A program made the translations under genes and the position numbers. The notes below the pieces were generated by a model. It made no database searches, was not told the origin of the DNA, and worked only from the letters and a program-made list of their open reading frames with translations. From an uncultured Pelagibacteraceae bacterium (GTDB taxonomy: Bacteria; Pseudomonadota; Alphaproteobacteria; Pelagibacterales; Pelagibacteraceae): DNA of 64,000 bases. The first letter of the stretch is position 1. Each line of letters begins with the position of its first letter. The stretch is from the NCBI GenBank assembly GCA_902571525.1, contig CACGCL010000001.1, forward strand, positions 1-64,000, read 5' to 3'. Of this stretch, positions 1 through 64,000 are shown piece after piece.

Positions 1-2
1 GA

Positions 3-248
3 AGATTTAGAATAGACAATTCAAGAAGAAAGCTTCATACAGCATTAATTGACTGTGAGCTTTTGTCTAAAGTTTATATAAATTTAATTGATCAAAAAGA
101 GCCAAAACTAGACTTTATGTCAGAGGAGACAAGAAAACCAGAAAATATCAAACCCACAGTTTATTGCAAAAAAATTATCGAACCAACAGAGAATGAGTTA
201 AAAAATCATAAACTTTTTATAAAAAAGTTTTTAAAAAAAATTATTTAA
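3..248 (+). CDS. dnaQ: DNA polymerase III epsilon subunit (3'-5' exonuclease), C-terminal part, truncated at window edge
   Basis: Open frame from base 3: RFRIDNSRRKLHTALIDCELLSKVYINL, matching the DnaQ C-terminal motif (D.S.R..H.AL.D...L..VY). Confidence 0.85.
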   Translation, partial: RFRIDNSRRKLHTALIDCELLSKVYINLIDQKEPKLDFMSEETRKPENIKPTVYCKKIIEPTENELKNHKLFIKKFLKKII

Positions 249-667
249 TTTTTCCTATTTTTATATAGTTCATTAAAGTCCACTTTGGTCTCAAATTTTA
301 CATTTGGATAACCAGAATGGCTAAGTAGATCTAAGAAAATTTTTTCAATTTTTGGATAAACTTCTGTTGGAACATCTTTTAAGAATATTGGTTCTAAAAT
401 TTCTTTTGTATTCACTTCTTCGTCAATTTTTACAACTACTGCATATACCATTTCAAAATAGCCGTATTTATTACTATCATTTTCTTTAAATTTTGTTGAT
501 ATCGAAACCTCGGCCATTTTGTTTTTCAGAGGCTTTGTATTTATATCAATAAACAATTTATATTTAGAAATATTTTCTTTAGTATATATATAACTTTCAA
601 TATCTTTTGTTTCAGCAGAAATATCTTTTATAAATTCTCCTAGTATCCTATAATTTTTTTTTTCCAT
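245..667 (-). CDS. secB: Protein-export chaperone SecB
   Basis: 140 aa, SecB-like (DVPTEVYPKIEKIFLDLLSHSGYPNVKFETKVDFNELY); alphaproteobacterial dnaQ-secB-fxsA order. Confidence 0.8.
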   Translation of the reverse strand: MEKKNYRILGEFIKDISAETKDIESYIYTKENISKYKLFIDINTKPLKNKMAEVSISTKFKENDSNKYGYFEMVYAVVVKIDEEVNTKEILEPIFLKDVPTEVYPKIEKIFLDLLSHSGYPNVKFETKVDFNELYKNRKN

Positions 668-1086
668 TAATTATCTTTATCCTCATACTCACCTTCAATC
701 AAATTATCTTTAGCTTTTTCGTTTGCATTTTTTTTCTTTGTATATTTTTTACTCAAATATTTAAAAAATATATTTCTAGTTACCGGGATAATTAACAAAA
801 AACCAATTAGATCTGTAGCAAATCCTGGAATAATTAAAAGTAATGCTGCTAATGCCAAAGCAGCCCCGGACATCATTTCGTAGATTGGCATTTGGTTTCT
901 ATAAAGTTGTGTAATACCAGATTTTAAAGTATTCAAACCTTGTAATCTTGCAAAATAAACCCCAACAACTGCAGTTAAAAGAATTACAAGAATTGTGCTA
1001 AAAGCACCTATTTGTCCCCCAATTTGAATGAAAAGGTAAATTTCAATAAGAGGAACTAATAAGATTATTAATAAAAGTGTGTTCAT
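667..1086 (-). CDS. fxsA: FxsA family membrane protein
   Basis: EIYLFIQIGGQIGAFSTI...ALALAALLLIIPGFATDLIGFLLIIP is typical of FxsA. Confidence 0.85.
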   Translation of the reverse strand: MNTLLLIILLVPLIEIYLFIQIGGQIGAFSTILVILLTAVVGVYFARLQGLNTLKSGITQLYRNQMPIYEMMSGAALALAALLLIIPGFATDLIGFLLIIPVTRNIFFKYLSKKYTKKKNANEKAKDNLIEGEYEDKDN

Positions 1087-1144
1087 TTGTCATTAATCTA
1101 ATTTGCTAGTTGAAATTAAGCAATAGAGTAAATATGATAAAGTT

Positions 1145-1732
1145 ATGAGTTATAGCTTTGAATATATAGACATAATACTCCTGGCAATGATTGCTGGTTT
1201 CATATTTTTGAGACTGAGAGGTATTTTAGGTAAAAAGTCTGGTTTTGAGGAAGATATCACCCAGAGTTTCCCACACGAATTTCCAAATGTAAATACAATT
1301 AAAAAAACAAACTTTGATGTTTTTGACGAAAAGGCAAAATCTGAATTTCTGTCTGGAGCTAAAATAGCTTACGAGAATATCATCACTGATTTTTCAAAGG
1401 GAAACTTAAAGGATATTAAAAGCCTTTTAGAAAAAAAAGTTTTTAAACAATTTCAAGAAGCTATTTCTGAGCGCGAGAAACAGGGTAATATTTCTGAAAC
1501 AACGTTTATAGGAATTAATTCAGCAGAAATCAAACAACATGATAGAAATGGTAACTTCCTTGAAGTTACAGTGGACTTCGTAAGTGAAATTATTTCATGT
1601 GTTAAAGATAAAAACCTAAAAATTATTTCTGGTGATCCAGAAAAAATTAAAAAAGTTTATGACACTTGGAAATTTGCAAAAAATGTGAAGTCAAATGATC
1701 CAAACTGGTCACTGATTGAAACAAACGTCTAA
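1145..1732 (+). CDS. Tim44/TimA-like domain protein
   Basis: N-terminal TM segment plus Tim44-like domain (FLSGAKIAYENIITDFSKGNLKDIKSLLEKKVFKQF). Confidence 0.8.
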   Translation: MSYSFEYIDIILLAMIAGFIFLRLRGILGKKSGFEEDITQSFPHEFPNVNTIKKTNFDVFDEKAKSEFLSGAKIAYENIITDFSKGNLKDIKSLLEKKVFKQFQEAISEREKQGNISETTFIGINSAEIKQHDRNGNFLEVTVDFVSEIISCVKDKNLKIISGDPEKIKKVYDTWKFAKNVKSNDPNWSLIETNV

Positions 1733-2137
1733 TTGAATAAAAAATTATCCAAAAAAGATTTAAAAGATTGGAAAAATTTCGTAGAAGGAAATGAGAAAGT
1801 TCAGGATAAAGATTACACCAGAGGACAAACAAAATATAAAAATGAAGCAACTATAGATCTTCATGGATTTTCTCTAGATCATGCCAATAGTAAAGTAGAA
1901 AAATTTATTATTGATTGCTTTGATAAAAAAGTACTAAAACTGAATATTATTACGGGTAAAGGATTAAGATCAAAAGTTGATCAAAATCCTTATCAATCGA
2001 AAGATTTAGGTATTTTAAAATATTCTGTTCCGGAATTTATTAAATCAAATACAGAGTTAATGAAAATAATAAAAAAAATTGATGACAGTACAGATGAAAA
2101 AAATTTAGGTTTTTTTTCTGTTTATTTAAAATTATAA
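1733..2137 (+). CDS. Smr domain protein
   Basis: [13 protein letters not shown]...[11 protein letters not shown] Smr motifs; TTG start directly after the upstream stop. Confidence 0.8.
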
Positions 2138-3496
2138 GATAAATTTTGACAAATCGTTATCTTTTACTAGTTGTCCAAGATTTTCATTTACATATTTAGA
2201 GTCTATAATAATTTTTTCTCCAGATCTGTCAGTTGCAGTAAAACTTATTTCGTCGAGAATTCTTTCAATTATTGTATGAAGTCTTCTTGCGCCTATATTT
2301 TCTACAGATGAATTGACTTCAGTCGCAAGATTCGCAATAGTTTCAATGCCGTCATCAGAAAATTCCAGGTCAACCTTTTCAGTTTTTAGCAAAGCCTTAT
2401 ATTGTTTGATTAAACTATTATCCGGCTCTTTCAAAATTCTCTTAAAATCATCACTTGTAAGAGCATCTAATTCTACCCTAATAGGCAATCTGCCTTGAAG
2501 TTCTGGCAACAAATCAGATGGTTTCGCCAGTTGAAAAGCCCCAGAAGCTATAAAAAGTATATGATCAGTTTTAACGGGTCCATATTTTGTACTTACCGTT
2601 GTACCTTCAATAAGTGGAAGAAGGTCTCTTTGAACACCTTCTCTAGATACATCTCCACCAGTTCTGTCGGTTCTACCAGAAATTTTATCTATTTCATCTA
2701 AGAAGACAATACCATTATCTTCGGTAACATTTTTTGCTGATTTTATTATTTTATCTTGTTCTATTAATTTGTCTGCTTCTTCATTAAGTAAAATCTCATG
2801 AGACTCTTTTACCGTCATCTTTTTCTTTTTAACTTTACCACCCATCGATTTACCTAACATTTCACCAATATTTATCATCCCAATATTTGCACCTGGCATT
2901 CCTGGTATTTCAAAACTTGGCATGTTGCTAGTTTCGCTAGTTGCGATTTCTATCTCATTGTCATCCAAATCACCATTTCTTAATCTTTTTCTAAAACTTT
3001 CTCTTGTTGCAACTGATGCCTTATCTCCAACCAAAACATCTAAAACTCTCTCTTCTGCAAGTTTTTGAGCTTTAGTGTGCACTTCTTTTCTCTTTTTAAC
3101 TTTTTCCATGGCAATAGCTATTTCAAGCAAATCTCTTATAATCTGTTCAACGTCTCTTCCGACGTATCCAACTTCTGTAAATCGTGTAGCTTCAACTTTT
3201 ACAAAAGGTGCCTCGGCTAATTTTGATAGTCGTCTCGATATTTCAGTTTTTCCAACTCCTGTTGGACCTATCATTAAAATATTTTTAGGAAGCACCTCAT
3301 CGCGCATGTCTCCTGTTAAAGCTTGTCTTCTCCATCTATTCCTTAAAGCAATAGCCACAGCTCTTTTTGCTTTATTCTGACCAACAACATATCTATCTAA
3401 TTCTGATACAATCTCTCTAGGAGATAATGAGTCGATATGACTCTGTTTTATCTCCTCAGTTTTCTTTGGAAAAGTTTTTATATTAGATTTTTCCAT
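2132..3496 (-). CDS. hslU: ATP-dependent protease ATPase subunit HslU
   Basis: [42 protein letters not shown] Walker [11 protein letters not shown] Walker B. Confidence 0.97.
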
Positions 3497-4011
3497 TAAA
3501 TTTTTTCAATTCTAATATTATTATTTGTAAAAACGCAAATATCAGATGCAACTTGGATAGCTTTTTTTGCAACTTCTTCTGCTTTCAATTCGGTATCAAT
3601 TAATACCTTTGCTGCAGCTAGAGCATAATTTCCACCTGAACCAATCCCAATCACATCTCCTTCAGGCTCTAAGACATCACCTGTTCCAGAAATGATAAAA
3701 CTTTTCTCTTTGTCACCAATTGCCATAAGAGCTTCTAATCTTCTTAAATATTTATCAGTTCTCCAATCTTTAGCTAACTCAACAGCCGCCCTTGTTAAAT
3801 TTCCCGCATGCTTCTCTAGTTTTGCCTCTAGTCTTTCAAATAAAGTTAAAGCATCTGCTGTTGATCCAGCAAATCCTGCGATCACATTTCTTTTCTCAAT
3901 TTTACGAACTTTGTTAGCGTTGCTTTTTATCACGGTATTTCCCATACTCACTTGTCCATCACTTGCCACAACTACGTCATTATTTTTTCTTACTAGTACT
4001 ATCGTTGTCAT
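3496..4011 (-). CDS. hslV: ATP-dependent protease subunit HslV
   Basis: [35 protein letters not shown]. Confidence 0.97.
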
Positions 4012-4101
4012 TTTAGTTAGATGGATATTAATTTTAAATGTTCAAGTGTTAAATTAACTGTTATTGATATCGGTAAATAATGTATATATATCTAACTAAA
4101 T

Positions 4102-4692
4102 ATGAAGAGAAAAGCAGAGATAACTAGAAAAACAAAAGAAACCAAAATCGATGTAGCTATAAATATCGATGGTAAGGGTAAGTTTAAAATAGACACTGGT
4201 ATTGGTTTTTTAGATCACATGCTAGAGCAGTTATCAAAACACTCCTCAATTGATTTAAAAGTGAAAGCCAAAGGTGATACGCATATTGATCTTCATCACA
4301 CAACTGAAGACACAGGCATTGCAATTGGTGAATGTTTAAAAAAAGCATCAAAAAAATTCGTAGGTATAAAAAGATATGCTCACGCGATGATTCCAATGGA
4401 TGAAACTTTAACAAGAGTTGCCTTAGATGTTTCGAATAGACCATACTTAATTTGGAAAGTTGATTTAAAGGTAGAAAAGCTAGGTGAAATGGATACAGAA
4501 TTATTTAAAGAGTGGTTCCAAGCATTTTCACAAGCAGCAGGAATTACCTTGCACATAGAGAATTTATATGGTGATAACAGTCATCACAAAGTGGAGTCTT
4601 GTTTTAAAGGATTAGCAAGATCTTTAAGAAGCGCACTTGAGATTGACCCACAAAACAAGAACGTAGTACCATCGACCAAAGGTTCTTTATAA
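4102..4692 (+). CDS. hisB: Imidazoleglycerol-phosphate dehydratase
   Basis: [31 protein letters not shown]. Confidence 0.97.
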
Positions 4693-4698
4693 GAATTC

Positions 4699-5325
4699 AT
4701 GAATGTAACAATTGTTGATTACAAATCAGGGAACATAAGTTCTGTCATAAATTCATTTAAAGAAGTAGCACAAAATAAAGTCAAAATTGAAGTCACTTCT
4801 GATCTAAATAAAATAAAGTCAAGTGATAAAGTCGTCTTACCAGGACAGGGGTCATTCAAAAGCTGTACTGATGCACTAAATGGTATTAACGGTCTTGTCG
4901 AGACTTTAAATGAATTTGTAATCAATAATAAAAAACCTCTACTTGGAATTTGTGTTGGGTTACAAATGTTTTCAGATATAGGATATGAGGAAGCCGAAAC
5001 AAAAGGATTAGGTTGGATCCCTGGAAAAGTTACTAAAATAGATAATCAGAATGGAAAATATAAATTACCACATATAGGTTGGAATGAAATTAATATTTTA
5101 AAAAACAGTAAAATATTCAAAGATGTAAAAGATAAATCTCACATGTATTTTGTTCACAGTTATGAATTCGTACCCAATGATAAAAGTACTATTTTAGCAA
5201 CGACCGACTATTCCTCAAATCATGTTTGCGCTGTAGAAAAAGAAAACATTTTTGGAACTCAATTTCACCCAGAAAAGAGTGACAAAATAGGACTAAAAAT
5301 TATTAATAATTTTATAAATTTATAG
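4699..5325 (+). CDS. hisH: Imidazole glycerol phosphate synthase subunit HisH
   Basis: GICVGLQMF glutaminase nucleophile motif, FGTQFHPEKS; his operon context. Confidence 0.96.
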   Translation: MNVTIVDYKSGNISSVINSFKEVAQNKVKIEVTSDLNKIKSSDKVVLPGQGSFKSCTDALNGINGLVETLNEFVINNKKPLLGICVGLQMFSDIGYEEAETKGLGWIPGKVTKIDNQNGKYKLPHIGWNEINILKNSKIFKDVKDKSHMYFVHSYEFVPNDKSTILATTDYSSNHVCAVEKENIFGTQFHPEKSDKIGLKIINNFINL

Positions 5326-6042
5326 ATGAAAATATTCCCAGCAATCGATATCAAAGATAAAAAATGTGTGCGTTTAGTTAAGGGTGATTTTGACAACAAA
5401 ACGGTGTACAAAAATTCTCCTGTAGATCAAGCTAATAGCTATAAAGATCATGGATTTAAAAATATTCACATTGTTGATTTGGATGGAGCTTTAACTGGAG
5501 AAACGGTCAATGTTGATATTATTCAAGAAATAGTAAAAAAGTCTTGTCTTAAGGTGGAAATAGGCGGAGGTATTAGAAATTTTGAAAGCATTCAAAAATA
5601 TTTAGATGTTGGTGTTGAAAAAATTATTCTAGGAAGTGCTGCAATTAAAAACAAAAGTTTTCTAAAAGAAGCTTGCCAAAAGTTTCCTCAAAAGGTTGCT
5701 CTTGGTCTAGATACACAGTGTGGAAAGCTTTCAGTTTTTGGATGGAAAGAAAGTTCAAATAAATCTACATTAGAATTTTTAAAAGAGGTAAATGATTACG
5801 GCGTGAGTAGATTAATTTTTACAGATATTAATAGAGATGGAACTAAAGAAAGTCCAAATTTTGAGGAAACATCAAAAGTTGCAAATATTTCTAATTGTCC
5901 AGTTATAATCTCTGGTGGTGTTTCATCAATCAATGATGTCAAAAAAGCAAGGAACATGGAAAATATTGAGGGTATAATAGTTGGTAAAGCTATTTACGAT
6001 GGTGATATTAAACTAGAGGAGTTAGTTAAAGAAGATGCTTAA
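5326..6042 (+). CDS. hisA: Phosphoribosylformimino-5-aminoimidazole carboxamide ribotide isomerase
   Basis: [18 protein letters not shown]...; his operon context. Confidence 0.96.
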
Positions 6043-6790
6043 AAATAGAATAATCCCTTGTTTAGACGTAAAAAATGGTCGTGTTGTAAAAGGCATTAAC
6101 TTTGTCGACTTAAAAGATGCAGGTGATCCAGTCGAGCAAGCAAAAATTTATAGCGACGGAGGAGCAGATGAAATTTGTTTTTTAGATATAACAGCTTCAA
6201 ATGAAAATAGAGAAACAATCTACGAAGTGGTAAAAAAAACTTCAAAAAAATGTTTTGTTCCTTTAACGGTAGGCGGCGGAGTAAGAAGCTTAGAAGATAT
6301 TAATAAGTTACTTAATTGTGGTGCTGATAAAGTGTCAATTAACACTGCAGCTGTTCAAAATTCAAAAGTAGTTATAGAAAGTTCAAAAAAATTTGGATCA
6401 CAATGTATTGTTGTTGCAATAGATGCGAAACATAATGGCAAAAGTTGGGAAATATTTACTCACGGTGGAAGAAAAAGTTCTGGTATAGATGCAATAGAAT
6501 ATGCAAAAAAAATGGAAGAATGTGGTGCTGGAGAATTATTAGTTACTTCTATGGACAGAGATGGAACGCAAGTTGGTTATGATATTGAATTAATGTCTAC
6601 AATATCTTCAAAGGTAAATATACCATTGATTGCATCTGGAGGAGTTGGGAATCTTGATCATTTAGTAGATGGAGTTAAATTAGGAAATGCCAACGCAGTG
6701 CTTGCAGCCTCAATATTTCATTATGGAAAATACTCGGTAAAACAAGCAAAGGAATATTTGGATTCAAAAGGAATTCCTGTTAGAATTTAG
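6035..6790 (+). CDS. hisF: Imidazole glycerol phosphate synthase subunit HisF
   Basis: [30 protein letters not shown]. Confidence 0.97.
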
Positions 6791-6791
6791 A

Positions 6792-7064
6792 ATGCTTAAT
6801 GTATTAGAGAATCTGATTAGTCTCGCAAGACAAAGAAAAGAAAAACCTATAGACGGCTCATATACAAATAAATTATTAAAAGATAAAATTTTAAGCAGAG
6901 AAAAAGTTTTAGAAGAAATTGGTGAACTAATCCAATCTGTTGAACAAAACAGTAATAAAATCCATGAAGCTGCAGATGTATTTTATCATTTAATTATTTA
7001 TCTCGAATCTAATAATATTAAAATTGAGGATATAATGCTGGAATTAAAAAAAAGAAAAAAATAA
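6792..7064 (+). CDS. hisE: Phosphoribosyl-ATP pyrophosphatase
   Basis: EEIGELIQSVEQNSNKIHEAADVFYHLIIYL MazG-like HisE motif; his operon. Confidence 0.85.
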   Translation: MLNVLENLISLARQRKEKPIDGSYTNKLLKDKILSREKVLEEIGELIQSVEQNSNKIHEAADVFYHLIIYLESNNIKIEDIMLELKKRKK

Positions 7065-7068
7065 ATTT

Positions 7069-7413
7069 ATGGGTAAGATAAAAATAATATTTTTTTTAAT
7101 TATCGGCTTTATTGGGTACAAAGGATTTATAGCTTTTAAAAATTTTGAAATCGGTACATCAAATAAAATGGCAGAAATCGAGGAGGTCGCTGGCATTGAA
7201 AAGAAAAAAGAAGTTGTGGGTTTGCTCATGTATTTGGGTGAACCTCCAAAAATGATTGAACATTTATACATGGAGAGTGGGTCTAAATGTAAAGACCTGA
7301 AGTCTATCGCAGAGGAAAATTCCAATGCGATTTATGAGTGTGCTAGGTTAAATGCAGTTTTAACAGGAAAAAAGATTGTAAAAGTGATTGATAAACTTGA
7401 AGTTATTCAATGA
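7069..7413 (+). CDS. Hypothetical protein with N-terminal TM segment
   Basis: 114-aa ORF in operon between hisE and a HIT gene; hydrophobic N-terminus. Confidence 0.6.
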   Translation: MGKIKIIFFLIIGFIGYKGFIAFKNFEIGTSNKMAEIEEVAGIEKKKEVVGLLMYLGEPPKMIEHLYMESGSKCKDLKSIAEENSNAIYECARLNAVLTGKKIVKVIDKLEVIQ

Positions 7414-7775
7414 CTTATGACGAAAATAACATTTTTGCAAAAATTTTAAGAGGCGAAATTCCATGCAAAAAGATTTATGAAGATGAGTTTGTTTTATCCT
7501 TTTACGACATAAACCCTCAGAAAAAAATTCATGCGCTAGTGATACCTAAAGGAAAGTATATTGATTTAGACAATTTTGCAAATAATGCTTCTGAAAAAGA
7601 AATTGTGGGATTGATAAAGGGAATAAACACGGTAGCAAAAAAACTACAGATTTCTTCTGATACGGGAAAAGGCTATAGAGCTTTAGCCAATATTAGTGAA
7701 AACGGTGGACAAGAAGTGCCTCATCTACATTTTCATCTTTTTGGGGGCGAAAAAATTGGTAAGATGGTTGAATGA
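7410..7775 (+). CDS. HIT family (HinT-like) protein
   Basis: IFAKILRGEIPCKKIYED..., HLHFHLFGG histidine triad. Confidence 0.93.
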   Translation: MTYDENNIFAKILRGEIPCKKIYEDEFVLSFYDINPQKKIHALVIPKGKYIDLDNFANNASEKEIVGLIKGINTVAKKLQISSDTGKGYRALANISENGGQEVPHLHFHLFGGEKIGKMVE

Positions 7776-8281
7776 TGATCCATGTTGAAAGAAACTTTTT
7801 AGAGTTAAAAGACTTAAAAAATCTTAAGGTATACTCAGTCAATAAAACCAAACTAATAGTAGAGAAAATTAAACCAGATTTTCAATTAAATAAATTTTTT
7901 TACAAACAAGTTGGGAAAAAACATAGATGGGTAGATAGACTTAGCTGGTCAGATGACAAATGGATTAAATATATTTCTAATAAAAATCTAGAAACTTACG
8001 TTATAAAATATTCAGAAGACTTAGCAGGTTTTTTTGAACTTTTGTATAATCCAGAATTAAATGAAACAGAAATTTCTTATTTTGGTTTATTACATGAATA
8101 TATTGGTAAAGGAATTGGTGGATATGCTCTAAGTGAAGCAATAAGAAAATCTTTTGAGAGAAATATCAGAAGAGTATGGTTGCATACATGTACTTTAGAT
8201 CATCCAAATGCTCTAAAAAATTATATAGCCAGAGGAATGACTGTTTTTAAAAAAGAGAATATAAATATATTAGATAGTTAA
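7772..8281 (+). CDS. GNAT family N-acetyltransferase
   Basis: GLLHEYIGKGIGGYALSEAIRKSF acetyl-CoA binding motif, HTCTLDHPNALKNYIARGM. Confidence 0.85.
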   Translation: MMIHVERNFLELKDLKNLKVYSVNKTKLIVEKIKPDFQLNKFFYKQVGKKHRWVDRLSWSDDKWIKYISNKNLETYVIKYSEDLAGFFELLYNPELNETEISYFGLLHEYIGKGIGGYALSEAIRKSFERNIRRVWLHTCTLDHPNALKNYIARGMTVFKKENINILDS

Positions 8282-8829
8282 TTAAATTTCTTTAAACTAA
8301 ATAAATTTTCATCGATAATTTCATTCACAGATAGAATGTTTATTTCTGTAAATACAGAATTATTGTAAATATCTATAGTTCGCCAACCCTTTAAGTACAA
8401 TCTTTCTTTATCAAAATAAACTTTTATATCAAAATTTTGATAATTTATTCTGACAAATAATTCATCATTTTGATCTTTTATATTGTTCATCTTAAGTTCA
8501 TTAATTAAATATCTTTTATCTAATAATTTGTAAAAAGATGTGTTTTTTAATTTATAAAAATTTGGAATATCAGAATTGTTAGTTTTAATAATTATATTTT
8601 TTCCATCTGAAATTAAAATCTTACCTAAATTATCATATTTACAATTTATTTTTTTATCAAATACCAATACGCAATTTCCTGTTTCTTTTTTATCATTAAT
8701 CTGTTGAGTAAATTTAAAACTATAATTTTCAGAATTTTTTAAATTATTTATTATTTGTTTTGCCAGATCTGAGTAAGCCTTAGTAGTTATAAAAAAAAAA
8801 AATAAGATAAGAATTAAAGCAAACCTCAT
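8278..8829 (-). CDS. lolA: Outer-membrane lipoprotein carrier LolA-like protein
   Basis: Signal peptide, FKFTQQINDKKETGNCVLVFDK... LolA-like; adjacent to ftsK. Confidence 0.7.
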   Translation of the reverse strand: MRFALILILFFFFITTKAYSDLAKQIINNLKNSENYSFKFTQQINDKKETGNCVLVFDKKINCKYDNLGKILISDGKNIIIKTNNSDIPNFYKLKNTSFYKLLDKRYLINELKMNNIKDQNDELFVRINYQNFDIKVYFDKERLYLKGWRTIDIYNNSVFTEINILSVNEIIDENLFSLKKFN

Positions 8830-10928
8830 TATAAAACTTCTCTTTTTCCAACATGGTTTGCTTTACTTACTATTCCCTTTTCTTCCATTGTGTCAATTAT
8901 TCTCGCAGCTCGATTATATCCAATTTGTAATTTCCTTTGTAAAAAGGAAGTTGATGCTTTTCTTTCAGATTTTACTATTTCTAAAGCAGCTTCATATAAA
9001 TCATCTAACTGGCTGTTATCTAAATTATCCTCTGAAAAATTATCTTTTTCATCTGATAAATTTAAAATTTCTTCTACATATTCAGGCTCATCTTGAGATC
9101 TCAAAAAATTATTAATTTTTTCAATTTCATTTTCAGATACGAATGGAGCATGGATTCTCGTTATCCTGTTGGCTGATGACATGTATAACATGTCACCTTT
9201 CCCCAAAAGTTGTTCTGCACCTTGCTCACCAAGAATAGTTCTACTATCTATTTTGGACGAAACTTGAAATGACACTCTTGTTGGAAAATTTGCTTTTATT
9301 GTTCCAGTTATCACATCTACACTAGGTCTCTGTGTTGCCATTATAATATGTATTCCTGCTGCTCTAGCCATTTGAGATAATTTTTGAATATAATTTTCGA
9401 TTTCTTTACCAGCTACTAACATTAAATCTGACATTTCATCAACCACAACAACGATATATGGCATTGGTAATTTATGTTTCGAATTATATCCCCCAATATT
9501 TCTCACGCCCACTTTTGTCATTAATTTATACCGACTTTCCATCTCTTTAACTACCCAACCCAAAACAGTAGCAGCCTTTTTTGCCTCGGTGATAACAGGA
9601 CATAAAAGATGGGGAATTCCTTCATAAGTTGAAAGCTCTAACATTTTTGGATCAATTAATATAAATTTACATAGGTCTGGTTTGTGCCTATATAAAAGTG
9701 AAATTAGTATAGTGTTTATGCACACAGACTTTCCTGAACCAGTTGTACCCGCAATCAGCAAGTGAGGCATTGAAGACAAGTCACTTATTATAGGCTGTCC
9801 AGATATACTTTTACCAAGCGCAATTGGCAAAATTAAATCTTTATTGTTAAATTTAGAGCTATTTAATATTTCTCTTAGAGATACATTGTCTCTTTCTAGA
9901 TTTGGTAATTCGATACCTACAGAACTGGAGCCAGGTATTACAGATATCCTTGCGGATTCTGAGCTTGTATTTCTAGCTATATCATTAGATAGATTTACAA
10001 TTTTAGAGACCTTCACCCCAGCAGCTGGCTCAAATTCATTTAAAGTTACGACTGGCCCTGAACTTATTTTCCTAATTTTACCCTCCACTCCAAAGTCTAG
10101 AAGTATCTTTTCAAGAAATTCCTCATTAATATCATTTCTTAAAGTATTTTTTTTATTTTTTGTTGTTGGTTTTTCTAATAAATCGATATTCGGTAGTTTA
10201 TATGATGTTTTCTGCTTTTCTAATATGTCACTTTTTTTTTCAAAAGAAAATTTTTCCTGTATATCATCAGAATCTAAAAATTCATCTTTTCCGTACTCTT
10301 TAGTTTTAATTGTAGAAAATGTTTTCTTCCTTTTGATGATATTCTTAAGAGTTGAAAACCATTTTAATTTAAAATTAATACTTGTAATAAATAAGATTAT
10401 GAATAATAAAATAAGAAAATAATACGAAACATCAGTGTTAATATTTGTAATCTTAAAAAATATATTATTATAAGAATAGCTTCCAACAAAGCCACCGTTT
10501 CCATTAATTACAAGAAAAAAAGCTTCTTTATAAAATTGTGTTAGAAAAATGGTTCCAATTATTGAATAACAAACCATATAAAAAAAACTATTTAAAATTG
10601 AAATTAAAGTTTTTTGATAAATCAATCTTATAGATAAAAATATTAAAGTTATTGGCAAAAAGTATGCTATCAACCCTATTGATTGTAATAAAAAATCAGA
10701 ACCAATACTACCATAAATGCCTAAAAAATTTTCTATTTCTTGATTTTCAGGATAAATAAAATTTGGATCATTAGGATTATAACTAATTAATGATAACAAT
10801 AACAGAAATGCAAAAATTAGGGTAAAAAAACCAACAAATTCAATAAATTTTTTGATGGCAAAATCTCTAATTTTTTCAAAATTATTTTTAATTTGCATAA
10901 AAGAATCAAATTTACCACTTTGTATCAT
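8829..10928 (-). CDS. ftsK: DNA translocase FtsK
   Basis: Four TM segments, GTTGSGKSVCINTILISLLYRH, VVDEMSDLM, C-terminal gamma winged helix (STSFLQRKLQIGYNRAARIIDTMEEKGIVS). Confidence 0.95.
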   Translation of the reverse strand: MIQSGKFDSFMQIKNNFEKIRDFAIKKFIEFVGFFTLIFAFLLLLSLISYNPNDPNFIYPENQEIENFLGIYGSIGSDFLLQSIGLIAYFLPITLIFLSIRLIYQKTLISILNSFFYMVCYSIIGTIFLTQFYKEAFFLVINGNGGFVGSYSYNNIFFKITNINTDVSYYFLILLFIILFITSINFKLKWFSTLKNIIKRKKTFSTIKTKEYGKDEFLDSDDIQEKFSFEKKSDILEKQKTSYKLPNIDLLEKPTTKNKKNTLRNDINEEFLEKILLDFGVEGKIRKISSGPVVTLNEFEPAAGVKVSKIVNLSNDIARNTSSESARISVIPGSSSVGIELPNLERDNVSLREILNSSKFNNKDLILPIALGKSISGQPIISDLSSMPHLLIAGTTGSGKSVCINTILISLLYRHKPDLCKFILIDPKMLELSTYEGIPHLLCPVITEAKKAATVLGWVVKEMESRYKLMTKVGVRNIGGYNSKHKLPMPYIVVVVDEMSDLMLVAGKEIENYIQKLSQMARAAGIHIIMATQRPSVDVITGTIKANFPTRVSFQVSSKIDSRTILGEQGAEQLLGKGDMLYMSSANRITRIHAPFVSENEIEKINNFLRSQDEPEYVEEILNLSDEKDNFSEDNLDNSQLDDLYEAALEIVKSERKASTSFLQRKLQIGYNRAARIIDTMEEKGIVSKANHVGKREVL

Positions 10929-10938
10929 TTAATATTTA

Positions 10939-12054
10939 TTGTTAAAATTAAAAAAAATTATGACAATTTGTTTAATAGGCAAAAATTTAACTAGCTTAGT
11001 ATTATCAAAAGTTTTTGTTAATAAAGGCATAAATGTAGATCTTTATTACTCAAATAATAAAATAACAAATAATATGAAAAACACACTTTCTAGAACGATC
11101 GGATTGTCTAATGATAGTGTTAACTTTTTAGAAAGCTACAAAATTTTAAACAAAAAGGATTGTTGGAATATAAAACAAATTAAATTATATAATGAGAATG
11201 AATTTGATAGTTTTCTAAACTTTAAACCTGACAAAAATAGCTTCTCAATGATATCTTATAATGTTTTGAATAAATCATTAGAAACTAAATTAAAAAAAAA
11301 TAAGCGTATAAAAATAAAAAAGAAAAGATATCAAGTTTTTTCCCCTAATTTGTTAAAAAAAAATTATGAAATTATAATCATTACGGACACGAATAACTTT
11401 TTATTCAAAAAATATTTTGCTAGACACTTTAAAAAAAACTATAACAGCACAGCTTTTACCACTATCATCAATCACTCTAAAATACAAAATAACATAGCAG
11501 AGCAATATTTTACCAAGTTTGGCCCTTTAGCCTTTTTACCAATTTCAAATAATCAAACTTCAGTTGTTTTTTCTATATTTGATAAAGATTTAATTAAAGA
11601 TAAGGTAAAAATCAAAAATTTAATAGAAAAATACAACAGACACTATAAGATTAAGAATATCAGACCACTTCAAGAATTCCCAATTAACTTATTCTTATCT
11701 CGTAATTATTTTTATAAAAATATTTTATCATTTGGAGACGCCTTACACAAAGTTCATCCTCTAGCTGGACAAGGATTTAATATGACTATTAGAGATACAA
11801 AAATTTTAAGTGACTTAATTGACAAAAATTTAGCACTTGGACTAGATTTAAATACTATATTAGAAAAGTTCGAAATTGAAAGAAAGGATCCAAACTTTAT
11901 TTTTGCAATGGGTATAGATTTTTTACATGAGTTTTTTAAAGCAACAAATAAATACAATCTGAAAAATGTAGATTATTTATTTAGATTTCTTAACAAAAAC
12001 ACCTACTTTAAAAATAAAATTGAAAAATTTGCTGATAAAGGTTTTATTTTATAG
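10939..12054 (+). CDS. UbiH/UbiF-like FAD-dependent monooxygenase; likely start 10960 (MTICLIG)
   Basis: LSFGDALHKVHPLAGQGFNMTIRDTKILSDLI is the UbiH-family FAD motif. Confidence 0.8.
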   Translation: MLKLKKIMTICLIGKNLTSLVLSKVFVNKGINVDLYYSNNKITNNMKNTLSRTIGLSNDSVNFLESYKILNKKDCWNIKQIKLYNENEFDSFLNFKPDKNSFSMISYNVLNKSLETKLKKNKRIKIKKKRYQVFSPNLLKKNYEIIIITDTNNFLFKKYFARHFKKNYNSTAFTTIINHSKIQNNIAEQYFTKFGPLAFLPISNNQTSVVFSIFDKDLIKDKVKIKNLIEKYNRHYKIKNIRPLQEFPINLFLSRNYFYKNILSFGDALHKVHPLAGQGFNMTIRDTKILSDLIDKNLALGLDLNTILEKFEIERKDPNFIFAMGIDFLHEFFKATNKYNLKNVDYLFRFLNKNTYFKNKIEKFADKGFIL

Positions 12055-12753
12055 CTACTGTAATGTTTTGTTACTAAAGTCATCAGAGCTATAAATTTTT
12101 ATTATTTGCTCAAGTTTTTGTTTTCTAAACTTTAGATCTTTTGCTTCCAAAAGCATTTGCTTTTCCTCTTTTGAGAAAGGAGAAGCCATAGAAAGAGTAT
12201 TTATAGTTTGATCTAAGCTTTGTTTTTCTAACTCAGTCCAATTTATCATGTACCCTTGCTTTTCAAAAATTCTTTTAAGATCATTAAAAATAAGATTTAA
12301 ATCAGAAAAGCTTATATCCTCTTCATTATTATTTTCATCGTTTTCAAATCCGTCATAGTTTACTTTAAATTCTCTAAATGGCTTACCGTTACCTATTTCC
12401 TCAACAATATTAAATCTAGTAATTCCATTTAAAACTATCACGTATCTGCCATCATCAGTTTCATTAAAGCTAGATATTTTACCCAAACATCCAACTTTAA
12501 AAAGTTCTGGCTTATTTGGATTTATTATACCTTTTGGTTGTGACATGCCAATCATTCGATGAGATTTTATGCTTTCATCAATCATTTGAATATATCTTGG
12601 TTCAAAAATATTAAGAGGTGCAGAAGTATTTGGAAAAAAAATAAAATTTGAAAGAGGAAATACAGGTAATGTGTTAGGAAATTTGTTAATTTTATTCATA
12701 TAGTTTAAAAATAACAAATAATTGTTGAAAGATCTATGTTCATATTGTTGCAT
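12055..12753 (-). CDS. Lon N-terminal (substrate-binding) domain protein; likely start at 12699 (MNKINKFPNTLPVFPL)
   Basis: LPVFPLSNFIFFPNTSAPLNIFEPRYIQMIDE LON domain signature. Confidence 0.85.
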   Translation of the reverse strand: MQQYEHRSFNNYLLFLNYMNKINKFPNTLPVFPLSNFIFFPNTSAPLNIFEPRYIQMIDESIKSHRMIGMSQPKGIINPNKPELFKVGCLGKISSFNETDDGRYVIVLNGITRFNIVEEIGNGKPFREFKVNYDGFENDENNNEEDISFSDLNLIFNDLKRIFEKQGYMINWTELEKQSLDQTINTLSMASPFSKEEKQMLLEAKDLKFRKQKLEQIIKIYSSDDFSNKTLQ

Positions 12754-12800
12754 TATTATATTAAAAAAGGTTGTTTATTATTAAAAAAAAATCTTAATTT

Positions 12801-14243
12801 ATGAGTAATTTTGACGATAAAAGCTTCTATTCCAGAGGGCTAGATCTCTATAAAAAAAAACAATTAGATAATTCTCTAAATTTTCTCAGGAGGATAGGAA
12901 ACAAAGATCTAAATACTTTAAAATTAATATCCAAAATACACATAAAAAAAAAAGATTTTAACATCGCAAAGACCACCCTAATAGAAATTTTAAGATTAGA
13001 CAAAAAAAATTTATTTGCTTTAAATAATTTAGGTGATCTAAATAAGATTGAAAGAAATTTTAAAGATGCTGAAAAATATTATAAAAAATCAATTTCATAT
13101 GATGGAAATTTAATTTCAGGTTATTTTAATTTAGCATCGCTTTACGAGGACAAGGGTGAACTAGATCTTGCTAAAAAAAATTACCTCAAAGTAATTGAAA
13201 TTGATGATAAAAATTATGCAGCTTTCTTTAATCTACAAAGACTCCAGGAAAATTTAATAACTGAAGAAATAATTAAAAAAATTGATGAAGATTTAAAAAT
13301 TAATCAAAATTCTAAAAATAAAAGTATAGCTTATGGTCATTTTATTATTGCCAAGAATTACAGAAAAAAAAAAGAAGTTGAAAAAGAATTAATAGAATTG
13401 TCCAAAGGTCATGAAATTTTTTTTAACTCAGATCCAATTAATAAAGATGCAGTTAACCATTGGTTGGTAACTGTTCCAAAAATGGTAGAAAAGAATTTTC
13501 AATTTGAAAATCATAAAAAAAATGAAACTAAATCAAATAATATTGAGCCAATATTTATTTTTGGAATTCCAAGATCAGGCACAACCTTAGTAGAAACAAT
13601 AATCACTTCTGGTGATGATAAAATTCATAATGCTGGTGAAAACTTTATTTTGCAAAAGGCTTTACAAAAATCACAATTAAATAAAAAATTACAAGAAAAT
13701 GAAAAAACTATTAAAATAGATTTCAGTTTTTTAAAAAAAAATATTATAAACAGTTATATTAAGCAATTTTCTCCACAAACTGAAAAATTTAAGTTTATTG
13801 ATAGAACCATGACAAATTTTTTTTTTTCGGAGATTTTATTGGAACTATTTCCAAATGCTAAAATTATTAATTGCAAAAGAAACAATTTTCATAATCTTAT
13901 TGCCATTTATCAACAATGTTTAAATAATTTACCATGGTCACATAACGTCGAAGATATAAAAAAATATATTTCTATCTATAATTTTAAATTAAAAAATTTA
14001 AACAAAAATTATAGAAAAAATATCTTAAATATTGAATTAAAAACATTAACAGAATTTCCTGAAGAAACTTCAAAAGAAATAATGTCATTTTGTAATTTAA
14101 AATGGTCTGATAAAGTCCTTAAATTTTATGAAAGAAAAGACTTAATATGTACTACTGCAAGCAATATACAAATTAGGAAAAAAATTTATAAATATGATAG
14201 TGCAAAATTTTTACCTTACAAAGAATATTTTGACAATTTTTAA
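12801..14243 (+). CDS. TPR-repeat sulfotransferase
   Basis: N-terminal TPRs, then IFIFGIPRSGTTLVETIITS (5'-PSB loop) and NAGENFILQ. Confidence 0.85.
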   Translation: MSNFDDKSFYSRGLDLYKKKQLDNSLNFLRRIGNKDLNTLKLISKIHIKKKDFNIAKTTLIEILRLDKKNLFALNNLGDLNKIERNFKDAEKYYKKSISYDGNLISGYFNLASLYEDKGELDLAKKNYLKVIEIDDKNYAAFFNLQRLQENLITEEIIKKIDEDLKINQNSKNKSIAYGHFIIAKNYRKKKEVEKELIELSKGHEIFFNSDPINKDAVNHWLVTVPKMVEKNFQFENHKKNETKSNNIEPIFIFGIPRSGTTLVETIITSGDDKIHNAGENFILQKALQKSQLNKKLQENEKTIKIDFSFLKKNIINSYIKQFSPQTEKFKFIDRTMTNFFFSEILLELFPNAKIINCKRNNFHNLIAIYQQCLNNLPWSHNVEDIKKYISIYNFKLKNLNKNYRKNILNIELKTLTEFPEETSKEIMSFCNLKWSDKVLKFYERKDLICTTASNIQIRKKIYKYDSAKFLPYKEYFDNF

Positions 14244-14288
14244 GTAAAAAAGTCTATTGCTTAATTCTTTAAAAGCATTTAACTTCGG

Positions 14289-14294
14289 TATAAT
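14289..14294 (+). promoter_or_regulatory. -10 element of the tRNA-Gly promoter
   Basis: Perfect TATAAT, 7 nt before the tRNA 5' end. Confidence 0.55.
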
Positions 14295-14301
14295 TTAATA
14301 A

Positions 14302-14376
14302 GCGGGCGTAGCTCAGTGGTAGAGCGTCTCGTTGCCAACGAGAAGGTCGTGGGTTCAAGTCCCATTGCCCGCTCCA
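14302..14376 (+). tRNA. tRNA-Gly (anticodon GCC), CCA encoded
   Basis: GCGGGCG...TGCCCGC acceptor stem, CTCGTTGCCAACGAG anticodon arm, GGGTTCAAGTCCC T-arm, terminal TCCA. Confidence 0.97.
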
Positions 14377-14390
14377 AATAAGGTAAATAT

Positions 14391-14729
14391 ATGGAAGACT
14401 TATCAAAAAAAAAATGTGTTCCTTGTGAAGGTGGTATTCCATCGTTCAATTTAGGTGAAATTCATAATTACCTAAAAAAGGTTGACGGATGGGATGTTAA
14501 AAAAAATGAAAATGATAATTTTTATTTATTTAAAGAATTTAAATTTGAAAACTTTATAAATGCACAAAATTTTGTAAATAAAGTTGGTACCATTGCAGAG
14601 ACAGAAGGTCATCATCCTGATATATGGTTTGGTTGGGGTTATGCCAGGGTTAAAATATTTACTCATGCGATTAATGGTCTTGCAGAGAGTGATTTTATTC
14701 TCGCGTCCAAAATAGATAAGATCAATTAA
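14391..14729 (+). CDS. phhB: Pterin-4a-carbinolamine dehydratase
   Basis: AETEGHHPDIWFGWGYARVKIFTHAINGLAESDFILASKID. Confidence 0.92.
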   Translation: MEDLSKKKCVPCEGGIPSFNLGEIHNYLKKVDGWDVKKNENDNFYLFKEFKFENFINAQNFVNKVGTIAETEGHHPDIWFGWGYARVKIFTHAINGLAESDFILASKIDKIN

Positions 14730-16264
14730 TGTCTAAAATGTCTTGTTTTTGAAAAGACTAGCACTGTATCAGTGTCATTTGCAAATTTTATTATTTCTTT
14801 ATCTCTCATAGATCCATATGGCTGTATAATTGCTTTTACTCCCGATTGAACTAAGGTTTCGATACCATCAACAAAAGGAAAAAAAGCATCAGAAGCTGCA
14901 ACAAGGTTTTCGGTACTGTGTTTAAACTTTTTCATTTTATTTACAGCAATTTCGCAACTATCAACCCTGCTAGGTTGTCCCGATCCAATACCTACTGTTG
15001 AATAATTGTTTGTCAATACTATTGCATTTGATTTTACAAATCTACAAATACTAAAAGCAAAAATTAGGTCATTTAAAATTTTTTTGGTTGGTTTCTTTTT
15101 TGAGACAATCTTAAAATTATTTTTATTGAAGTTATTATTATCTGAATTTTGTAGGATAAAATTTTTTGAAAGTGAATTAAATACAATTTGTTCAGGATCG
15201 AATATTTGAGAATTTCTAATAATTCTCAAATTTTTTCTTGTTTTTAAAATTGATAAAGCCTTAGTATCAAAATCTTTCGCAACGACTACTTCAAAAAATT
15301 TTTTACTAATTTCCTTTGCAGTTTTGTAATTTATTTTATAATTGCATATAATAACACCACCAAAGGCACTTATAGGATCACAGTCAAAAGCTTGCTTGAA
15401 GCTTAATAGTTGTTTATTATCAATTGACACACCCGAAGGATTGGCATGTTTTATTATAGTAGTTCCAATACCCTTTGGTAGACTATTTGCAATATCAAGA
15501 CCGTAATAAATATCATTATAATTGTTATAACTTAATTCTTTGCCATTTAATTTCTCTAAATGATCAAAGTTATCTTGAGAGTATAATGCTCCTGATTGAT
15601 GAGGATTTTCTCCATATCTCATTTTATTGATAAGAGTTCCACTTAATGTGATCTTTTCTGGATACCTGTTATTTATTAACTTATTAAAATATTTCGAAAT
15701 ATTAGAATCATAATGAGCAGTTTCTGTAAACGCTGCTTGTGATAATCTTTTTCTGAAACTTAAGGATGTTGATCCATTATTAGTAATGATTTCTTCGATT
15801 AAGCTTTCTAATTGATTGTTTGAAGTTAACACTGATACATGTTTAAAATTTTTTGCCGCAGATCTTGCTAGCGCTGGACCACCAATATCTATATTTTCAA
15901 TAATTTTATTCTCATTTTTAGTTTTTAAAATAGTTTTTTCAAAAGGGTAAAAATTAACAATTACCAAATCTATATTCTTAAATTTTTTTAATTTCATTTG
16001 CTTAATATGTTTTTTATTGTCTCGTTTAAACAATATTCCTGAATGAATTTTAGGATGAAGTGTTTTAACTCTCCCATCTAAAATTTCTTGAAAATTTGTA
16101 TAATCACTTATTTCTAAACAAGAAAATCCACATTTTTTTATATATTTGAAAGTTCCACCTGAACTTAAAATTTCAACTTTAAATTTTCTTAAAGTCGGCA
16201 ATATTCTAGCAAGCTTAGATTTATCAGAGACAGATATTAGAGCTCTTTTAATTTTTTTCTTCAT
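14726..16264 (-). CDS. purH: Bifunctional AICAR transformylase/IMP cyclohydrolase
   Basis: RALISVSDKSKL, HPKIHSGILFKRDN, MRYGENPHQSGALY, KHANPSGVS. Confidence 0.97.
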   Translation of the reverse strand: MKKKIKRALISVSDKSKLARILPTLRKFKVEILSSGGTFKYIKKCGFSCLEISDYTNFQEILDGRVKTLHPKIHSGILFKRDNKKHIKQMKLKKFKNIDLVIVNFYPFEKTILKTKNENKIIENIDIGGPALARSAAKNFKHVSVLTSNNQLESLIEEIITNNGSTSLSFRKRLSQAAFTETAHYDSNISKYFNKLINNRYPEKITLSGTLINKMRYGENPHQSGALYSQDNFDHLEKLNGKELSYNNYNDIYYGLDIANSLPKGIGTTIIKHANPSGVSIDNKQLLSFKQAFDCDPISAFGGVIICNYKINYKTAKEISKKFFEVVVAKDFDTKALSILKTRKNLRIIRNSQIFDPEQIVFNSLSKNFILQNSDNNNFNKNNFKIVSKKKPTKKILNDLIFAFSICRFVKSNAIVLTNNYSTVGIGSGQPSRVDSCEIAVNKMKKFKHSTENLVAASDAFFPFVDGIETLVQSGVKAIIQPYGSMRDKEIIKFANDTDTVLVFSKTRHFRH

Positions 16265-17886
16265 ATCTTTTTTAATTCCCAGTTTATAACTTCTTCTTCT
16301 TTTATAATTTCGCCATTAATGTAAATATTTTTATTTTCTGTATAAACGTCCTTTTTTCCAAAGTACAATCCTTGTTCAACTCCAAAACTTTTACTATCAC
16401 AAGTAAATTTCCAACCAGATTTTTTAAGCTGCAGTAAAATAGACTTTTTATCCTGAGTTTTAATTGCATTAGTTTCTGGCATTAAATGAAACCTAATATC
16501 AAAGCCAATTTTTTTAAAATCCTTTTTGCAGATTATCCTATCCTCTCCAATGTATTTGAGTTCTTTTGGAATAAATTTTATATTTCTTTGATGTAAAATA
16601 CCGTATTCTTTTAAATAGCCATCATGAGTTCCTTGCAATTCCCAAATCTCTTCATCAAAGTAAATTTTTTTGTTTGATACTCTTAAAGTATTTTCCAAGA
16701 TAGAATGGCTTAAATTATTCTTTTTAAATTTACATGACGACCTATCATCAATCGAGAGTGACGAGTGTGCGGCTGTAGATTTTGATAAAATATTTAATTT
16801 GTGATTGTAATTTTGAAAATACCCACAATTAGTGATTAATTTTTCTTTGTCATGAAAAATTTCAAATGACAAAGCACCTGACTGGTAGTCTTTTGAATAT
16901 CTTTTTTCTGGAGTTGGTCCAAGATCAATTATTATTTTGTTTTTTTTGTTTTTTAGTATTGAGTAACCTCCAAGGCTATTTAGTTTACTTTTAAATTTAT
17001 AATTATGATCTTTAAAATATTTTTTGAGTGCAATGATATTTATATTGTGACTACCATTAAATAAATATCTTCCATCATTTTCTTCAAAATAAAAATCAAA
17101 GGCCTGACCAAGATAAAAAATTATTTCATTCAAATACTCTGGTATTTCTGTGTTAGAATCTTTTAACAACTCTCTTATAAATACAAAATACTTTAAATAA
17201 AATATTACTTGTCTTGGATTTCTAGATTTTGGAAAGCCATCATTATCAAAAATTGTATTGATTATCTTTTTTAATAATTGAAATCCAATATTTAGATATT
17301 GTGATTGATATTTAAAAGATAAACCACCCATAATAATTGCTGAACACCCAATCATCTTATCGCTAACAGATTCAGTATTTTGTATTTCATTAGTTAAATG
17401 ATTTAATTGTTTTTTGATCGCTTTCGTGAATATAACTTTAAATTTTTCATCAGATTCATGATAGAAGCTGTTACTATTTGCTATCCAGGATATTATTCTT
17501 TTTGAAAGAATATCTAATTCCCAACTTTTATAACAATAATTATGATTATATTTAGTCCAATTAGAAATAACAGACCTAGTAATTTTTTTTGAGGATTTTA
17601 AGTCAATAGTAAATAACCAAAAAAAACTATGTAATTTTTTAAAATCTTTTTCTGATATATTTTTACTTTCCCAAACATTTTCAATTTTATAGTCTTCAAC
17701 CCTATGTTTTCGATCATTAATTTTTACAATACAATCGAAAATTTTAAGGTGTGGGATATATTCAAATCCTCCATCAAAAATTTTTGAAATTTTGGTGTCA
17801 TAAATGTTCGAATTTAAATAAATTTTTTTTATTTGTTTAGCAAAGTACAAAAAAGGATTATTCATAGAATTTTCTTTGTAACCCAT
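16261..17886 (-). CDS. Heparinase II/III family protein
   Basis: NGSHNINIIALKKYF, HDKEKLITNCGYFQNYN...TAAHSSLSIDDRSS; rpe-heparinase-purH synteny. Confidence 0.85.
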   Translation of the reverse strand: MGYKENSMNNPFLYFAKQIKKIYLNSNIYDTKISKIFDGGFEYIPHLKIFDCIVKINDRKHRVEDYKIENVWESKNISEKDFKKLHSFFWLFTIDLKSSKKITRSVISNWTKYNHNYCYKSWELDILSKRIISWIANSNSFYHESDEKFKVIFTKAIKKQLNHLTNEIQNTESVSDKMIGCSAIIMGGLSFKYQSQYLNIGFQLLKKIINTIFDNDGFPKSRNPRQVIFYLKYFVFIRELLKDSNTEIPEYLNEIIFYLGQAFDFYFEENDGRYLFNGSHNINIIALKKYFKDHNYKFKSKLNSLGGYSILKNKKNKIIIDLGPTPEKRYSKDYQSGALSFEIFHDKEKLITNCGYFQNYNHKLNILSKSTAAHSSLSIDDRSSCKFKKNNLSHSILENTLRVSNKKIYFDEEIWELQGTHDGYLKEYGILHQRNIKFIPKELKYIGEDRIICKKDFKKIGFDIRFHLMPETNAIKTQDKKSILLQLKKSGWKFTCDSKSFGVEQGLYFGKKDVYTENKNIYINGEIIKEEEVINWELKKI

Positions 17887-17893
17887 AAAATAT

Positions 17894-18553
17894 TTATCCT
17901 GACTTTAAAAAATTTATATTTTTTTTTATGTCCCCATGATTTTCTTTAAAAATTGTAGTTCCTGAGACCAAAACATTTGCGCCAGCTTTTAGAACGTCTC
18001 TAAAATTTGAAAAGTCTATTCCACCATCGACCTCAATATCGAATTCAAATTTTCTTTTATTCCTGATTTCATTAATTCTTTCAATTTTTTTTAAAACATC
18101 TTTTATAAATTTCTGTCCACCAAAGCCTGGAAAAACACTCATAATTAAAACTAAATCAACTTGTTCTAAATATTGCTCTATAATTTCAATTTTTGTATCC
18201 GGATTTAGTGAAAGGCCTACTTTTTTTTTATATTTTTTTATTTCATCTATTGATCCCTGCAAAGATGTTGTTGCCTCAGGATGTATTGTAATTATATCAG
18301 CCCCACTTTCCGCATAATCTTTTATATATTTGTGCACAGGATTAATCATCAAGTGCACGTCGAATGGTAAGCTGGTATATTTTCTCAAAGCTTTTATTAC
18401 AGGCGGGCCTATAGTTAGGTTTGGTACAAAGTGACCATCCATAACATCCACGTGTATCATATCAGCACCATTCTTTTCTAAACTTTCTATTTCTTTTCCA
18501 AGTTGACTAAAATCAGCTGATAAAATAGAGGGTGATATTTTTATTTTTTTCAT
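17894..18553 (-). CDS. rpe: Ribulose-phosphate 3-epimerase
   Basis: ISPSILSADFSQLGKE, HVDVMDGHFVPNLTIGP. Confidence 0.97.
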   Translation of the reverse strand: MKKIKISPSILSADFSQLGKEIESLEKNGADMIHVDVMDGHFVPNLTIGPPVIKALRKYTSLPFDVHLMINPVHKYIKDYAESGADIITIHPEATTSLQGSIDEIKKYKKKVGLSLNPDTKIEIIEQYLEQVDLVLIMSVFPGFGGQKFIKDVLKKIERINEIRNKRKFEFDIEVDGGIDFSNFRDVLKAGANVLVSGTTIFKENHGDIKKNINFLKSG

Positions 18554-18595
18554 TGATACTTAAATACTAGTATCAATATTTGTTTTTTTTTTGAA

Positions 18596-18946
18596 TTATT
18601 TTTTACCGAATAATTGATATATTTGTGAAGCAATTTCACTTTCCAATGGAAAAGAAAGCATACCCATCACCGAATAGCCCATTAAGTAAGGCATCAAATA
18701 AAATCTAAACATGAAGAAAAACCAGGCAACATATAAAGGCACCAAAGGCTTTATTATGAAAGATGGGGTTATAAATCTAAAAATCGTAATAAAGGGATCC
18801 GTTAATTTGACAAAAACCCTCATAAAGAAAAAACTAGAGTCTTCTCTTTGAAATATATTCATTGCTACTCTACCTATTAAAGTCCACATAATCATACCCA
18901 TAACGTAATCAATCAAGTATATAATTGGATGAAAGTTTGCGGACAT
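18596..18946 (-). CDS. YggT-like integral membrane protein
   Basis: FVKLTDPFITIFRFITP resembles the YggT LTDPFL..IR..TP motif; multiple TM segments. Confidence 0.55.
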   Translation of the reverse strand: MSANFHPIIYLIDYVMGMIMWTLIGRVAMNIFQREDSSFFFMRVFVKLTDPFITIFRFITPSFIIKPLVPLYVAWFFFMFRFYLMPYLMGYSVMGMLSFPLESEIASQIYQLFGKK

Positions 18947-18966
18947 GTTTAAATTGAAGAGTTTTT

Positions 18967-18991
18967 AAGGGGCGAATACTTTTCGCCCCTT
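18967..18991 (-). terminator. GC-rich stem-loop downstream of the symporter gene
   Basis: Perfect 10-bp stem AAGGGGCGAA/TTCGCCCCTT with 5-nt loop; only a weak T tract on the minus strand. Confidence 0.6.
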
Positions 18992-19004
18992 AATAATTAA
19001 GTAT

Positions 19005-20825
19005 TTAGTGTTGTCTTCCTAGTATTGCTTTACCACTTGGCACACGAACTTCGTCTACCATTTTCTGTGTTGCAGCATCTGGTGCTTTAGTCATTAAGCT
19101 GACTACTACCATTAATACTAAACTTACTACTGATCCAACAATACCAAATGTTAACTGAGTAATATCTAAGAAACCAGGGTAACCACTTCTTACAGCAATT
19201 AAGTACGCTGTACCAGCAGCTAGTCCTCCTAGCATTCCTGCGACTGCTCCTTGAGCATTTGCTCTCTTCCACCATACTCCAAGTACAAGTGGGAAGAATA
19301 ATCCTGACATCGCAAAGTCAAAAGCCCAGATAACTGAACCTAAGATACCTTGAATTTCAAGAGCTGCAATTGTTGCTCCAGCAAAACCAATTAATACAAG
19401 TAGCACCCTTGCTATTAACAGCCTTTTAGCTGTCTCTGCTTTAGGGTTAATCATCTTGTAGTAAATGTCGTGAGATAATGCATTTGATATCGCTAAAACT
19501 AATCCGTCAGCTGTTGACATGGCAGCAGCCATACCTCCAGCAGCAACTAGACCAGAAATTACGTATGGTAATCCAGCTATTTCAGGAGTAGCTAATACTA
19601 CGGCTTTACCACCCATGAAAAACTCGTTTAATTCGAGTGTTCCATTTCCGTTAAAGTCGCTTACAAACATTAAGTTTGCTTGGTTCCAGTTTTGGTACCA
19701 GTCTATAGCTTGAACTTCAGAAATTGATTTACCAATAATTCCTGTTGCTAAATTTGGATCCATTAAAGATAGTTTAGATAAAGTAGCTAACATAGGTGCT
19801 GATGAATAAAGTAGGAATATAAAGAATAATGACCAACCTACTGATCTTCTAGCAGCTTTTACACTTGGAGTAGTGAAATATCTCATCATAACGTGTGGTA
19901 ATGAAGCTGTTCCAGCCATCATACAAACCGCTAAAGAAATAAATTTCCAAGGTGTAGTGTTAACTTCAGCATGCGCTTTAGTTATACCTGATAGTCCTTT
20001 AGGAACCTCTTTTAGATCTGCTGCAGAGTTTTTAATACTTCCCAAACCAAATTGAGATTCTAACTCAGCTATTCTAGCAACTTCATCAGCTAACATTAAG
20101 TGCGGAAATACTCCAGCACCCATTTTGTTACTGATCCAGAATACAGGTAACAAGTAGGCTATAATCAATACGATATACTGAGCTACTTGTGTCCAGGTAA
20201 CTGCTCTCATTCCACCAAGCATTGAACACATCAATATACTTGCTAATCCTACGTAAACAGCAATATTAAAAGGAATATCAAGTGCAACTGATGCAATTGT
20301 TCCCGTAGCATTAATTTGTGCTGTTACATAAGTGAATGATGCAACTGTTAAGACTATTACCGCAGATAATCTAGCTAAGTTTCCGCCATATCTAGTTCCG
20401 ATGAAATCTGGTACCGTATAGCAACCAAATTTTCTCAAATATGGTGCTAATAGCGAAGCAACTAGTACGTATCCACCCGTCCAACCGACAAGTAGTGCCA
20501 TATAACCATAACCTTTAAAGTAAATTCCTCCAGCCATCGCAACGAATGAAGCACCTGACATCCAGTCAGCTGCTGTAGCCATTCCATTGAACACTGTTGG
20601 AACTTGCCTTCCGGCTAAGTAATATGCATCAACTTGAATTGTTCGAGATAGGTAACCAATTAGTGCATAAATTAAAACTGTGAATGCAACAAAGCAAATA
20701 CCAATTACTTTTGCAGACATTCCAGCTTGTTCTCCAATCGCCATCAAGATTATGAAAACAATAAAACCACCGGTGTACGTTCCATAAATCTTGGGAAGAT
20801 TGTCAATAAATTTACCTTTAAACAT
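19005..20825 (-). CDS. Sodium:solute symporter family protein (acetate/monocarboxylate permease-like, VC_2705-type)
   Basis: DAYYLAGRQVPTVFNGMATAADWMSGASF, SLPHVMMRYFTTPSVKAAR; paired with a DUF4212 small subunit. Confidence 0.9.
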   Translation of the reverse strand: MFKGKFIDNLPKIYGTYTGGFIVFIILMAIGEQAGMSAKVIGICFVAFTVLIYALIGYLSRTIQVDAYYLAGRQVPTVFNGMATAADWMSGASFVAMAGGIYFKGYGYMALLVGWTGGYVLVASLLAPYLRKFGCYTVPDFIGTRYGGNLARLSAVIVLTVASFTYVTAQINATGTIASVALDIPFNIAVYVGLASILMCSMLGGMRAVTWTQVAQYIVLIIAYLLPVFWISNKMGAGVFPHLMLADEVARIAELESQFGLGSIKNSAADLKEVPKGLSGITKAHAEVNTTPWKFISLAVCMMAGTASLPHVMMRYFTTPSVKAARRSVGWSLFFIFLLYSSAPMLATLSKLSLMDPNLATGIIGKSISEVQAIDWYQNWNQANLMFVSDFNGNGTLELNEFFMGGKAVVLATPEIAGLPYVISGLVAAGGMAAAMSTADGLVLAISNALSHDIYYKMINPKAETAKRLLIARVLLVLIGFAGATIAALEIQGILGSVIWAFDFAMSGLFFPLVLGVWWKRANAQGAVAGMLGGLAAGTAYLIAVRSGYPGFLDITQLTFGIVGSVVSLVLMVVVSLMTKAPDAATQKMVDEVRVPSGKAILGRQH

Positions 20826-21088
20826 TAGTCATCCTCTCTTTCAGAAAAGCCGAACTCTTCATCAATCTTTTCTTGTCTTCCCGCAAACCAAAAAATTAGT
20901 ATTACGAAAATTCCAAGAGAACCTTGACATGTCATGTAATATGACAATGGATATCCAAAAGGTCTTATAGATGATGATTGCATTTCGGCACCGAAAAGAA
21001 AGATGCCAATAGAGAAAACGAACCAGATTGCTAGCGTTATAAAAAGCAGGCCTCTAGTCTTTTCCCAATGTTGTGCTTGTTTTGACAT
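20825..21088 (-). CDS. DUF4212 sodium/substrate symporter small subunit
   Basis: Two TM segments, HWEKTRGLLFITLAIWFVFSIGIFLFG...PLSYYMTCQGSLGIFVILIFWFAGRQEKID; strong SD GGGAGGG upstream. Confidence 0.88.
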   Translation of the reverse strand: MSKQAQHWEKTRGLLFITLAIWFVFSIGIFLFGAEMQSSSIRPFGYPLSYYMTCQGSLGIFVILIFWFAGRQEKIDEEFGFSEREDD

Positions 21089-21206
21089 TTTTTTCCCTCC
21101 CTATAGGTTAAAAAACGAAAGATTACTCATTATGAAAAATATTGGAACCCCTAAAATTCTCGTATTTTTTGCTATTTTGTAATATATTTCAACTTTAAGT
21201 ATATAT

Positions 21207-21833
21207 ATGGGCCTAAAATATAGATTCAATCTGAAAGACATAAAAATCGAGGACTTCAAAGTGTATCTTTTGGCAATGTTTAAGGGAATTTTGCCAAAAA
21301 AAAAAATTAAGAATTTTCTAGATTTGGAAGAATTTATCCAAAAAAAATCTGCATGGGTTTCTCAAGTAACTTTATACAATTATTTAAAAACTAGGATGGG
21401 AACTAAATATGTTCTTCATTTTAATAATGATGTTTTTCTTGAGTCGATAAATTTAGCAAAATGGAATATTTATATTATAGCTTTACAAGATCTTACCTTT
21501 TTCACATTTTCATATATTCATAACAACTTTAATTTGGATGATTTTGAAAAATCTAAGAGGATTTATGAATCAATTTTAGAAGAGGAATTAAAAAATGGAT
21601 TACCGGAGGAAATAGCAGCTCACGGAAGAAAAACATTTTCAGAAAGATATCAAAAAATTGATTGGAAAAAATATTTTAAATCTCTTCCTTTCAATCCTAG
21701 CGCACTTACACTTTATAAGTGGGCTCCGATAGCTGAAGAACTTAAAACTTTAGACAGAAAAATAGTTTTGAATTCCATGATACTCAAATGGGATAATATT
21801 AAGGATGAGTTTGTAAAACTTATAAAATTTTAA
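21207..21833 (+). CDS. Uncharacterised protein
   Basis: 208-aa ORF in a gap with no competing ORF, between the symporter operon and acs. Confidence 0.7.
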
Positions 21834-23893
21834 ATATTTTTTCTCTCATCAACTAAACTTTGAACAACACTTGGATCTGCTAAAGTTGTAGTGTCTCCAA
21901 GTTGGTCATGTTCATTAGCAGCTATCTTTCTTAAAATTCTTCTCATAATTTTTCCTGATCTTGTTTTTGGCAATCCTGGAGAAAAGTGAATTAGATCTGG
22001 AGTAGCAATCGGCCCTATCTGTTTTCTTACCCATAACTTTAATTCTCTCTCTAGGTCTCCATCTGCTTTTTCTCCAACGTTAAGAGTTACATAACAATAA
22101 AGTCCGTTTCCTTTTATGTCGTGTGGATAGCCAACTACTGCTGCCTCAGCAACTTTTGGATGTGCAACAAACGCACTTTCAATTTCGGCTGTACCAAGGT
22201 TATGACCTGAAACTATTATCACATCATCAACTCTTCCTGTTATCCAATAGTATCCATCTTTGTCTCTCCTACATCCATCACCAGTAAAATATTTTCCATC
22301 AAACTGTGAAAAATAAGTTTCAATAAATCTTTTGTGATCACCATAAACTGTTCTCATTTGTCCTGGCCAGGACTGAGCGATACATAGTCTTCCTTGTGCT
22401 TCTCCTTTTAAAACTTTTCCTTCTTTATCAACTATAACTGGTTTAATACCATAGAAAGGTTTTGTAGCTGAACCTGGTTTAAGATCTATTGCGCCAGTTT
22501 GAGGACTGATTAAAATACCACCGGTTTCTGTCTGCCACCAAGTATCAACGATTGGACACCTTGAGTCCCCGATGGTTTTGTAATACCACTCCCATGCCTC
22601 AGGATTTATTGGTTCACCAACTGTTCCTAATAATTTAAGAGTTTTTCTAGAAGTTTTTTTAACAGGCTTATCACCTTCTCTCATTAAAGCTCTTATCGCA
22701 GTAGGAGCCGTATAGAAAATATTAACTTTATATTTATCTATTATTTGCCACCATCTAGATGAGTCAGGGTAAGTTGGTATTCCTTCGAACATTAGAGTGG
22801 TTGCACCATTGGCCAAGGGTCCATAAATAATATAGCTATGACCTGTGACCCAACCAATATCTGCAGTACACCAGTAAATATCTTTCGATTTATAATTAAA
22901 AATATATTGATGAGTCATTGATGCGTAAACCATATAGCCACCAGTAGTATGAAGTACTCCTTTTGGTTTTCCAGTAGATCCTGAAGTATATAAAATAAAA
23001 AGAGGATCTTCAGCACTCATTTCCTCAGGTTCACAATATGATGAAACATTTTTTGTAATATCGTGATACCAAACGTCTCTACTACTATCCCAACTTATGT
23101 CGTTGCCTGTTCTTTTAACTACTACACACTTTTTAACATTTGGACAATTTAATAGCGCTTCATCTGTAATAGATTTCAAAGGAATAGTTTTACCACCCCT
23201 TACACCTTCATCAGCTGTTACGACAAAATCTGAGTCACAATCATTTATTCGTCCAGCTATACTGTCAGGAGAAAAACCACCAAAAATTATGGAATGGATA
23301 GCACCAATTCTTGCACAAGCTAACATAGTATAAGCTAGCTCAGGTATCATTGTTAAATAAATGGTTACTCTATCCCCTTTTTGTACTCCAATTTCTTTCA
23401 AACCATTTGCAATTTTGCAAACCTCACTATGTAATTGCTTATATGTAATTTTTTTTTGTGATTTCGGATCATCACCAACCCACATAATTGCTGTTTTATC
23501 TTTATTATTTTTTAAATGCCTGTCTATACAATTCGCTGAGGCATTTAATGTACCATCATAGAACCATTTAATATTTACATCTGAGGCACTATATTTTACG
23601 TCTTTTATTTTTGTATATGGTTTAATCCAAGTTATTCTTTTACCTTCTTTTCTCCAAAACCCATCATTATCTTTTAATGAATGATTATATTTTTTTTCAT
23701 AGACATTCTTGCTTACAATTGCTTTTTTTAGCCACTCAGATTTAACTTTATATATTTTTTCAACAGATTTATTATTACCTTTTAATTTTTTTACTTTTCT
23801 CTTTTTTAACTTAGACCTCTTACTTTTATTTCTTTTTTTTATAATTTTTTTTCTTTTCTTAGCTTTTTTTTTATTTTTTTTTCTTTTAGCCAT
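21830..23893 (-). CDS. acs: Acetyl-CoA synthetase with Lys/Arg-rich N-terminal extension
   Basis: [54 protein letters not shown]; extra basic N-terminal segment. Confidence 0.96.
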
Positions 23894-23902
23894 AATTTTT
23901 TT

Positions 23903-24316
23903 TTAGATGTTTCCCATCCTATTTAAAATCTTCCAGCTTTTAGAGTCAATAGGCATTACTGATAATCTGCTTTGTTTTATCAGCAGCAAATGTTGCAGAT
24001 TCTTTAATTTCCTTATTTTTTGTAAGCTGATAGGGTTTTTCAATTTTTTTTCAAACTTTACTTTTACTGCCACAAACTTTCCCATTTTATCTGTTGGGTC
24101 AACATAGGCTGTTTTTATAACTCTTACAATCCCAACAATTTCTTTACCTATGTTGGAGTGATAAAAAAAACACAAATCACCAACTTGCATATCTTTTAAA
24201 TTATTGGCGGCTTGATAATTTCTAACTCCGTCCCAATCCACACCTTTAATGCCGGCTTTTATTTGTTGATCAATTGACCATACATTAGGTTCAGATTTCA
24301 ATAACCAATATTTCAT
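23903..24316 (-). CDS. EVE domain protein (thymocyte nuclear protein-like)
   Basis: YWLLKSEPNVWSIDQ...WDGVRNYQAANNLKDMQVGDLCFFYHSN. Confidence 0.93.
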   Translation of the reverse strand: MKYWLLKSEPNVWSIDQQIKAGIKGVDWDGVRNYQAANNLKDMQVGDLCFFYHSNIGKEIVGIVRVIKTAYVDPTDKMGKFVAVKVKFEKKLKNPISLQKIRKLKNLQHLLLIKQSRLSVMPIDSKSWKILNRMGNI

Positions 24317-24386
24317 TTTACCAAATATTTTTAATATATTTTAATTATTATGATTTAATATAAAATAATAATAACTTTTTATCATT

Positions 24387-26366
24387 ATGAAAAACAAAAT
24401 TAATAAAATTTTAGAATTAATTAAACTTAATAAGTTTAATGATGCAAAGATTATTGGAGATTCTATTAAAAAAGATTTAGAAAAAAACTATGAATTCTTA
24501 AATATTTATGGTTATATTTTGTTCAGACTTGAAAATAATGAAGAGGCAATTAAGCTATATAAAAAAATAATTAAAATAAAACCCGATTACGCTTTTGCTT
24601 TCAATAATCTAGCAAATGTATACTCTAAATTAAATAAGCTTGAGGATGCAATTAAATATTTCAACCAAGCATTAAAACTTAAGTCAGATTATTTTGAAGC
24701 ATCATATGGACTTAGTGACGTATATTTTAAGATGCAAAATTATGATGATGCACTTTTATACATAAATAAGTCTATACAGCTCAAACCAAGTTATCTGCCT
24801 CCTGTGAAGAGCAAATTAAATCTTTTAAAAGTAATGGAAAAAAAAAAAGATATTTTGAAATTTCTAAATGATATGATTATCCAATTCCCTGACGATGCTT
24901 ATTTTTATAGTGAGAAGGGGTTAGTTTTATCTGATCTTGGCAAACAAAGAGAGGCAATTAATTCCTATAAAAGTGCTTACTTAATTGAACCTGACTATCC
25001 TTATATTTTAGGCAATATTGTTTTTGATAAATTGATAAATTGTGAGTGGGATAAAATAGAAAATTATTATGATGAAATACTTTTCAAAACTAAAAATGAT
25101 AAAGAAGTAGCAGACCCTTTAACAGTATCTTATATTTTTGATTCACTGGAGTTGCAAAAAAAATCAGCTGAAATTTGGACAAACTTTAAATATCCTGGAA
25201 TTCATAAAAAAAATCAATTACCCAAACTAAAAAATAAAAAAAAGATAAATATTGGCTATTACTCAGCAGATTTTAGAAATCATCCCGTGGGTCACTTAAT
25301 ATCAAGAACAATAGAATTACATGATAAATCAAGATTTAATGTGCATGGTTTTTATTTTGGAAAAAAACACAAGAAAGATGATCCTTACCATTCAAGACTT
25401 AAAAAAGCTTTTCATGAATATCATAATGTTGCTGATAAGAGTGATGAGGAAATTGTTAATTTTTCAAGAGAATTAGAAATAGACATCGCTATTGATTTAA
25501 TGGGGCATACAGGAGGATTTGAAAATCGTTTAAATATTTTTCTGAACGAATGCGCACCTGTTCAAGTGAATTACTTAGGTTACCCTGGAACTTTAGGAAC
25601 TGATAAGATTGATTACATTATTGCTGATAGAAATTTAATTCAAGAAGAAGAAAAAAAATTTTACTCAGAAAAAATAATTTATTTACCAAACTCATACCAA
25701 CCTTCTGAAAAGGAACGCCATATATCAGATAAAAAATTTACTAAAGAACAATTTAATCTACCCAATGACAAATTTATTTTTTGCTGTTTTAATTCTAATC
25801 AAAAAATTTTAAAAATTGTTTTCAATCTTTGGGTGGAAATTTTAAAAAAAACCCCAAAAAGTATATTATGGCTTCTTTCAAAAAATGAAAAATTTATAAA
25901 AAATTTGAAACATGAATTCGAAAAAAATAAAATAAATCCTGAAAGAATTATATTTAGCGAACCGATGCCCGTAAAAGAACATTTAGTAAGAATTAACTTT
26001 GCAGATTTATTTTTAGATACCTTCCCTTACAATGCTCATACCACGTGCAATGACTCCATCTGGGCAGGTGTACCTGTTTTAACAAAGATAGGAAAAACAT
26101 TTCACAGCAGAGTTGCCTCAAGCTTATTAAAAACAAGTGGTTTGGAGGAATTAATCACCCACTCAGATGAAGAGTATGTGAGTAAAGCTATACAAATTGC
26201 AAATGATGAACAATATTTAAAACATTTAAAAAATAAATTAAATAATTTTAGAGACTTAAATCCATTATTTGATAGTAAATTATATACAAAAAATTTAGAG
26301 CAAGCATATGAGATAGTTTTTAAAAATCACTTTCACAAAAAAGATCCAGATGACGTTTACTTATAA
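24387..26366 (+). CDS. TPR-repeat O-GlcNAc transferase-like (GT41, SPINDLY/OGT type) protein
   Basis: Multiple TPRs; GYYSADFRNHPVGHLISRTIELHDKSRF, LMGHTGG, VNYLGYPGTLGTDKIDYIIAD, TTCNDSIWAGVPVLTKIGKTFHSRVASSLL. Confidence 0.9.
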   Translation: MKNKINKILELIKLNKFNDAKIIGDSIKKDLEKNYEFLNIYGYILFRLENNEEAIKLYKKIIKIKPDYAFAFNNLANVYSKLNKLEDAIKYFNQALKLKSDYFEASYGLSDVYFKMQNYDDALLYINKSIQLKPSYLPPVKSKLNLLKVMEKKKDILKFLNDMIIQFPDDAYFYSEKGLVLSDLGKQREAINSYKSAYLIEPDYPYILGNIVFDKLINCEWDKIENYYDEILFKTKNDKEVADPLTVSYIFDSLELQKKSAEIWTNFKYPGIHKKNQLPKLKNKKKINIGYYSADFRNHPVGHLISRTIELHDKSRFNVHGFYFGKKHKKDDPYHSRLKKAFHEYHNVADKSDEEIVNFSRELEIDIAIDLMGHTGGFENRLNIFLNECAPVQVNYLGYPGTLGTDKIDYIIADRNLIQEEEKKFYSEKIIYLPNSYQPSEKERHISDKKFTKEQFNLPNDKFIFCCFNSNQKILKIVFNLWVEILKKTPKSILWLLSKNEKFIKNLKHEFEKNKINPERIIFSEPMPVKEHLVRINFADLFLDTFPYNAHTTCNDSIWAGVPVLTKIGKTFHSRVASSLLKTSGLEELITHSDEEYVSKAIQIANDEQYLKHLKNKLNNFRDLNPLFDSKLYTKNLEQAYEIVFKNHFHKKDPDDVYL

Positions 26367-27428
26367 TTGAACACCTGCCCCCTTAAGAAATTTAGCATTT
26401 TCATCTAATTGCCATCTAGGATCTACAGAAAAATCTAGCTTACTAAATTTTTTTTTTTTAAACTTTTTTAGACCAACAAGTGCGATCATAGCAGCATTAT
26501 CACTACATAAATCTATATCTGGAAAAATAGCTGTAAACCTTTCCTCTAAACAAATCCTGCTTATCGTCTCTCTTATTTCTTTATTTGCAGCTACACCGCC
26601 TGCAACTACTAATTTATTTCCTTTATAATTTTTTTTAAAATCATTAATGGCTATTTTTGTTTTTTTGTAAATAATATCTGAAATCGTTTTTTGAAATGAT
26701 GCAGCTAAATCGTATTTACCTTGTTTATTTTTAATTATTTTAGACGATCTAAAAACTGCAGTTTTAAGTCCCGCAAAAGACAAATTACAACCTCCTCTAT
26801 TAATAATTGGTTTTGGTAGAATAAACTTTTTTTGATTTCCCTTTTTTGCATACTGTTCGATTTTTGGACCGCCGGGAAATCCAAATCCTAATATCTTGGC
26901 AGTTTTGTCAAATGCCTCACCTAAAGCATCATCAATTGTAGTGCCTATTCTTTTATATTTGCCCAAACCTTTTACAATTAAATACTGAGTGTGTCCCCCT
27001 GAAATAAGTAAAAGCAAATAGGGAAATTTTATATTATTTTTAAACATAGGACTTAATGCATGACCTTCTAAATGGTTTACAGCTATTAATGGTTTTTTTA
27101 AAGCTAATGACAATGATTTTGCAAAATTAAAACCAACTGACAAACACACGATTAAACCAGGTCCTGCCGTAGCTGATATGGCGTCTATATTATCTAATTT
27201 TACTCTGCTCTTTTTAAGAGCTTTTTTTGTAATCATTAAAATTTTCTCTAAATGACTTCTTGCTGCTAACTCGGGCACCACACCTCCAAATTTCTTATGA
27301 ATCTCTTCTTGGCTAGATACAATATTAGCCAATATTTTTGGTGGTTTTGTTACATTATCTTGAATTATTGAAACAGCAGTCTCATCACAGCTTGTTTCTA
27401 TGCCCATTATAAGTATTTTTTTTTTCAT
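26361..27428 (-). CDS. tsaD: tRNA N6-adenosine threonylcarbamoyltransferase
   Basis: GIETSCDETAVSI, NHLEGHALSP, LLISGGHTQ. Confidence 0.97.
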   Translation of the reverse strand: MKKKILIMGIETSCDETAVSIIQDNVTKPPKILANIVSSQEEIHKKFGGVVPELAARSHLEKILMITKKALKKSRVKLDNIDAISATAGPGLIVCLSVGFNFAKSLSLALKKPLIAVNHLEGHALSPMFKNNIKFPYLLLLISGGHTQYLIVKGLGKYKRIGTTIDDALGEAFDKTAKILGFGFPGGPKIEQYAKKGNQKKFILPKPIINRGGCNLSFAGLKTAVFRSSKIIKNKQGKYDLAASFQKTISDIIYKKTKIAINDFKKNYKGNKLVVAGGVAANKEIRETISRICLEERFTAIFPDIDLCSDNAAMIALVGLKKFKKKKFSKLDFSVDPRWQLDENAKFLKGAGVQL

Positions 27429-27463
27429 AAATAATTTAATTAATATAGGTAAATTTAAATATT

Positions 27464-28375
27464 ATGAATAAAAAAAAAATAATCATAGGAGCTAGAGGAA
27501 GTAAATTAGCTGTTAAATATGCAGAAATCGCTATTAGGAAAATTAAAAAATTTTATCATGGAAAAATTGAGTTAAAAAAAATTGTTACAACGGGAGATGA
27601 AATTTTAAACCGTAGAACTTCTGATATTGGTGGCAAAGGGGAATTTATAAAGAATATAGAAAAAGAGTTAATTTCAAAAAAAATTGATATAGCTGTTCAT
27701 TCATTAAAAGATGTTCCATATAAAGAAACACCAGGTTTGATTATAAAAACATTTCTTAAAAGAAATTCGCCAAAAGAAGTACTGATAAGTAAAAATAATT
27801 TATCTTTTGAAAAGTTAAAGAAAAATTCTGTCATCGGTACTTCTTCTTTTAGAAGAGAATTTCAATTAAAAACGATGAGATCTGATTTAAAATTTAAACT
27901 TATAAGAGGAAATATTGACAGTAGAATAAAAAAAATTCACGAAAAAAAATATGATGCAATTATTTTAGCTAAGGCGGGCTTAAAGTGTTTAAAGATGACA
28001 AGTTTAATTACACAGGAATTTAATTGTAATAAGATCATCCCGTCAGCAGGCCAAGGGATAATTTCTCTACAATCAAGAAAAAATGACAACAAAATTAATC
28101 AACTTCTAAAAAAAGTTAATGACAAGGATACAGGAATTAGAGCTAAGACTGAGAGAGAAGTTTTAAAAATCTTAAAAGGTGACTGTAGTACAGCAGTTGG
28201 CATCTATTCATTCATTCAGAAAAAGAAACTGATTTTAAAAGCTGAGTTATTTTCTGTTGATGGAAAATTTAGGTATTTTTATGAACATTCTGATAAAATT
28301 GGGAACGCATTAAAAATTGGATCAATTGTTGGAAATTATTTAAAAAAAGTCTCTCATGGCAAATATAAAAATTGA
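27464..28375 (+). CDS. hemC: Porphobilinogen deaminase
   Basis: GARGSKLAVKYAE, DIAVHSLKDVP, LRGNIDSRIKK-like (IRGNIDSR), KGDCSTAVG. Confidence 0.96.
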   Translation: MNKKKIIIGARGSKLAVKYAEIAIRKIKKFYHGKIELKKIVTTGDEILNRRTSDIGGKGEFIKNIEKELISKKIDIAVHSLKDVPYKETPGLIIKTFLKRNSPKEVLISKNNLSFEKLKKNSVIGTSSFRREFQLKTMRSDLKFKLIRGNIDSRIKKIHEKKYDAIILAKAGLKCLKMTSLITQEFNCNKIIPSAGQGIISLQSRKNDNKINQLLKKVNDKDTGIRAKTEREVLKILKGDCSTAVGIYSFIQKKKLILKAELFSVDGKFRYFYEHSDKIGNALKIGSIVGNYLKKVSHGKYKN

Positions 28376-29075
28376 AATGCACATTTTATTAACTCGTCAA
28401 TTACAAGATTCAAACGATTTAATTCAAAAATTTAGATCTAATGGATTTAAAGTTTCAAACCTACCCTTATTAGAGATTAACAAATTAGATTACAATGAAA
28501 TAAAAATTTATAATTCTAATGCAATCATTTTTACCAGTTCTAATGCAATTAGATTTTTAGATTTAAAGAATATTAATAAGAATATTTCATGTTTTTGTGT
28601 TGGGTCATATACAGAAAAAACTGCAAGGTCTAATGGTTTCCAAAATGTATTTGCAGCTGACGGAAATGTTAGAAATTTGAAAGAACTTGTACAACAAAAT
28701 TTATCAGAAAAAGGTAACAAAATACTTTATGTAAGTGGAGATGTAGTGTCATATCCTTTAGATCAAGAGCTAATTTCTGAGGGGTACAATGTTGAAAGAT
28801 TGATAAATTATACTGTTAAACATATAGAAAATTTAGATTTATCATTTTTAAAGTCTTTGAAGAAAGATATGCCAAATTTAGTGTATGTTTACTCTGAAAA
28901 TAGTGCAAAAAGCTTTTTAAAATTAATTAAAAAATATGAATTAGTTGACTACTGGATGAATACCAATTTAATGTGCATTGGTGAAAAAACATCATCAATT
29001 TTAAATGTGATAAAATGGAAAAAAATATTTTTATTTAACCCTGGTGAAGAGGAATTTTTATTATATAAAATTTAA
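28356..29075 (+). CDS. hemD: Uroporphyrinogen-III synthase; likely true start 28377 (MHILLTRQ)
   Basis: HILLTRQLQDSNDLIQKFRSNGF, IIFTSSNAIRFL; directly follows hemC. Confidence 0.88.
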   Translation: MANIKIEMHILLTRQLQDSNDLIQKFRSNGFKVSNLPLLEINKLDYNEIKIYNSNAIIFTSSNAIRFLDLKNINKNISCFCVGSYTEKTARSNGFQNVFAADGNVRNLKELVQQNLSEKGNKILYVSGDVVSYPLDQELISEGYNVERLINYTVKHIENLDLSFLKSLKKDMPNLVYVYSENSAKSFLKLIKKYELVDYWMNTNLMCIGEKTSSILNVIKWKKIFLFNPGEEEFLLYKI

Positions 29076-29077
29076 AT

Positions 29078-30163
29078 ATGGAAGTTTTTATTAATTTAAA
29101 AGATTTATTTCTTTCTGTTTGGGATAAAGGAATTTTAGGAATTGATATTGGTCAGATACTAATTGGAATAGGAATTTTTTTAATATTTCTAATTTTTAGA
29201 GGATTAATTAGTAAATTAATTATAAAAAAATTGGAGCTTATCTCAAAAAAAACAACCAACAAACTAGATGATACTTTTGTAAAAGCTATGGTAGGACCAG
29301 CACGTTTTTTACCTATAGTTTTAGGTTTTTTCTTTGCAAGTTATTATATGACGTTTGCTGAGGATACCAGATCCTTTGTGGATACTATAAACAGAACTTT
29401 AATAACAATTTTATTATTTTGGATTATTCATCAAATAATTGAACCAATTTCATATATTTTAAGTGGATTAGACAAAATTCTTACAAGAGAATTAATAGGA
29501 TGGATAATTAAATCTTTAAAAATTCTTATTTTTATTTTAGGTGCTGCCGCTGTTTTAGAATTGTGGGGAATAAAAATTGGACCAATTATTGCTGGTTTAG
29601 GTCTTTTTGGAGTAGCTGTTGCGCTTGGAGCTCAAGATTTATTTAAAAATTTAATATCTGGGATTCTAGTTCTTGTAGAAAAAAGATTTAAAATGGGTGA
29701 TTGGATATTAGTGGAAGGTATAATTGAGGGAATTGTTGAAAAAATAGGATTTAGATCAACAACAATTAGAAAATTTGATAAATCATTAGCTATAATTCCT
29801 AATTTTCAGTTTGCAGAAAATGCTGTTATTAATGTGAGTCAAACCACTAATTGGCTCATAAGCTGGATAATTACTTTACAATATGACACAACGGTTGATC
29901 AGTTGAAGAGTATTAGAGATCAAATAGAAAAACATATTACGGAAAACAATGACTACGATAAAAAGGTAGGGCTTGCAGTTAGAGTTGATAAATTTTCAGA
30001 CAGCTCGATAGATATGTATGTAAGATGCTTCACCAAAACTAACAGTTGGAGCGAATGGTTAAAAGTCAAAGAAAAATTAGCTATTGAAATTAAGCAGATA
30101 GTTGAAAGAAACAAAGCTTCCTTTGCTTTTCCAAGTCAATCTATCTACGTCGAAAAAAAATGA
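29078..30163 (+). CDS. MscS-family mechanosensitive ion channel
   Basis: GLGLFGVAVALGAQDLFKNLISGILVLVEKRFKMGDWI, GFRSTTIRKFDKSLAIIPN. Confidence 0.93.
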   Translation: MEVFINLKDLFLSVWDKGILGIDIGQILIGIGIFLIFLIFRGLISKLIIKKLELISKKTTNKLDDTFVKAMVGPARFLPIVLGFFFASYYMTFAEDTRSFVDTINRTLITILLFWIIHQIIEPISYILSGLDKILTRELIGWIIKSLKILIFILGAAAVLELWGIKIGPIIAGLGLFGVAVALGAQDLFKNLISGILVLVEKRFKMGDWILVEGIIEGIVEKIGFRSTTIRKFDKSLAIIPNFQFAENAVINVSQTTNWLISWIITLQYDTTVDQLKSIRDQIEKHITENNDYDKKVGLAVRVDKFSDSSIDMYVRCFTKTNSWSEWLKVKEKLAIEIKQIVERNKASFAFPSQSIYVEKK

Positions 30164-30450
30164 TAGCTCTATTTTATTTATCATTACAAATTTTAAAATT
30201 ATATTCTTATGTTGTTATAGCAAATGTTATTATAAGCTGGTTAGTTGCATTTAATGTTTTAAATACGTCAAACAGATTCGTCTACCTGGTCTTAGATTTT
30301 ACATTTAGATTAACTGATCCTTTTTTGAAAAAAATAAGAGGTTTTACACCAAATTTAGGTGCTATTGATATTTCGCCAGTTATTCTTCTTTTATTGATAT
30401 GGTTTATAGAAATGTGTATGAAACTTTATATAGCACCTTTAATTTTTTAA
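30160..30450 (+). CDS. YggT family protein
   Basis: YSYVVIANVIISWLVAFNV...FRLTDPFLKKIRGFTPNLGAIDISPVILLLLIW. Confidence 0.92.
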   Translation: MIALFYLSLQILKLYSYVVIANVIISWLVAFNVLNTSNRFVYLVLDFTFRLTDPFLKKIRGFTPNLGAIDISPVILLLLIWFIEMCMKLYIAPLIF

Positions 30451-30456
30451 TTTGAA

Positions 30457-31302
30457 ATGATTATTATAGATGGAAAAAAAACTGCAGCAGACCTTAGATT
30501 AAATTTAAAAACTGAAGTAGATAATTTAAAAAAAAAATTTAATAAAGTACCTGGTTTGACAGTTATATTAATTGGTGAATACGCGCCAAGCAAAATTTAT
30601 GTACGTAATAAAGAAAAATCAGCCGAAGAAATTGGTCTAAAATCTGAAATTGTTAAATATCCTAAAACAGTTGACGAAAAGACAGTTTTAGAAAAGATTT
30701 ATGAACTTAATCAAGACGATACTGTTTCTGGTATTTTAGTTCAGTTACCTCTTCCAAAACATATTGATAATAAAAAAGTTATAGATGCAATTAATCCAAG
30801 AAAAGATGTGGATGGTTTTCATCCAAACAATGTAGGAAATTTATCGTCAGGATATAAAAGCTCAATCCCTTGCACTCCACTCGGATGCTATCTGCTTATT
30901 AAAAATATTGAGCCAAATTTAAGCGGAAAAAAAGCAGTTGTTCTTGGTAGATCTAATTTGAATGGAAAACCAATGACACAACTTTTGTTAAAAGAAAATT
31001 GTACAGTTACAATTACACATTCAAAAACAAAAAATCTAAAAGAAGAATGCTTAAAAGCTGATATATTAGTTGTTGCTGTAGGAATACCAAAACTTGTTAA
31101 AGGTGATTGGGTTAAAAAAGGAACTATAGTAATAGACGTTGGTATAAATAAAACTGATAAAGGGATAGTCGGTGATGTAGATTTTGATGAAGTTTCAAAA
31201 TCCGCAAAAGCAATCACACCGGTTCCAGGTGGTGTCGGACCAATGACAATTGCATGCTTATTAAAAAATACGATTGAGTGTTTTAAAAGATCTCTAGTTT
31301 AA
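30457..31302 (+). CDS. folD: Methylenetetrahydrofolate dehydrogenase/cyclohydrolase
   Basis: SGILVQLPLPKHID, KDVDGFHPNNVG, VLGRSNLNGKP, PVPGGVGPMT. Confidence 0.97.
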   Translation: MIIIDGKKTAADLRLNLKTEVDNLKKKFNKVPGLTVILIGEYAPSKIYVRNKEKSAEEIGLKSEIVKYPKTVDEKTVLEKIYELNQDDTVSGILVQLPLPKHIDNKKVIDAINPRKDVDGFHPNNVGNLSSGYKSSIPCTPLGCYLLIKNIEPNLSGKKAVVLGRSNLNGKPMTQLLLKENCTVTITHSKTKNLKEECLKADILVVAVGIPKLVKGDWVKKGTIVIDVGINKTDKGIVGDVDFDEVSKSAKAITPVPGGVGPMTIACLLKNTIECFKRSLV

Positions 31303-32964
31303 ATTTAAAAGTATTTTATTGAATTCTTCGCCAGCTTTAAAAGTATTAAATAGTTTTTCTCTAGCTTTAATCTGATAATATTTTTTTGTATCCAATAAAT
31401 TTTTCTTATTTGCAATTTCTGTTGCTAATTCAACATATTCATTTTTATTTTTAACTATTGGGGGACTCTCTATCTCCATTTGGATATAAGCGGCACTAAC
31501 AATTCGAGATTTAATGAATTTTGTTGGAAGTGTTACTGTCGGTGTTCCATATACCATTGATTCATGAAATGAATTACCCGCTCCAAAATATAAAGGATCC
31601 AACAATACCGAAGATGTTCCTAAATGATTTATATAGTTATCTCTACTAAGCGGATCAAGAAAAATAACTCTTTCAAGATCGAAATTTTCAATTTTTTTGA
31701 AACGTTCTATTAATTTATTATAATAGATTTTGTTATTATCTTTTATTAGATATAATACACCTTTTTTATCTCTTTTTAGTATTTCAGCTAAAATATAATC
31801 AAAATCAGGATGAAATTTAAATATTGTTTGTGGACAAGAATAAATATTATTTTTAGATAGTTCATTGTCATTTATTTTATTTTGTATTTTTGGGACTTCG
31901 TAAATCATTGGCAAGTGATCCATCAATAACAGTTTTTCAGAGTAGCTTTTTGAGGTTTCTTTGGTAATCAAACTTTTTGAACAAAGAAAAAAATCTATAC
32001 TTTCACTACCAGTTGTTTCAGGATGTCCCCACGACATTATCTGATACTTTGCAAGCCTAATAAGTGATAGATAATACATCTCAATTGACATGCCAATATC
32101 TGGATAAAACAAAATATTAAACTTTTCCTTTTTAAAAAAATTTATTTTTTCACTCAATTTTTCAGGAAGTCGAACATTTTTTAAAAAACCGCTTTTTTCT
32201 TTTTCAATAAATTCATTAAAAATATTACCTACCTTCGTTTTTTTTGAGTGAAATATAAATATATCAAATTTTGTTTGATCAAGACTAAAAATAATATTTT
32301 TGAATAGTTTACCTATTGTATGACTAGTAAAAAATTCTGATATAAAACCTATTTTGATTTTTTCATTTTCATTTTTTTCAGTTACAAAATTTTCATTCAA
32401 TTCTTTGTAAATTTTTCTTAAAGCCTTCACACTTTTAATATTTAAGTCAAGATTATCATGTTGATTATAAGAAGATTCATAATGAGGGGTTTGTATTATT
32501 TGATCATTATCATAATTAAGTTGTTCGTTATTTTCTAAAATTTGATCGTAACAATTATTAATTTTTTCTCTAAATTTATTAATTTCTTGGTTATCTTTTA
32601 CAACCACAGGAAATAACAATTCTTTTTGATATTTCCATTTAGAATTCATCAGGTTTTTGTTTAGACCTTCCTCAATTAGATTAATCATCTCATCAATTTT
32701 GTCCTGGCTCTTTAAAATCGATGCATAAAATTGGTAAACGTGTGGCTCTTTTTCATTTATTTTTATAACTTTTTTAATTGTGTTTTCTGCATTATTGAAA
32801 TCGCCTGAGAAAGCATAAGCATGTAGTAAATTTCTTAAAACTGATAAATTTTCAGGATAGTGAGTTAAAATCTTATTAAATAACTCAATAGATTTGGAGT
32901 AGTTTTTATTTTGTAGGTGACTATAGGCAATTTTAAATAATTCTTCAGTAGAAATTTTTTTCAC
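31294..32964 (-). CDS. TPR protein with GT41/HMW1C-like glycosyltransferase domain
   Basis: TPRs; QIMSWGHPETTGSESIDFFLCSKSLI and GAGNSFHESMVYGTPTVTLPTKFIKSRI, GT41-type donor-binding motifs. Confidence 0.8.
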   Translation of the reverse strand: MKKISTEELFKIAYSHLQNKNYSKSIELFNKILTHYPENLSVLRNLLHAYAFSGDFNNAENTIKKVIKINEKEPHVYQFYASILKSQDKIDEMINLIEEGLNKNLMNSKWKYQKELLFPVVVKDNQEINKFREKINNCYDQILENNEQLNYDNDQIIQTPHYESSYNQHDNLDLNIKSVKALRKIYKELNENFVTEKNENEKIKIGFISEFFTSHTIGKLFKNIIFSLDQTKFDIFIFHSKKTKVGNIFNEFIEKEKSGFLKNVRLPEKLSEKINFFKKEKFNILFYPDIGMSIEMYYLSLIRLAKYQIMSWGHPETTGSESIDFFLCSKSLITKETSKSYSEKLLLMDHLPMIYEVPKIQNKINDNELSKNNIYSCPQTIFKFHPDFDYILAEILKRDKKGVLYLIKDNNKIYYNKLIERFKKIENFDLERVIFLDPLSRDNYINHLGTSSVLLDPLYFGAGNSFHESMVYGTPTVTLPTKFIKSRIVSAAYIQMEIESPPIVKNKNEYVELATEIANKKNLLDTKKYYQIKAREKLFNTFKAGEEFNKILLNLN

Positions 32965-33017
32965 AGCTTTGTTTATTATTAAACAACATTACACTAATAC
33001 AAAAAAAATAAAATAAA

Positions 33018-33734
33018 TTATGATAATTTTGATCTTCCACCATCTACACCTATTATCTGACCAGTTATCCACGAGCTGTCATCAGATAATAAAAATTGCG
33101 CCATTGCAGCTGCATCTTTTCCTTCACCAACTCTTTTCATAGGGTGAGCTTTAGCCACACCTTCTGCAATTAATTTATTTTTTAATATTGGTTCAGCTAT
33201 TTTGGATTTAGTTAAACTAGGTGCAATACAGTTAACCCTTATATTAGGAGCAAACTCTGCTGCTAAAGATACTGTTAGTCCCTCGATTGCACCTTTCACA
33301 GATGCAATAATACTATGATTGGTAAATCCTCTCTGAACAGCTACTGTTGAAAACATAACTATAGAACCTTTATTTTTTTTCAAATTATCTTGAAAATTTT
33401 TAATGGTCTCAACTATTGGAAAAAAATTTAAATCAAAGCATTTTATAAAATCATCTTTTTTAACAGCACGAATAGGTTTGAGATCAATAGAGCCAACGCA
33501 ATAAGCAATTCCTGAAATATCTTGTCCTTCAAATTCATTTTTTAAATTTTTAATAGATTGTTCATTTAAAACGTCAACAACACTATATTTACAATCAAGT
33601 TCAGATGATAATGATTTTAGACCATTTTCATCTCGACCTAAAAGTCGAACATCTTGATTTCTGCTAACCATCAACTTTGCTAGGTTCGAACCGATAGAAC
33701 CTGTCGCACCAAAAATTAAATATTTTCCTGACAT
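33018..33734 (-). CDS. Short-chain dehydrogenase/reductase
   Basis: GATGSIGSNLAKLM Rossmann, C-terminal SSWITGQIIGVDGGRS. Confidence 0.93.
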   Translation of the reverse strand: MSGKYLIFGATGSIGSNLAKLMVSRNQDVRLLGRDENGLKSLSSELDCKYSVVDVLNEQSIKNLKNEFEGQDISGIAYCVGSIDLKPIRAVKKDDFIKCFDLNFFPIVETIKNFQDNLKKNKGSIVMFSTVAVQRGFTNHSIIASVKGAIEGLTVSLAAEFAPNIRVNCIAPSLTKSKIAEPILKNKLIAEGVAKAHPMKRVGEGKDAAAMAQFLLSDDSSWITGQIIGVDGGRSKLS

Positions 33735-33762
33735 ATCGTATAATAATATTTATAAATAAATT

Positions 33763-35256
33763 ATGAAATTATTTATTATACTTGGAAATCATTTATTTCC
33801 ATTAAAATACCTAAATCGCTTCAAAAAAGACCATCTTTTTTTTATGGCAGAGGATAATGGTCTATGTACTTATGAAAAACATCACAAACTTAAAATCCTG
33901 TTATTTTTGTCATCAATGAGATCTTTTTTTGATAATTTAAAAAAAAATAACTTCAAAATAACCTATTCTAAGATCGATGACGCTGCTTTTAAAGAAGATT
34001 ACCTTTTAAAAATCCAAAAAATTTTAAAAAAAAATAAAATTAATGAAATTTCATGTTTTGAAATTGAAGATAAGCCAATTGAAAAAAAAATTATAGATTT
34101 TTCTAAGAAGAATAAAATAAAACTTAATATAATTACATCTCCAATGTTTCTTAATACTAGAGATGATTTCAAAAAATATTTATCGAAATCAAAGAAACCA
34201 TTTATGGCAGTTTTTTATAAAGAAACTAGAAAGAAGATGAACATTTTAATGAATGGTGAAGATCCTGTTGGTGGAAAATGGAGCTTTGATGAGGACAATA
34301 GAAAGAAACTACCAAAAGGAACTAAAGTTCCATCTTTCCCTAAAATAAATGAGACATTTCATACAAAAAATTTAAAAAACATTATAGAAAAGAAATTCTC
34401 AACACATCCTGGTTCAACGAAAAATTTCTGGTTTGCAACCGAACATAAAGATGTTCTTAAATTATTAGAGTTTTTTATAAAAGAAAAATCTAATTTATTT
34501 GGTGATTATGAGGATGCAGTTGATCAAAATAATAATATATTATTTCATAGCGCTCTCAGTCCTTACATAAATTTAGGTTTAATAACTCCAGAAATAATTA
34601 TTGAGAAAATTTTGGAAAGTCATAAAAAAAAAAAAATCAGAATAAATTCTTTAGAGGGATATATAAGACAGGTAATTGGTTGGCGAGAATTTATGAGAGG
34701 AATATATCAAAATTTCTATAGCAGATTGGAGACTGGTAATTTTTTTAAACATAACCGCAAAATGAAATCTACTTGGTATGAAGGAAAAACAGGCTTGCTA
34801 CCTTTAGACTATGCTATCAAAAATGCGAATGACCATGGTTGGTCACATCATATAGAAAGATTAATGATTTTATCTAATATTATGAATCTTTGTGAAGTTA
34901 AACCGATATATGTTTACAAATGGTTTATGGAAATGTTTGTTGACTCATCTGATTGGGTAATGTCTCCAAACGTTTATGGAATGGGATTGTTTAGTGATGG
35001 AGGAATTTTTGCTACTAAACCTTATATTTGTGGATCAAGTTATTTTCTTAAAATGATGGACTTTAAAAAAGGTGAATGGTGCAACATTATGGATGGTCTT
35101 TATTGGAGATTTATAAATAAGAATAGATCTTTTTTTTTAAAAAATCCAAGATTATCAATGATGGTAAGAATATATGACAAAATGAATGCCCCAAGAAAAA
35201 AAGTTATATTAGCTGCGGCTGATAAGTTTATAAAGGAAAACACTAATGCCAGTTAA
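33763..35256 (+). CDS. Cryptochrome/photolyase of the FeS-BCP/(6-4) photolyase family
   Basis: Begins as photolyase-related protein (LFIILGNHLFPLKYLNRFKKDHLFFMAED); VIGWREFMRGIYQ, GWSHHIERLMILSNIMNL, WVMSPNVYGMGLFSDGGIFATKPYI. Confidence 0.92.
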   Translation: MKLFIILGNHLFPLKYLNRFKKDHLFFMAEDNGLCTYEKHHKLKILLFLSSMRSFFDNLKKNNFKITYSKIDDAAFKEDYLLKIQKILKKNKINEISCFEIEDKPIEKKIIDFSKKNKIKLNIITSPMFLNTRDDFKKYLSKSKKPFMAVFYKETRKKMNILMNGEDPVGGKWSFDEDNRKKLPKGTKVPSFPKINETFHTKNLKNIIEKKFSTHPGSTKNFWFATEHKDVLKLLEFFIKEKSNLFGDYEDAVDQNNNILFHSALSPYINLGLITPEIIIEKILESHKKKKIRINSLEGYIRQVIGWREFMRGIYQNFYSRLETGNFFKHNRKMKSTWYEGKTGLLPLDYAIKNANDHGWSHHIERLMILSNIMNLCEVKPIYVYKWFMEMFVDSSDWVMSPNVYGMGLFSDGGIFATKPYICGSSYFLKMMDFKKGEWCNIMDGLYWRFINKNRSFFLKNPRLSMMVRIYDKMNAPRKKVILAAADKFIKENTNAS

Positions 35257-35617
35257 AGTTTTTTTTAATAATTCTTGTAATATTTGTAAACTCGAAATTG
35301 ATCACTACAAAAAAAATTCTGATGAAAATTTAGAATGGGTTGATATTACAAACAATCAACAAGCAGTCGACTTAACATCAAAATCTAAAGAAGAACTTCT
35401 AAGAAGATTACATGTGATAGACAATGGACAAGTTATCGGAGGAGCTAAAGCATTTATAATTATCTGGTCAAAAATACCAAAATATAATTTTTTAGCGAAA
35501 ATTTTAAGTTTTAAACCTCTGTTTATCTTATTTCATTACGCTTATGAATTTGTAGCTTATTTTTTATTTTTAAAAAACAAACACCAACTTAATGAAAAAA
35601 CAAAACCTACCAACTAA
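35246..35617 (+). CDS. DCC family (DUF393) thiol-disulfide protein
   Basis: [19 protein letters not shown] CxxC motif, [15 protein letters not shown]. Confidence 0.85.
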
Positions 35618-35720
35618 GTTGTGTCCAGTTTGTGAAAGGCCCTTTAAATGGAGAAAAAAGTGGAAGCTAAACTGGGAAAAAGTTAAATATTGTTCTAAAA
35701 GATGTTCATCAAAAAGGTAA
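35592..35720 (+). CDS. DUF2256-like small zinc-ribbon protein (42 aa), absent from supplied ORF track
   Basis: Hand translation [46 protein letters not shown]...YCSKRC zinc-ligand pattern. Confidence 0.9.
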
Positions 35721-37147
35721 ATTATTTATATAAATTTTTAATAATTTTTTTTTTAATATTACCAATTAATATTTCTCGTGCAGAATTTTTTAAAGATATT
35801 TCAAATATAATAACGATTAATGAAAACAGGCTTAGTTATGGGGTTTCGGTTACGGATATCAATTCAGATGGAAATAATGAGTTTATAGTCACAGGTTTTG
35901 GTTATCCAAATTTAGCTTTAAGTTACATTGATGGAAAATTAAAAAACATAATCCAAGAGGAAATTTTTTTAGATCGAGATAGAAAAACTATTGGTGTTGC
36001 AGCCTGTGATTTAGATAAAGATGGTTTTGAGGAAATTTATTTTTTAAATACGGATACCTATAGTGGAACAAAAAAATATTCTGATAGACTAATTGATAAA
36101 AACAATAATAATTTTTTTGACTTATTTGAGTTAAAAAAAAATAGAGAAAATCTAAACTTAACAGCAGGTAGATCTGTAGTTTGTGTTGATAGAAAAGGTA
36201 ACGGTGAATACGGTATTTATGTAGCTAATTATGGCGGACCAACTAGATTTTATGAAATCGAAAATAACAAAATAGTAGACAAAGCAGAAGATTTAAATTT
36301 GGATAAAGTTACTGGTGGAAGAGCAGTAGTATCAGGGCATATATTGACAGATAGAGCTGATATATTTGCAGCAAATGAAAGAGGTGCTAATTTTCTATTA
36401 AAAAATAATGACGGTAAATTTTATGATGTTGCATTTGAATATAGAGTTGATGATGTAATACAGAGTGGAAGGGGAACAGCATTATCAGATATTTACTATA
36501 GAGGAAGATTAGATATTTTGAGTGGTAATTGGCTTGGTTATCATAGAGCGTATGTTTTAGAAAAAAACGAATTTAAGGATATAGGAAACAAAGCTTTCGA
36601 TAAACCATCTAGAATAAGAACAATTATCTCTGCAGATTTTGACAATGACGGGTTTGATGAAGTTTTTATGAACAATATCGCAGAACCAAACAAATTATTT
36701 AAAATAAATGAAAATGGAAAATTTGAGGAAATAAAATTAAAAACGGCGCTTGAGATTGAAGGATTTGGTACTGGAGCAGCCGTAGCAGATATTGATAATG
36801 ATGGGATTTTAGAATTATTAGTTTCTCACGGGGAGAGTAAAGCACAACCTTTGACATTGTATAAAGCTAAAGTAGAAAAAAATAGTAGATATTTAAGGAT
36901 CAAGCCCATCAATAAATTTGGAGCACCTGCTAGGGGAGCAACTGTAACGCTAATGTCGAATCAAAGAAAGCACTCAAAAACAATAGATGCTGGGTCTGGT
37001 TATTTATGCCAAATGGAACCTGTGGCACATTATGGAATTAGAAAAAATGAAAAAGATTTTAGAGTAGAAATTAAATGGACCAATGGAAAAAAAGTTTTTA
37101 TAGATAAAATTAAACCTAATCAAACGGTAACAATAAAACAAAAATGA
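35702..37147 (+). CDS. Secreted FG-GAP/VCBS repeat protein with ASPIC/UnbV (CRTAC1-like) C-terminus
   Basis: Signal peptide; repeated Ca-binding loops [37 protein letters not shown]-terminal [12 protein letters not shown]...DAGSGYLCQ. Confidence 0.85.
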
Positions 37148-37833
37148 AAAATATTTTATTAAAATTTGTTTTAATTTTTGTAGTTTTTTTTCAAATCGAA
37201 TTAGTTGCAGAAGAAAAAAATTACCACAAAGAATTAATAACTGATTGGTCTAGAATATTTCCTGACAAAAACAGGAATGCTGCAGGACCTAAATTTTTTA
37301 AATATATCATAGATAAAAAAATTACTTATAAAGATTTTATTGAGTTTAATAAATTATATTGCGCTGTTTCAGGATCATTAATTGATCCGGGAAGCGATTC
37401 AGAGTTTTTGTTTGTAAAAGAAAGTAAAACAAACAAAAAAATTTGCGGTAATTATTATAGGTGCTGTGTGCCTTGTTCTTGCGATATCATGAGGTATTCA
37501 GAGGTTCAAAAAATGAGTTATAAATTTATAGATGGCTTAAGAGAATTCTACGTTTTAACAATTAAAAATCCTTGTAACAAAAGTGATTTTCCAAACAGAG
37601 TAAATAAAGATTATTTTTGTGATGGCAAAAAAATCAACAACGATCAGGTATATAATTTAGATAATAGAATAGTTATAGGATTATTACATAATGGAAGAAA
37701 ATGTAAAAATGATGATATTGATTTGGTCAAAAATCATCAAATAACTGGAAGTTACTGCGAACTGAGAAATAATACTCCTCTAGAGGAATTAGATGCTGGT
37801 ATGGGTGACATTTTCATAAAACTTGCTAGGTAA
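37144..37833 (+). CDS. Secreted cysteine-rich protein of unknown function
   Basis: Signal peptide; 10 Cys including YYRCCVPCSCDIMRYSEVQ. Confidence 0.7.
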   Translation: MKNILLKFVLIFVVFFQIELVAEEKNYHKELITDWSRIFPDKNRNAAGPKFFKYIIDKKITYKDFIEFNKLYCAVSGSLIDPGSDSEFLFVKESKTNKKICGNYYRCCVPCSCDIMRYSEVQKMSYKFIDGLREFYVLTIKNPCNKSDFPNRVNKDYFCDGKKINNDQVYNLDNRIVIGLLHNGRKCKNDDIDLVKNHQITGSYCELRNNTPLEELDAGMGDIFIKLAR

Positions 37834-37845
37834 AACTCAGCAAAA

Positions 37846-38988
37846 TTAAGAAAAGTTTGAAATAATTTTTGGAATGTAATTTTTAAAATTAAAAAACCCT
37901 TTATTACAATATTGCCAAGAATACTGATCAAGTTTTCTATATAAAAAATTTATTTTTAAATTATTCAAATTCAGATAATCTAAGTTTTCACCGATAGTCG
38001 GATACAATCCAATATTTTTTTCATCAATTTTTTTAATTTCACTTATATCAATTATTTCACAATCAATTGATAGCTCTTTTAACCTTTGTTCTTGATCGGT
38101 AAATAAAAGTTGCTTAAATTTTGCTACTTTTTCACTAAGTTTGATTGATCTATTTTCATTTTTGTTAGAGACTAAATATATCTTTTCAAATTTACTATTT
38201 CTAAAGTCAGTGAATTCAAAAGAGAGATTATTATCAAAAATTAATAAATTATTTGTTTTAATATCTTCAGGATTTTTAAAATCTTTTTTTATTATTGAAT
38301 AGTTTTTTTCTAAAATTTTTGGAGTAGCATTTTTATTTAATTTAATATTATGAAATCTGTTATTAGTAAATTTTTTGATATTCCACTCGCTTGCTAAATA
38401 ATGTTTTCCTTGTGTTTGAACTCCCGCAACCCATCTCCATCCAAGAGTATTAGATGCAGCGTCACCATCATAAAGATGTTGCATAAAAAATTCTGCACCT
38501 AGTTGCCAAGGTAAATCAAGTGTAAAAATCCAAATACTAGCAAACCACATTCTTGTATGATTATGAAGGTAGTTATTAACTTTTAACTCATTCACCCATT
38601 CGTTAAAGCAATCTATATTAGTTTTACCCTCAACCGCATTTTGATAATTTCTATCTTTTTTAAAATTTTCTTTAATATTTGTTAGTTCAATTAAATAGTC
38701 GCTCCAAACATTTGGTCTTAATTCTAACCATCCTTTCCAGTAAGTTCTCCAGAGCACTTCCTGTATGAATTTTTCATTTTTTGAAAAAGAAAACTTATCT
38801 AGCGATTTTTTTATAATTTCAATTTCATTAAGAACACCATGAGTGATATAAGGAGATAAGCATGAAACATTATCCCTTTTATCAGGACCAAAATCAAAGT
38901 TTCTTAGCCTTGAATAATCTGATAAACTTTTTTCTATAAAATTATTTAATTTATTTATAGCTTTTGATCTCTCAGGTTCAAAATTCAT
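37846..38988 (-). CDS. Photolyase/cryptochrome-like FAD-binding protein lacking an N-terminal antenna domain
   Basis: LRNFDFGPDKRDNVSCLSPYITHGVLNE, EVLWRTYWKGWLELRP, NYLHNHTRMWFASIWIFTLDLPWQLGAEFFMQHLYDGDAASNTLGWRWVAGVQTQGKHYLA. Confidence 0.85.
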   Translation of the reverse strand: MNFEPERSKAINKLNNFIEKSLSDYSRLRNFDFGPDKRDNVSCLSPYITHGVLNEIEIIKKSLDKFSFSKNEKFIQEVLWRTYWKGWLELRPNVWSDYLIELTNIKENFKKDRNYQNAVEGKTNIDCFNEWVNELKVNNYLHNHTRMWFASIWIFTLDLPWQLGAEFFMQHLYDGDAASNTLGWRWVAGVQTQGKHYLASEWNIKKFTNNRFHNIKLNKNATPKILEKNYSIIKKDFKNPEDIKTNNLLIFDNNLSFEFTDFRNSKFEKIYLVSNKNENRSIKLSEKVAKFKQLLFTDQEQRLKELSIDCEIIDISEIKKIDEKNIGLYPTIGENLDYLNLNNLKINFLYRKLDQYSWQYCNKGFFNFKNYIPKIISNFS

Positions 38989-38995
38989 ATGATTT

Positions 38996-40171
38996 TTATC
39001 TTAATTTTTTTTTATGGAAATTAATAAATTTTTCAACATTAGATTTATTAAAAGTTTTATTATCTTCAAAAGAAACTTTTTTTATGGAGTATGCATTACT
39101 TTTTGTTATTCTTGACTGAATTGTAATATTTCCTTTGTAAAGTTTAAGCTTAATAATCCCGTTTACCTTGTTTCTTTTAAGATCCACAATCTTTTGCAAT
39201 TTTAATCTTTCTTTTGAAAACCAATAACCATTGTAAATTAATTCAGCATATCTTGACATAATCGAATCTTTTTTATGCATTGTATTTTTGTCTAATGTCA
39301 CCGACTCTATTGCTCGATGAGCAATTAAAAGCAATGTTCCCCCAGGAGTTTCGTAAACACCCCTAGACTTTATTCCTATAAATCTATTTTCAACTAGATC
39401 AACTCTGCCAATTCCATTTTTACCAACTAATTGATTTAATTTTTCTAAAAGTTTTTCTGGTGTTAATTTCTTTCCATTAACACTAATTGGGTCACTATTT
39501 TTAAATTTAATTGATACAAATGCAGGTTTATTAGGAGCTTTTTCAGGTGAGATCGTTCTTTGAAAAATAAATTCTGGAGCTGAATTTTTTGGATTTTCTA
39601 AAACTTTACCTTCGGTTGAAGTATGAAATAAGTTGTCATCTACCGAAAAAGGTGGTGCACCCTTCTTATCTTTTGGAATTGAAATGTTATGCTTTTTTGC
39701 GTATTTGATTAGATCAGTTCTTGATTTCAATTTCCAAATTCTCCATGGAGCTATTACTTTTATTTTTGGTCCAAAATAGTGATATCCCAGTTCAAATCTC
39801 ACTTGATCATTTCCCTTCCCCGTTGACCCATGCGAAACTGCAAATGCTTTAAATTTTTTTGCAACTTGAATTTGGTCTTTTGCAATTAAAGGTCTCGCAA
39901 TAGATGTACCTAGTAAATAGACTCCTTCATAAATAGCGTGACCTCTTATCATTGGGAAAACGTAATCTTTTACAAATGTATTTTTAAGATTTTTTATAAT
40001 TATTTTTTTTACTCCTAGTTTTTTTGCGTTTTTTATAATTTCTTTTTTATTCATTTCCTGACCGATGTCGGCCGTATATGCGATTACTTCAGCTTTATAA
40101 TTTTCCTGAAGCCATTTAAGAATTATAGATGTATCTAGACCGCCTGAGTAAGCTAAAACTATTTTTTTCAT
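38996..40171 (-). CDS. argG: Argininosuccinate synthase
   Basis: KKIVLAYSGGLDTSIILKWL, SHGSTGKGNDQVRFEL. Confidence 0.97.
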   Translation of the reverse strand: MKKIVLAYSGGLDTSIILKWLQENYKAEVIAYTADIGQEMNKKEIIKNAKKLGVKKIIIKNLKNTFVKDYVFPMIRGHAIYEGVYLLGTSIARPLIAKDQIQVAKKFKAFAVSHGSTGKGNDQVRFELGYHYFGPKIKVIAPWRIWKLKSRTDLIKYAKKHNISIPKDKKGAPPFSVDDNLFHTSTEGKVLENPKNSAPEFIFQRTISPEKAPNKPAFVSIKFKNSDPISVNGKKLTPEKLLEKLNQLVGKNGIGRVDLVENRFIGIKSRGVYETPGGTLLLIAHRAIESVTLDKNTMHKKDSIMSRYAELIYNGYWFSKERLKLQKIVDLKRNKVNGIIKLKLYKGNITIQSRITKSNAYSIKKVSFEDNKTFNKSNVEKFINFHKKKLR

Positions 40172-40192
40172 CAGATTTTTATTTTATTTTCA

Positions 40193-40699
40193 TTAGCTGC
40201 AATTTTTTTTTGCGCTATTATATGCCTTTGTAAAACCCATTAGTGAATAATGGTCAATAGTTTGAGAACCAGATTCATTGTAACCTGTTATCATAATTCT
40301 TGAGCCTTTTTTCATTACACCAATCATTTTTTTTTCGATTTTATTATTTGTGATCCAAGCAAAATTATCCTTAGAAATATCAAATTTAATTTTATTTTTA
40401 CCTGATCTTGCTAATATTGTATTTTGTACATTGTATTCGTATCCTGAAGTAATACTTACTTCGTCAGTAATTTTTTCATTTGGCCTAAAGCTTATAAACA
40501 ATCTGGCCTCTCGAGTATTATTTTTTGGAGACTGCAATACCGGTTTAGATTGAGCAAAGCATAACTTAGCAGTTTCACTACTTACCACAATTGTCTCCCA
40601 GTCTTTAAATTTAGCAATTTTTTTTATTTCCTGCGCATTTAATGGTGTTAAACTTATAGCGAGAAATAACAAAATTATTGTTTGTTTAATTATGGGCAT
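40193..40699 (-). CDS. Invasion-associated locus B (IalB)-like protein
   Basis: Signal peptide, FKDWETIVVSSETAKLCFAQSKP...; alphaproteobacterial IalB family pattern. Confidence 0.75.
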   Translation of the reverse strand: MPIIKQTIILLFLAISLTPLNAQEIKKIAKFKDWETIVVSSETAKLCFAQSKPVLQSPKNNTREARLFISFRPNEKITDEVSITSGYEYNVQNTILARSGKNKIKFDISKDNFAWITNNKIEKKMIGVMKKGSRIMITGYNESGSQTIDHYSLMGFTKAYNSAKKNCS

Positions 40700-41727
40700 G
40701 GATTTGGATATAGTTTTTGTATTTCATTAATTTCATCAATTATCTTATTATCAAGATTTATATTTACACTTTCTATATCAGTTTTCAACTGATCCATAGT
40801 TGTTGCACCAATTATTACACTGGTTACGAAAGGTTGGAGTTCGCAGAATTTTAAACTCATTTGAGTTAAGTCTAGATTATATTTTTTTGCAATATTAAAG
40901 TATTTCTCAATTGCTTGTTGACCATTATCCGATTTGTACCTCGAAAACTGGTCACCAAATAATTGCATTCTAGAATTTTTTGGTAATTCTCCATTTCTAT
41001 ATTTTCCTGTCAAATAACCAAATGCAAGAGGTGAATAAGCTAGAAGACCACTTTTCTCTCTAACAGAAATTTCTGCCAATCCTACCTCGTAGGATCTATT
41101 TAAAAGACTATAAGGGTTTTGAACAGACATCATTCGAGGAAGTTCTTTTAATTTAGAAATTTCTAAAAATTTAGATAATCCCCAAGCTGTTTCATTAGAT
41201 AGGCCAATGTATCTAATTTTACCACTTTTAATTATTTTATCCAAAGCATTAAGAACATCCTCAAATTTATTCCAATCATTACCGTCTTTGTGTTCGTAAC
41301 CTAATCTACCAAAAAAATTAGTTTTTCTTTCTGGCCAATGTAATTGATATAAATCTATATAATCAGTCTTTAATCTTTTAAGACTATCGTTTACAGCTTC
41401 GTTTAAATTTTTTTCGTCATATTGGTTTCCCCCACCTCTAATCCAACTTGGTCCTGGACCAGATATTTTAGTTGCGAGTATTACTTTGCTTCTCATTTTT
41501 GATTTTGTAAACCAATTACCGATGATTTCCTCGGTCTTACCGTAAGTATTTTTTTTAGGTGGAATTGCATAAATTTCAGCAGTATCCCAAAAATTTACAT
41601 CATTTTCGAATGCATAATCCATTTGATCAAACGCTTCTTTTTCTGAATTTTGTTCACCCCATGTCATAGTACCGAGACAAATTGTACTAACATCTAAGTC
41701 TGTATTGCCCAATTTTTTAAAATTCAT
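40690..41727 (-). CDS. Aldo/keto reductase
   Basis: LGNTDLDVSTICLGTMTWGEQNSE...DTAEIYAIPP, YIDLYQLHWPERKTNFFG (Tas-like). Confidence 0.94.
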   Translation of the reverse strand: MNFKKLGNTDLDVSTICLGTMTWGEQNSEKEAFDQMDYAFENDVNFWDTAEIYAIPPKKNTYGKTEEIIGNWFTKSKMRSKVILATKISGPGPSWIRGGGNQYDEKNLNEAVNDSLKRLKTDYIDLYQLHWPERKTNFFGRLGYEHKDGNDWNKFEDVLNALDKIIKSGKIRYIGLSNETAWGLSKFLEISKLKELPRMMSVQNPYSLLNRSYEVGLAEISVREKSGLLAYSPLAFGYLTGKYRNGELPKNSRMQLFGDQFSRYKSDNGQQAIEKYFNIAKKYNLDLTQMSLKFCELQPFVTSVIIGATTMDQLKTDIESVNINLDNKIIDEINEIQKLYPNPCP

Positions 41728-41792
41728 AAATTTTTACGATCTCTGTCAGTTTTGACCATTGAATATAATCTCAAAATAATTATATTATATCT

Positions 41793-42548
41793 ATGAATTT
41801 TAACAGACAAAACATATTTGAAGCAACAAGTGTTAAAAAAAATGTAGTTTGGGACGCAGGCTTAAGGTCATATATGCTTAAGGTCTATAATTACATGGCT
41901 ACAGGAGTTCTTCTAACAGGTATAATTTCACTTTTATCATTTAAAATGTCAGTTGTTACTGACAGTGCCGGGGCAATTTCAGGCTTTACAAGTTTTGGAA
42001 ACGCAATATTTTTTTCAGGTTTAAAGTGGTTAGTTATGTTAGCGCCACTCGGTATTGTTTTCTATATGAGTTTTGGAATTAATAAAATGAGCACAGCTAA
42101 AGCACAAACTGTATTTTGGATATTTGCTTCACTGATGGGTCTATCCTTATCTTGGGTCCTTTTAGTTTACACTGGAGTGAGTGTTGCAAGAGTTTTCTTT
42201 ATTACTTCAGCAACATTTGGAGCTATGAGTATTTATGGATATACAACTAAAAGAGATTTAACCAAATTAGGCTCTTTTTTAATGATGGGTCTTATAGGAA
42301 TAATCATTGCATCACTAGTAAATATATTTTTAAAATCTGCAATGATGTATTTCATTGTTTCCATTTTGGGTGTCCTGATATTCGTAGGTTTAACTGCATA
42401 TGATACTCAAAAAATAAAAAACATGTATTCAGCTAATGACACAGTAGAAATCTCAGGTAAAAAAGCAATAATGGGTGCATTAACTCTTTATCTTGATTTC
42501 ATCAACCTGTTTATAATGTTATTAAGGCTTTTCGGACAAAGAAGATAA
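41793..42548 (+). CDS. Bax inhibitor-1/YccA family protein
   Basis: Seven-TM pattern; SIYGYTTKRDLTKLGSFLMMGLIGIIIASLVNIF...GLTAYDTQKIKNMY. Confidence 0.94.
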   Translation: MNFNRQNIFEATSVKKNVVWDAGLRSYMLKVYNYMATGVLLTGIISLLSFKMSVVTDSAGAISGFTSFGNAIFFSGLKWLVMLAPLGIVFYMSFGINKMSTAKAQTVFWIFASLMGLSLSWVLLVYTGVSVARVFFITSATFGAMSIYGYTTKRDLTKLGSFLMMGLIGIIIASLVNIFLKSAMMYFIVSILGVLIFVGLTAYDTQKIKNMYSANDTVEISGKKAIMGALTLYLDFINLFIMLLRLFGQRR

Positions 42549-42549
42549 A

Positions 42550-42888
42550 TTATATTTTTTTCCAATCTATATTATTTAATAAAACTTCAAGATTATCAGA
42601 GTTTTTAATTATTCTATTTCTGTTATCTGTAATTAGATATCTTAAGTTTTTATTTGATGGTTTAAAGTTTTTACAAATGTTGTAAACAGCATTTTCTGCT
42701 GAGTTTTTAAATACACTAAAGCTTACTCTTTTAGATGAAATATGAAGACCATAATCTTTCCACGAGCCTCTAGAAACCATTTTAGCATACAAATTTAATA
42801 TAGTTTTAAGTTCTTTTTTTTCAAAAAAAAACTTATTTTCTTTAGTTTTAAAAGAGTTATCGACTACAAGTTTTATTTCTCTATTCAT
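42550..42888 (-). CDS. DUF2794 domain protein
   Basis: FFEKKELKTILNLYAKMVSRGSWKDYGLHISSKRVSFSVFKN; alphaproteobacterial DUF2794. Confidence 0.8.
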   Translation of the reverse strand: MNREIKLVVDNSFKTKENKFFFEKKELKTILNLYAKMVSRGSWKDYGLHISSKRVSFSVFKNSAENAVYNICKNFKPSNKNLRYLITDNRNRIIKNSDNLEVLLNNIDWKKI

Positions 42889-43432
42889 CTATTTTATATT
42901 TATTTATTAAAGGAATTTGGAAAGCCGTAAATATAATTGTAATTGGCATCATTCCCCAAACTTTAAAGTTTACCCAGAATTCCTCTGACTGAGTACGCCA
43001 AATAAACTCATTTAAAACAGCTAAAAAAACGAAGAAAAAAATCCATCGTGAATTAAGTTTATTCCATCCTTCATTATTTAAAGGCATAGTTTTACCTAAA
43101 ATTTTTTTTAAAATTGGTTCGCTTGTAAAATATTTTCCAAAAAAAAGTGTAATTGCGAATATTATATTTATAATAGTTGGCTTCATATAAATAAAGACAG
43201 GATTTTCGAAATAAATTGTAAGTCCACCAAAAAAAGTTATTAAAACTCCACCTAATAGCGGAACGAAAGGAATTTTCTTTTCAAGTATCCAAACTATTAT
43301 TATAGATATTATTGTCGCAATAACCAATGGCGGTATAGCTATCTGCAGATTTTTACCACTTTTGTAATAAAAGCTAAAAAATATTATTAAAGGTCCAAAA
43401 TCAGTGATGAATTTAATTAAAGACTTATTCAC
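42881..43432 (-). CDS. yciB: Inner membrane septation protein A (YciB/IspZ)
   Basis: DFGPLIIFFSFYY...FGGLTIYFENPVFIYMKPTIIN...NEFIWRTQSEEFWVNFKVWG. Confidence 0.92.
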   Translation of the reverse strand: MNKSLIKFITDFGPLIIFFSFYYKSGKNLQIAIPPLVIATIISIIIVWILEKKIPFVPLLGGVLITFFGGLTIYFENPVFIYMKPTIINIIFAITLFFGKYFTSEPILKKILGKTMPLNNEGWNKLNSRWIFFFVFLAVLNEFIWRTQSEEFWVNFKVWGMMPITIIFTAFQIPLINKYKIDE

Positions 43433-43509
43433 AGTTTAATTCTATCAGATATGCAAAAATTTAATATTTTTTTTATTGATTTTTTTACAAGAATACACAT
43501 ATTTAAATA

Positions 43510-43830
43510 GTGACTATTCAAAAAGCAAAATTTTCTATAGGTGATGTAGTAAAACATAAACATTTTGATTTTAGAGGTGTGATTTATGATGTTGATTTTG
43601 AGTTCAATAACTCAGAAGAATGGTACGAATCTATCCCAAAGAATGTAAGACCGAGAAAAGACCAACCTTTTTATCATCTGCTTGCTGAAAATGAGGATAT
43701 TACATATGAGGCGTATGTATCTGAACAAAATCTTATAAAGGACTATTCTGGAGATCCAATAAAACATCCTTTAATTAACGAGATATTTTCTGGAAAAAAA
43801 GGAACCAGCTACTTTAAGCCATCAAACTAA
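43510..43830 (+). CDS. hspQ: Heat shock protein HspQ
   Basis: GTG start; AKFSIGDVVKHKHFDFRGVIYDVDFEF...DQPFYHLLAEN...YVSEQNL. Confidence 0.9.
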   Translation: MTIQKAKFSIGDVVKHKHFDFRGVIYDVDFEFNNSEEWYESIPKNVRPRKDQPFYHLLAENEDITYEAYVSEQNLIKDYSGDPIKHPLINEIFSGKKGTSYFKPSN

Positions 43831-43892
43831 TCGTCATCTTTATAACACAATTTTCACAAAACTTAGACAAATCAATTTATTACATTTTATCT

Positions 43893-43950
43893 ACTGATCA
43901 AGGATGTTAACGTTTCCCTTTAATTATCTCCCTCAACATTCTTGATCAGT
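43893..43950 (+). other. Long stem-loop in the hspQ-ccmC intergenic region (terminator, sRNA or 5' leader)
   Basis: ACTGATCAAGGATGTT (43893-43908) pairs with AACATTCTTGATCAGT (43935-43950): 16 bp with one G-U; T-rich TTTATTTTC follows. Confidence 0.7.
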
Positions 43951-43978
43951 TTATTTTCAAGATATATATATAAATAAA

Positions 43979-44686
43979 ATGTTAGCTTTATTAAACGAAA
44001 AAAGTAAAAAAATATTAATTTCTTCCAAGTTTAGAAATCTAATATCTATATTATTTATAATTTTTCTTTCACTTGGTTTATTTGAGGCATTAGTAATATC
44101 TCCTAAAGATTACCTTCAAAGTGACTCTGTTAGAATAATGTATGTACATGTTCCCTCAGCTTGGATTTCTCTAGGAATTTTTTCTATTATCGCTTTTTTG
44201 TCTCTTGGAGTTTTGGTATTTAAAAATAAAAATTTTGTTTTGATCTCAAAAAGTTTAGCCCCGTCAGGATTCATTTTTAATTTAATAGCCCTAGTTACTG
44301 GATCAATTTGGGGAAAACCAACCTGGGGAACATGGTGGGCGTGGGATCCAAGAATAACTTCGATGTTAGTATTGTTTTTGTTCTATTTTTTATATTTATT
44401 AACATGGAAAATTTTTGAAAAAAATAAAGCCATTACAATTTCTTCGTACATTTCAATTATAGGAGCAATTAATGTTCCAATTATCAAATTCTCAGTGGAC
44501 TGGTGGGCAACCCTACACCAACCATCTTCGATTAATGTTTTATCAGAAAGCACTATTCACTCATCAATGTTAATACCATTATTTTTAATGACTGCGGCAT
44601 TTGCACTATTTTCTATGTTGATTTTTTTGATGAAATATAATGTGGAGTTGATAAAAGTAAAAAATAAAGGCTTAAATAGAATATGA
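43979..44686 (+). CDS. ccmC: Heme exporter protein CcmC
   Basis: YVHVPSAWISLG, WGKPTWGTWWAWDPRITSMLVLF, DWWATLHQPSS. Confidence 0.97.
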   Translation: MLALLNEKSKKILISSKFRNLISILFIIFLSLGLFEALVISPKDYLQSDSVRIMYVHVPSAWISLGIFSIIAFLSLGVLVFKNKNFVLISKSLAPSGFIFNLIALVTGSIWGKPTWGTWWAWDPRITSMLVLFLFYFLYLLTWKIFEKNKAITISSYISIIGAINVPIIKFSVDWWATLHQPSSINVLSESTIHSSMLIPLFLMTAAFALFSMLIFLMKYNVELIKVKNKGLNRI

Positions 44687-44913
44687 ACTTAGATTTATTA
44701 ATAATGAATGGATATGGAGTGTATGTTTGGTCTGCGTTCTCATTTACTTTATTCAACTTTTTCATTTTATACAAAGTAACAATTAGGCAATTTGATAAAG
44801 AACACGCTAAATTTTCTAAAAAATATAAATCTTTAAATTCACAACAGATCACTTTAGCTCATAAACAATCAACAAATAGAACATTTGTAAGAACAGTTGC
44901 TCACAAAATCTAA
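44683..44913 (+). CDS. ccmD: Heme exporter protein CcmD
   Basis: Small protein with MNGYGVYVWSAFSFTLFNFFILY; position between ccmC and ccmE. Confidence 0.85.
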   Translation: MNLDLLIMNGYGVYVWSAFSFTLFNFFILYKVTIRQFDKEHAKFSKKYKSLNSQQITLAHKQSTNRTFVRTVAHKI

Positions 44914-44922
44914 TTTAGATTA

Positions 44923-45342
44923 ATGTATGGTAAAAAAGTTAGATTAAGAATTGTATTTATAATTTCTATCTTAACTATAATCATTTTAAGCGTTTATATT
45001 ATACTCAAGCTCTTAGAGGATGATGTTGTATATTTTAAATCACCTACTGAAATTAAACAATCTTCTGAGAATATAACAAAAAAAATTAGAGTAGGAGGAA
45101 TGGTAAAGAAAGACTCTATAACTTTAGATAATAAAAAAATTTTTTTTATTATCACTGACTTCAAAAATGAAATAAGTGTTATTTTTGCAGGAACTGTTCC
45201 AAATTTGTTTCAGGAAGAAAAAGGAGTAGTGGCAGAAGGTATTTTACAAGATAACAATTTATTTATTGCTGATAAAATTTTAGCAAAGCATGACGAAAAT
45301 TATATGCCTCCCGAAGTAAAAGAAAGTCTTGAGCAAAAATGA
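44923..45342 (+). CDS. ccmE: Cytochrome c heme chaperone CcmE
   Basis: [43 protein letters not shown] (heme-binding His). Confidence 0.97.
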
Positions 45343-47222
45343 TGTTATCTAATTTAGGTTTTTTCTCATTATTCTTAGGACTTGTATCCTCTTTTACTGT
45401 TTTTTTTTGCTCTGTGTTCAATATAAAAAAAAATTCTTTAAAATTAGAAAATAAAATTTATAAATTTCTTACATTTCAATTTTTTTTCGTCGTTATTGGT
45501 TTTTTTATTTTATTGTATTCTTTTTTTACATCCGATTTTAGCAATGCGACTGTCTATAACAACTCTCACTCAACAAAACCGCTATTTTATAAAATCACAG
45601 GTTTGTGGGGGAATCATGAAGGAAGCTTACTTTTGTGGTTATTGGTGCTTACAAGTTTTATATTATTTTTTTTCTTTAACTCTAAAAATGAGCCTAAAAA
45701 TTTTAGACTTTACACCTTAATTTTTCATCAAATAATTATTATTGGTTTTTTTATTTTTGTTCTTAAAACTTCAAACCCATTTGATACTCTTTTCCCGATT
45801 CCAACCGAAGGTCTTGGATTAAATCCCATTCTTCAAGATCCAGCGTTAGCAATACATCCGCCAGTTTTATATGTTGGATATGTTGGAACATCAATTATAT
45901 TTGCTTCTGCTCTAGCTGCAATGGTAACCGGATATGTTAATAGTATCTGGGCAAAAAATTTAAAAAAATGGGTTTTAATATCCTGGACTTTTTTAACAGG
46001 TGGTATTCTTTTAGGCTCGATTTGGGCATACTATGAGTTAGGATGGGGAGGATTTTGGTTTTGGGACCCAGTTGAAAACATTTCTCTAATGCCATGGTTG
46101 AGTTTAACTGCTCTTTTACATTGTATTTCAACTCTAGAGAAAAGAGGCATACTTAAAAGTTGGTCGATTATATTAAGTATAGTGACCTTTATGCTAAGTG
46201 TTACTGGAACATTTCTAGTTAGGTCTGGAATTCTTAATTCAGTTCACACGTTTGCAAATGATCCTTCGAGGGGAATTTATATTCTAATTTTTTTATTTAT
46301 TTTAATATTTATGTCTTTTGTAATATTTTTAATCTTCGAAAGTAAAAATTTAGAAAATAAAAAACAAATTTTTTTTTTAAGTAAAGAAACTTCAGTATTA
46401 ATAAATAATTGGTTTATGATTTATTTTTTGAGTGTAGTTTTAATAGGAACAGTATATCCAATATTTTTAGATGTAATTACTTCAGAAAAAATTTCTATTG
46501 GACCTCCATTTTATAACAAGCTTTTAATACCGTTTTTAGTGCCATTTTTTTTGTTTATGTCAGTGGGACCGAGTATGAATTGGATTAAAACAAATTTGAA
46601 ATTTGAGATGAGTTACATTTACTACTTTTTACTTACATTAATTGCAACAGGTATAACTGTATATTATTTATCTCAAAAAAATTTATTAACTATAATTTTA
46701 ATTTTTTCTCTAGTTTTTTTAATCATCAAAACACTTCCTAACTTTTTAAAAAATAATACGAATCATTCTCAAAACTTATCACATTTAGGTTTTGCAATGC
46801 TGATGCTGTCAATATTGTTTAATAGTGTTACTTCTACAGAAATTATTAAAAACATTAAAGTAGGAGATAGTTTTATTTCAAAAAATGAAAAAATAACTTT
46901 TAAAAAAGTTATAAAAGAAGAAGAAAGAAATTACTCTTCGATAATTGGGATTTTTGAGATAAAAAACAATTATGATAAAATAATTAAGCTTAATCCTGAA
47001 ATTAGAATTTATAATCAACCAGTTATTGCAACTAGTGAGGCAGCAATTAAAACAACTCTATTTAAAGATAGATTTATAACAATTAATTTAATTAAAGATG
47101 AACAGCTATTTAATGTTAGATATCAGAATAAACCATTTATGATCTGGATCTGGATATCTACTTTAATAATAATTTTTGGAGGCACATTTGCAATTTTTAG
47201 TAAAAAAAAAAATTACTCTTAG
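45339..47222 (+). CDS. ccmF: Heme lyase CcmF
   Basis: [45 protein letters not shown]. Confidence 0.97.
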
Positions 47223-47733
47223 TTTTTTAATAATAGCCTTCTTAGTATTTTGCTTTTTGATACTTAATAAAGCATTAAATAAAGATAAAACTTACTCTCC
47301 TACATTTCAAAATCAAAAGGTAACATACTTACCAGATTTTAATTTACCCGAATTATTCTCCTCAAATGAAATACAATTAAGTGAAATTGTTAAAGATAGA
47401 GATTTTTCATTAATTAATATTTGGGCATCCTGGTGCGTGCCGTGTAGAGAGGAAAATGATCTACTTAAAAATTTAAGCAACATAAGTTCACTGCAAAATA
47501 TTGGCATAAATTATAAAGACAAAAAAAAAAATTCTATAAATTTTTTAAATAATTATGGAAACCCATTTAAATATAATTTAGTAGATTACAATGGAACACA
47601 ATCTATTAATTTAGGTGCTTACGGAGTTCCAGAAACTTTTCTAATTAATAAAAACAGAAAAATTTTACTTAAGATAATAGGGCCAATAAATAATGATCAT
47701 ATAAGAAAAATTAAAGAAATTACTAATGGTTAA
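47176..47733 (+). CDS. ccmG: Thiol:disulfide interchange protein CcmG/DsbE; TTG starts at 47176 or 47188
   Basis: LINIWASWCVPCREENDLL; ccm operon context. Confidence 0.93.
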   Translation: MEAHLQFLVKKKITLSFLIIAFLVFCFLILNKALNKDKTYSPTFQNQKVTYLPDFNLPELFSSNEIQLSEIVKDRDFSLINIWASWCVPCREENDLLKNLSNISSLQNIGINYKDKKKNSINFLNNYGNPFKYNLVDYNGTQSINLGAYGVPETFLINKNRKILLKIIGPINNDHIRKIKEITNG

Positions 47734-48106
47734 AAAAAAGTTTATTATTTTGCTTATTTTATTCAATAGTGTTTTTGGAAATTGTTATTCTGAAAATGAA
47801 CCTTTCTCTAAACTTGAGAATGACATCGCAAAAAATTTAAGATGTTTAATCTGTCAAGGTCAGTCAATATACGACTCTAATTCAGAATTTGCGTTGAGCA
47901 TGAGAGTTTATATTAAAGATCAAATAAATAGTGGTTATTCAGAAAGTCAAATTTACAAGATATTGGTCAAAAAATACGGACAATGGATTGTTTATGATCC
48001 GGGATATTCTAAAAAAACCTTTTTATTATGGGTTATACCAATATTGTTTTTTTTATTAGGTGGTGCAATAATATATATAAGAATATATAAGAAAAAAAAA
48101 ACATGA
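47726..48106 (+). CDS. ccmH: Cytochrome c-type biogenesis protein CcmH
   Basis: NLRCLICQGQSIYDSNSEFALSMR, KYGQWIVYDP. Confidence 0.95.
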   Translation: MVKKKFIILLILFNSVFGNCYSENEPFSKLENDIAKNLRCLICQGQSIYDSNSEFALSMRVYIKDQINSGYSESQIYKILVKKYGQWIVYDPGYSKKTFLLWVIPILFFLLGGAIIYIRIYKKKKT

Positions 48107-48621
48107 AAAATTTTTTAAAAACTTTATTAGTTCTATTCTTAACTGTTATAATATTTGATAAGTCATTTGGAGAAGATAAAACAAAAATAGACTCTGGCCA
48201 TAAATATAATGTTTATACTGGAATGTTTGATTTCAGTGACAAAGGTAAAAAATCTCAAATAATAGGTATTCAACATTTAAATGATAATCTTTTTAGAGAT
48301 AGTTTTATAGGTACTATCAAGCCAGTCACTGGTTTTATGCTTACAGCTGACTCAGCATCGTATCTTTACACTGGAATTCAAGCTGAGTATAAATTTGGTA
48401 AATTAAATTTAACCCCTAGTTTTACTCCTGGACTATATCAAGAGGGAGATGGCAAAGATTTAGGACATATGGTGGAGTTCAAAAGTGAGCTACAATTATC
48501 GTTAGATTTATCATCAAGCACAGAATTTGGTTTTTCATATAACCATTTATCTAATGCCAGTTTGGGTGAAAAGAATCCTGGGGCAAATAGTTATATGTTT
48601 AATTTCTCAAAAAGCTTTTAG
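48103..48621 (+). CDS. PagL-like acyloxyacyl hydrolase (lipid A 3-O-deacylase family)
   Basis: Signal peptide; C-terminal FGFSYNHLSNASLGEKNPGANSYMFNFSKSF matches the PagL His/Ser motif and terminal beta strand. Confidence 0.75.
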   Translation: MKNFLKTLLVLFLTVIIFDKSFGEDKTKIDSGHKYNVYTGMFDFSDKGKKSQIIGIQHLNDNLFRDSFIGTIKPVTGFMLTADSASYLYTGIQAEYKFGKLNLTPSFTPGLYQEGDGKDLGHMVEFKSELQLSLDLSSSTEFGFSYNHLSNASLGEKNPGANSYMFNFSKSF

Positions 48622-48630
48622 ATTATTAGG

Positions 48631-49785
48631 ATGAATTTAAGTAATTGCCATAATTTTAATGATTTTAGAACTCTAGCTAAAAAAAAATTACCATCACCAA
48701 TATTTCACTATATTGATGGTGCTGCAGATGACGAAATAACATATAATCGAAATACATCTGCATTTAATGATGTAGATCTTGTACCTAATGTGTTAAGAGG
48801 TGTAGAGAATGTAGATTTGTCAACGACAATTTTTGGAAAAAAAATTGATTTACCTTTTTACTGTTCACCAACTGCTTTACAAAGATTGTTTCATTATGAT
48901 GGTGAAAGAGCAGTGGGAAAAGCTGCTCAGAAATTTAATACGATGTTCGGTGTTTCTGCTTTAGCTACAGTTAGTGTAGAGGAAATTTCTTCAATGATAG
49001 ATACTCCTAAAATGTTTCAATTTTATTTCCACAAGGACAGAGGTTTAAATGATTCTTGCTTAGAGAGAGCAAAGGCAGCTAAATTTGATGTAATGGCTTT
49101 AACCGTTGATACTATAACAGGTGGAAACCGTGAGAGAGATTTAAGAACAGGTTTTACTTCACCCCCTAAGCTTACTTTATCAAGTTTATATAGTTTTGCT
49201 ACTAAGCCAATGTGGGGAATAAATTATCTTACAAAAGGAAAATTTGAATTACCTCATTTACAAGATTTTGTAAAAGAAGGAACAAGTACAAATTCTTCAA
49301 TTGGAAATTATTTTTCTACTATGCTGGATCAATCAATGAATTGGAATGATGCTGAAAAATTATGTTCTAAGTGGAATGGTCATTTTGCTCTCAAAGGAAT
49401 TATGAGTGTTGAAGATGCAAAAAAAGCAGTTGATATTGGATGTACTGGAATAATGGTTTCAAACCATGGAGGAAGACAACTAGACGGATCAAGATCACCA
49501 TTTGACCAATTAGCAGAAATAGTTGATGCTGTTGGTGATAAAATTGATGTTATTTGCGAGGGTGGATTTCAGAGAGGCACGCATATGCTTAAAGCCCTAT
49601 CATTAGGTGCAAAAGCTTGCGCAGGAGGAAGATTATATCTTTACGCTTTAGCTGCGGCGGGACAAGCAGGTGTTGAAAGGGCTTTGGGGCAATATAAAGC
49701 TGAATTAGAAAGAGATATGAAATTAATGGGTTGTACTAAGATAAGCGATCTAAATAGAAATAATCTACGATTTAGAAATATTTAA
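48631..49785 (+). CDS. FMN-dependent alpha-hydroxy acid dehydrogenase (LldD/glycolate oxidase family), paralog 1
   Basis: SPIFHYIDGAADDEIT, GIMVSNHGGRQLDGSRSPFDQL. Confidence 0.93.
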   Translation: MNLSNCHNFNDFRTLAKKKLPSPIFHYIDGAADDEITYNRNTSAFNDVDLVPNVLRGVENVDLSTTIFGKKIDLPFYCSPTALQRLFHYDGERAVGKAAQKFNTMFGVSALATVSVEEISSMIDTPKMFQFYFHKDRGLNDSCLERAKAAKFDVMALTVDTITGGNRERDLRTGFTSPPKLTLSSLYSFATKPMWGINYLTKGKFELPHLQDFVKEGTSTNSSIGNYFSTMLDQSMNWNDAEKLCSKWNGHFALKGIMSVEDAKKAVDIGCTGIMVSNHGGRQLDGSRSPFDQLAEIVDAVGDKIDVICEGGFQRGTHMLKALSLGAKACAGGRLYLYALAAAGQAGVERALGQYKAELERDMKLMGCTKISDLNRNNLRFRNI

Positions 49786-49793
49786 ATCACTAA

Positions 49794-50951
49794 ATGAGCC
49801 TTAAAGACTGTTATAATTTTGAGGATTATAGAAACCTAGCAAAAAAAAAATTACCTTCACCAATTTTTCATTATATTGATGGTGGTTCTGACGATGAAAT
49901 AACTCTTAATAGGAACACGGAGTCATTTAACGATTGTGACTTAGTTCCAAACATTTTAGCAAGCGTTGGTAAACCAGATTTATCTACTACTTTATTTGGA
50001 CGAAAAATAGATATGCCTATTTTTCTTTCACCTGCTGCCATGCAGAGACTTTACCATCCTGAAGGGGACAAAGCATCGGCAAGAGCAGCTGAGAAATTTG
50101 GAACTTTTTACAGCATGTCCTCTATGGGTAATAACTCTATTGAAGAAATATCAAATCTTTCTAGCGGACCAAAATTATTTCAACTTTATGTCCATAAGGA
50201 TCGTTCTATCTCAGATGACTTGATTGAAAGGTCTAGGAGATCTGGTTTTGATGCAATGTGTTTGACTGTAGATACTTTAGTTGCAGGCAATAGAGAAAAG
50301 GATCATAGAACAGGCTTTACCACACCCCCAAAGTTAACTTTTAAAAGTTTAATGAGTTTTGCAATGCGTCCTAAATGGGTATTTAATTATTTAACCGGTA
50401 AGAGATTCGAGCTTTCAAATGTCAAAAAAAAAACTGATAAAGGAACAAATATTGCTAAGTCAGTAATCGAATATATTAATGAGCAATATGACCCCGCTAT
50501 GAGCTGGAAAGATGCAGAATATTGTGCAAAAAAATGGAATGGACCATTTGCCTTAAAAGGAGTCATGTCCGTAGATGATGCAAAGAGAGCAATTGATATT
50601 GGGTGTACCGCAATCATGGTTTCAAATCATGGTGGACGACAACTTGATGGATCTAGAGCCCCCTTCGATCAGGTTAAAGCCATTTCTGACGCTGTCGGGG
50701 ACAAATTAGAAATTATTCTTGATGGGGGAGTAAGAAGGGGAACACATGTGATAAAAGCCATATCTGCAGGTGCGAAAGCATGCAGTTTTGGAAAAATGTT
50801 TTTGTTTTCTTTAGCCGCAGGTGGTCAAAAAGGTGTTGAACATCTACTTCAAAACATGCACGATGAGATAAACAGAAACATGGTTTTAATGGGGTGTAAA
50901 AATTTAAAAGAGTTGAATAGTACAAAAATAATTTATAGAAATAGTAAATAA
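49794..50951 (+). CDS. FMN-dependent alpha-hydroxy acid dehydrogenase, tandem paralog 2
   Basis: SPIFHYIDGGSDDEIT, AIMVSNHGGRQLDGSRAPFDQV. Confidence 0.93.
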   Translation: MSLKDCYNFEDYRNLAKKKLPSPIFHYIDGGSDDEITLNRNTESFNDCDLVPNILASVGKPDLSTTLFGRKIDMPIFLSPAAMQRLYHPEGDKASARAAEKFGTFYSMSSMGNNSIEEISNLSSGPKLFQLYVHKDRSISDDLIERSRRSGFDAMCLTVDTLVAGNREKDHRTGFTTPPKLTFKSLMSFAMRPKWVFNYLTGKRFELSNVKKKTDKGTNIAKSVIEYINEQYDPAMSWKDAEYCAKKWNGPFALKGVMSVDDAKRAIDIGCTAIMVSNHGGRQLDGSRAPFDQVKAISDAVGDKLEIILDGGVRRGTHVIKAISAGAKACSFGKMFLFSLAAGGQKGVEHLLQNMHDEINRNMVLMGCKNLKELNSTKIIYRNSK

Positions 50952-50959
50952 TTAAAATT

Positions 50960-52123
50960 ATGAAGTTAGCAAAAAGTTTAGATAGATTGGGGACCGAAAC
51001 TGCTTTTTCTGTTCTAGCAGAAGCAAAAAAATTAGAAGCTACTGGCAAACCAATGATACATCTTGGGTTAGGTCAACCTGATTTTAAAACTCCCAAACAT
51101 GTAGTAGACGCTGCAAAAAAAGCTTTAGATGATGGTCACCATGGTTATGTTTTATCAAATGGAATTTTAGAATGTAGACAAGCTGTTTCTAGAAAAATTA
51201 AAAAACTTTACAATCAGGATATTGATCCCGAAAGAATTATCATAATGCCAGGGGGTAAACCAACAATGCATTACGCAATTCAATGCTTTGGTGAACCTGG
51301 GGTAGAAATAATTCATCCAACTCCAGCTTTTCCAATTTATGAGTCAATGATTAATTATACAGGTTCAACTCCCGTACCGTATGACCTTACAAAAGATAAA
51401 GATTTGAAGTTTAATGCAGAAGAAATATTGTCTTTAATAACAGAGAAAACAAGACTGCTTATACTTATTAACCCAAACAATCCGACAGGTAGTTTTGTAG
51501 AAAAGTCAGAGATTGATAAACTTGCAAAAGGTTTAGAAAGTCATCCTCATGTAACAATTTTGAGCGATGAAATTTATAGTAGACAGATTTTTGATGACAA
51601 AGAGATGCCAACTTTCTTTAATTATCCTGCGTTAAGAGAAAGACTAATTGTATTAGAGGGCTGGAGTAAAGCTTACTCTATGACTGGATGGAGATTAGGT
51701 TGGAGCTTTTGGCCAGAACATTTGGTGGAACATGTAAATAAACTATTAATAAATAGTGTTTCCTGTGTAAATGCAGCCGCTCAGTTTGCTGGTATTGCTG
51801 CACTAGATGGACCAGATGACTCAATTCACGAGATGATGGAAAAATTTACAGCAAGAAGAGATCTTATTCATAAAGGATTAAATGATTTACCAGGTGTTGA
51901 ATGTAGTTTACCTGGTGGTGCATTTTACGCATTTCCAAATGTTAAAGGAACTGGAATGAGTGGCAAAGAATTTTGTAAAAAGGCTATGCATGAAGCAGGT
52001 GTTGCCATTGTGCCAGGAACAGCATTCGGTCAAACTTGTCAAGATTATGTAAGATTTAGTTTTGCTGCCTCAAGAGATAATATATCTCAAGCATTAGAAA
52101 ATATTAAAAAAATACTTAAGTAA
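50960..52123 (+). CDS. Class I/II PLP-dependent aminotransferase
   Basis: LGLGQPDFKTPKHV, INPNNPTGSF, LSDEIYSRQIF, WSKAYSMTGWRLGW. Confidence 0.95.
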   Translation: MKLAKSLDRLGTETAFSVLAEAKKLEATGKPMIHLGLGQPDFKTPKHVVDAAKKALDDGHHGYVLSNGILECRQAVSRKIKKLYNQDIDPERIIIMPGGKPTMHYAIQCFGEPGVEIIHPTPAFPIYESMINYTGSTPVPYDLTKDKDLKFNAEEILSLITEKTRLLILINPNNPTGSFVEKSEIDKLAKGLESHPHVTILSDEIYSRQIFDDKEMPTFFNYPALRERLIVLEGWSKAYSMTGWRLGWSFWPEHLVEHVNKLLINSVSCVNAAAQFAGIAALDGPDDSIHEMMEKFTARRDLIHKGLNDLPGVECSLPGGAFYAFPNVKGTGMSGKEFCKKAMHEAGVAIVPGTAFGQTCQDYVRFSFAASRDNISQALENIKKILK

Positions 52124-52138
52124 TTTAAGTATTTTTTT
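52106..52138 (+). terminator. Rho-independent terminator after the aminotransferase gene
   Basis: AATACTTAA/TTAAGTATT stem flanked by A tract and T tract; overlaps the stop codon. Confidence 0.8.
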
Positions 52139-52166
52139 TATTAAATTTTTATAGTATCATCCTTTT

Positions 52167-53540
52167 ATGAATAACGAAGTTCAATTAGAATTAAAAAAAA
52201 TATTAAATTCAAGGTTCTCACAGTCAGAGTCAACAAGATTAACTTATTCAAGGGGAGAGGATACTTATGATCCCATTTTGTCAAAAGCTGTAGTATTTCC
52301 TGAGTCAAATGAAGAGGTTTCAAAGATATTAAAACTTTGTAACCAGCATAAAATACCTGTTGTTCCTTTTGGTACTGGCACCTCCTTAGAAGGGAACGTT
52401 GTTGGAAATGACCAAGGTATTACTATTTCTCTCGAAAAGATGAATAAGATACTAAGTGTTAATGTAGAGGACTTTGATTGTAAAGTTCAAGCTTGCGTGA
52501 CAAGAGAGCAGCTGAATGAGTATTTAAGGGAAGATGGTGTATTTTTTCCAATAGACCCAGGTGCTAATGCTGCAATTGGTGGTATGGCTGCTACCTCTGC
52601 ATCAGGAACTATGGCAGTAAAATATGGAACTATGAAAACAGTTATATCAGGATTAACTGTAGTTTTACCAAGCGGCGAAATTATAAAAACAGGAAGCAGA
52701 ACAAAAAAAACTTCTGCAGGATATAATTTAACGAATCTATTTATCGGTTCTGAAGGTACTTTAGGAATTATAACTGAAGTGCAACTAAGGCTATCACCAA
52801 TTCCGGAAAGTATTATGAGTGCAGTTTGTCATTTTAAGTCTCTTGAAGAAGCTGTAAAAACAGCCCAAGAAGTAATTCAATATGGAATACCAATTGCAAG
52901 AATAGAAATGCTTAATAAAGATCAAATGGAAATTAGTATAGAGTATTCAAAACTTAAAGACGTAGACGCAACCCCAACATTATTTTTTGAGTTTCACGGT
53001 TCAGAGATATCTAACAAAGAATCGATTGGTGTTGTTGAGGAAATTTCAAAAAATAATAATGGCAGTTCTTTTAAATGGGCTAAAGATTTAGCTGAAAGAA
53101 ATAAACTATGGCAGGCGAGATGGGATGTATATTATTCAGTGAAAGCTCAGATAAACAATGGAAGGGTATATTCAACAGATGTTTGTTTGCCGATTTCCAG
53201 AATAACGGAGTGTGTTAATTTTGCAGATGCAGAAGCTAAAAAATTTGGATTAAGAGCTCCTATGGTTGGACATTTAGGTGATGGTAATTTTCATGTATTG
53301 CTTCCTTATGATCCAGAAAAAAAAGAAACTTATCAGAAAATAAGAAAGTTTAGTGATATTCTTATAGAAAAAACATTAGAATTAGAGGGTACTATTACAG
53401 GGGAGCACGGAGTTGGACTGCATAAAAAAGATTACCTTCTTAAAGAACACGGCGATAATTTACCTGTTATGAAGTCTATAAAAAGAACTATAGATCCAAA
53501 CAATATAATGAACCCTGGTAAGATTTTTGACTTAAATTAA
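52167..53540 (+). CDS. FAD-linked oxidase (GlcD/D-lactate dehydrogenase type)
   Basis: VVPFGTGTSLEGNVVG, GAAIGGMAATSASG-like, GHLGDGNFHVLLPYD, GTITGEHGVGLHKKDYL, PNNIMNPGKI. Confidence 0.94.
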   Translation: MNNEVQLELKKILNSRFSQSESTRLTYSRGEDTYDPILSKAVVFPESNEEVSKILKLCNQHKIPVVPFGTGTSLEGNVVGNDQGITISLEKMNKILSVNVEDFDCKVQACVTREQLNEYLREDGVFFPIDPGANAAIGGMAATSASGTMAVKYGTMKTVISGLTVVLPSGEIIKTGSRTKKTSAGYNLTNLFIGSEGTLGIITEVQLRLSPIPESIMSAVCHFKSLEEAVKTAQEVIQYGIPIARIEMLNKDQMEISIEYSKLKDVDATPTLFFEFHGSEISNKESIGVVEEISKNNNGSSFKWAKDLAERNKLWQARWDVYYSVKAQINNGRVYSTDVCLPISRITECVNFADAEAKKFGLRAPMVGHLGDGNFHVLLPYDPEKKETYQKIRKFSDILIEKTLELEGTITGEHGVGLHKKDYLLKEHGDNLPVMKSIKRTIDPNNIMNPGKIFDLN

Positions 53541-53548
53541 TAAGTTGA

Positions 53549-54502
53549 ATGAAAAAAATTTTAATTACCAGAAAACTCTTAAGATCAAACGAAGAGAAAG
53601 CCTCGAAATTATGGGATGCAAAGTTAAATTTAAACGATGAGCTTTATTCTCAGACAAAGTTAATAGAATTAAGTCAAGGTTGTGATGGAATTCTAACATC
53701 ATTAACTGACAAAATGGACGAGGCAACAATTGATAAATTGCCCGAAAGTGTAAAAATTTTGTCAAATTTTGCTGTAGGATTTGGAAATATTGATTTAATT
53801 GCAGCGAAAAAAAAAAATATAGCAGTAACTAATACACCAGAAGTTTTAACAGATGCCACAGCAGAAATAGGAATATTATTAATTCTTGGGGCTTGCAGAA
53901 GAGCAAGTGAAGGTATTCAAGCAGCGAAAGAATCTAATTGGAAATGGTCAGCAGATTATTTGATTGGCAAACAACTAACAGGTTCAAGATTAGGTATTTT
54001 AGGAATGGGTCGAATTGGTCAAAAAATTGCAAATGTTGCAAAGTCACTTGGTATGATAATTCACTATCATAACAGATCCAAATTATCTCCCGAGAAAGAG
54101 CAAGGTGCTGTTTATCATGATAATCTAAAAAGTTTGATGAAAGTATCAGATGTTTTATCTGTGTGTTGTCCAGCCTCAAAAGAAACAATCAATCTAATTA
54201 ATAAAGAAACTTTGGAATATTTGCCTAAGGGTGCAGTTGTAACTAATGTCGCTCGTGGAGATATAGTTGATGATGATGCGCTTTTAGATGCATTAGATAG
54301 AAGAAAAATTTATGCAGCAGGTTTGGACGTTTACAAAAATGAGCCTAATTTGAATCCTGGCTACCTAAAACATAAAAGTGTTTTTATTCTTCCCCATTTA
54401 GGGAGCGCCACTAAAGAAACAAGAACAGCAATGGCGAATCTTGCAATTGATAACGTTGAGGAATTCTTCAGCACAGGTAACTGTAAAAATAAGGTAAATT
54501 AA
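53549..54502 (+). CDS. D-2-hydroxyacid dehydrogenase (glyoxylate/hydroxypyruvate reductase-like)
   Basis: LGILGMGRIGQKIA, VTNVARGDIVDDDALLDAL, ILPHLGSATKETR. Confidence 0.93.
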   Translation: MKKILITRKLLRSNEEKASKLWDAKLNLNDELYSQTKLIELSQGCDGILTSLTDKMDEATIDKLPESVKILSNFAVGFGNIDLIAAKKKNIAVTNTPEVLTDATAEIGILLILGACRRASEGIQAAKESNWKWSADYLIGKQLTGSRLGILGMGRIGQKIANVAKSLGMIIHYHNRSKLSPEKEQGAVYHDNLKSLMKVSDVLSVCCPASKETINLINKETLEYLPKGAVVTNVARGDIVDDDALLDALDRRKIYAAGLDVYKNEPNLNPGYLKHKSVFILPHLGSATKETRTAMANLAIDNVEEFFSTGNCKNKVN

Positions 54503-54551
54503 TAAAATAATACCACTCATAGTTGTAAATAAATATTTTTAGAATGATTTT

Positions 54552-54604
54552 AACTTAGGACTCTAAGTTCATTTTATGTTTTAATATTACTAAGTTAATT
54601 AACT
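54552..54604. promoter_or_regulatory. Two dyad-symmetric elements upstream of the TRAP dctP gene
   Basis: AACTTAG-GACT-CTAAGTT (54552-54569) and the 12-bp palindrome AGTTAATTAACT (54593-54604). Confidence 0.45.
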
Positions 54605-54621
54605 AAATAGAGGAGAAATAA

Positions 54622-55776
54622 ATGATTAAAGAAAAAAAATCGTTAAAAGGAAAAATTCCTTCAAGACGAAAGTTCTTTAAGGCAGCAGCAGCAACTGGTG
54701 CAGCAGCAACAGCAGCAGTAGCAATGCCAAACATTGCATTCGGAGCTCCACAAACTCTAAAAATGCAAGCAGCATGGCCAAGTGGTGCTAATATCTTTTT
54801 TGAAATGGCAGGTGACTATTGCAAAATGGTTAACGACATGTCAGGTGGATCACTCAAAATTGATTTACAGCCAGTTGGAGCAGTAGTAAAAACAAGTGAA
54901 ATCGGATCAGCAGTAAGTTCAGGAGCTGTGGATATGGGTCACTGGGTAACTGCTTATTGGTATGGTAAAAATCCAGCTGCATCTTTGTTTGGAACTGGAC
55001 CATCTTACGGAATGTCATCTCAGGAAGTAATGGGATGGATGGAGTATGGTGGAGGAAGAAAACTGTATGAGGAAACAATTGCAAAAGTTGGTTACGACTA
55101 TACAGGAGTTTTCCATATGCCTATGCCAGCACAACCTTTTGGTTGGTTTAAAAAGAACGTAACAAAAGTATCTGACGTTAAAGGTATGAAGTACAGAACT
55201 GTTGGTCTTGCTACTAACGTTCTTACAGCAATGGGTATGGTCGTTAGACAATTACCAGGCGGTGAGATTCAGCCAGCTATGAAAACTGGATTGATCGAAG
55301 CAGCTGAGTTTAACAACCCAACATCAGACTCTCAATTTGGTATGCAAGATGTTTCTAAGCATTATCACTTAGGAAGCTTTCACCAGTCACAAGAGATGTT
55401 TGAAATACCAATAAACAACAAAACATTTAACAGTCTGTCTCCAGCGAACCAAGCAATATTGAAAAATGCTGCTTACGCTGCAAACACAGACAACTACTTT
55501 AAAGCATTAGTTAGATATTCAGCTGATTTATCTAAATTAATGAATCAACATAAAGTAAATGTTTACCAAACTTCAGATGAGATCTTAGCTCAACAACTAA
55601 AAGGTTGGGATAAGGTAATTGGTGATTTTACTAAGAAAGACGCTTTCTTTAAGAAAATCGTTGATTCTCAAAAAGCATACGCTAAGAGAGTAATGAAATA
55701 CTTGCTGATGAATCAGCCTAATTACAAATTAGCATATGAAAATGAGTTCGGACCGATTGGTAAAGTAAAAATATAA
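54622..55776 (+). CDS. dctP: TRAP transporter substrate-binding protein (DctP family), Tat signal
   Basis: SRRKFFKAAAATGAAATAAVAMPNIAFG; DctP/TakP-like body; GAGGAG SD upstream. Confidence 0.94.
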   Translation: MIKEKKSLKGKIPSRRKFFKAAAATGAAATAAVAMPNIAFGAPQTLKMQAAWPSGANIFFEMAGDYCKMVNDMSGGSLKIDLQPVGAVVKTSEIGSAVSSGAVDMGHWVTAYWYGKNPAASLFGTGPSYGMSSQEVMGWMEYGGGRKLYEETIAKVGYDYTGVFHMPMPAQPFGWFKKNVTKVSDVKGMKYRTVGLATNVLTAMGMVVRQLPGGEIQPAMKTGLIEAAEFNNPTSDSQFGMQDVSKHYHLGSFHQSQEMFEIPINNKTFNSLSPANQAILKNAAYAANTDNYFKALVRYSADLSKLMNQHKVNVYQTSDEILAQQLKGWDKVIGDFTKKDAFFKKIVDSQKAYAKRVMKYLLMNQPNYKLAYENEFGPIGKVKI

Positions 55777-55796
55777 TAATTTATAACAATTTAATT

Positions 55797-55822
55797 AAAG
55801 GGGGCCATTGGCCCCCTTTTTT
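55797..55822 (+). terminator. Intra-operon Rho-independent terminator/attenuator between dctP and dctQ
   Basis: AAAGGGGGCC-ATT-GGCCCCCTTTTTT. Confidence 0.93.
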
Positions 55823-55857
55823 ATTTGATTAATACCTAAGAATTAACATAAACTAGT

Positions 55858-56448
55858 TTGATGAAATCTTTCATAAAATTTGCAGACACACTCAGCGCAT
55901 CAATGGGTAAAGCTTTTTCTTGGTGTATTGTTATACTTATGGGCGGAACCTGTTACGAGGTAGTTATGGCTTACGCTTTTAATAGTCCAACGCTTTGGAA
56001 CTTTGACTTCAGTTTACAGATGTATGGTGCAATTTTTATGATGGCAGGTGCTTATTGTTTGTCTACAGAGGCACATGTTAGAGGAGATGTAATTTATAGA
56101 TTATTTCCTACAAGAGTTCAGGGATGGATAGATCTAATTTTATACTTTATTTTTTTCTTTCCTGGAATATTAGCTTTAGCATTTTATGGTTTTGAATATG
56201 CAGCTTTGGCTTGGAAAATAAAAGAAACTAGTTGGAACAGTCCTGCCCAAATACAAATTTATATGGCAAAATCTTTAATACCTTTGTCTGGAATTCTATT
56301 AACCATACAAGGCATTAGCGAAGTGTGTAGAGCAATTATTTGTATCAAAACCGGTCATTGGCCCGAGAGATTGTCAGCTGACGCTGTAGAGACAGAAAAA
56401 ATTTTAATGAGGACTTCACAAAAGGACGAAAAATCAGATGTTATTTGA
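55858..56448 (+). CDS. dctQ: TRAP transporter small permease (DctQ)
   Basis: Four TM segments; GAYCLSTEAHVRGDVIYRLFP; position between dctP and dctM. Confidence 0.93.
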   Translation: MMKSFIKFADTLSASMGKAFSWCIVILMGGTCYEVVMAYAFNSPTLWNFDFSLQMYGAIFMMAGAYCLSTEAHVRGDVIYRLFPTRVQGWIDLILYFIFFFPGILALAFYGFEYAALAWKIKETSWNSPAQIQIYMAKSLIPLSGILLTIQGISEVCRAIICIKTGHWPERLSADAVETEKILMRTSQKDEKSDVI

Positions 56449-57799
56449 ATTAACAAACCCAGAAATAGCGATCTTAATGATGAGTTTATTTTTATTTGCA
56501 GTCCTATTGGGTTTTCCAATTGCGTTTACTTTATTAGCTATGGGAGTTGGATTTGGGTACTACGCATATTTTGATCCATCAAGGATGGATCATATGTTTG
56601 ATAATCGGATATTTTCGCTTCTTGTTTCAAACACTTATACCATAATGGATAATACGGTTTTAACCGCCGTGCCCTTGTTCTTGTTTATGGGATATTTAGT
56701 CGAAAGAGCTGGAATAGTAGCAAAATTATTTTTTGCTATAAGACTTGCTTCTCACAGACTTCCAGCTTCGATGGCTGTTGCCGCACTTGTAACATGTGCA
56801 TTATTCTCAACAGCGACTGGTATTATTGGGGCAGTAGTTACTTTGATGGGACTTTTAGCTTGGCCTGCAATGGTAAAAGCTGGTTACGATAAAAAATTTG
56901 CATCTGGAGTTATTTGTTCAGGTGGATGTTTGGGAATTTTAATTCCCCCAAGCATTATGCTTATAGTTTATGCAGTAATTGCACAATTATCTCCGCTAAG
57001 ACTTTTTGCGGCAGCAATATTTCCTGGCCTTATGTTAGCAGGTCTTTATATTTTATACGTAATTATAAGAGCATATTTTAACCCCTCTTTAGCACCCAAA
57101 CCTGCAGCAGAAGAAATTCCTCCAAGAGCAGAAATTTTAAAAGAAGTGTTAGTTTCTTTTGTACCTTTATTCTCATTAATAATTTTAGTCTTAGGAACAA
57201 TTTTAGGTGGACTAGCAACACCCGCAGAAGCAGCGGCTGTAGGTGCATTTGGAGCTTTAGTTTTATCTTATTTTTATAAATCACTTAAATGGAAAAATTT
57301 TAAAGAATCAGTATTTTTAACTGCAAAAACTAGCGCAATGATCATGTGGCTATTTGTTGGTTCTTGGACGTTTGCTTCAGTATTTTCTTACTTAGGTGGA
57401 CATGAAGTTTTTGAACATTTTTTTAAATCAATGGATATTCAACCTTGGCAATTTCTAGTTATCACTCAAATAATAATTTTCTTACTGGGTTGGCCGTTGG
57501 AATGGACGGAAATACTGATTATATTTGTGCCAATATTTCTACCACTTGTAGAGTTTTTTGGAGTAAATCCTTACTTCTTTGCCATGTTAATAGCGTTAAA
57601 TTTGCAGACATCTTTTTTAACACCACCTATGGCAATGTCAGCTTATTATTTAAAAGGCGTGCAAAGTAAAAATGTTGAGCTAATGCAAATCTTTAGAGGT
57701 ATAATGCCGTTCTTAGGAATTGTAATCTTTGCAATGGTTTTAATGTACATGTTTCCTGGAATAGCGCTTTGGTTACCTGATACTTTATTCGCAGAATAA
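56438..57799 (+). CDS. dctM: TRAP transporter large permease (DctM)
   Basis: TAVPLFLFMGYLVERAGI, GCLGILIPPSIMLIVYAVIAQLS, TPAEAAAVGAFGAL. Confidence 0.96.
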   Translation: MLFELTNPEIAILMMSLFLFAVLLGFPIAFTLLAMGVGFGYYAYFDPSRMDHMFDNRIFSLLVSNTYTIMDNTVLTAVPLFLFMGYLVERAGIVAKLFFAIRLASHRLPASMAVAALVTCALFSTATGIIGAVVTLMGLLAWPAMVKAGYDKKFASGVICSGGCLGILIPPSIMLIVYAVIAQLSPLRLFAAAIFPGLMLAGLYILYVIIRAYFNPSLAPKPAAEEIPPRAEILKEVLVSFVPLFSLIILVLGTILGGLATPAEAAAVGAFGALVLSYFYKSLKWKNFKESVFLTAKTSAMIMWLFVGSWTFASVFSYLGGHEVFEHFFKSMDIQPWQFLVITQIIIFLLGWPLEWTEILIIFVPIFLPLVEFFGVNPYFFAMLIALNLQTSFLTPPMAMSAYYLKGVQSKNVELMQIFRGIMPFLGIVIFAMVLMYMFPGIALWLPDTLFAE

Positions 57800-57805
57800 A
57801 TATTT

Positions 57806-59143
57806 ATGTCCAATCTATTTTCATTAAAAGTATCTGAAATAGCAGATAAGATTAGAAATTCAGATTTAAACTCAGTTGATTTATGCAAATCTTATATCGA
57901 ACAAATAAACAAGTTTGAAAAAGATGTAAAAGCTTGGGCTTATATAGACAAAAAACTTCTTTTAGAAAAAGCAGAGGAAGCAGATAATCATAGAAGATCT
58001 GGAAAAGTAGTTGGGCCACTTCATGGTATCCCGGTTGCGCTCAAAGATATTATAGGAACTTATGATATGCCAACTGAATGCGGTACTATTTTAAGAAAAG
58101 GTAAAACAGAGTCACAAAATGCGGAAATAGTAGATTTATTAAAAACAGCAGGAGCTTTAATTATGGGAAAAACAAATACTTCTGAATTAGCCTATCTTGC
58201 TCCACCTAAAACTAAAAATCCTCATGATTATTCAAGGACTCCAGGCGGATCTTCAAGTGGATCTGCAGCCGTTATAGCTTCGCATATGGCCCCCTTGTCA
58301 ATTGGATCTCAAACTGGAGGTTCAGTAATAAGACCAGCATCTTATTGTGGAGTAGTTGGTTACAAACCAAGTTATGGATTAATTTCGCGCAACGGAGTTT
58401 TAAGAACCTCTTTTAATCTTGATCACATTGGAGTTTTTGGAAAAACAGTTGAAGATGTAGCTTTACTTGCAAAAGTATTAATTAAAAAAGATTCTTATGA
58501 CAAAGCAACAATACACTATTCATCAGAATTTATGTTAGATGAATGTAAAAAGGGTCCAATGTTTGAACCAAAATTTATATTTTACAAGACTGCTAGTTGG
58601 AAAAAAGTCGATAAAAAATCAAGAGAGGCTTTTGAGTATTTTATTAAATCTTTTAAAAAAAATATTGAGATATTCGATACACCTTCATATTTCACAGATA
58701 TAGACAAACATCATAGAATAATACATGAATCTGACTTGGCAAACAATTTTCAAGTTTATTATAAAAAATCAAAATCTAAACTTTCAAAAGAAATGCAAGC
58801 CGCCATTTCTAAAGGCATGAAGTACTCTGCTAAAGAATATCTAGATGCAGTTGATTTTATGGACAGAAGTTACGAATCTTATAAAGAGGTATTTGAAGAT
58901 TATCATGGAGTATTAAGCCCATGTAGTACTGGCGTAGCTGATAAAGGTTTAAAGAGCACGGGTAGTGCTGACTTTAACAGGGTATGGTCATATATGCATA
59001 CACCAGCAATTTCTCTACCTTTACTTCAAGGTGAAAATAATTTACCATTAGGAATTCAATTAGTTGGTGACAGGTATGACGACAATAGATTTTTAGGTGT
59101 AGCTAACTGGTTAGAAAAAGAGAGCAAAAAATTTAATGAATAA
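57806..59143 (+). CDS. Amidase signature family enzyme
   Basis: GPLHGIPVALKDIIGT, TPGGSSSGSAAVIASHMAPLSIGSQTGGSVIRPASYCGVVGYKPSYG. Confidence 0.94.
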   Translation: MSNLFSLKVSEIADKIRNSDLNSVDLCKSYIEQINKFEKDVKAWAYIDKKLLLEKAEEADNHRRSGKVVGPLHGIPVALKDIIGTYDMPTECGTILRKGKTESQNAEIVDLLKTAGALIMGKTNTSELAYLAPPKTKNPHDYSRTPGGSSSGSAAVIASHMAPLSIGSQTGGSVIRPASYCGVVGYKPSYGLISRNGVLRTSFNLDHIGVFGKTVEDVALLAKVLIKKDSYDKATIHYSSEFMLDECKKGPMFEPKFIFYKTASWKKVDKKSREAFEYFIKSFKKNIEIFDTPSYFTDIDKHHRIIHESDLANNFQVYYKKSKSKLSKEMQAAISKGMKYSAKEYLDAVDFMDRSYESYKEVFEDYHGVLSPCSTGVADKGLKSTGSADFNRVWSYMHTPAISLPLLQGENNLPLGIQLVGDRYDDNRFLGVANWLEKESKKFNE

Positions 59144-59312
59144 AATCACACTTATTGTCGGTTTAAGTTTTGCAATATTTTTTTTAGTTGGACTTGCAAC
59201 AACATTAACAAGATCTATGATGATTGGATTTACCGACGTATTACCAGTATACATCTTGATGGGAATAGCGATTGCAATGATGATATATGAGACTTTTTTT
59301 GATAAATCTTAA
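59136..59312 (+). CDS. Small two-TM membrane protein (58 aa), absent from supplied ORF track
   Basis: Hand translation MNKITLIVGLSFAIFFLVGLATTLTRSMMIGFTDVLPVYILMGIAIAMMIYETFFDKS*; overlaps the amidase stop. Confidence 0.7.
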   Translation: MNKITLIVGLSFAIFFLVGLATTLTRSMMIGFTDVLPVYILMGIAIAMMIYETFFDKS

Positions 59313-59320
59313 TAGATTTT

Positions 59321-60211
59321 GTGATTAAAAAAGAGCTTCTAGCTTACGCTTTACTTATAATTCAACCTATTTTCATGGCGAGTAATCTAGTAGTTGCAAG
59401 AGGTGGGGTTGAATTTATACCACCAATATCTCTTGCATTTTGGAGATGGTTAACTGTTTTTTTTATTCTTTTACTATTTAATTATAAAATTTTCTCAAAA
59501 AAAAAAATTGTATTTAAAGAATATAAAAAACTATTTTTTTTAGGTTTCATGGGGTGCGGAGTATGTGGGGCTTTCCCATTTATAGCCGGTCAAACCACAA
59601 CAATAATAAATATGGGTATAATTTATACCTCATCCCCTATTTTTATAATACTTTTGTGCTATTTTTTCTTTAAAGAGAAAATGAATTTATTAAAAATAGC
59701 TGGTCTAATATCTTGTTTAATTGGAGTTATCATTATTATTGTCAAAGGCGATTATTTAGCATTGATTAAGCTAAAGTTTACCAAAGGTGATATTTGGATG
59801 TTAGGAGCTTCAATTGGTTGGGCTTTATATTCTATATTTTTATTTTACTGGAAATCATCATTTAAAGTATTTGAAAGATTTACGCTTATATCTTTTTTTG
59901 GTGCACTAAGTTTGCTACCATTTTATTTAATTGAAGAAATATATATAAAAAATACCACATTTGATCTAAATTTTGTAACTTGGGTAATATTTGCAGCAGT
60001 TTCACCAGGTATAATCGCATTTTCTTTGTATACTTATGCTCAAAGATATCTAGGAGCAACCACGACTGGCTTTACTTTATATTTATTTACAGTTTATGGA
60101 GCATTTTATGGAATTTTATTTTTTGGCGAGAGCCTAAAAACTTTTCATATTTATGGATCAATATTAGTCTTTCTAGGAGTTTATTTAGTTAAATATAAAA
60201 AAAATGTATAA
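59321..60211 (+). CDS. EamA/DMT family transporter
   Basis: GTG start; about 10 TM; LAFWRWLTVFFILLLF..., SPGIIAFSLYTYAQRYLGATTTG. Confidence 0.93.
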   Translation: MIKKELLAYALLIIQPIFMASNLVVARGGVEFIPPISLAFWRWLTVFFILLLFNYKIFSKKKIVFKEYKKLFFLGFMGCGVCGAFPFIAGQTTTIINMGIIYTSSPIFIILLCYFFFKEKMNLLKIAGLISCLIGVIIIIVKGDYLALIKLKFTKGDIWMLGASIGWALYSIFLFYWKSSFKVFERFTLISFFGALSLLPFYLIEEIYIKNTTFDLNFVTWVIFAAVSPGIIAFSLYTYAQRYLGATTTGFTLYLFTVYGAFYGILFFGESLKTFHIYGSILVFLGVYLVKYKKNV

Positions 60212-61016
60212 AAAGATTTCAATGATAATTTTAAACTCTATTTTTACTTTAGCACTTATCTATTTAGTAGTTGTCTTAGTAATCTTTTTTTCTCAGAGAA
60301 AATTAATGTATCATCCCTATGAAAATAATTATTTGGAGGAAAATCAATTAAATCACAATATTGAAAAAGTTTATATAAACTCAGATTTTAAAATTTTAGG
60401 CTGGCACCATTTTAAAAATAAAAAATTTAAAACATTACTTTTTTTTCATGGCAATGCAGGAAATTTGCAAAATAGAATTTATAAACTAAATGATATATCA
60501 AAACTTGACATAAACTACTTGATTATTGCCTATAGAGGATTTAGCGGTAATGAAGGAGAACCAAACGAAATAGGATTATATAAAGACTCAGAATCAGCAA
60601 AAAAATGGCTTAACGATTACGGAGTATCTGATAAAGATATAATTTTGTACGGAGAGTCGTTGGGTACAGCGGTAGCTATTGATTTAGCATCAAAACATAA
60701 ATTTGCAGGCATAATTTTAGAATCTCCTTTTACATCAATGGTTAAATTATCTAAAATATATTACCCATATCTACCAGTAAAAATACTTCTTAAAGATAGA
60801 TATGAGTCAATCAATAAAATTAATAATATAGATTTTCCAAAAATGGTAATGCATGGAGATAAAGATAAAATAGTACCTTTCAGTATGGGAAAAGAAATTT
60901 TTGAAAATCTTTCTGAACCTAAAGTAAGCTATTTTAAAGAAGGCGATGATCACATGATGGATTTCGATGCAGAGTTGCTAAAAAATATTCAAAATTTTTT
61001 TAAAATCATAAAATAA
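60204..61016 (+). CDS. Alpha/beta hydrolase (BEM46/YfhR-like)
   Basis: LLFFHGNAGNLQNRIYKL, YRGFSGNEGEPNE, LYGESLGTAVAIDLA, MHGDKDKIVP. Confidence 0.94.
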   Translation: MYKKISMIILNSIFTLALIYLVVVLVIFFSQRKLMYHPYENNYLEENQLNHNIEKVYINSDFKILGWHHFKNKKFKTLLFFHGNAGNLQNRIYKLNDISKLDINYLIIAYRGFSGNEGEPNEIGLYKDSESAKKWLNDYGVSDKDIILYGESLGTAVAIDLASKHKFAGIILESPFTSMVKLSKIYYPYLPVKILLKDRYESINKINNIDFPKMVMHGDKDKIVPFSMGKEIFENLSEPKVSYFKEGDDHMMDFDAELLKNIQNFFKIIK

Positions 61017-61937
61017 TTATTCGAAATTAATGAAATTATTCGAAAAATTCTCACTATCAAAAATTTGAAGATCATTTTCTTTTTCACCGAAACCCAAAGC
61101 AATAATTGGTAGCTTAAATTTTTTAGAAACAGCAATTAAAATCCCGCCTTTTGCGGTCCCGTCAAGTTTAGTCATAACTAATCCTGTAATTGGTATTATC
61201 TTATTAAATTCCTCGACTTGATTTATCGCGTTTTGTCCAGATATTGCATCTAAAACTAATATTACTTCTTGGGGTGCCTTTTCATCAATCTTTTTTATTA
61301 CATTTCCAATCTTCTTGAATTCATCCATCAAATTCTTTTTATTTTGTAATCTTCCTGCAGTATCAATTAAAGTAACATCAATTTTATTATTTTGTGCAAA
61401 TTCCATGGCTTTATAGGCCACTGAAGCAGGATCACTACCTGGATCAGACTTAATAATCTTACAATTTATTTTTTTTGACCAGCTCTCTAACTGATCAATC
61501 GCAGCAGCTCTAAATGTATCACAAGCTGCCAAAATTACTTCATTATGATTTGATTGATAAAGTTTTGACATTTTAGCAATAGTTGTTGTTTTACCAACAC
61601 CATTTACCCCAGCTATAAGAATTGCCTTTCTTTCCTTAATTTTTTCAAAAAATTTTTTCTTTTCTAAAGGTTTCATTAAAGAATTTAAATAATTTTTAAT
61701 AATATTCTGAATTTCTATAAGTTCATTTTTGCTTGGATCGATTTTTCGGTTAGAAATTACTTCTCTAATTTCAGAGGAAGCTTTTAGCCCAACATCTGAT
61801 TGAATTAAAAATTCCTCAATTTTTTCTAATTCTTTGTCACCAATTTCTTTATTTATTATGATTTCTTTGATACCTTTAGAAAAATTTGATGTAGTTTTTT
61901 TTAAACCATCTTTAAATTTTTTAAAAATATTCATCAT
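61017..61937 (-). CDS. ftsY: Signal recognition particle receptor FtsY
   Basis: AGVNGVGKTTTIAKMSKLY, AACDTFRAAAIDQLESW, LIDTAGRLQNKKNLM, TKLDGTAKGG. Confidence 0.97.
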   Translation of the reverse strand: MMNIFKKFKDGLKKTTSNFSKGIKEIIINKEIGDKELEKIEEFLIQSDVGLKASSEIREVISNRKIDPSKNELIEIQNIIKNYLNSLMKPLEKKKFFEKIKERKAILIAGVNGVGKTTTIAKMSKLYQSNHNEVILAACDTFRAAAIDQLESWSKKINCKIIKSDPGSDPASVAYKAMEFAQNNKIDVTLIDTAGRLQNKKNLMDEFKKIGNVIKKIDEKAPQEVILVLDAISGQNAINQVEEFNKIIPITGLVMTKLDGTAKGGILIAVSKKFKLPIIALGFGEKENDLQIFDSENFSNNFINFE

Positions 61938-62746
61938 AAATCTAATCGAATTTTTTCTATATCAGATACATTTCCTTCCATAAGAATGTTTCCATTAGGA
62001 TCCCTATTTATTTTGATTTTTCCTAATTTAAATTCAATTTCAGTCGGATAATTTGAAATTTTATTTATTTCACCAGCTATTGCTGTGGCGCATGCTGCTG
62101 TACCACAAGCTTTAGTTAAACCCGCTCCTCTTTCCCAATGTAAAACTTTAAAATAATTGTCATTAATTTTTTTTGCAAAAGTAACATTTACTTTTTCAGG
62201 AAATAAAGGATTATTTTCAATTTTAGGTCCTATATCTTTTATCTTAATTTTATCTAAATCTTCAGTAAAAAAAATGATGTGAGGATTTCCAACATTTATA
62301 GCTGTCCCTGAAAGATCCAAATTATCAACTTTTATTTCAATATTTTTGGTATCTATTTCTTTTAATAAAGGAATTTCTCTCCAATTGGTTTTGGGGATTC
62401 CTATATTAGTTTGTATGTTGTTATTGTTAAGAATTTTAGATTTTAAGATACCGTTCACTGTTTCAAATATCATTTCACTTTTAGAGTTCTCTTTTGATAA
62501 AAGACTTGCCACACACCTTGTGCCATTACCACACGCTCCTGAGCTGGAACCATCTGAGTTTTTAAAAATTAAAAAAGCATCAACTTTTTCACTTTTTTTA
62601 ACCAATATTAGCTGATCGCAACCAATTTTTTTTCTGTCACAAATATTTTTGATTTGCGATTGACTTAATTCAAATTGACTGTTTCTTTGATCAATAATGA
62701 CAAAGTCATTTCCTAAACCATCCATTTTATATGCTTTAAAATCCAT
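61934..62746 (-). CDS. dapF: Diaminopimelate epimerase
   Basis: KMDGLGNDFVIID, NSDGSSSGACGNGTRCVA, GAGLTKACGTAACAT. Confidence 0.97.
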   Translation of the reverse strand: MDFKAYKMDGLGNDFVIIDQRNSQFELSQSQIKNICDRKKIGCDQLILVKKSEKVDAFLIFKNSDGSSSGACGNGTRCVASLLSKENSKSEMIFETVNGILKSKILNNNNIQTNIGIPKTNWREIPLLKEIDTKNIEIKVDNLDLSGTAINVGNPHIIFFTEDLDKIKIKDIGPKIENNPLFPEKVNVTFAKKINDNYFKVLHWERGAGLTKACGTAACATAIAGEINKISNYPTEIEFKLGKIKINRDPNGNILMEGNVSDIEKIRLDL

Positions 62747-62805
62747 ATATTTATACTTAACTTATTTATTGACTTTTTGAACCTCTATTATAGTTTCTGT
62801 GACTT

Positions 62806-62894
62806 CCGCAAAAAACAGCATTTTGCGGTGTCTTTGGAAACAAAGAGATCGACACCAGTCAGCGAGGGTTCGCCCACTGGTGCGATTATTGCTG
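62806..62894 (+). ncRNA. Candidate structured RNA/5' leader of ffh, three stem-loops
   Basis: CCGCAAAA/TTTTGCGG; GGTGTC[TTTG-GAAA-CAAA]GACACC; CACCAGT-CA-GCGA-GGGT-TCGC-CC-ACTGGTG; unusually GC-rich for this genome. Confidence 0.75.
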
Positions 62895-62903
62895 GATTGA
62901 AAT

Positions 62904-64000
62904 ATGTTTGAAAATTTAACAAATAAATTCGAGGGAATACTCGATAAATTTAAAAAATCACCATCACTTGATGAAAATCAGGTTGATGAAGGATTGAGAT
63001 TAATAAGACAAGCTTTATTAGAGGCAGATGTATCATTAAGTGTTGTTAAAGAGTTTGTTAATAATGTTAAGCCTAAAGTTTTAGGTAAAGAAATTTTAAG
63101 ATCTACAGCCCCAGGCCAGATGGTTGTAAAGATTGTAAATGATGAACTTGTAAATTTCTTAGGCGACAAGAATCAGGAAATTAACTTAAAGTCCAATCCT
63201 CCAATTTCAATAATGATGGTTGGATTACAGGGGTCTGGCAAAACAACAAGTACAGCAAAGTTGTCTAAATTTTTAGAAAAAAATAATAAAAAGAAAATTA
63301 TGATGGCTAGTTTGGATATTTATCGTCCTGCTGCTCAAGACCAATTAAAGGTACTTGGTGAACAAAATAACATTCAAACACTTCCAATAATTGAAGGTCA
63401 AACACCAGCTGATATTTGTAGAAGAGCTTTAACAGCTGCAAATCTTAACGGTTCAGATGTTATTATTTTTGATACTGCTGGTAGGACTCAAATTGATCTG
63501 CAGATGATGAGTGAAATAAAACAAATAGAAGAGGTCATCAAACCAACCGAAACACTTTTAGTTGCAGACTCACTAACTGGTCAAGTAGCTGCTAATGTGG
63601 CCAAAGAATTTGGAAATACAGTAAAACTTACAGGAATAATTCTTACTAGAGTAGATGGAGATGGAAGAGGTGGTGCTGCACTTAGTATGAAGCATGTTGC
63701 TAATGTGCCAATCAAATTTTTAGGAATAGGTGAAAAAATTGAAAATTTTGAGATTTTTCATCCTGACAGAATTGCAAATAGAATACTTGGTATGGGAGAT
63801 ATTGTTTCTCTAGTTGAGAAAGCATCACAAGATATTGATGAAGAAAAATTAAAAGAAGCAGAAGAAAATTTAAAAAAAGGACAATTTTCATTAGAGGACT
63901 ACCTTAAGCAGTTAAGACAAATGAAAAAAATGGGTGGAATTGAGGGAGTAATGTCTTTTTTACCAGGTGTATCAAAATTGAAATCTCAAATGGACCAAGC
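62904..64000 (+). CDS. ffh: Signal recognition particle protein Ffh, truncated at window end
   Basis: Hand translation MFENLTNKFEGILDKFKKSPSLDENQVDEGLRLIRQALLEADVS...MMVGLQGSGKTTSTAKLSKF...DIYRPAAQDQL...IIFDTAGRTQ; no stop inside window. Confidence 0.97.
   Translation, partial: MFENLTNKFEGILDKFKKSPSLDENQVDEGLRLIRQALLEADVSLSVVKEFVNNVKPKVLGKEILRSTAPGQMVVKIVNDELVNFLGDKNQEINLKSNPPISIMMVGLQGSGKTTSTAKLSKFLEKNNKKKIMMASLDIYRPAAQDQLKVLGEQNNIQTLPIIEGQTPADICRRALTAANLNGSDVIIFDTAGRTQIDLQMMSEIKQIEEVIKPTETLLVADSLTGQVAANVAKEFGNTVKLTGIILTRVDGDGRGGAALSMKHVANVPIKFLGIGEKIENFEIFHPDRIANRILGMGDIVSLVEKASQDIDEEKLKEAEENLKKGQFSLEDYLKQLRQMKKMGGIEGVMSFLPGVSKLKSQMDQ

Follow-up and report, generated by a model that had tools for sequence, protein, structure and literature searches.

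The ffh motif was described in 2009 by Meyer et al. from the gap between dapF and ffh of 'Candidatus Pelagibacter ubique' (PMC2704228). It was represented by more than 600 metagenomic examples, drawn as a single bulged hairpin with covariation, and considered a possible regulator of ffh. The authors cited reads of the motif in marine metatranscriptomes, found it unlike the part of 4.5S RNA to which Ffh binds, and reported that it is missing from some orders (PMC2704228). The motif is kept in Rfam as RF01793, where it has no assigned function and a name suggestive of protein export. The dapF-ffh gap of Sinorhizobium meliloti carries Sm5, which was detected by microarray and has a predicted sigma-70 promoter and a Rho-independent terminator around 108 nt apart (PMC2573895). 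SmelC778, an RNA of 115 nt identified by deep sequencing, matches Sm5 (PMC2873474). An RNA of the ffh leader was reported in Bartonella (PMC7717549) and a transcript of RF01793 in Mesorhizobium (PMC5596092). Structured 5' leaders are also known from ribosomal-protein (r-protein) operons (L1, S15, L20, L19, and others). For the trmD operon (rpsP, rimM, trmD, rplS), a rare case among r-protein operons, a 2024 review states that no information on its regulation exists (PMC10931766).

The RNA upstream of ffh and its locus

We analyzed a stretch of 64,000 nt from the genome of an uncultured Pelagibacteraceae bacterium (contig CACGCL010000001.1, positions 1 to 64,000), hereafter called the window. 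The features discussed below are the following:

61934..62746, minus strand: dapF, an open reading frame, divergent neighbor of ffh
62747-62903, between dapF (minus) and ffh (plus): the dapF/ffh gap, site of all three hairpins
62769..62774, plus strand: TTGACT, resembling a -35 element; the -10 element is presumably in the TATAGTTT stretch (62789-62796)
62806..62828, plus strand: hairpin H1, CCGCAAAA/TTTTGCGG (arms 62806-62813/62821-62828), close to where the transcript is inferred to begin
62826..62851, plus strand: hairpin H2, basal helix CGGU (62826-62829)/AUCG (62848-62851), inner stem TCTTTG (62831-62836)/CAAAGA (62841-62846), loop GAAA
62838..62890, plus strand: match to RF01793 (ffh), full model 1-52, by cmscan
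62853..62882, plus strand: hairpin H3, stem 62853-62859/62876-62882, inner stem 62862-62865/62870-62873
62883..62896, plus strand: conserved T-rich tail containing TTG(C/T)TGG, its distance from H3 being constant; conservation stops here (112 loci)
62904..64000, plus strand: ffh, an open reading frame running past the end of the window, first gene of ffh-rpsP-trmD-rplS-leuC

The product of ffh matches TIGR00959 (569.9 bits), and the identities of S16 and L19 among the downstream products come from Pfam. On the minus strand, divergent from ffh, ftsY (61017-61937) and dapF (61934-62746) overlap by 4 nt, and both SRP GTPase genes (ftsY and ffh) thus lie close together around a single gap.

The RNA before ffh is a member of the already known family RF01793, with a score of 58.8 bits (gathering score of 35; E-value of 1.3e-8 across the whole window). 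It had been presented in the initial annotation as undescribed, a claim that falls with this clear match to a family published from the same gap. The remark that it is no common riboswitch agrees with our scans, since no Rfam riboswitch family matched the window at the gathering score and none matched locally at E ≤ 10. The element adjoins ffh, but the SRP RNA (RF00169) of the source genome is at contig C14:5136-5234, away from the ffh leader, where RF00169 has no match. The letters GUCAG, which we take to be common to the leader and to the 5' strand of the Ffh-binding helix of SRP RNA, are a lead only. We found no tRNA or tmRNA in the leader, nor an ATG for a leader peptide between the presumed transcript start and ffh. 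In SAR11, the RNA is almost the entire 5' leader of the ffh-rpsP-trmD-rplS operon.

RF01793 was found above the cut-off, in one copy, in 128 of the 147 genomes of the family of the window, and at E ≤ 0.001 in 112 of 389 genomes. With a broader three-helix model (R2, threshold of E ≤ 0.001), 121 of 194 genomes of alphaproteobacteria were positive for the RNA; these 194 overlap with the 389 but differ from them. The reported absence of the motif from some orders may partly reflect the sensitivity of the searches.

Structure, promoter, and tail of the leader

The RNA strand of positions 62790-62910 folds at -41.3 kcal/mol, far better than expected by chance (z-score of -3.83, none of 200 shuffles being as stable). 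Together with the covariation of the helices, this upholds the view that the 5' leader of ffh holds a structured RNA under selection. H1 and H3 are present exactly as first drawn, in coordinates and sequence. To compare the helices across SAR11, we aligned 53 distinct leaders, in which counts of pairing and of double changes are not corrected for kinship. H1 is paired in 91.7% of the cells, with double changes at two pairs, and has a counterpart, TTCCGGAAAG..CTTTCCGG, in many other alphaproteobacteria. H3 is paired in 100% of the cells.

H2 had to be redrawn. The inner stem of the initial annotation is real and longer than stated (TCTTTG/CAAAGA); all six of its pairs show double changes and 99.4% of its cells are paired in the 53 leaders. 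The proposed lower stem, GGTGTC/GACACC, does not stand: it uses bases of H3 (62853-62856), and at two of its pairs 15 and 20 of the 53 sequences, respectively, have bases that do not pair. Because this lower stem and H3 use the same bases, the best single-sequence fold is without the H2 first proposed. We rejected GGTGTC/GACACC as the base of H2 in favor of CGGU/AUCG, which RNAalifold proposed unguided. The redrawn H2 is paired in 99.4% of the cells and has double changes at 7 of 10 pairs. H2 and H3 taken together reach 99.7%, with 9 double-changed pairs, when versions slid along the alignment reach at most 45.5%. A hairpin abutting H3 occurs in 38/38 SAR11 loci, in 45/56 other distinct loci, and in most loci of a family without detectable SRP (see next section). 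Its mean energy is -11.3 kcal/mol in SAR11 and -10.6 kcal/mol in the others, against -2.1 and -5.2 for shuffles. Covariation shows H2 and H3 to be two abutting hairpins. In the SRP-less family the basal pairs of H2 change jointly (CGGUC/GAUCG, CAGUCC/GGAUUG, CGGUUC/GAAUCG).

The basal strand of H2 overlaps the 3' strand of H1, and base 62826 of the window pairs both with 62808 (H1) and with 62851 (H2). In 14 SAR11 sequences, uncorrected for kinship, both pairs shift from G-C/C-G to A-U/U-A. This joint change suggests that the H1 and H2 pairings are both kept and may be in competition. Positions 62808, 62826, and 62851 co-vary (G-C-G to A-U-A), with one base common to both hairpins, and the leader L072 has G-U-G at these positions, a possible intermediate. 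H1 and H2 do not overlap in the SRP-less family.

H3 is the best conserved element. Its 11 pairs are all standard in 72/72 distinct sequences, taken from SAR11, other alphaproteobacteria, and the SRP-less family, and most of them show several pair types. Within the stem, a C.C mismatch (62860 with 62875) is invariant in the 72 sequences and is followed by a variable position X.Y (62861 with 62874), which is A.C in 45 sequences, C-G in 7, A.A in 7, G.U in 5, U-A in 4, and of other types in 4. From its sequence conservation, the invariant mismatch looks like a candidate protein contact. The RNA is the one described by Meyer et al., with the same core hairpin (H3), the same gap, and the conserved cytosines. 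In contrast with the published motif, the bulge shrinks to the C.C mismatch and one variable position, and two helices 5' of H3 and a T-rich tail are added; H1 and H2 are conserved yet lie outside the Rfam structure. Two further pairings were tried and discarded. A basal extension of H3 (GAUCG/CGAUU), suggested by the single-sequence fold, is paired in just 78.9% of the SAR11 cells with scant covariation. A pairing between the H1 loop and the tail was dropped by eye, as it occurs in some SAR11 sequences and not in others: the complementarity of CAGC (62816-62819) to GCTG (62891-62894) in the window is shared by some relatives and lacking from most SAR11 genera.

Of 125 loci, 121 have TTGAC 5' of H3; the median distance is 85 nt in SAR11, 87 nt in other alphaproteobacteria, and 78 nt in the SRP-less family. 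This distance is steady, and therefore promoter and RNA are conserved as one unit. A simple consensus promoter scan of the window did not call the TTGACT element. On the other side of H3, the tail ends across the 112 loci in TT(T/G)G(G), after which conservation stops. At least five T in eight positions are found in 41-49% of the loci and in 0-17% of background windows, and a consensus terminator scan of the window did not call H3 as a terminator. The terminator-like character of this sequence is thus suggestive and not uniform across loci. The start codon lies 18 to more than 120 nt from H3. Since this spacing is so variable, direct blocking of the ribosome site is not a general mechanism. 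In two related genomes (L047 and L052), H3 and ffh are separated by a long inverted repeat rich in GC, CACTCCCCC..GGGGGAGTG.

Genomic company of the RNA

The gene directly 3' of the RNA is ffh in nearly all loci, and the exceptions are upstream of rpsP. The latter gene is on the same strand within around 4 kb in 60 of the 61 motif-bearing genomes, the remaining one being a contig break. The other side is less constant: dapF adjoins the RNA in SAR11 and in the SRP-less family, and in just 10 of 57 other loci. As an independent check, we took 40 loci found with R2 in genomes that the earlier RF01793 list did not include; the gene immediately downstream is ffh at 38 of them and rpsP at the other 2.

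The SRP-less family comprises 18 small-genome alphaproteobacteria (family f39: G184, G370, G438, G501, G290, and G530-G542; loci L126-L139), where RF01793 sits between dapF and rpsP. The RNA is above the cut-off in 14 of the 18, directly upstream of rpsP, and the match to S16 begins 33-40 nt further on. SRP54-domain proteins (Ffh, FtsY) above the cut-off were found in 0/18 of these genomes and SRP RNA at E ≤ 1 in 0/18, 6 of the 18 being at least 90% complete; both were present in five control genomes searched alongside. Two other genomes have the RNA at rpsP. In G220 it precedes rpsP-rimM-trmD, and a full-length ffh of 52.7% identity sits on a different contig, around 14 nt behind an unrelated gene and without the RNA. 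In G203 (0.9 Mb, called 100% complete; L188, L219) it precedes rpsP-rimM, and no SRP54-domain protein was found above the cut-off. The scores of the RNA in G203 and G220 are weak (27.6 and 27.9 bits), and these hits are credible partly through their position.

The RNA hence remains at rpsP in three lineages without an adjacent ffh. Among the around 170 loci examined, none is away from ffh or rpsP, one contig end aside. We assign the RNA to the rpsP operon: in genomes that have lost ffh or carry it elsewhere, the RNA is still found at rpsP, which suggests that its partner is the rpsP portion of the operon, not ffh. Compared with the published motif, suspected to regulate ffh, the distribution is wider and the partner is rpsP instead of the SRP. 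The element itself was already known, and the link to the SRP assumed for it is probably wrong. We did not find this reassignment in the literature searched.

Proposed function and alternatives

We favor, with moderate confidence, the view that the RNA acts in cis as the leader of the rpsP-trmD-rplS operon, which usually has ffh as an insertion, and that an r-protein (bS16 or bL19) probably exerts feedback through it. A more specific version, which we put forward tentatively, is that RF01793 is misnamed and that, in Alphaproteobacteria, it serves the rpsP-(rimM)-trmD-rplS operon as feedback leader, with bS16 or bL19 bound at the hairpin with the C.C mismatch and ffh usually a passenger between leader and rpsP. 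The transcript would begin just before H1, from the conserved promoter. An excess of the operon's products, bS16 first and bL19 second, would then lower expression via H2-H3; bS16 is the favored candidate, as its gene, rpsP, is the one that remains adjacent to the RNA. Feedback could cause the transcript to be terminated early, or processed, more often at the U-rich tail 3' of H3, which would leave a short RNA as seen in rhizobia. H1 and H2, sharing the strand CGG, would compete at their bases and may form a switch.

As in known leaders of r-protein operons, a structured 5' leader is associated with r-protein genes (rpsP, rplS), and it is 5' of the r-protein operon even where other genes are removed. 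It differs from them in that no Rfam r-protein leader family matched in the scan of the window, and r-protein binding is here putative. Such leaders often, but not always, mimic rRNA. A narrow SAR11-based model gave no credible sense-strand hit on the one SAR11 rRNA operon covered by the comparison (16S was found in one of the four genomes searched). The best hits in the search for mimicry of rRNA or SRP RNA with this model were antisense or weak, and a pattern scan for an rRNA-like site gave just two unconvincing hits. If the proposal is true, RF01793 would be the missing regulator of an r-protein operon with no known regulation. Whether the leader regulates the trmD operon in Alphaproteobacteria could be tested with one reporter and the two proteins in purified form; relatives that retain the RNA but lack the SRP offer a natural control.

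A promoter that keeps its distance to H3, together with a gene that does not, is better explained by an effect on transcription or on the stability of the RNA than by one on translation start. This pattern speaks for a leader lacking a specific protein ligand, i.e., a 5' stabilizer, an antitermination element contacting RNA polymerase, or a fixed attenuator setting the level of the operon. We regard this as unlikely, since the invariant C.C mismatch and the conserved core of H3 suggest a specific contact, though possibly one with RNA polymerase.

The rhizobial data bear on another alternative, an independent trans-acting small RNA whose gene is upstream by chance, with ffh or rpsP transcribed by read-through. 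Sm5/SmelC778 is a transcript from the dapF-ffh gap toward ffh, with a sigma-70 promoter, around 110-115 nt, and an annotated Rho-independent terminator. We infer from position and strand that it is the RNA of RF01793; it is known as a small RNA candidate. It is apparently classed as trans-encoded, which counts against a cis-acting leader. The independent small RNA entertained in the initial annotation thus has a discrete counterpart of around 115 nt in Sinorhizobium, which could equally be a terminated or processed leader. The expression reported in Bartonella and Mesorhizobium, the metatranscriptome reads cited by Meyer et al., and the T-rich tail are also in line with a small RNA. Yet the confinement of the RNA to ffh or rpsP while its neighbors on the other side vary, and the fact that conservation peaks in a base-paired hairpin bearing a mismatch and not in a single-stranded seed, make this improbable.

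Control specific to the SRP, in which Ffh or the balance between Ffh and 4.5S RNA would act on its own leader, as held in the initial annotation and thought possible by Meyer et al. (PMC2704228), is very improbable despite the position directly upstream of ffh in nearly all loci, because the RNA neither occurs solely with the SRP nor follows ffh, being retained at rpsP in lineages without detectable Ffh, FtsY, and SRP RNA and where ffh is elsewhere, and because Meyer et al. noted no likeness to the Ffh-binding part of 4.5S RNA (PMC2704228).

Apart from the function of the RNA, the genomes of the SRP-less family are around 1.3-1.4 Mb, and a loss of the SRP pathway in genomes of this size would be notable in its own right. 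G203, which belongs to another family, possibly represents a second, independent loss, as judged on SRP54-domain proteins.
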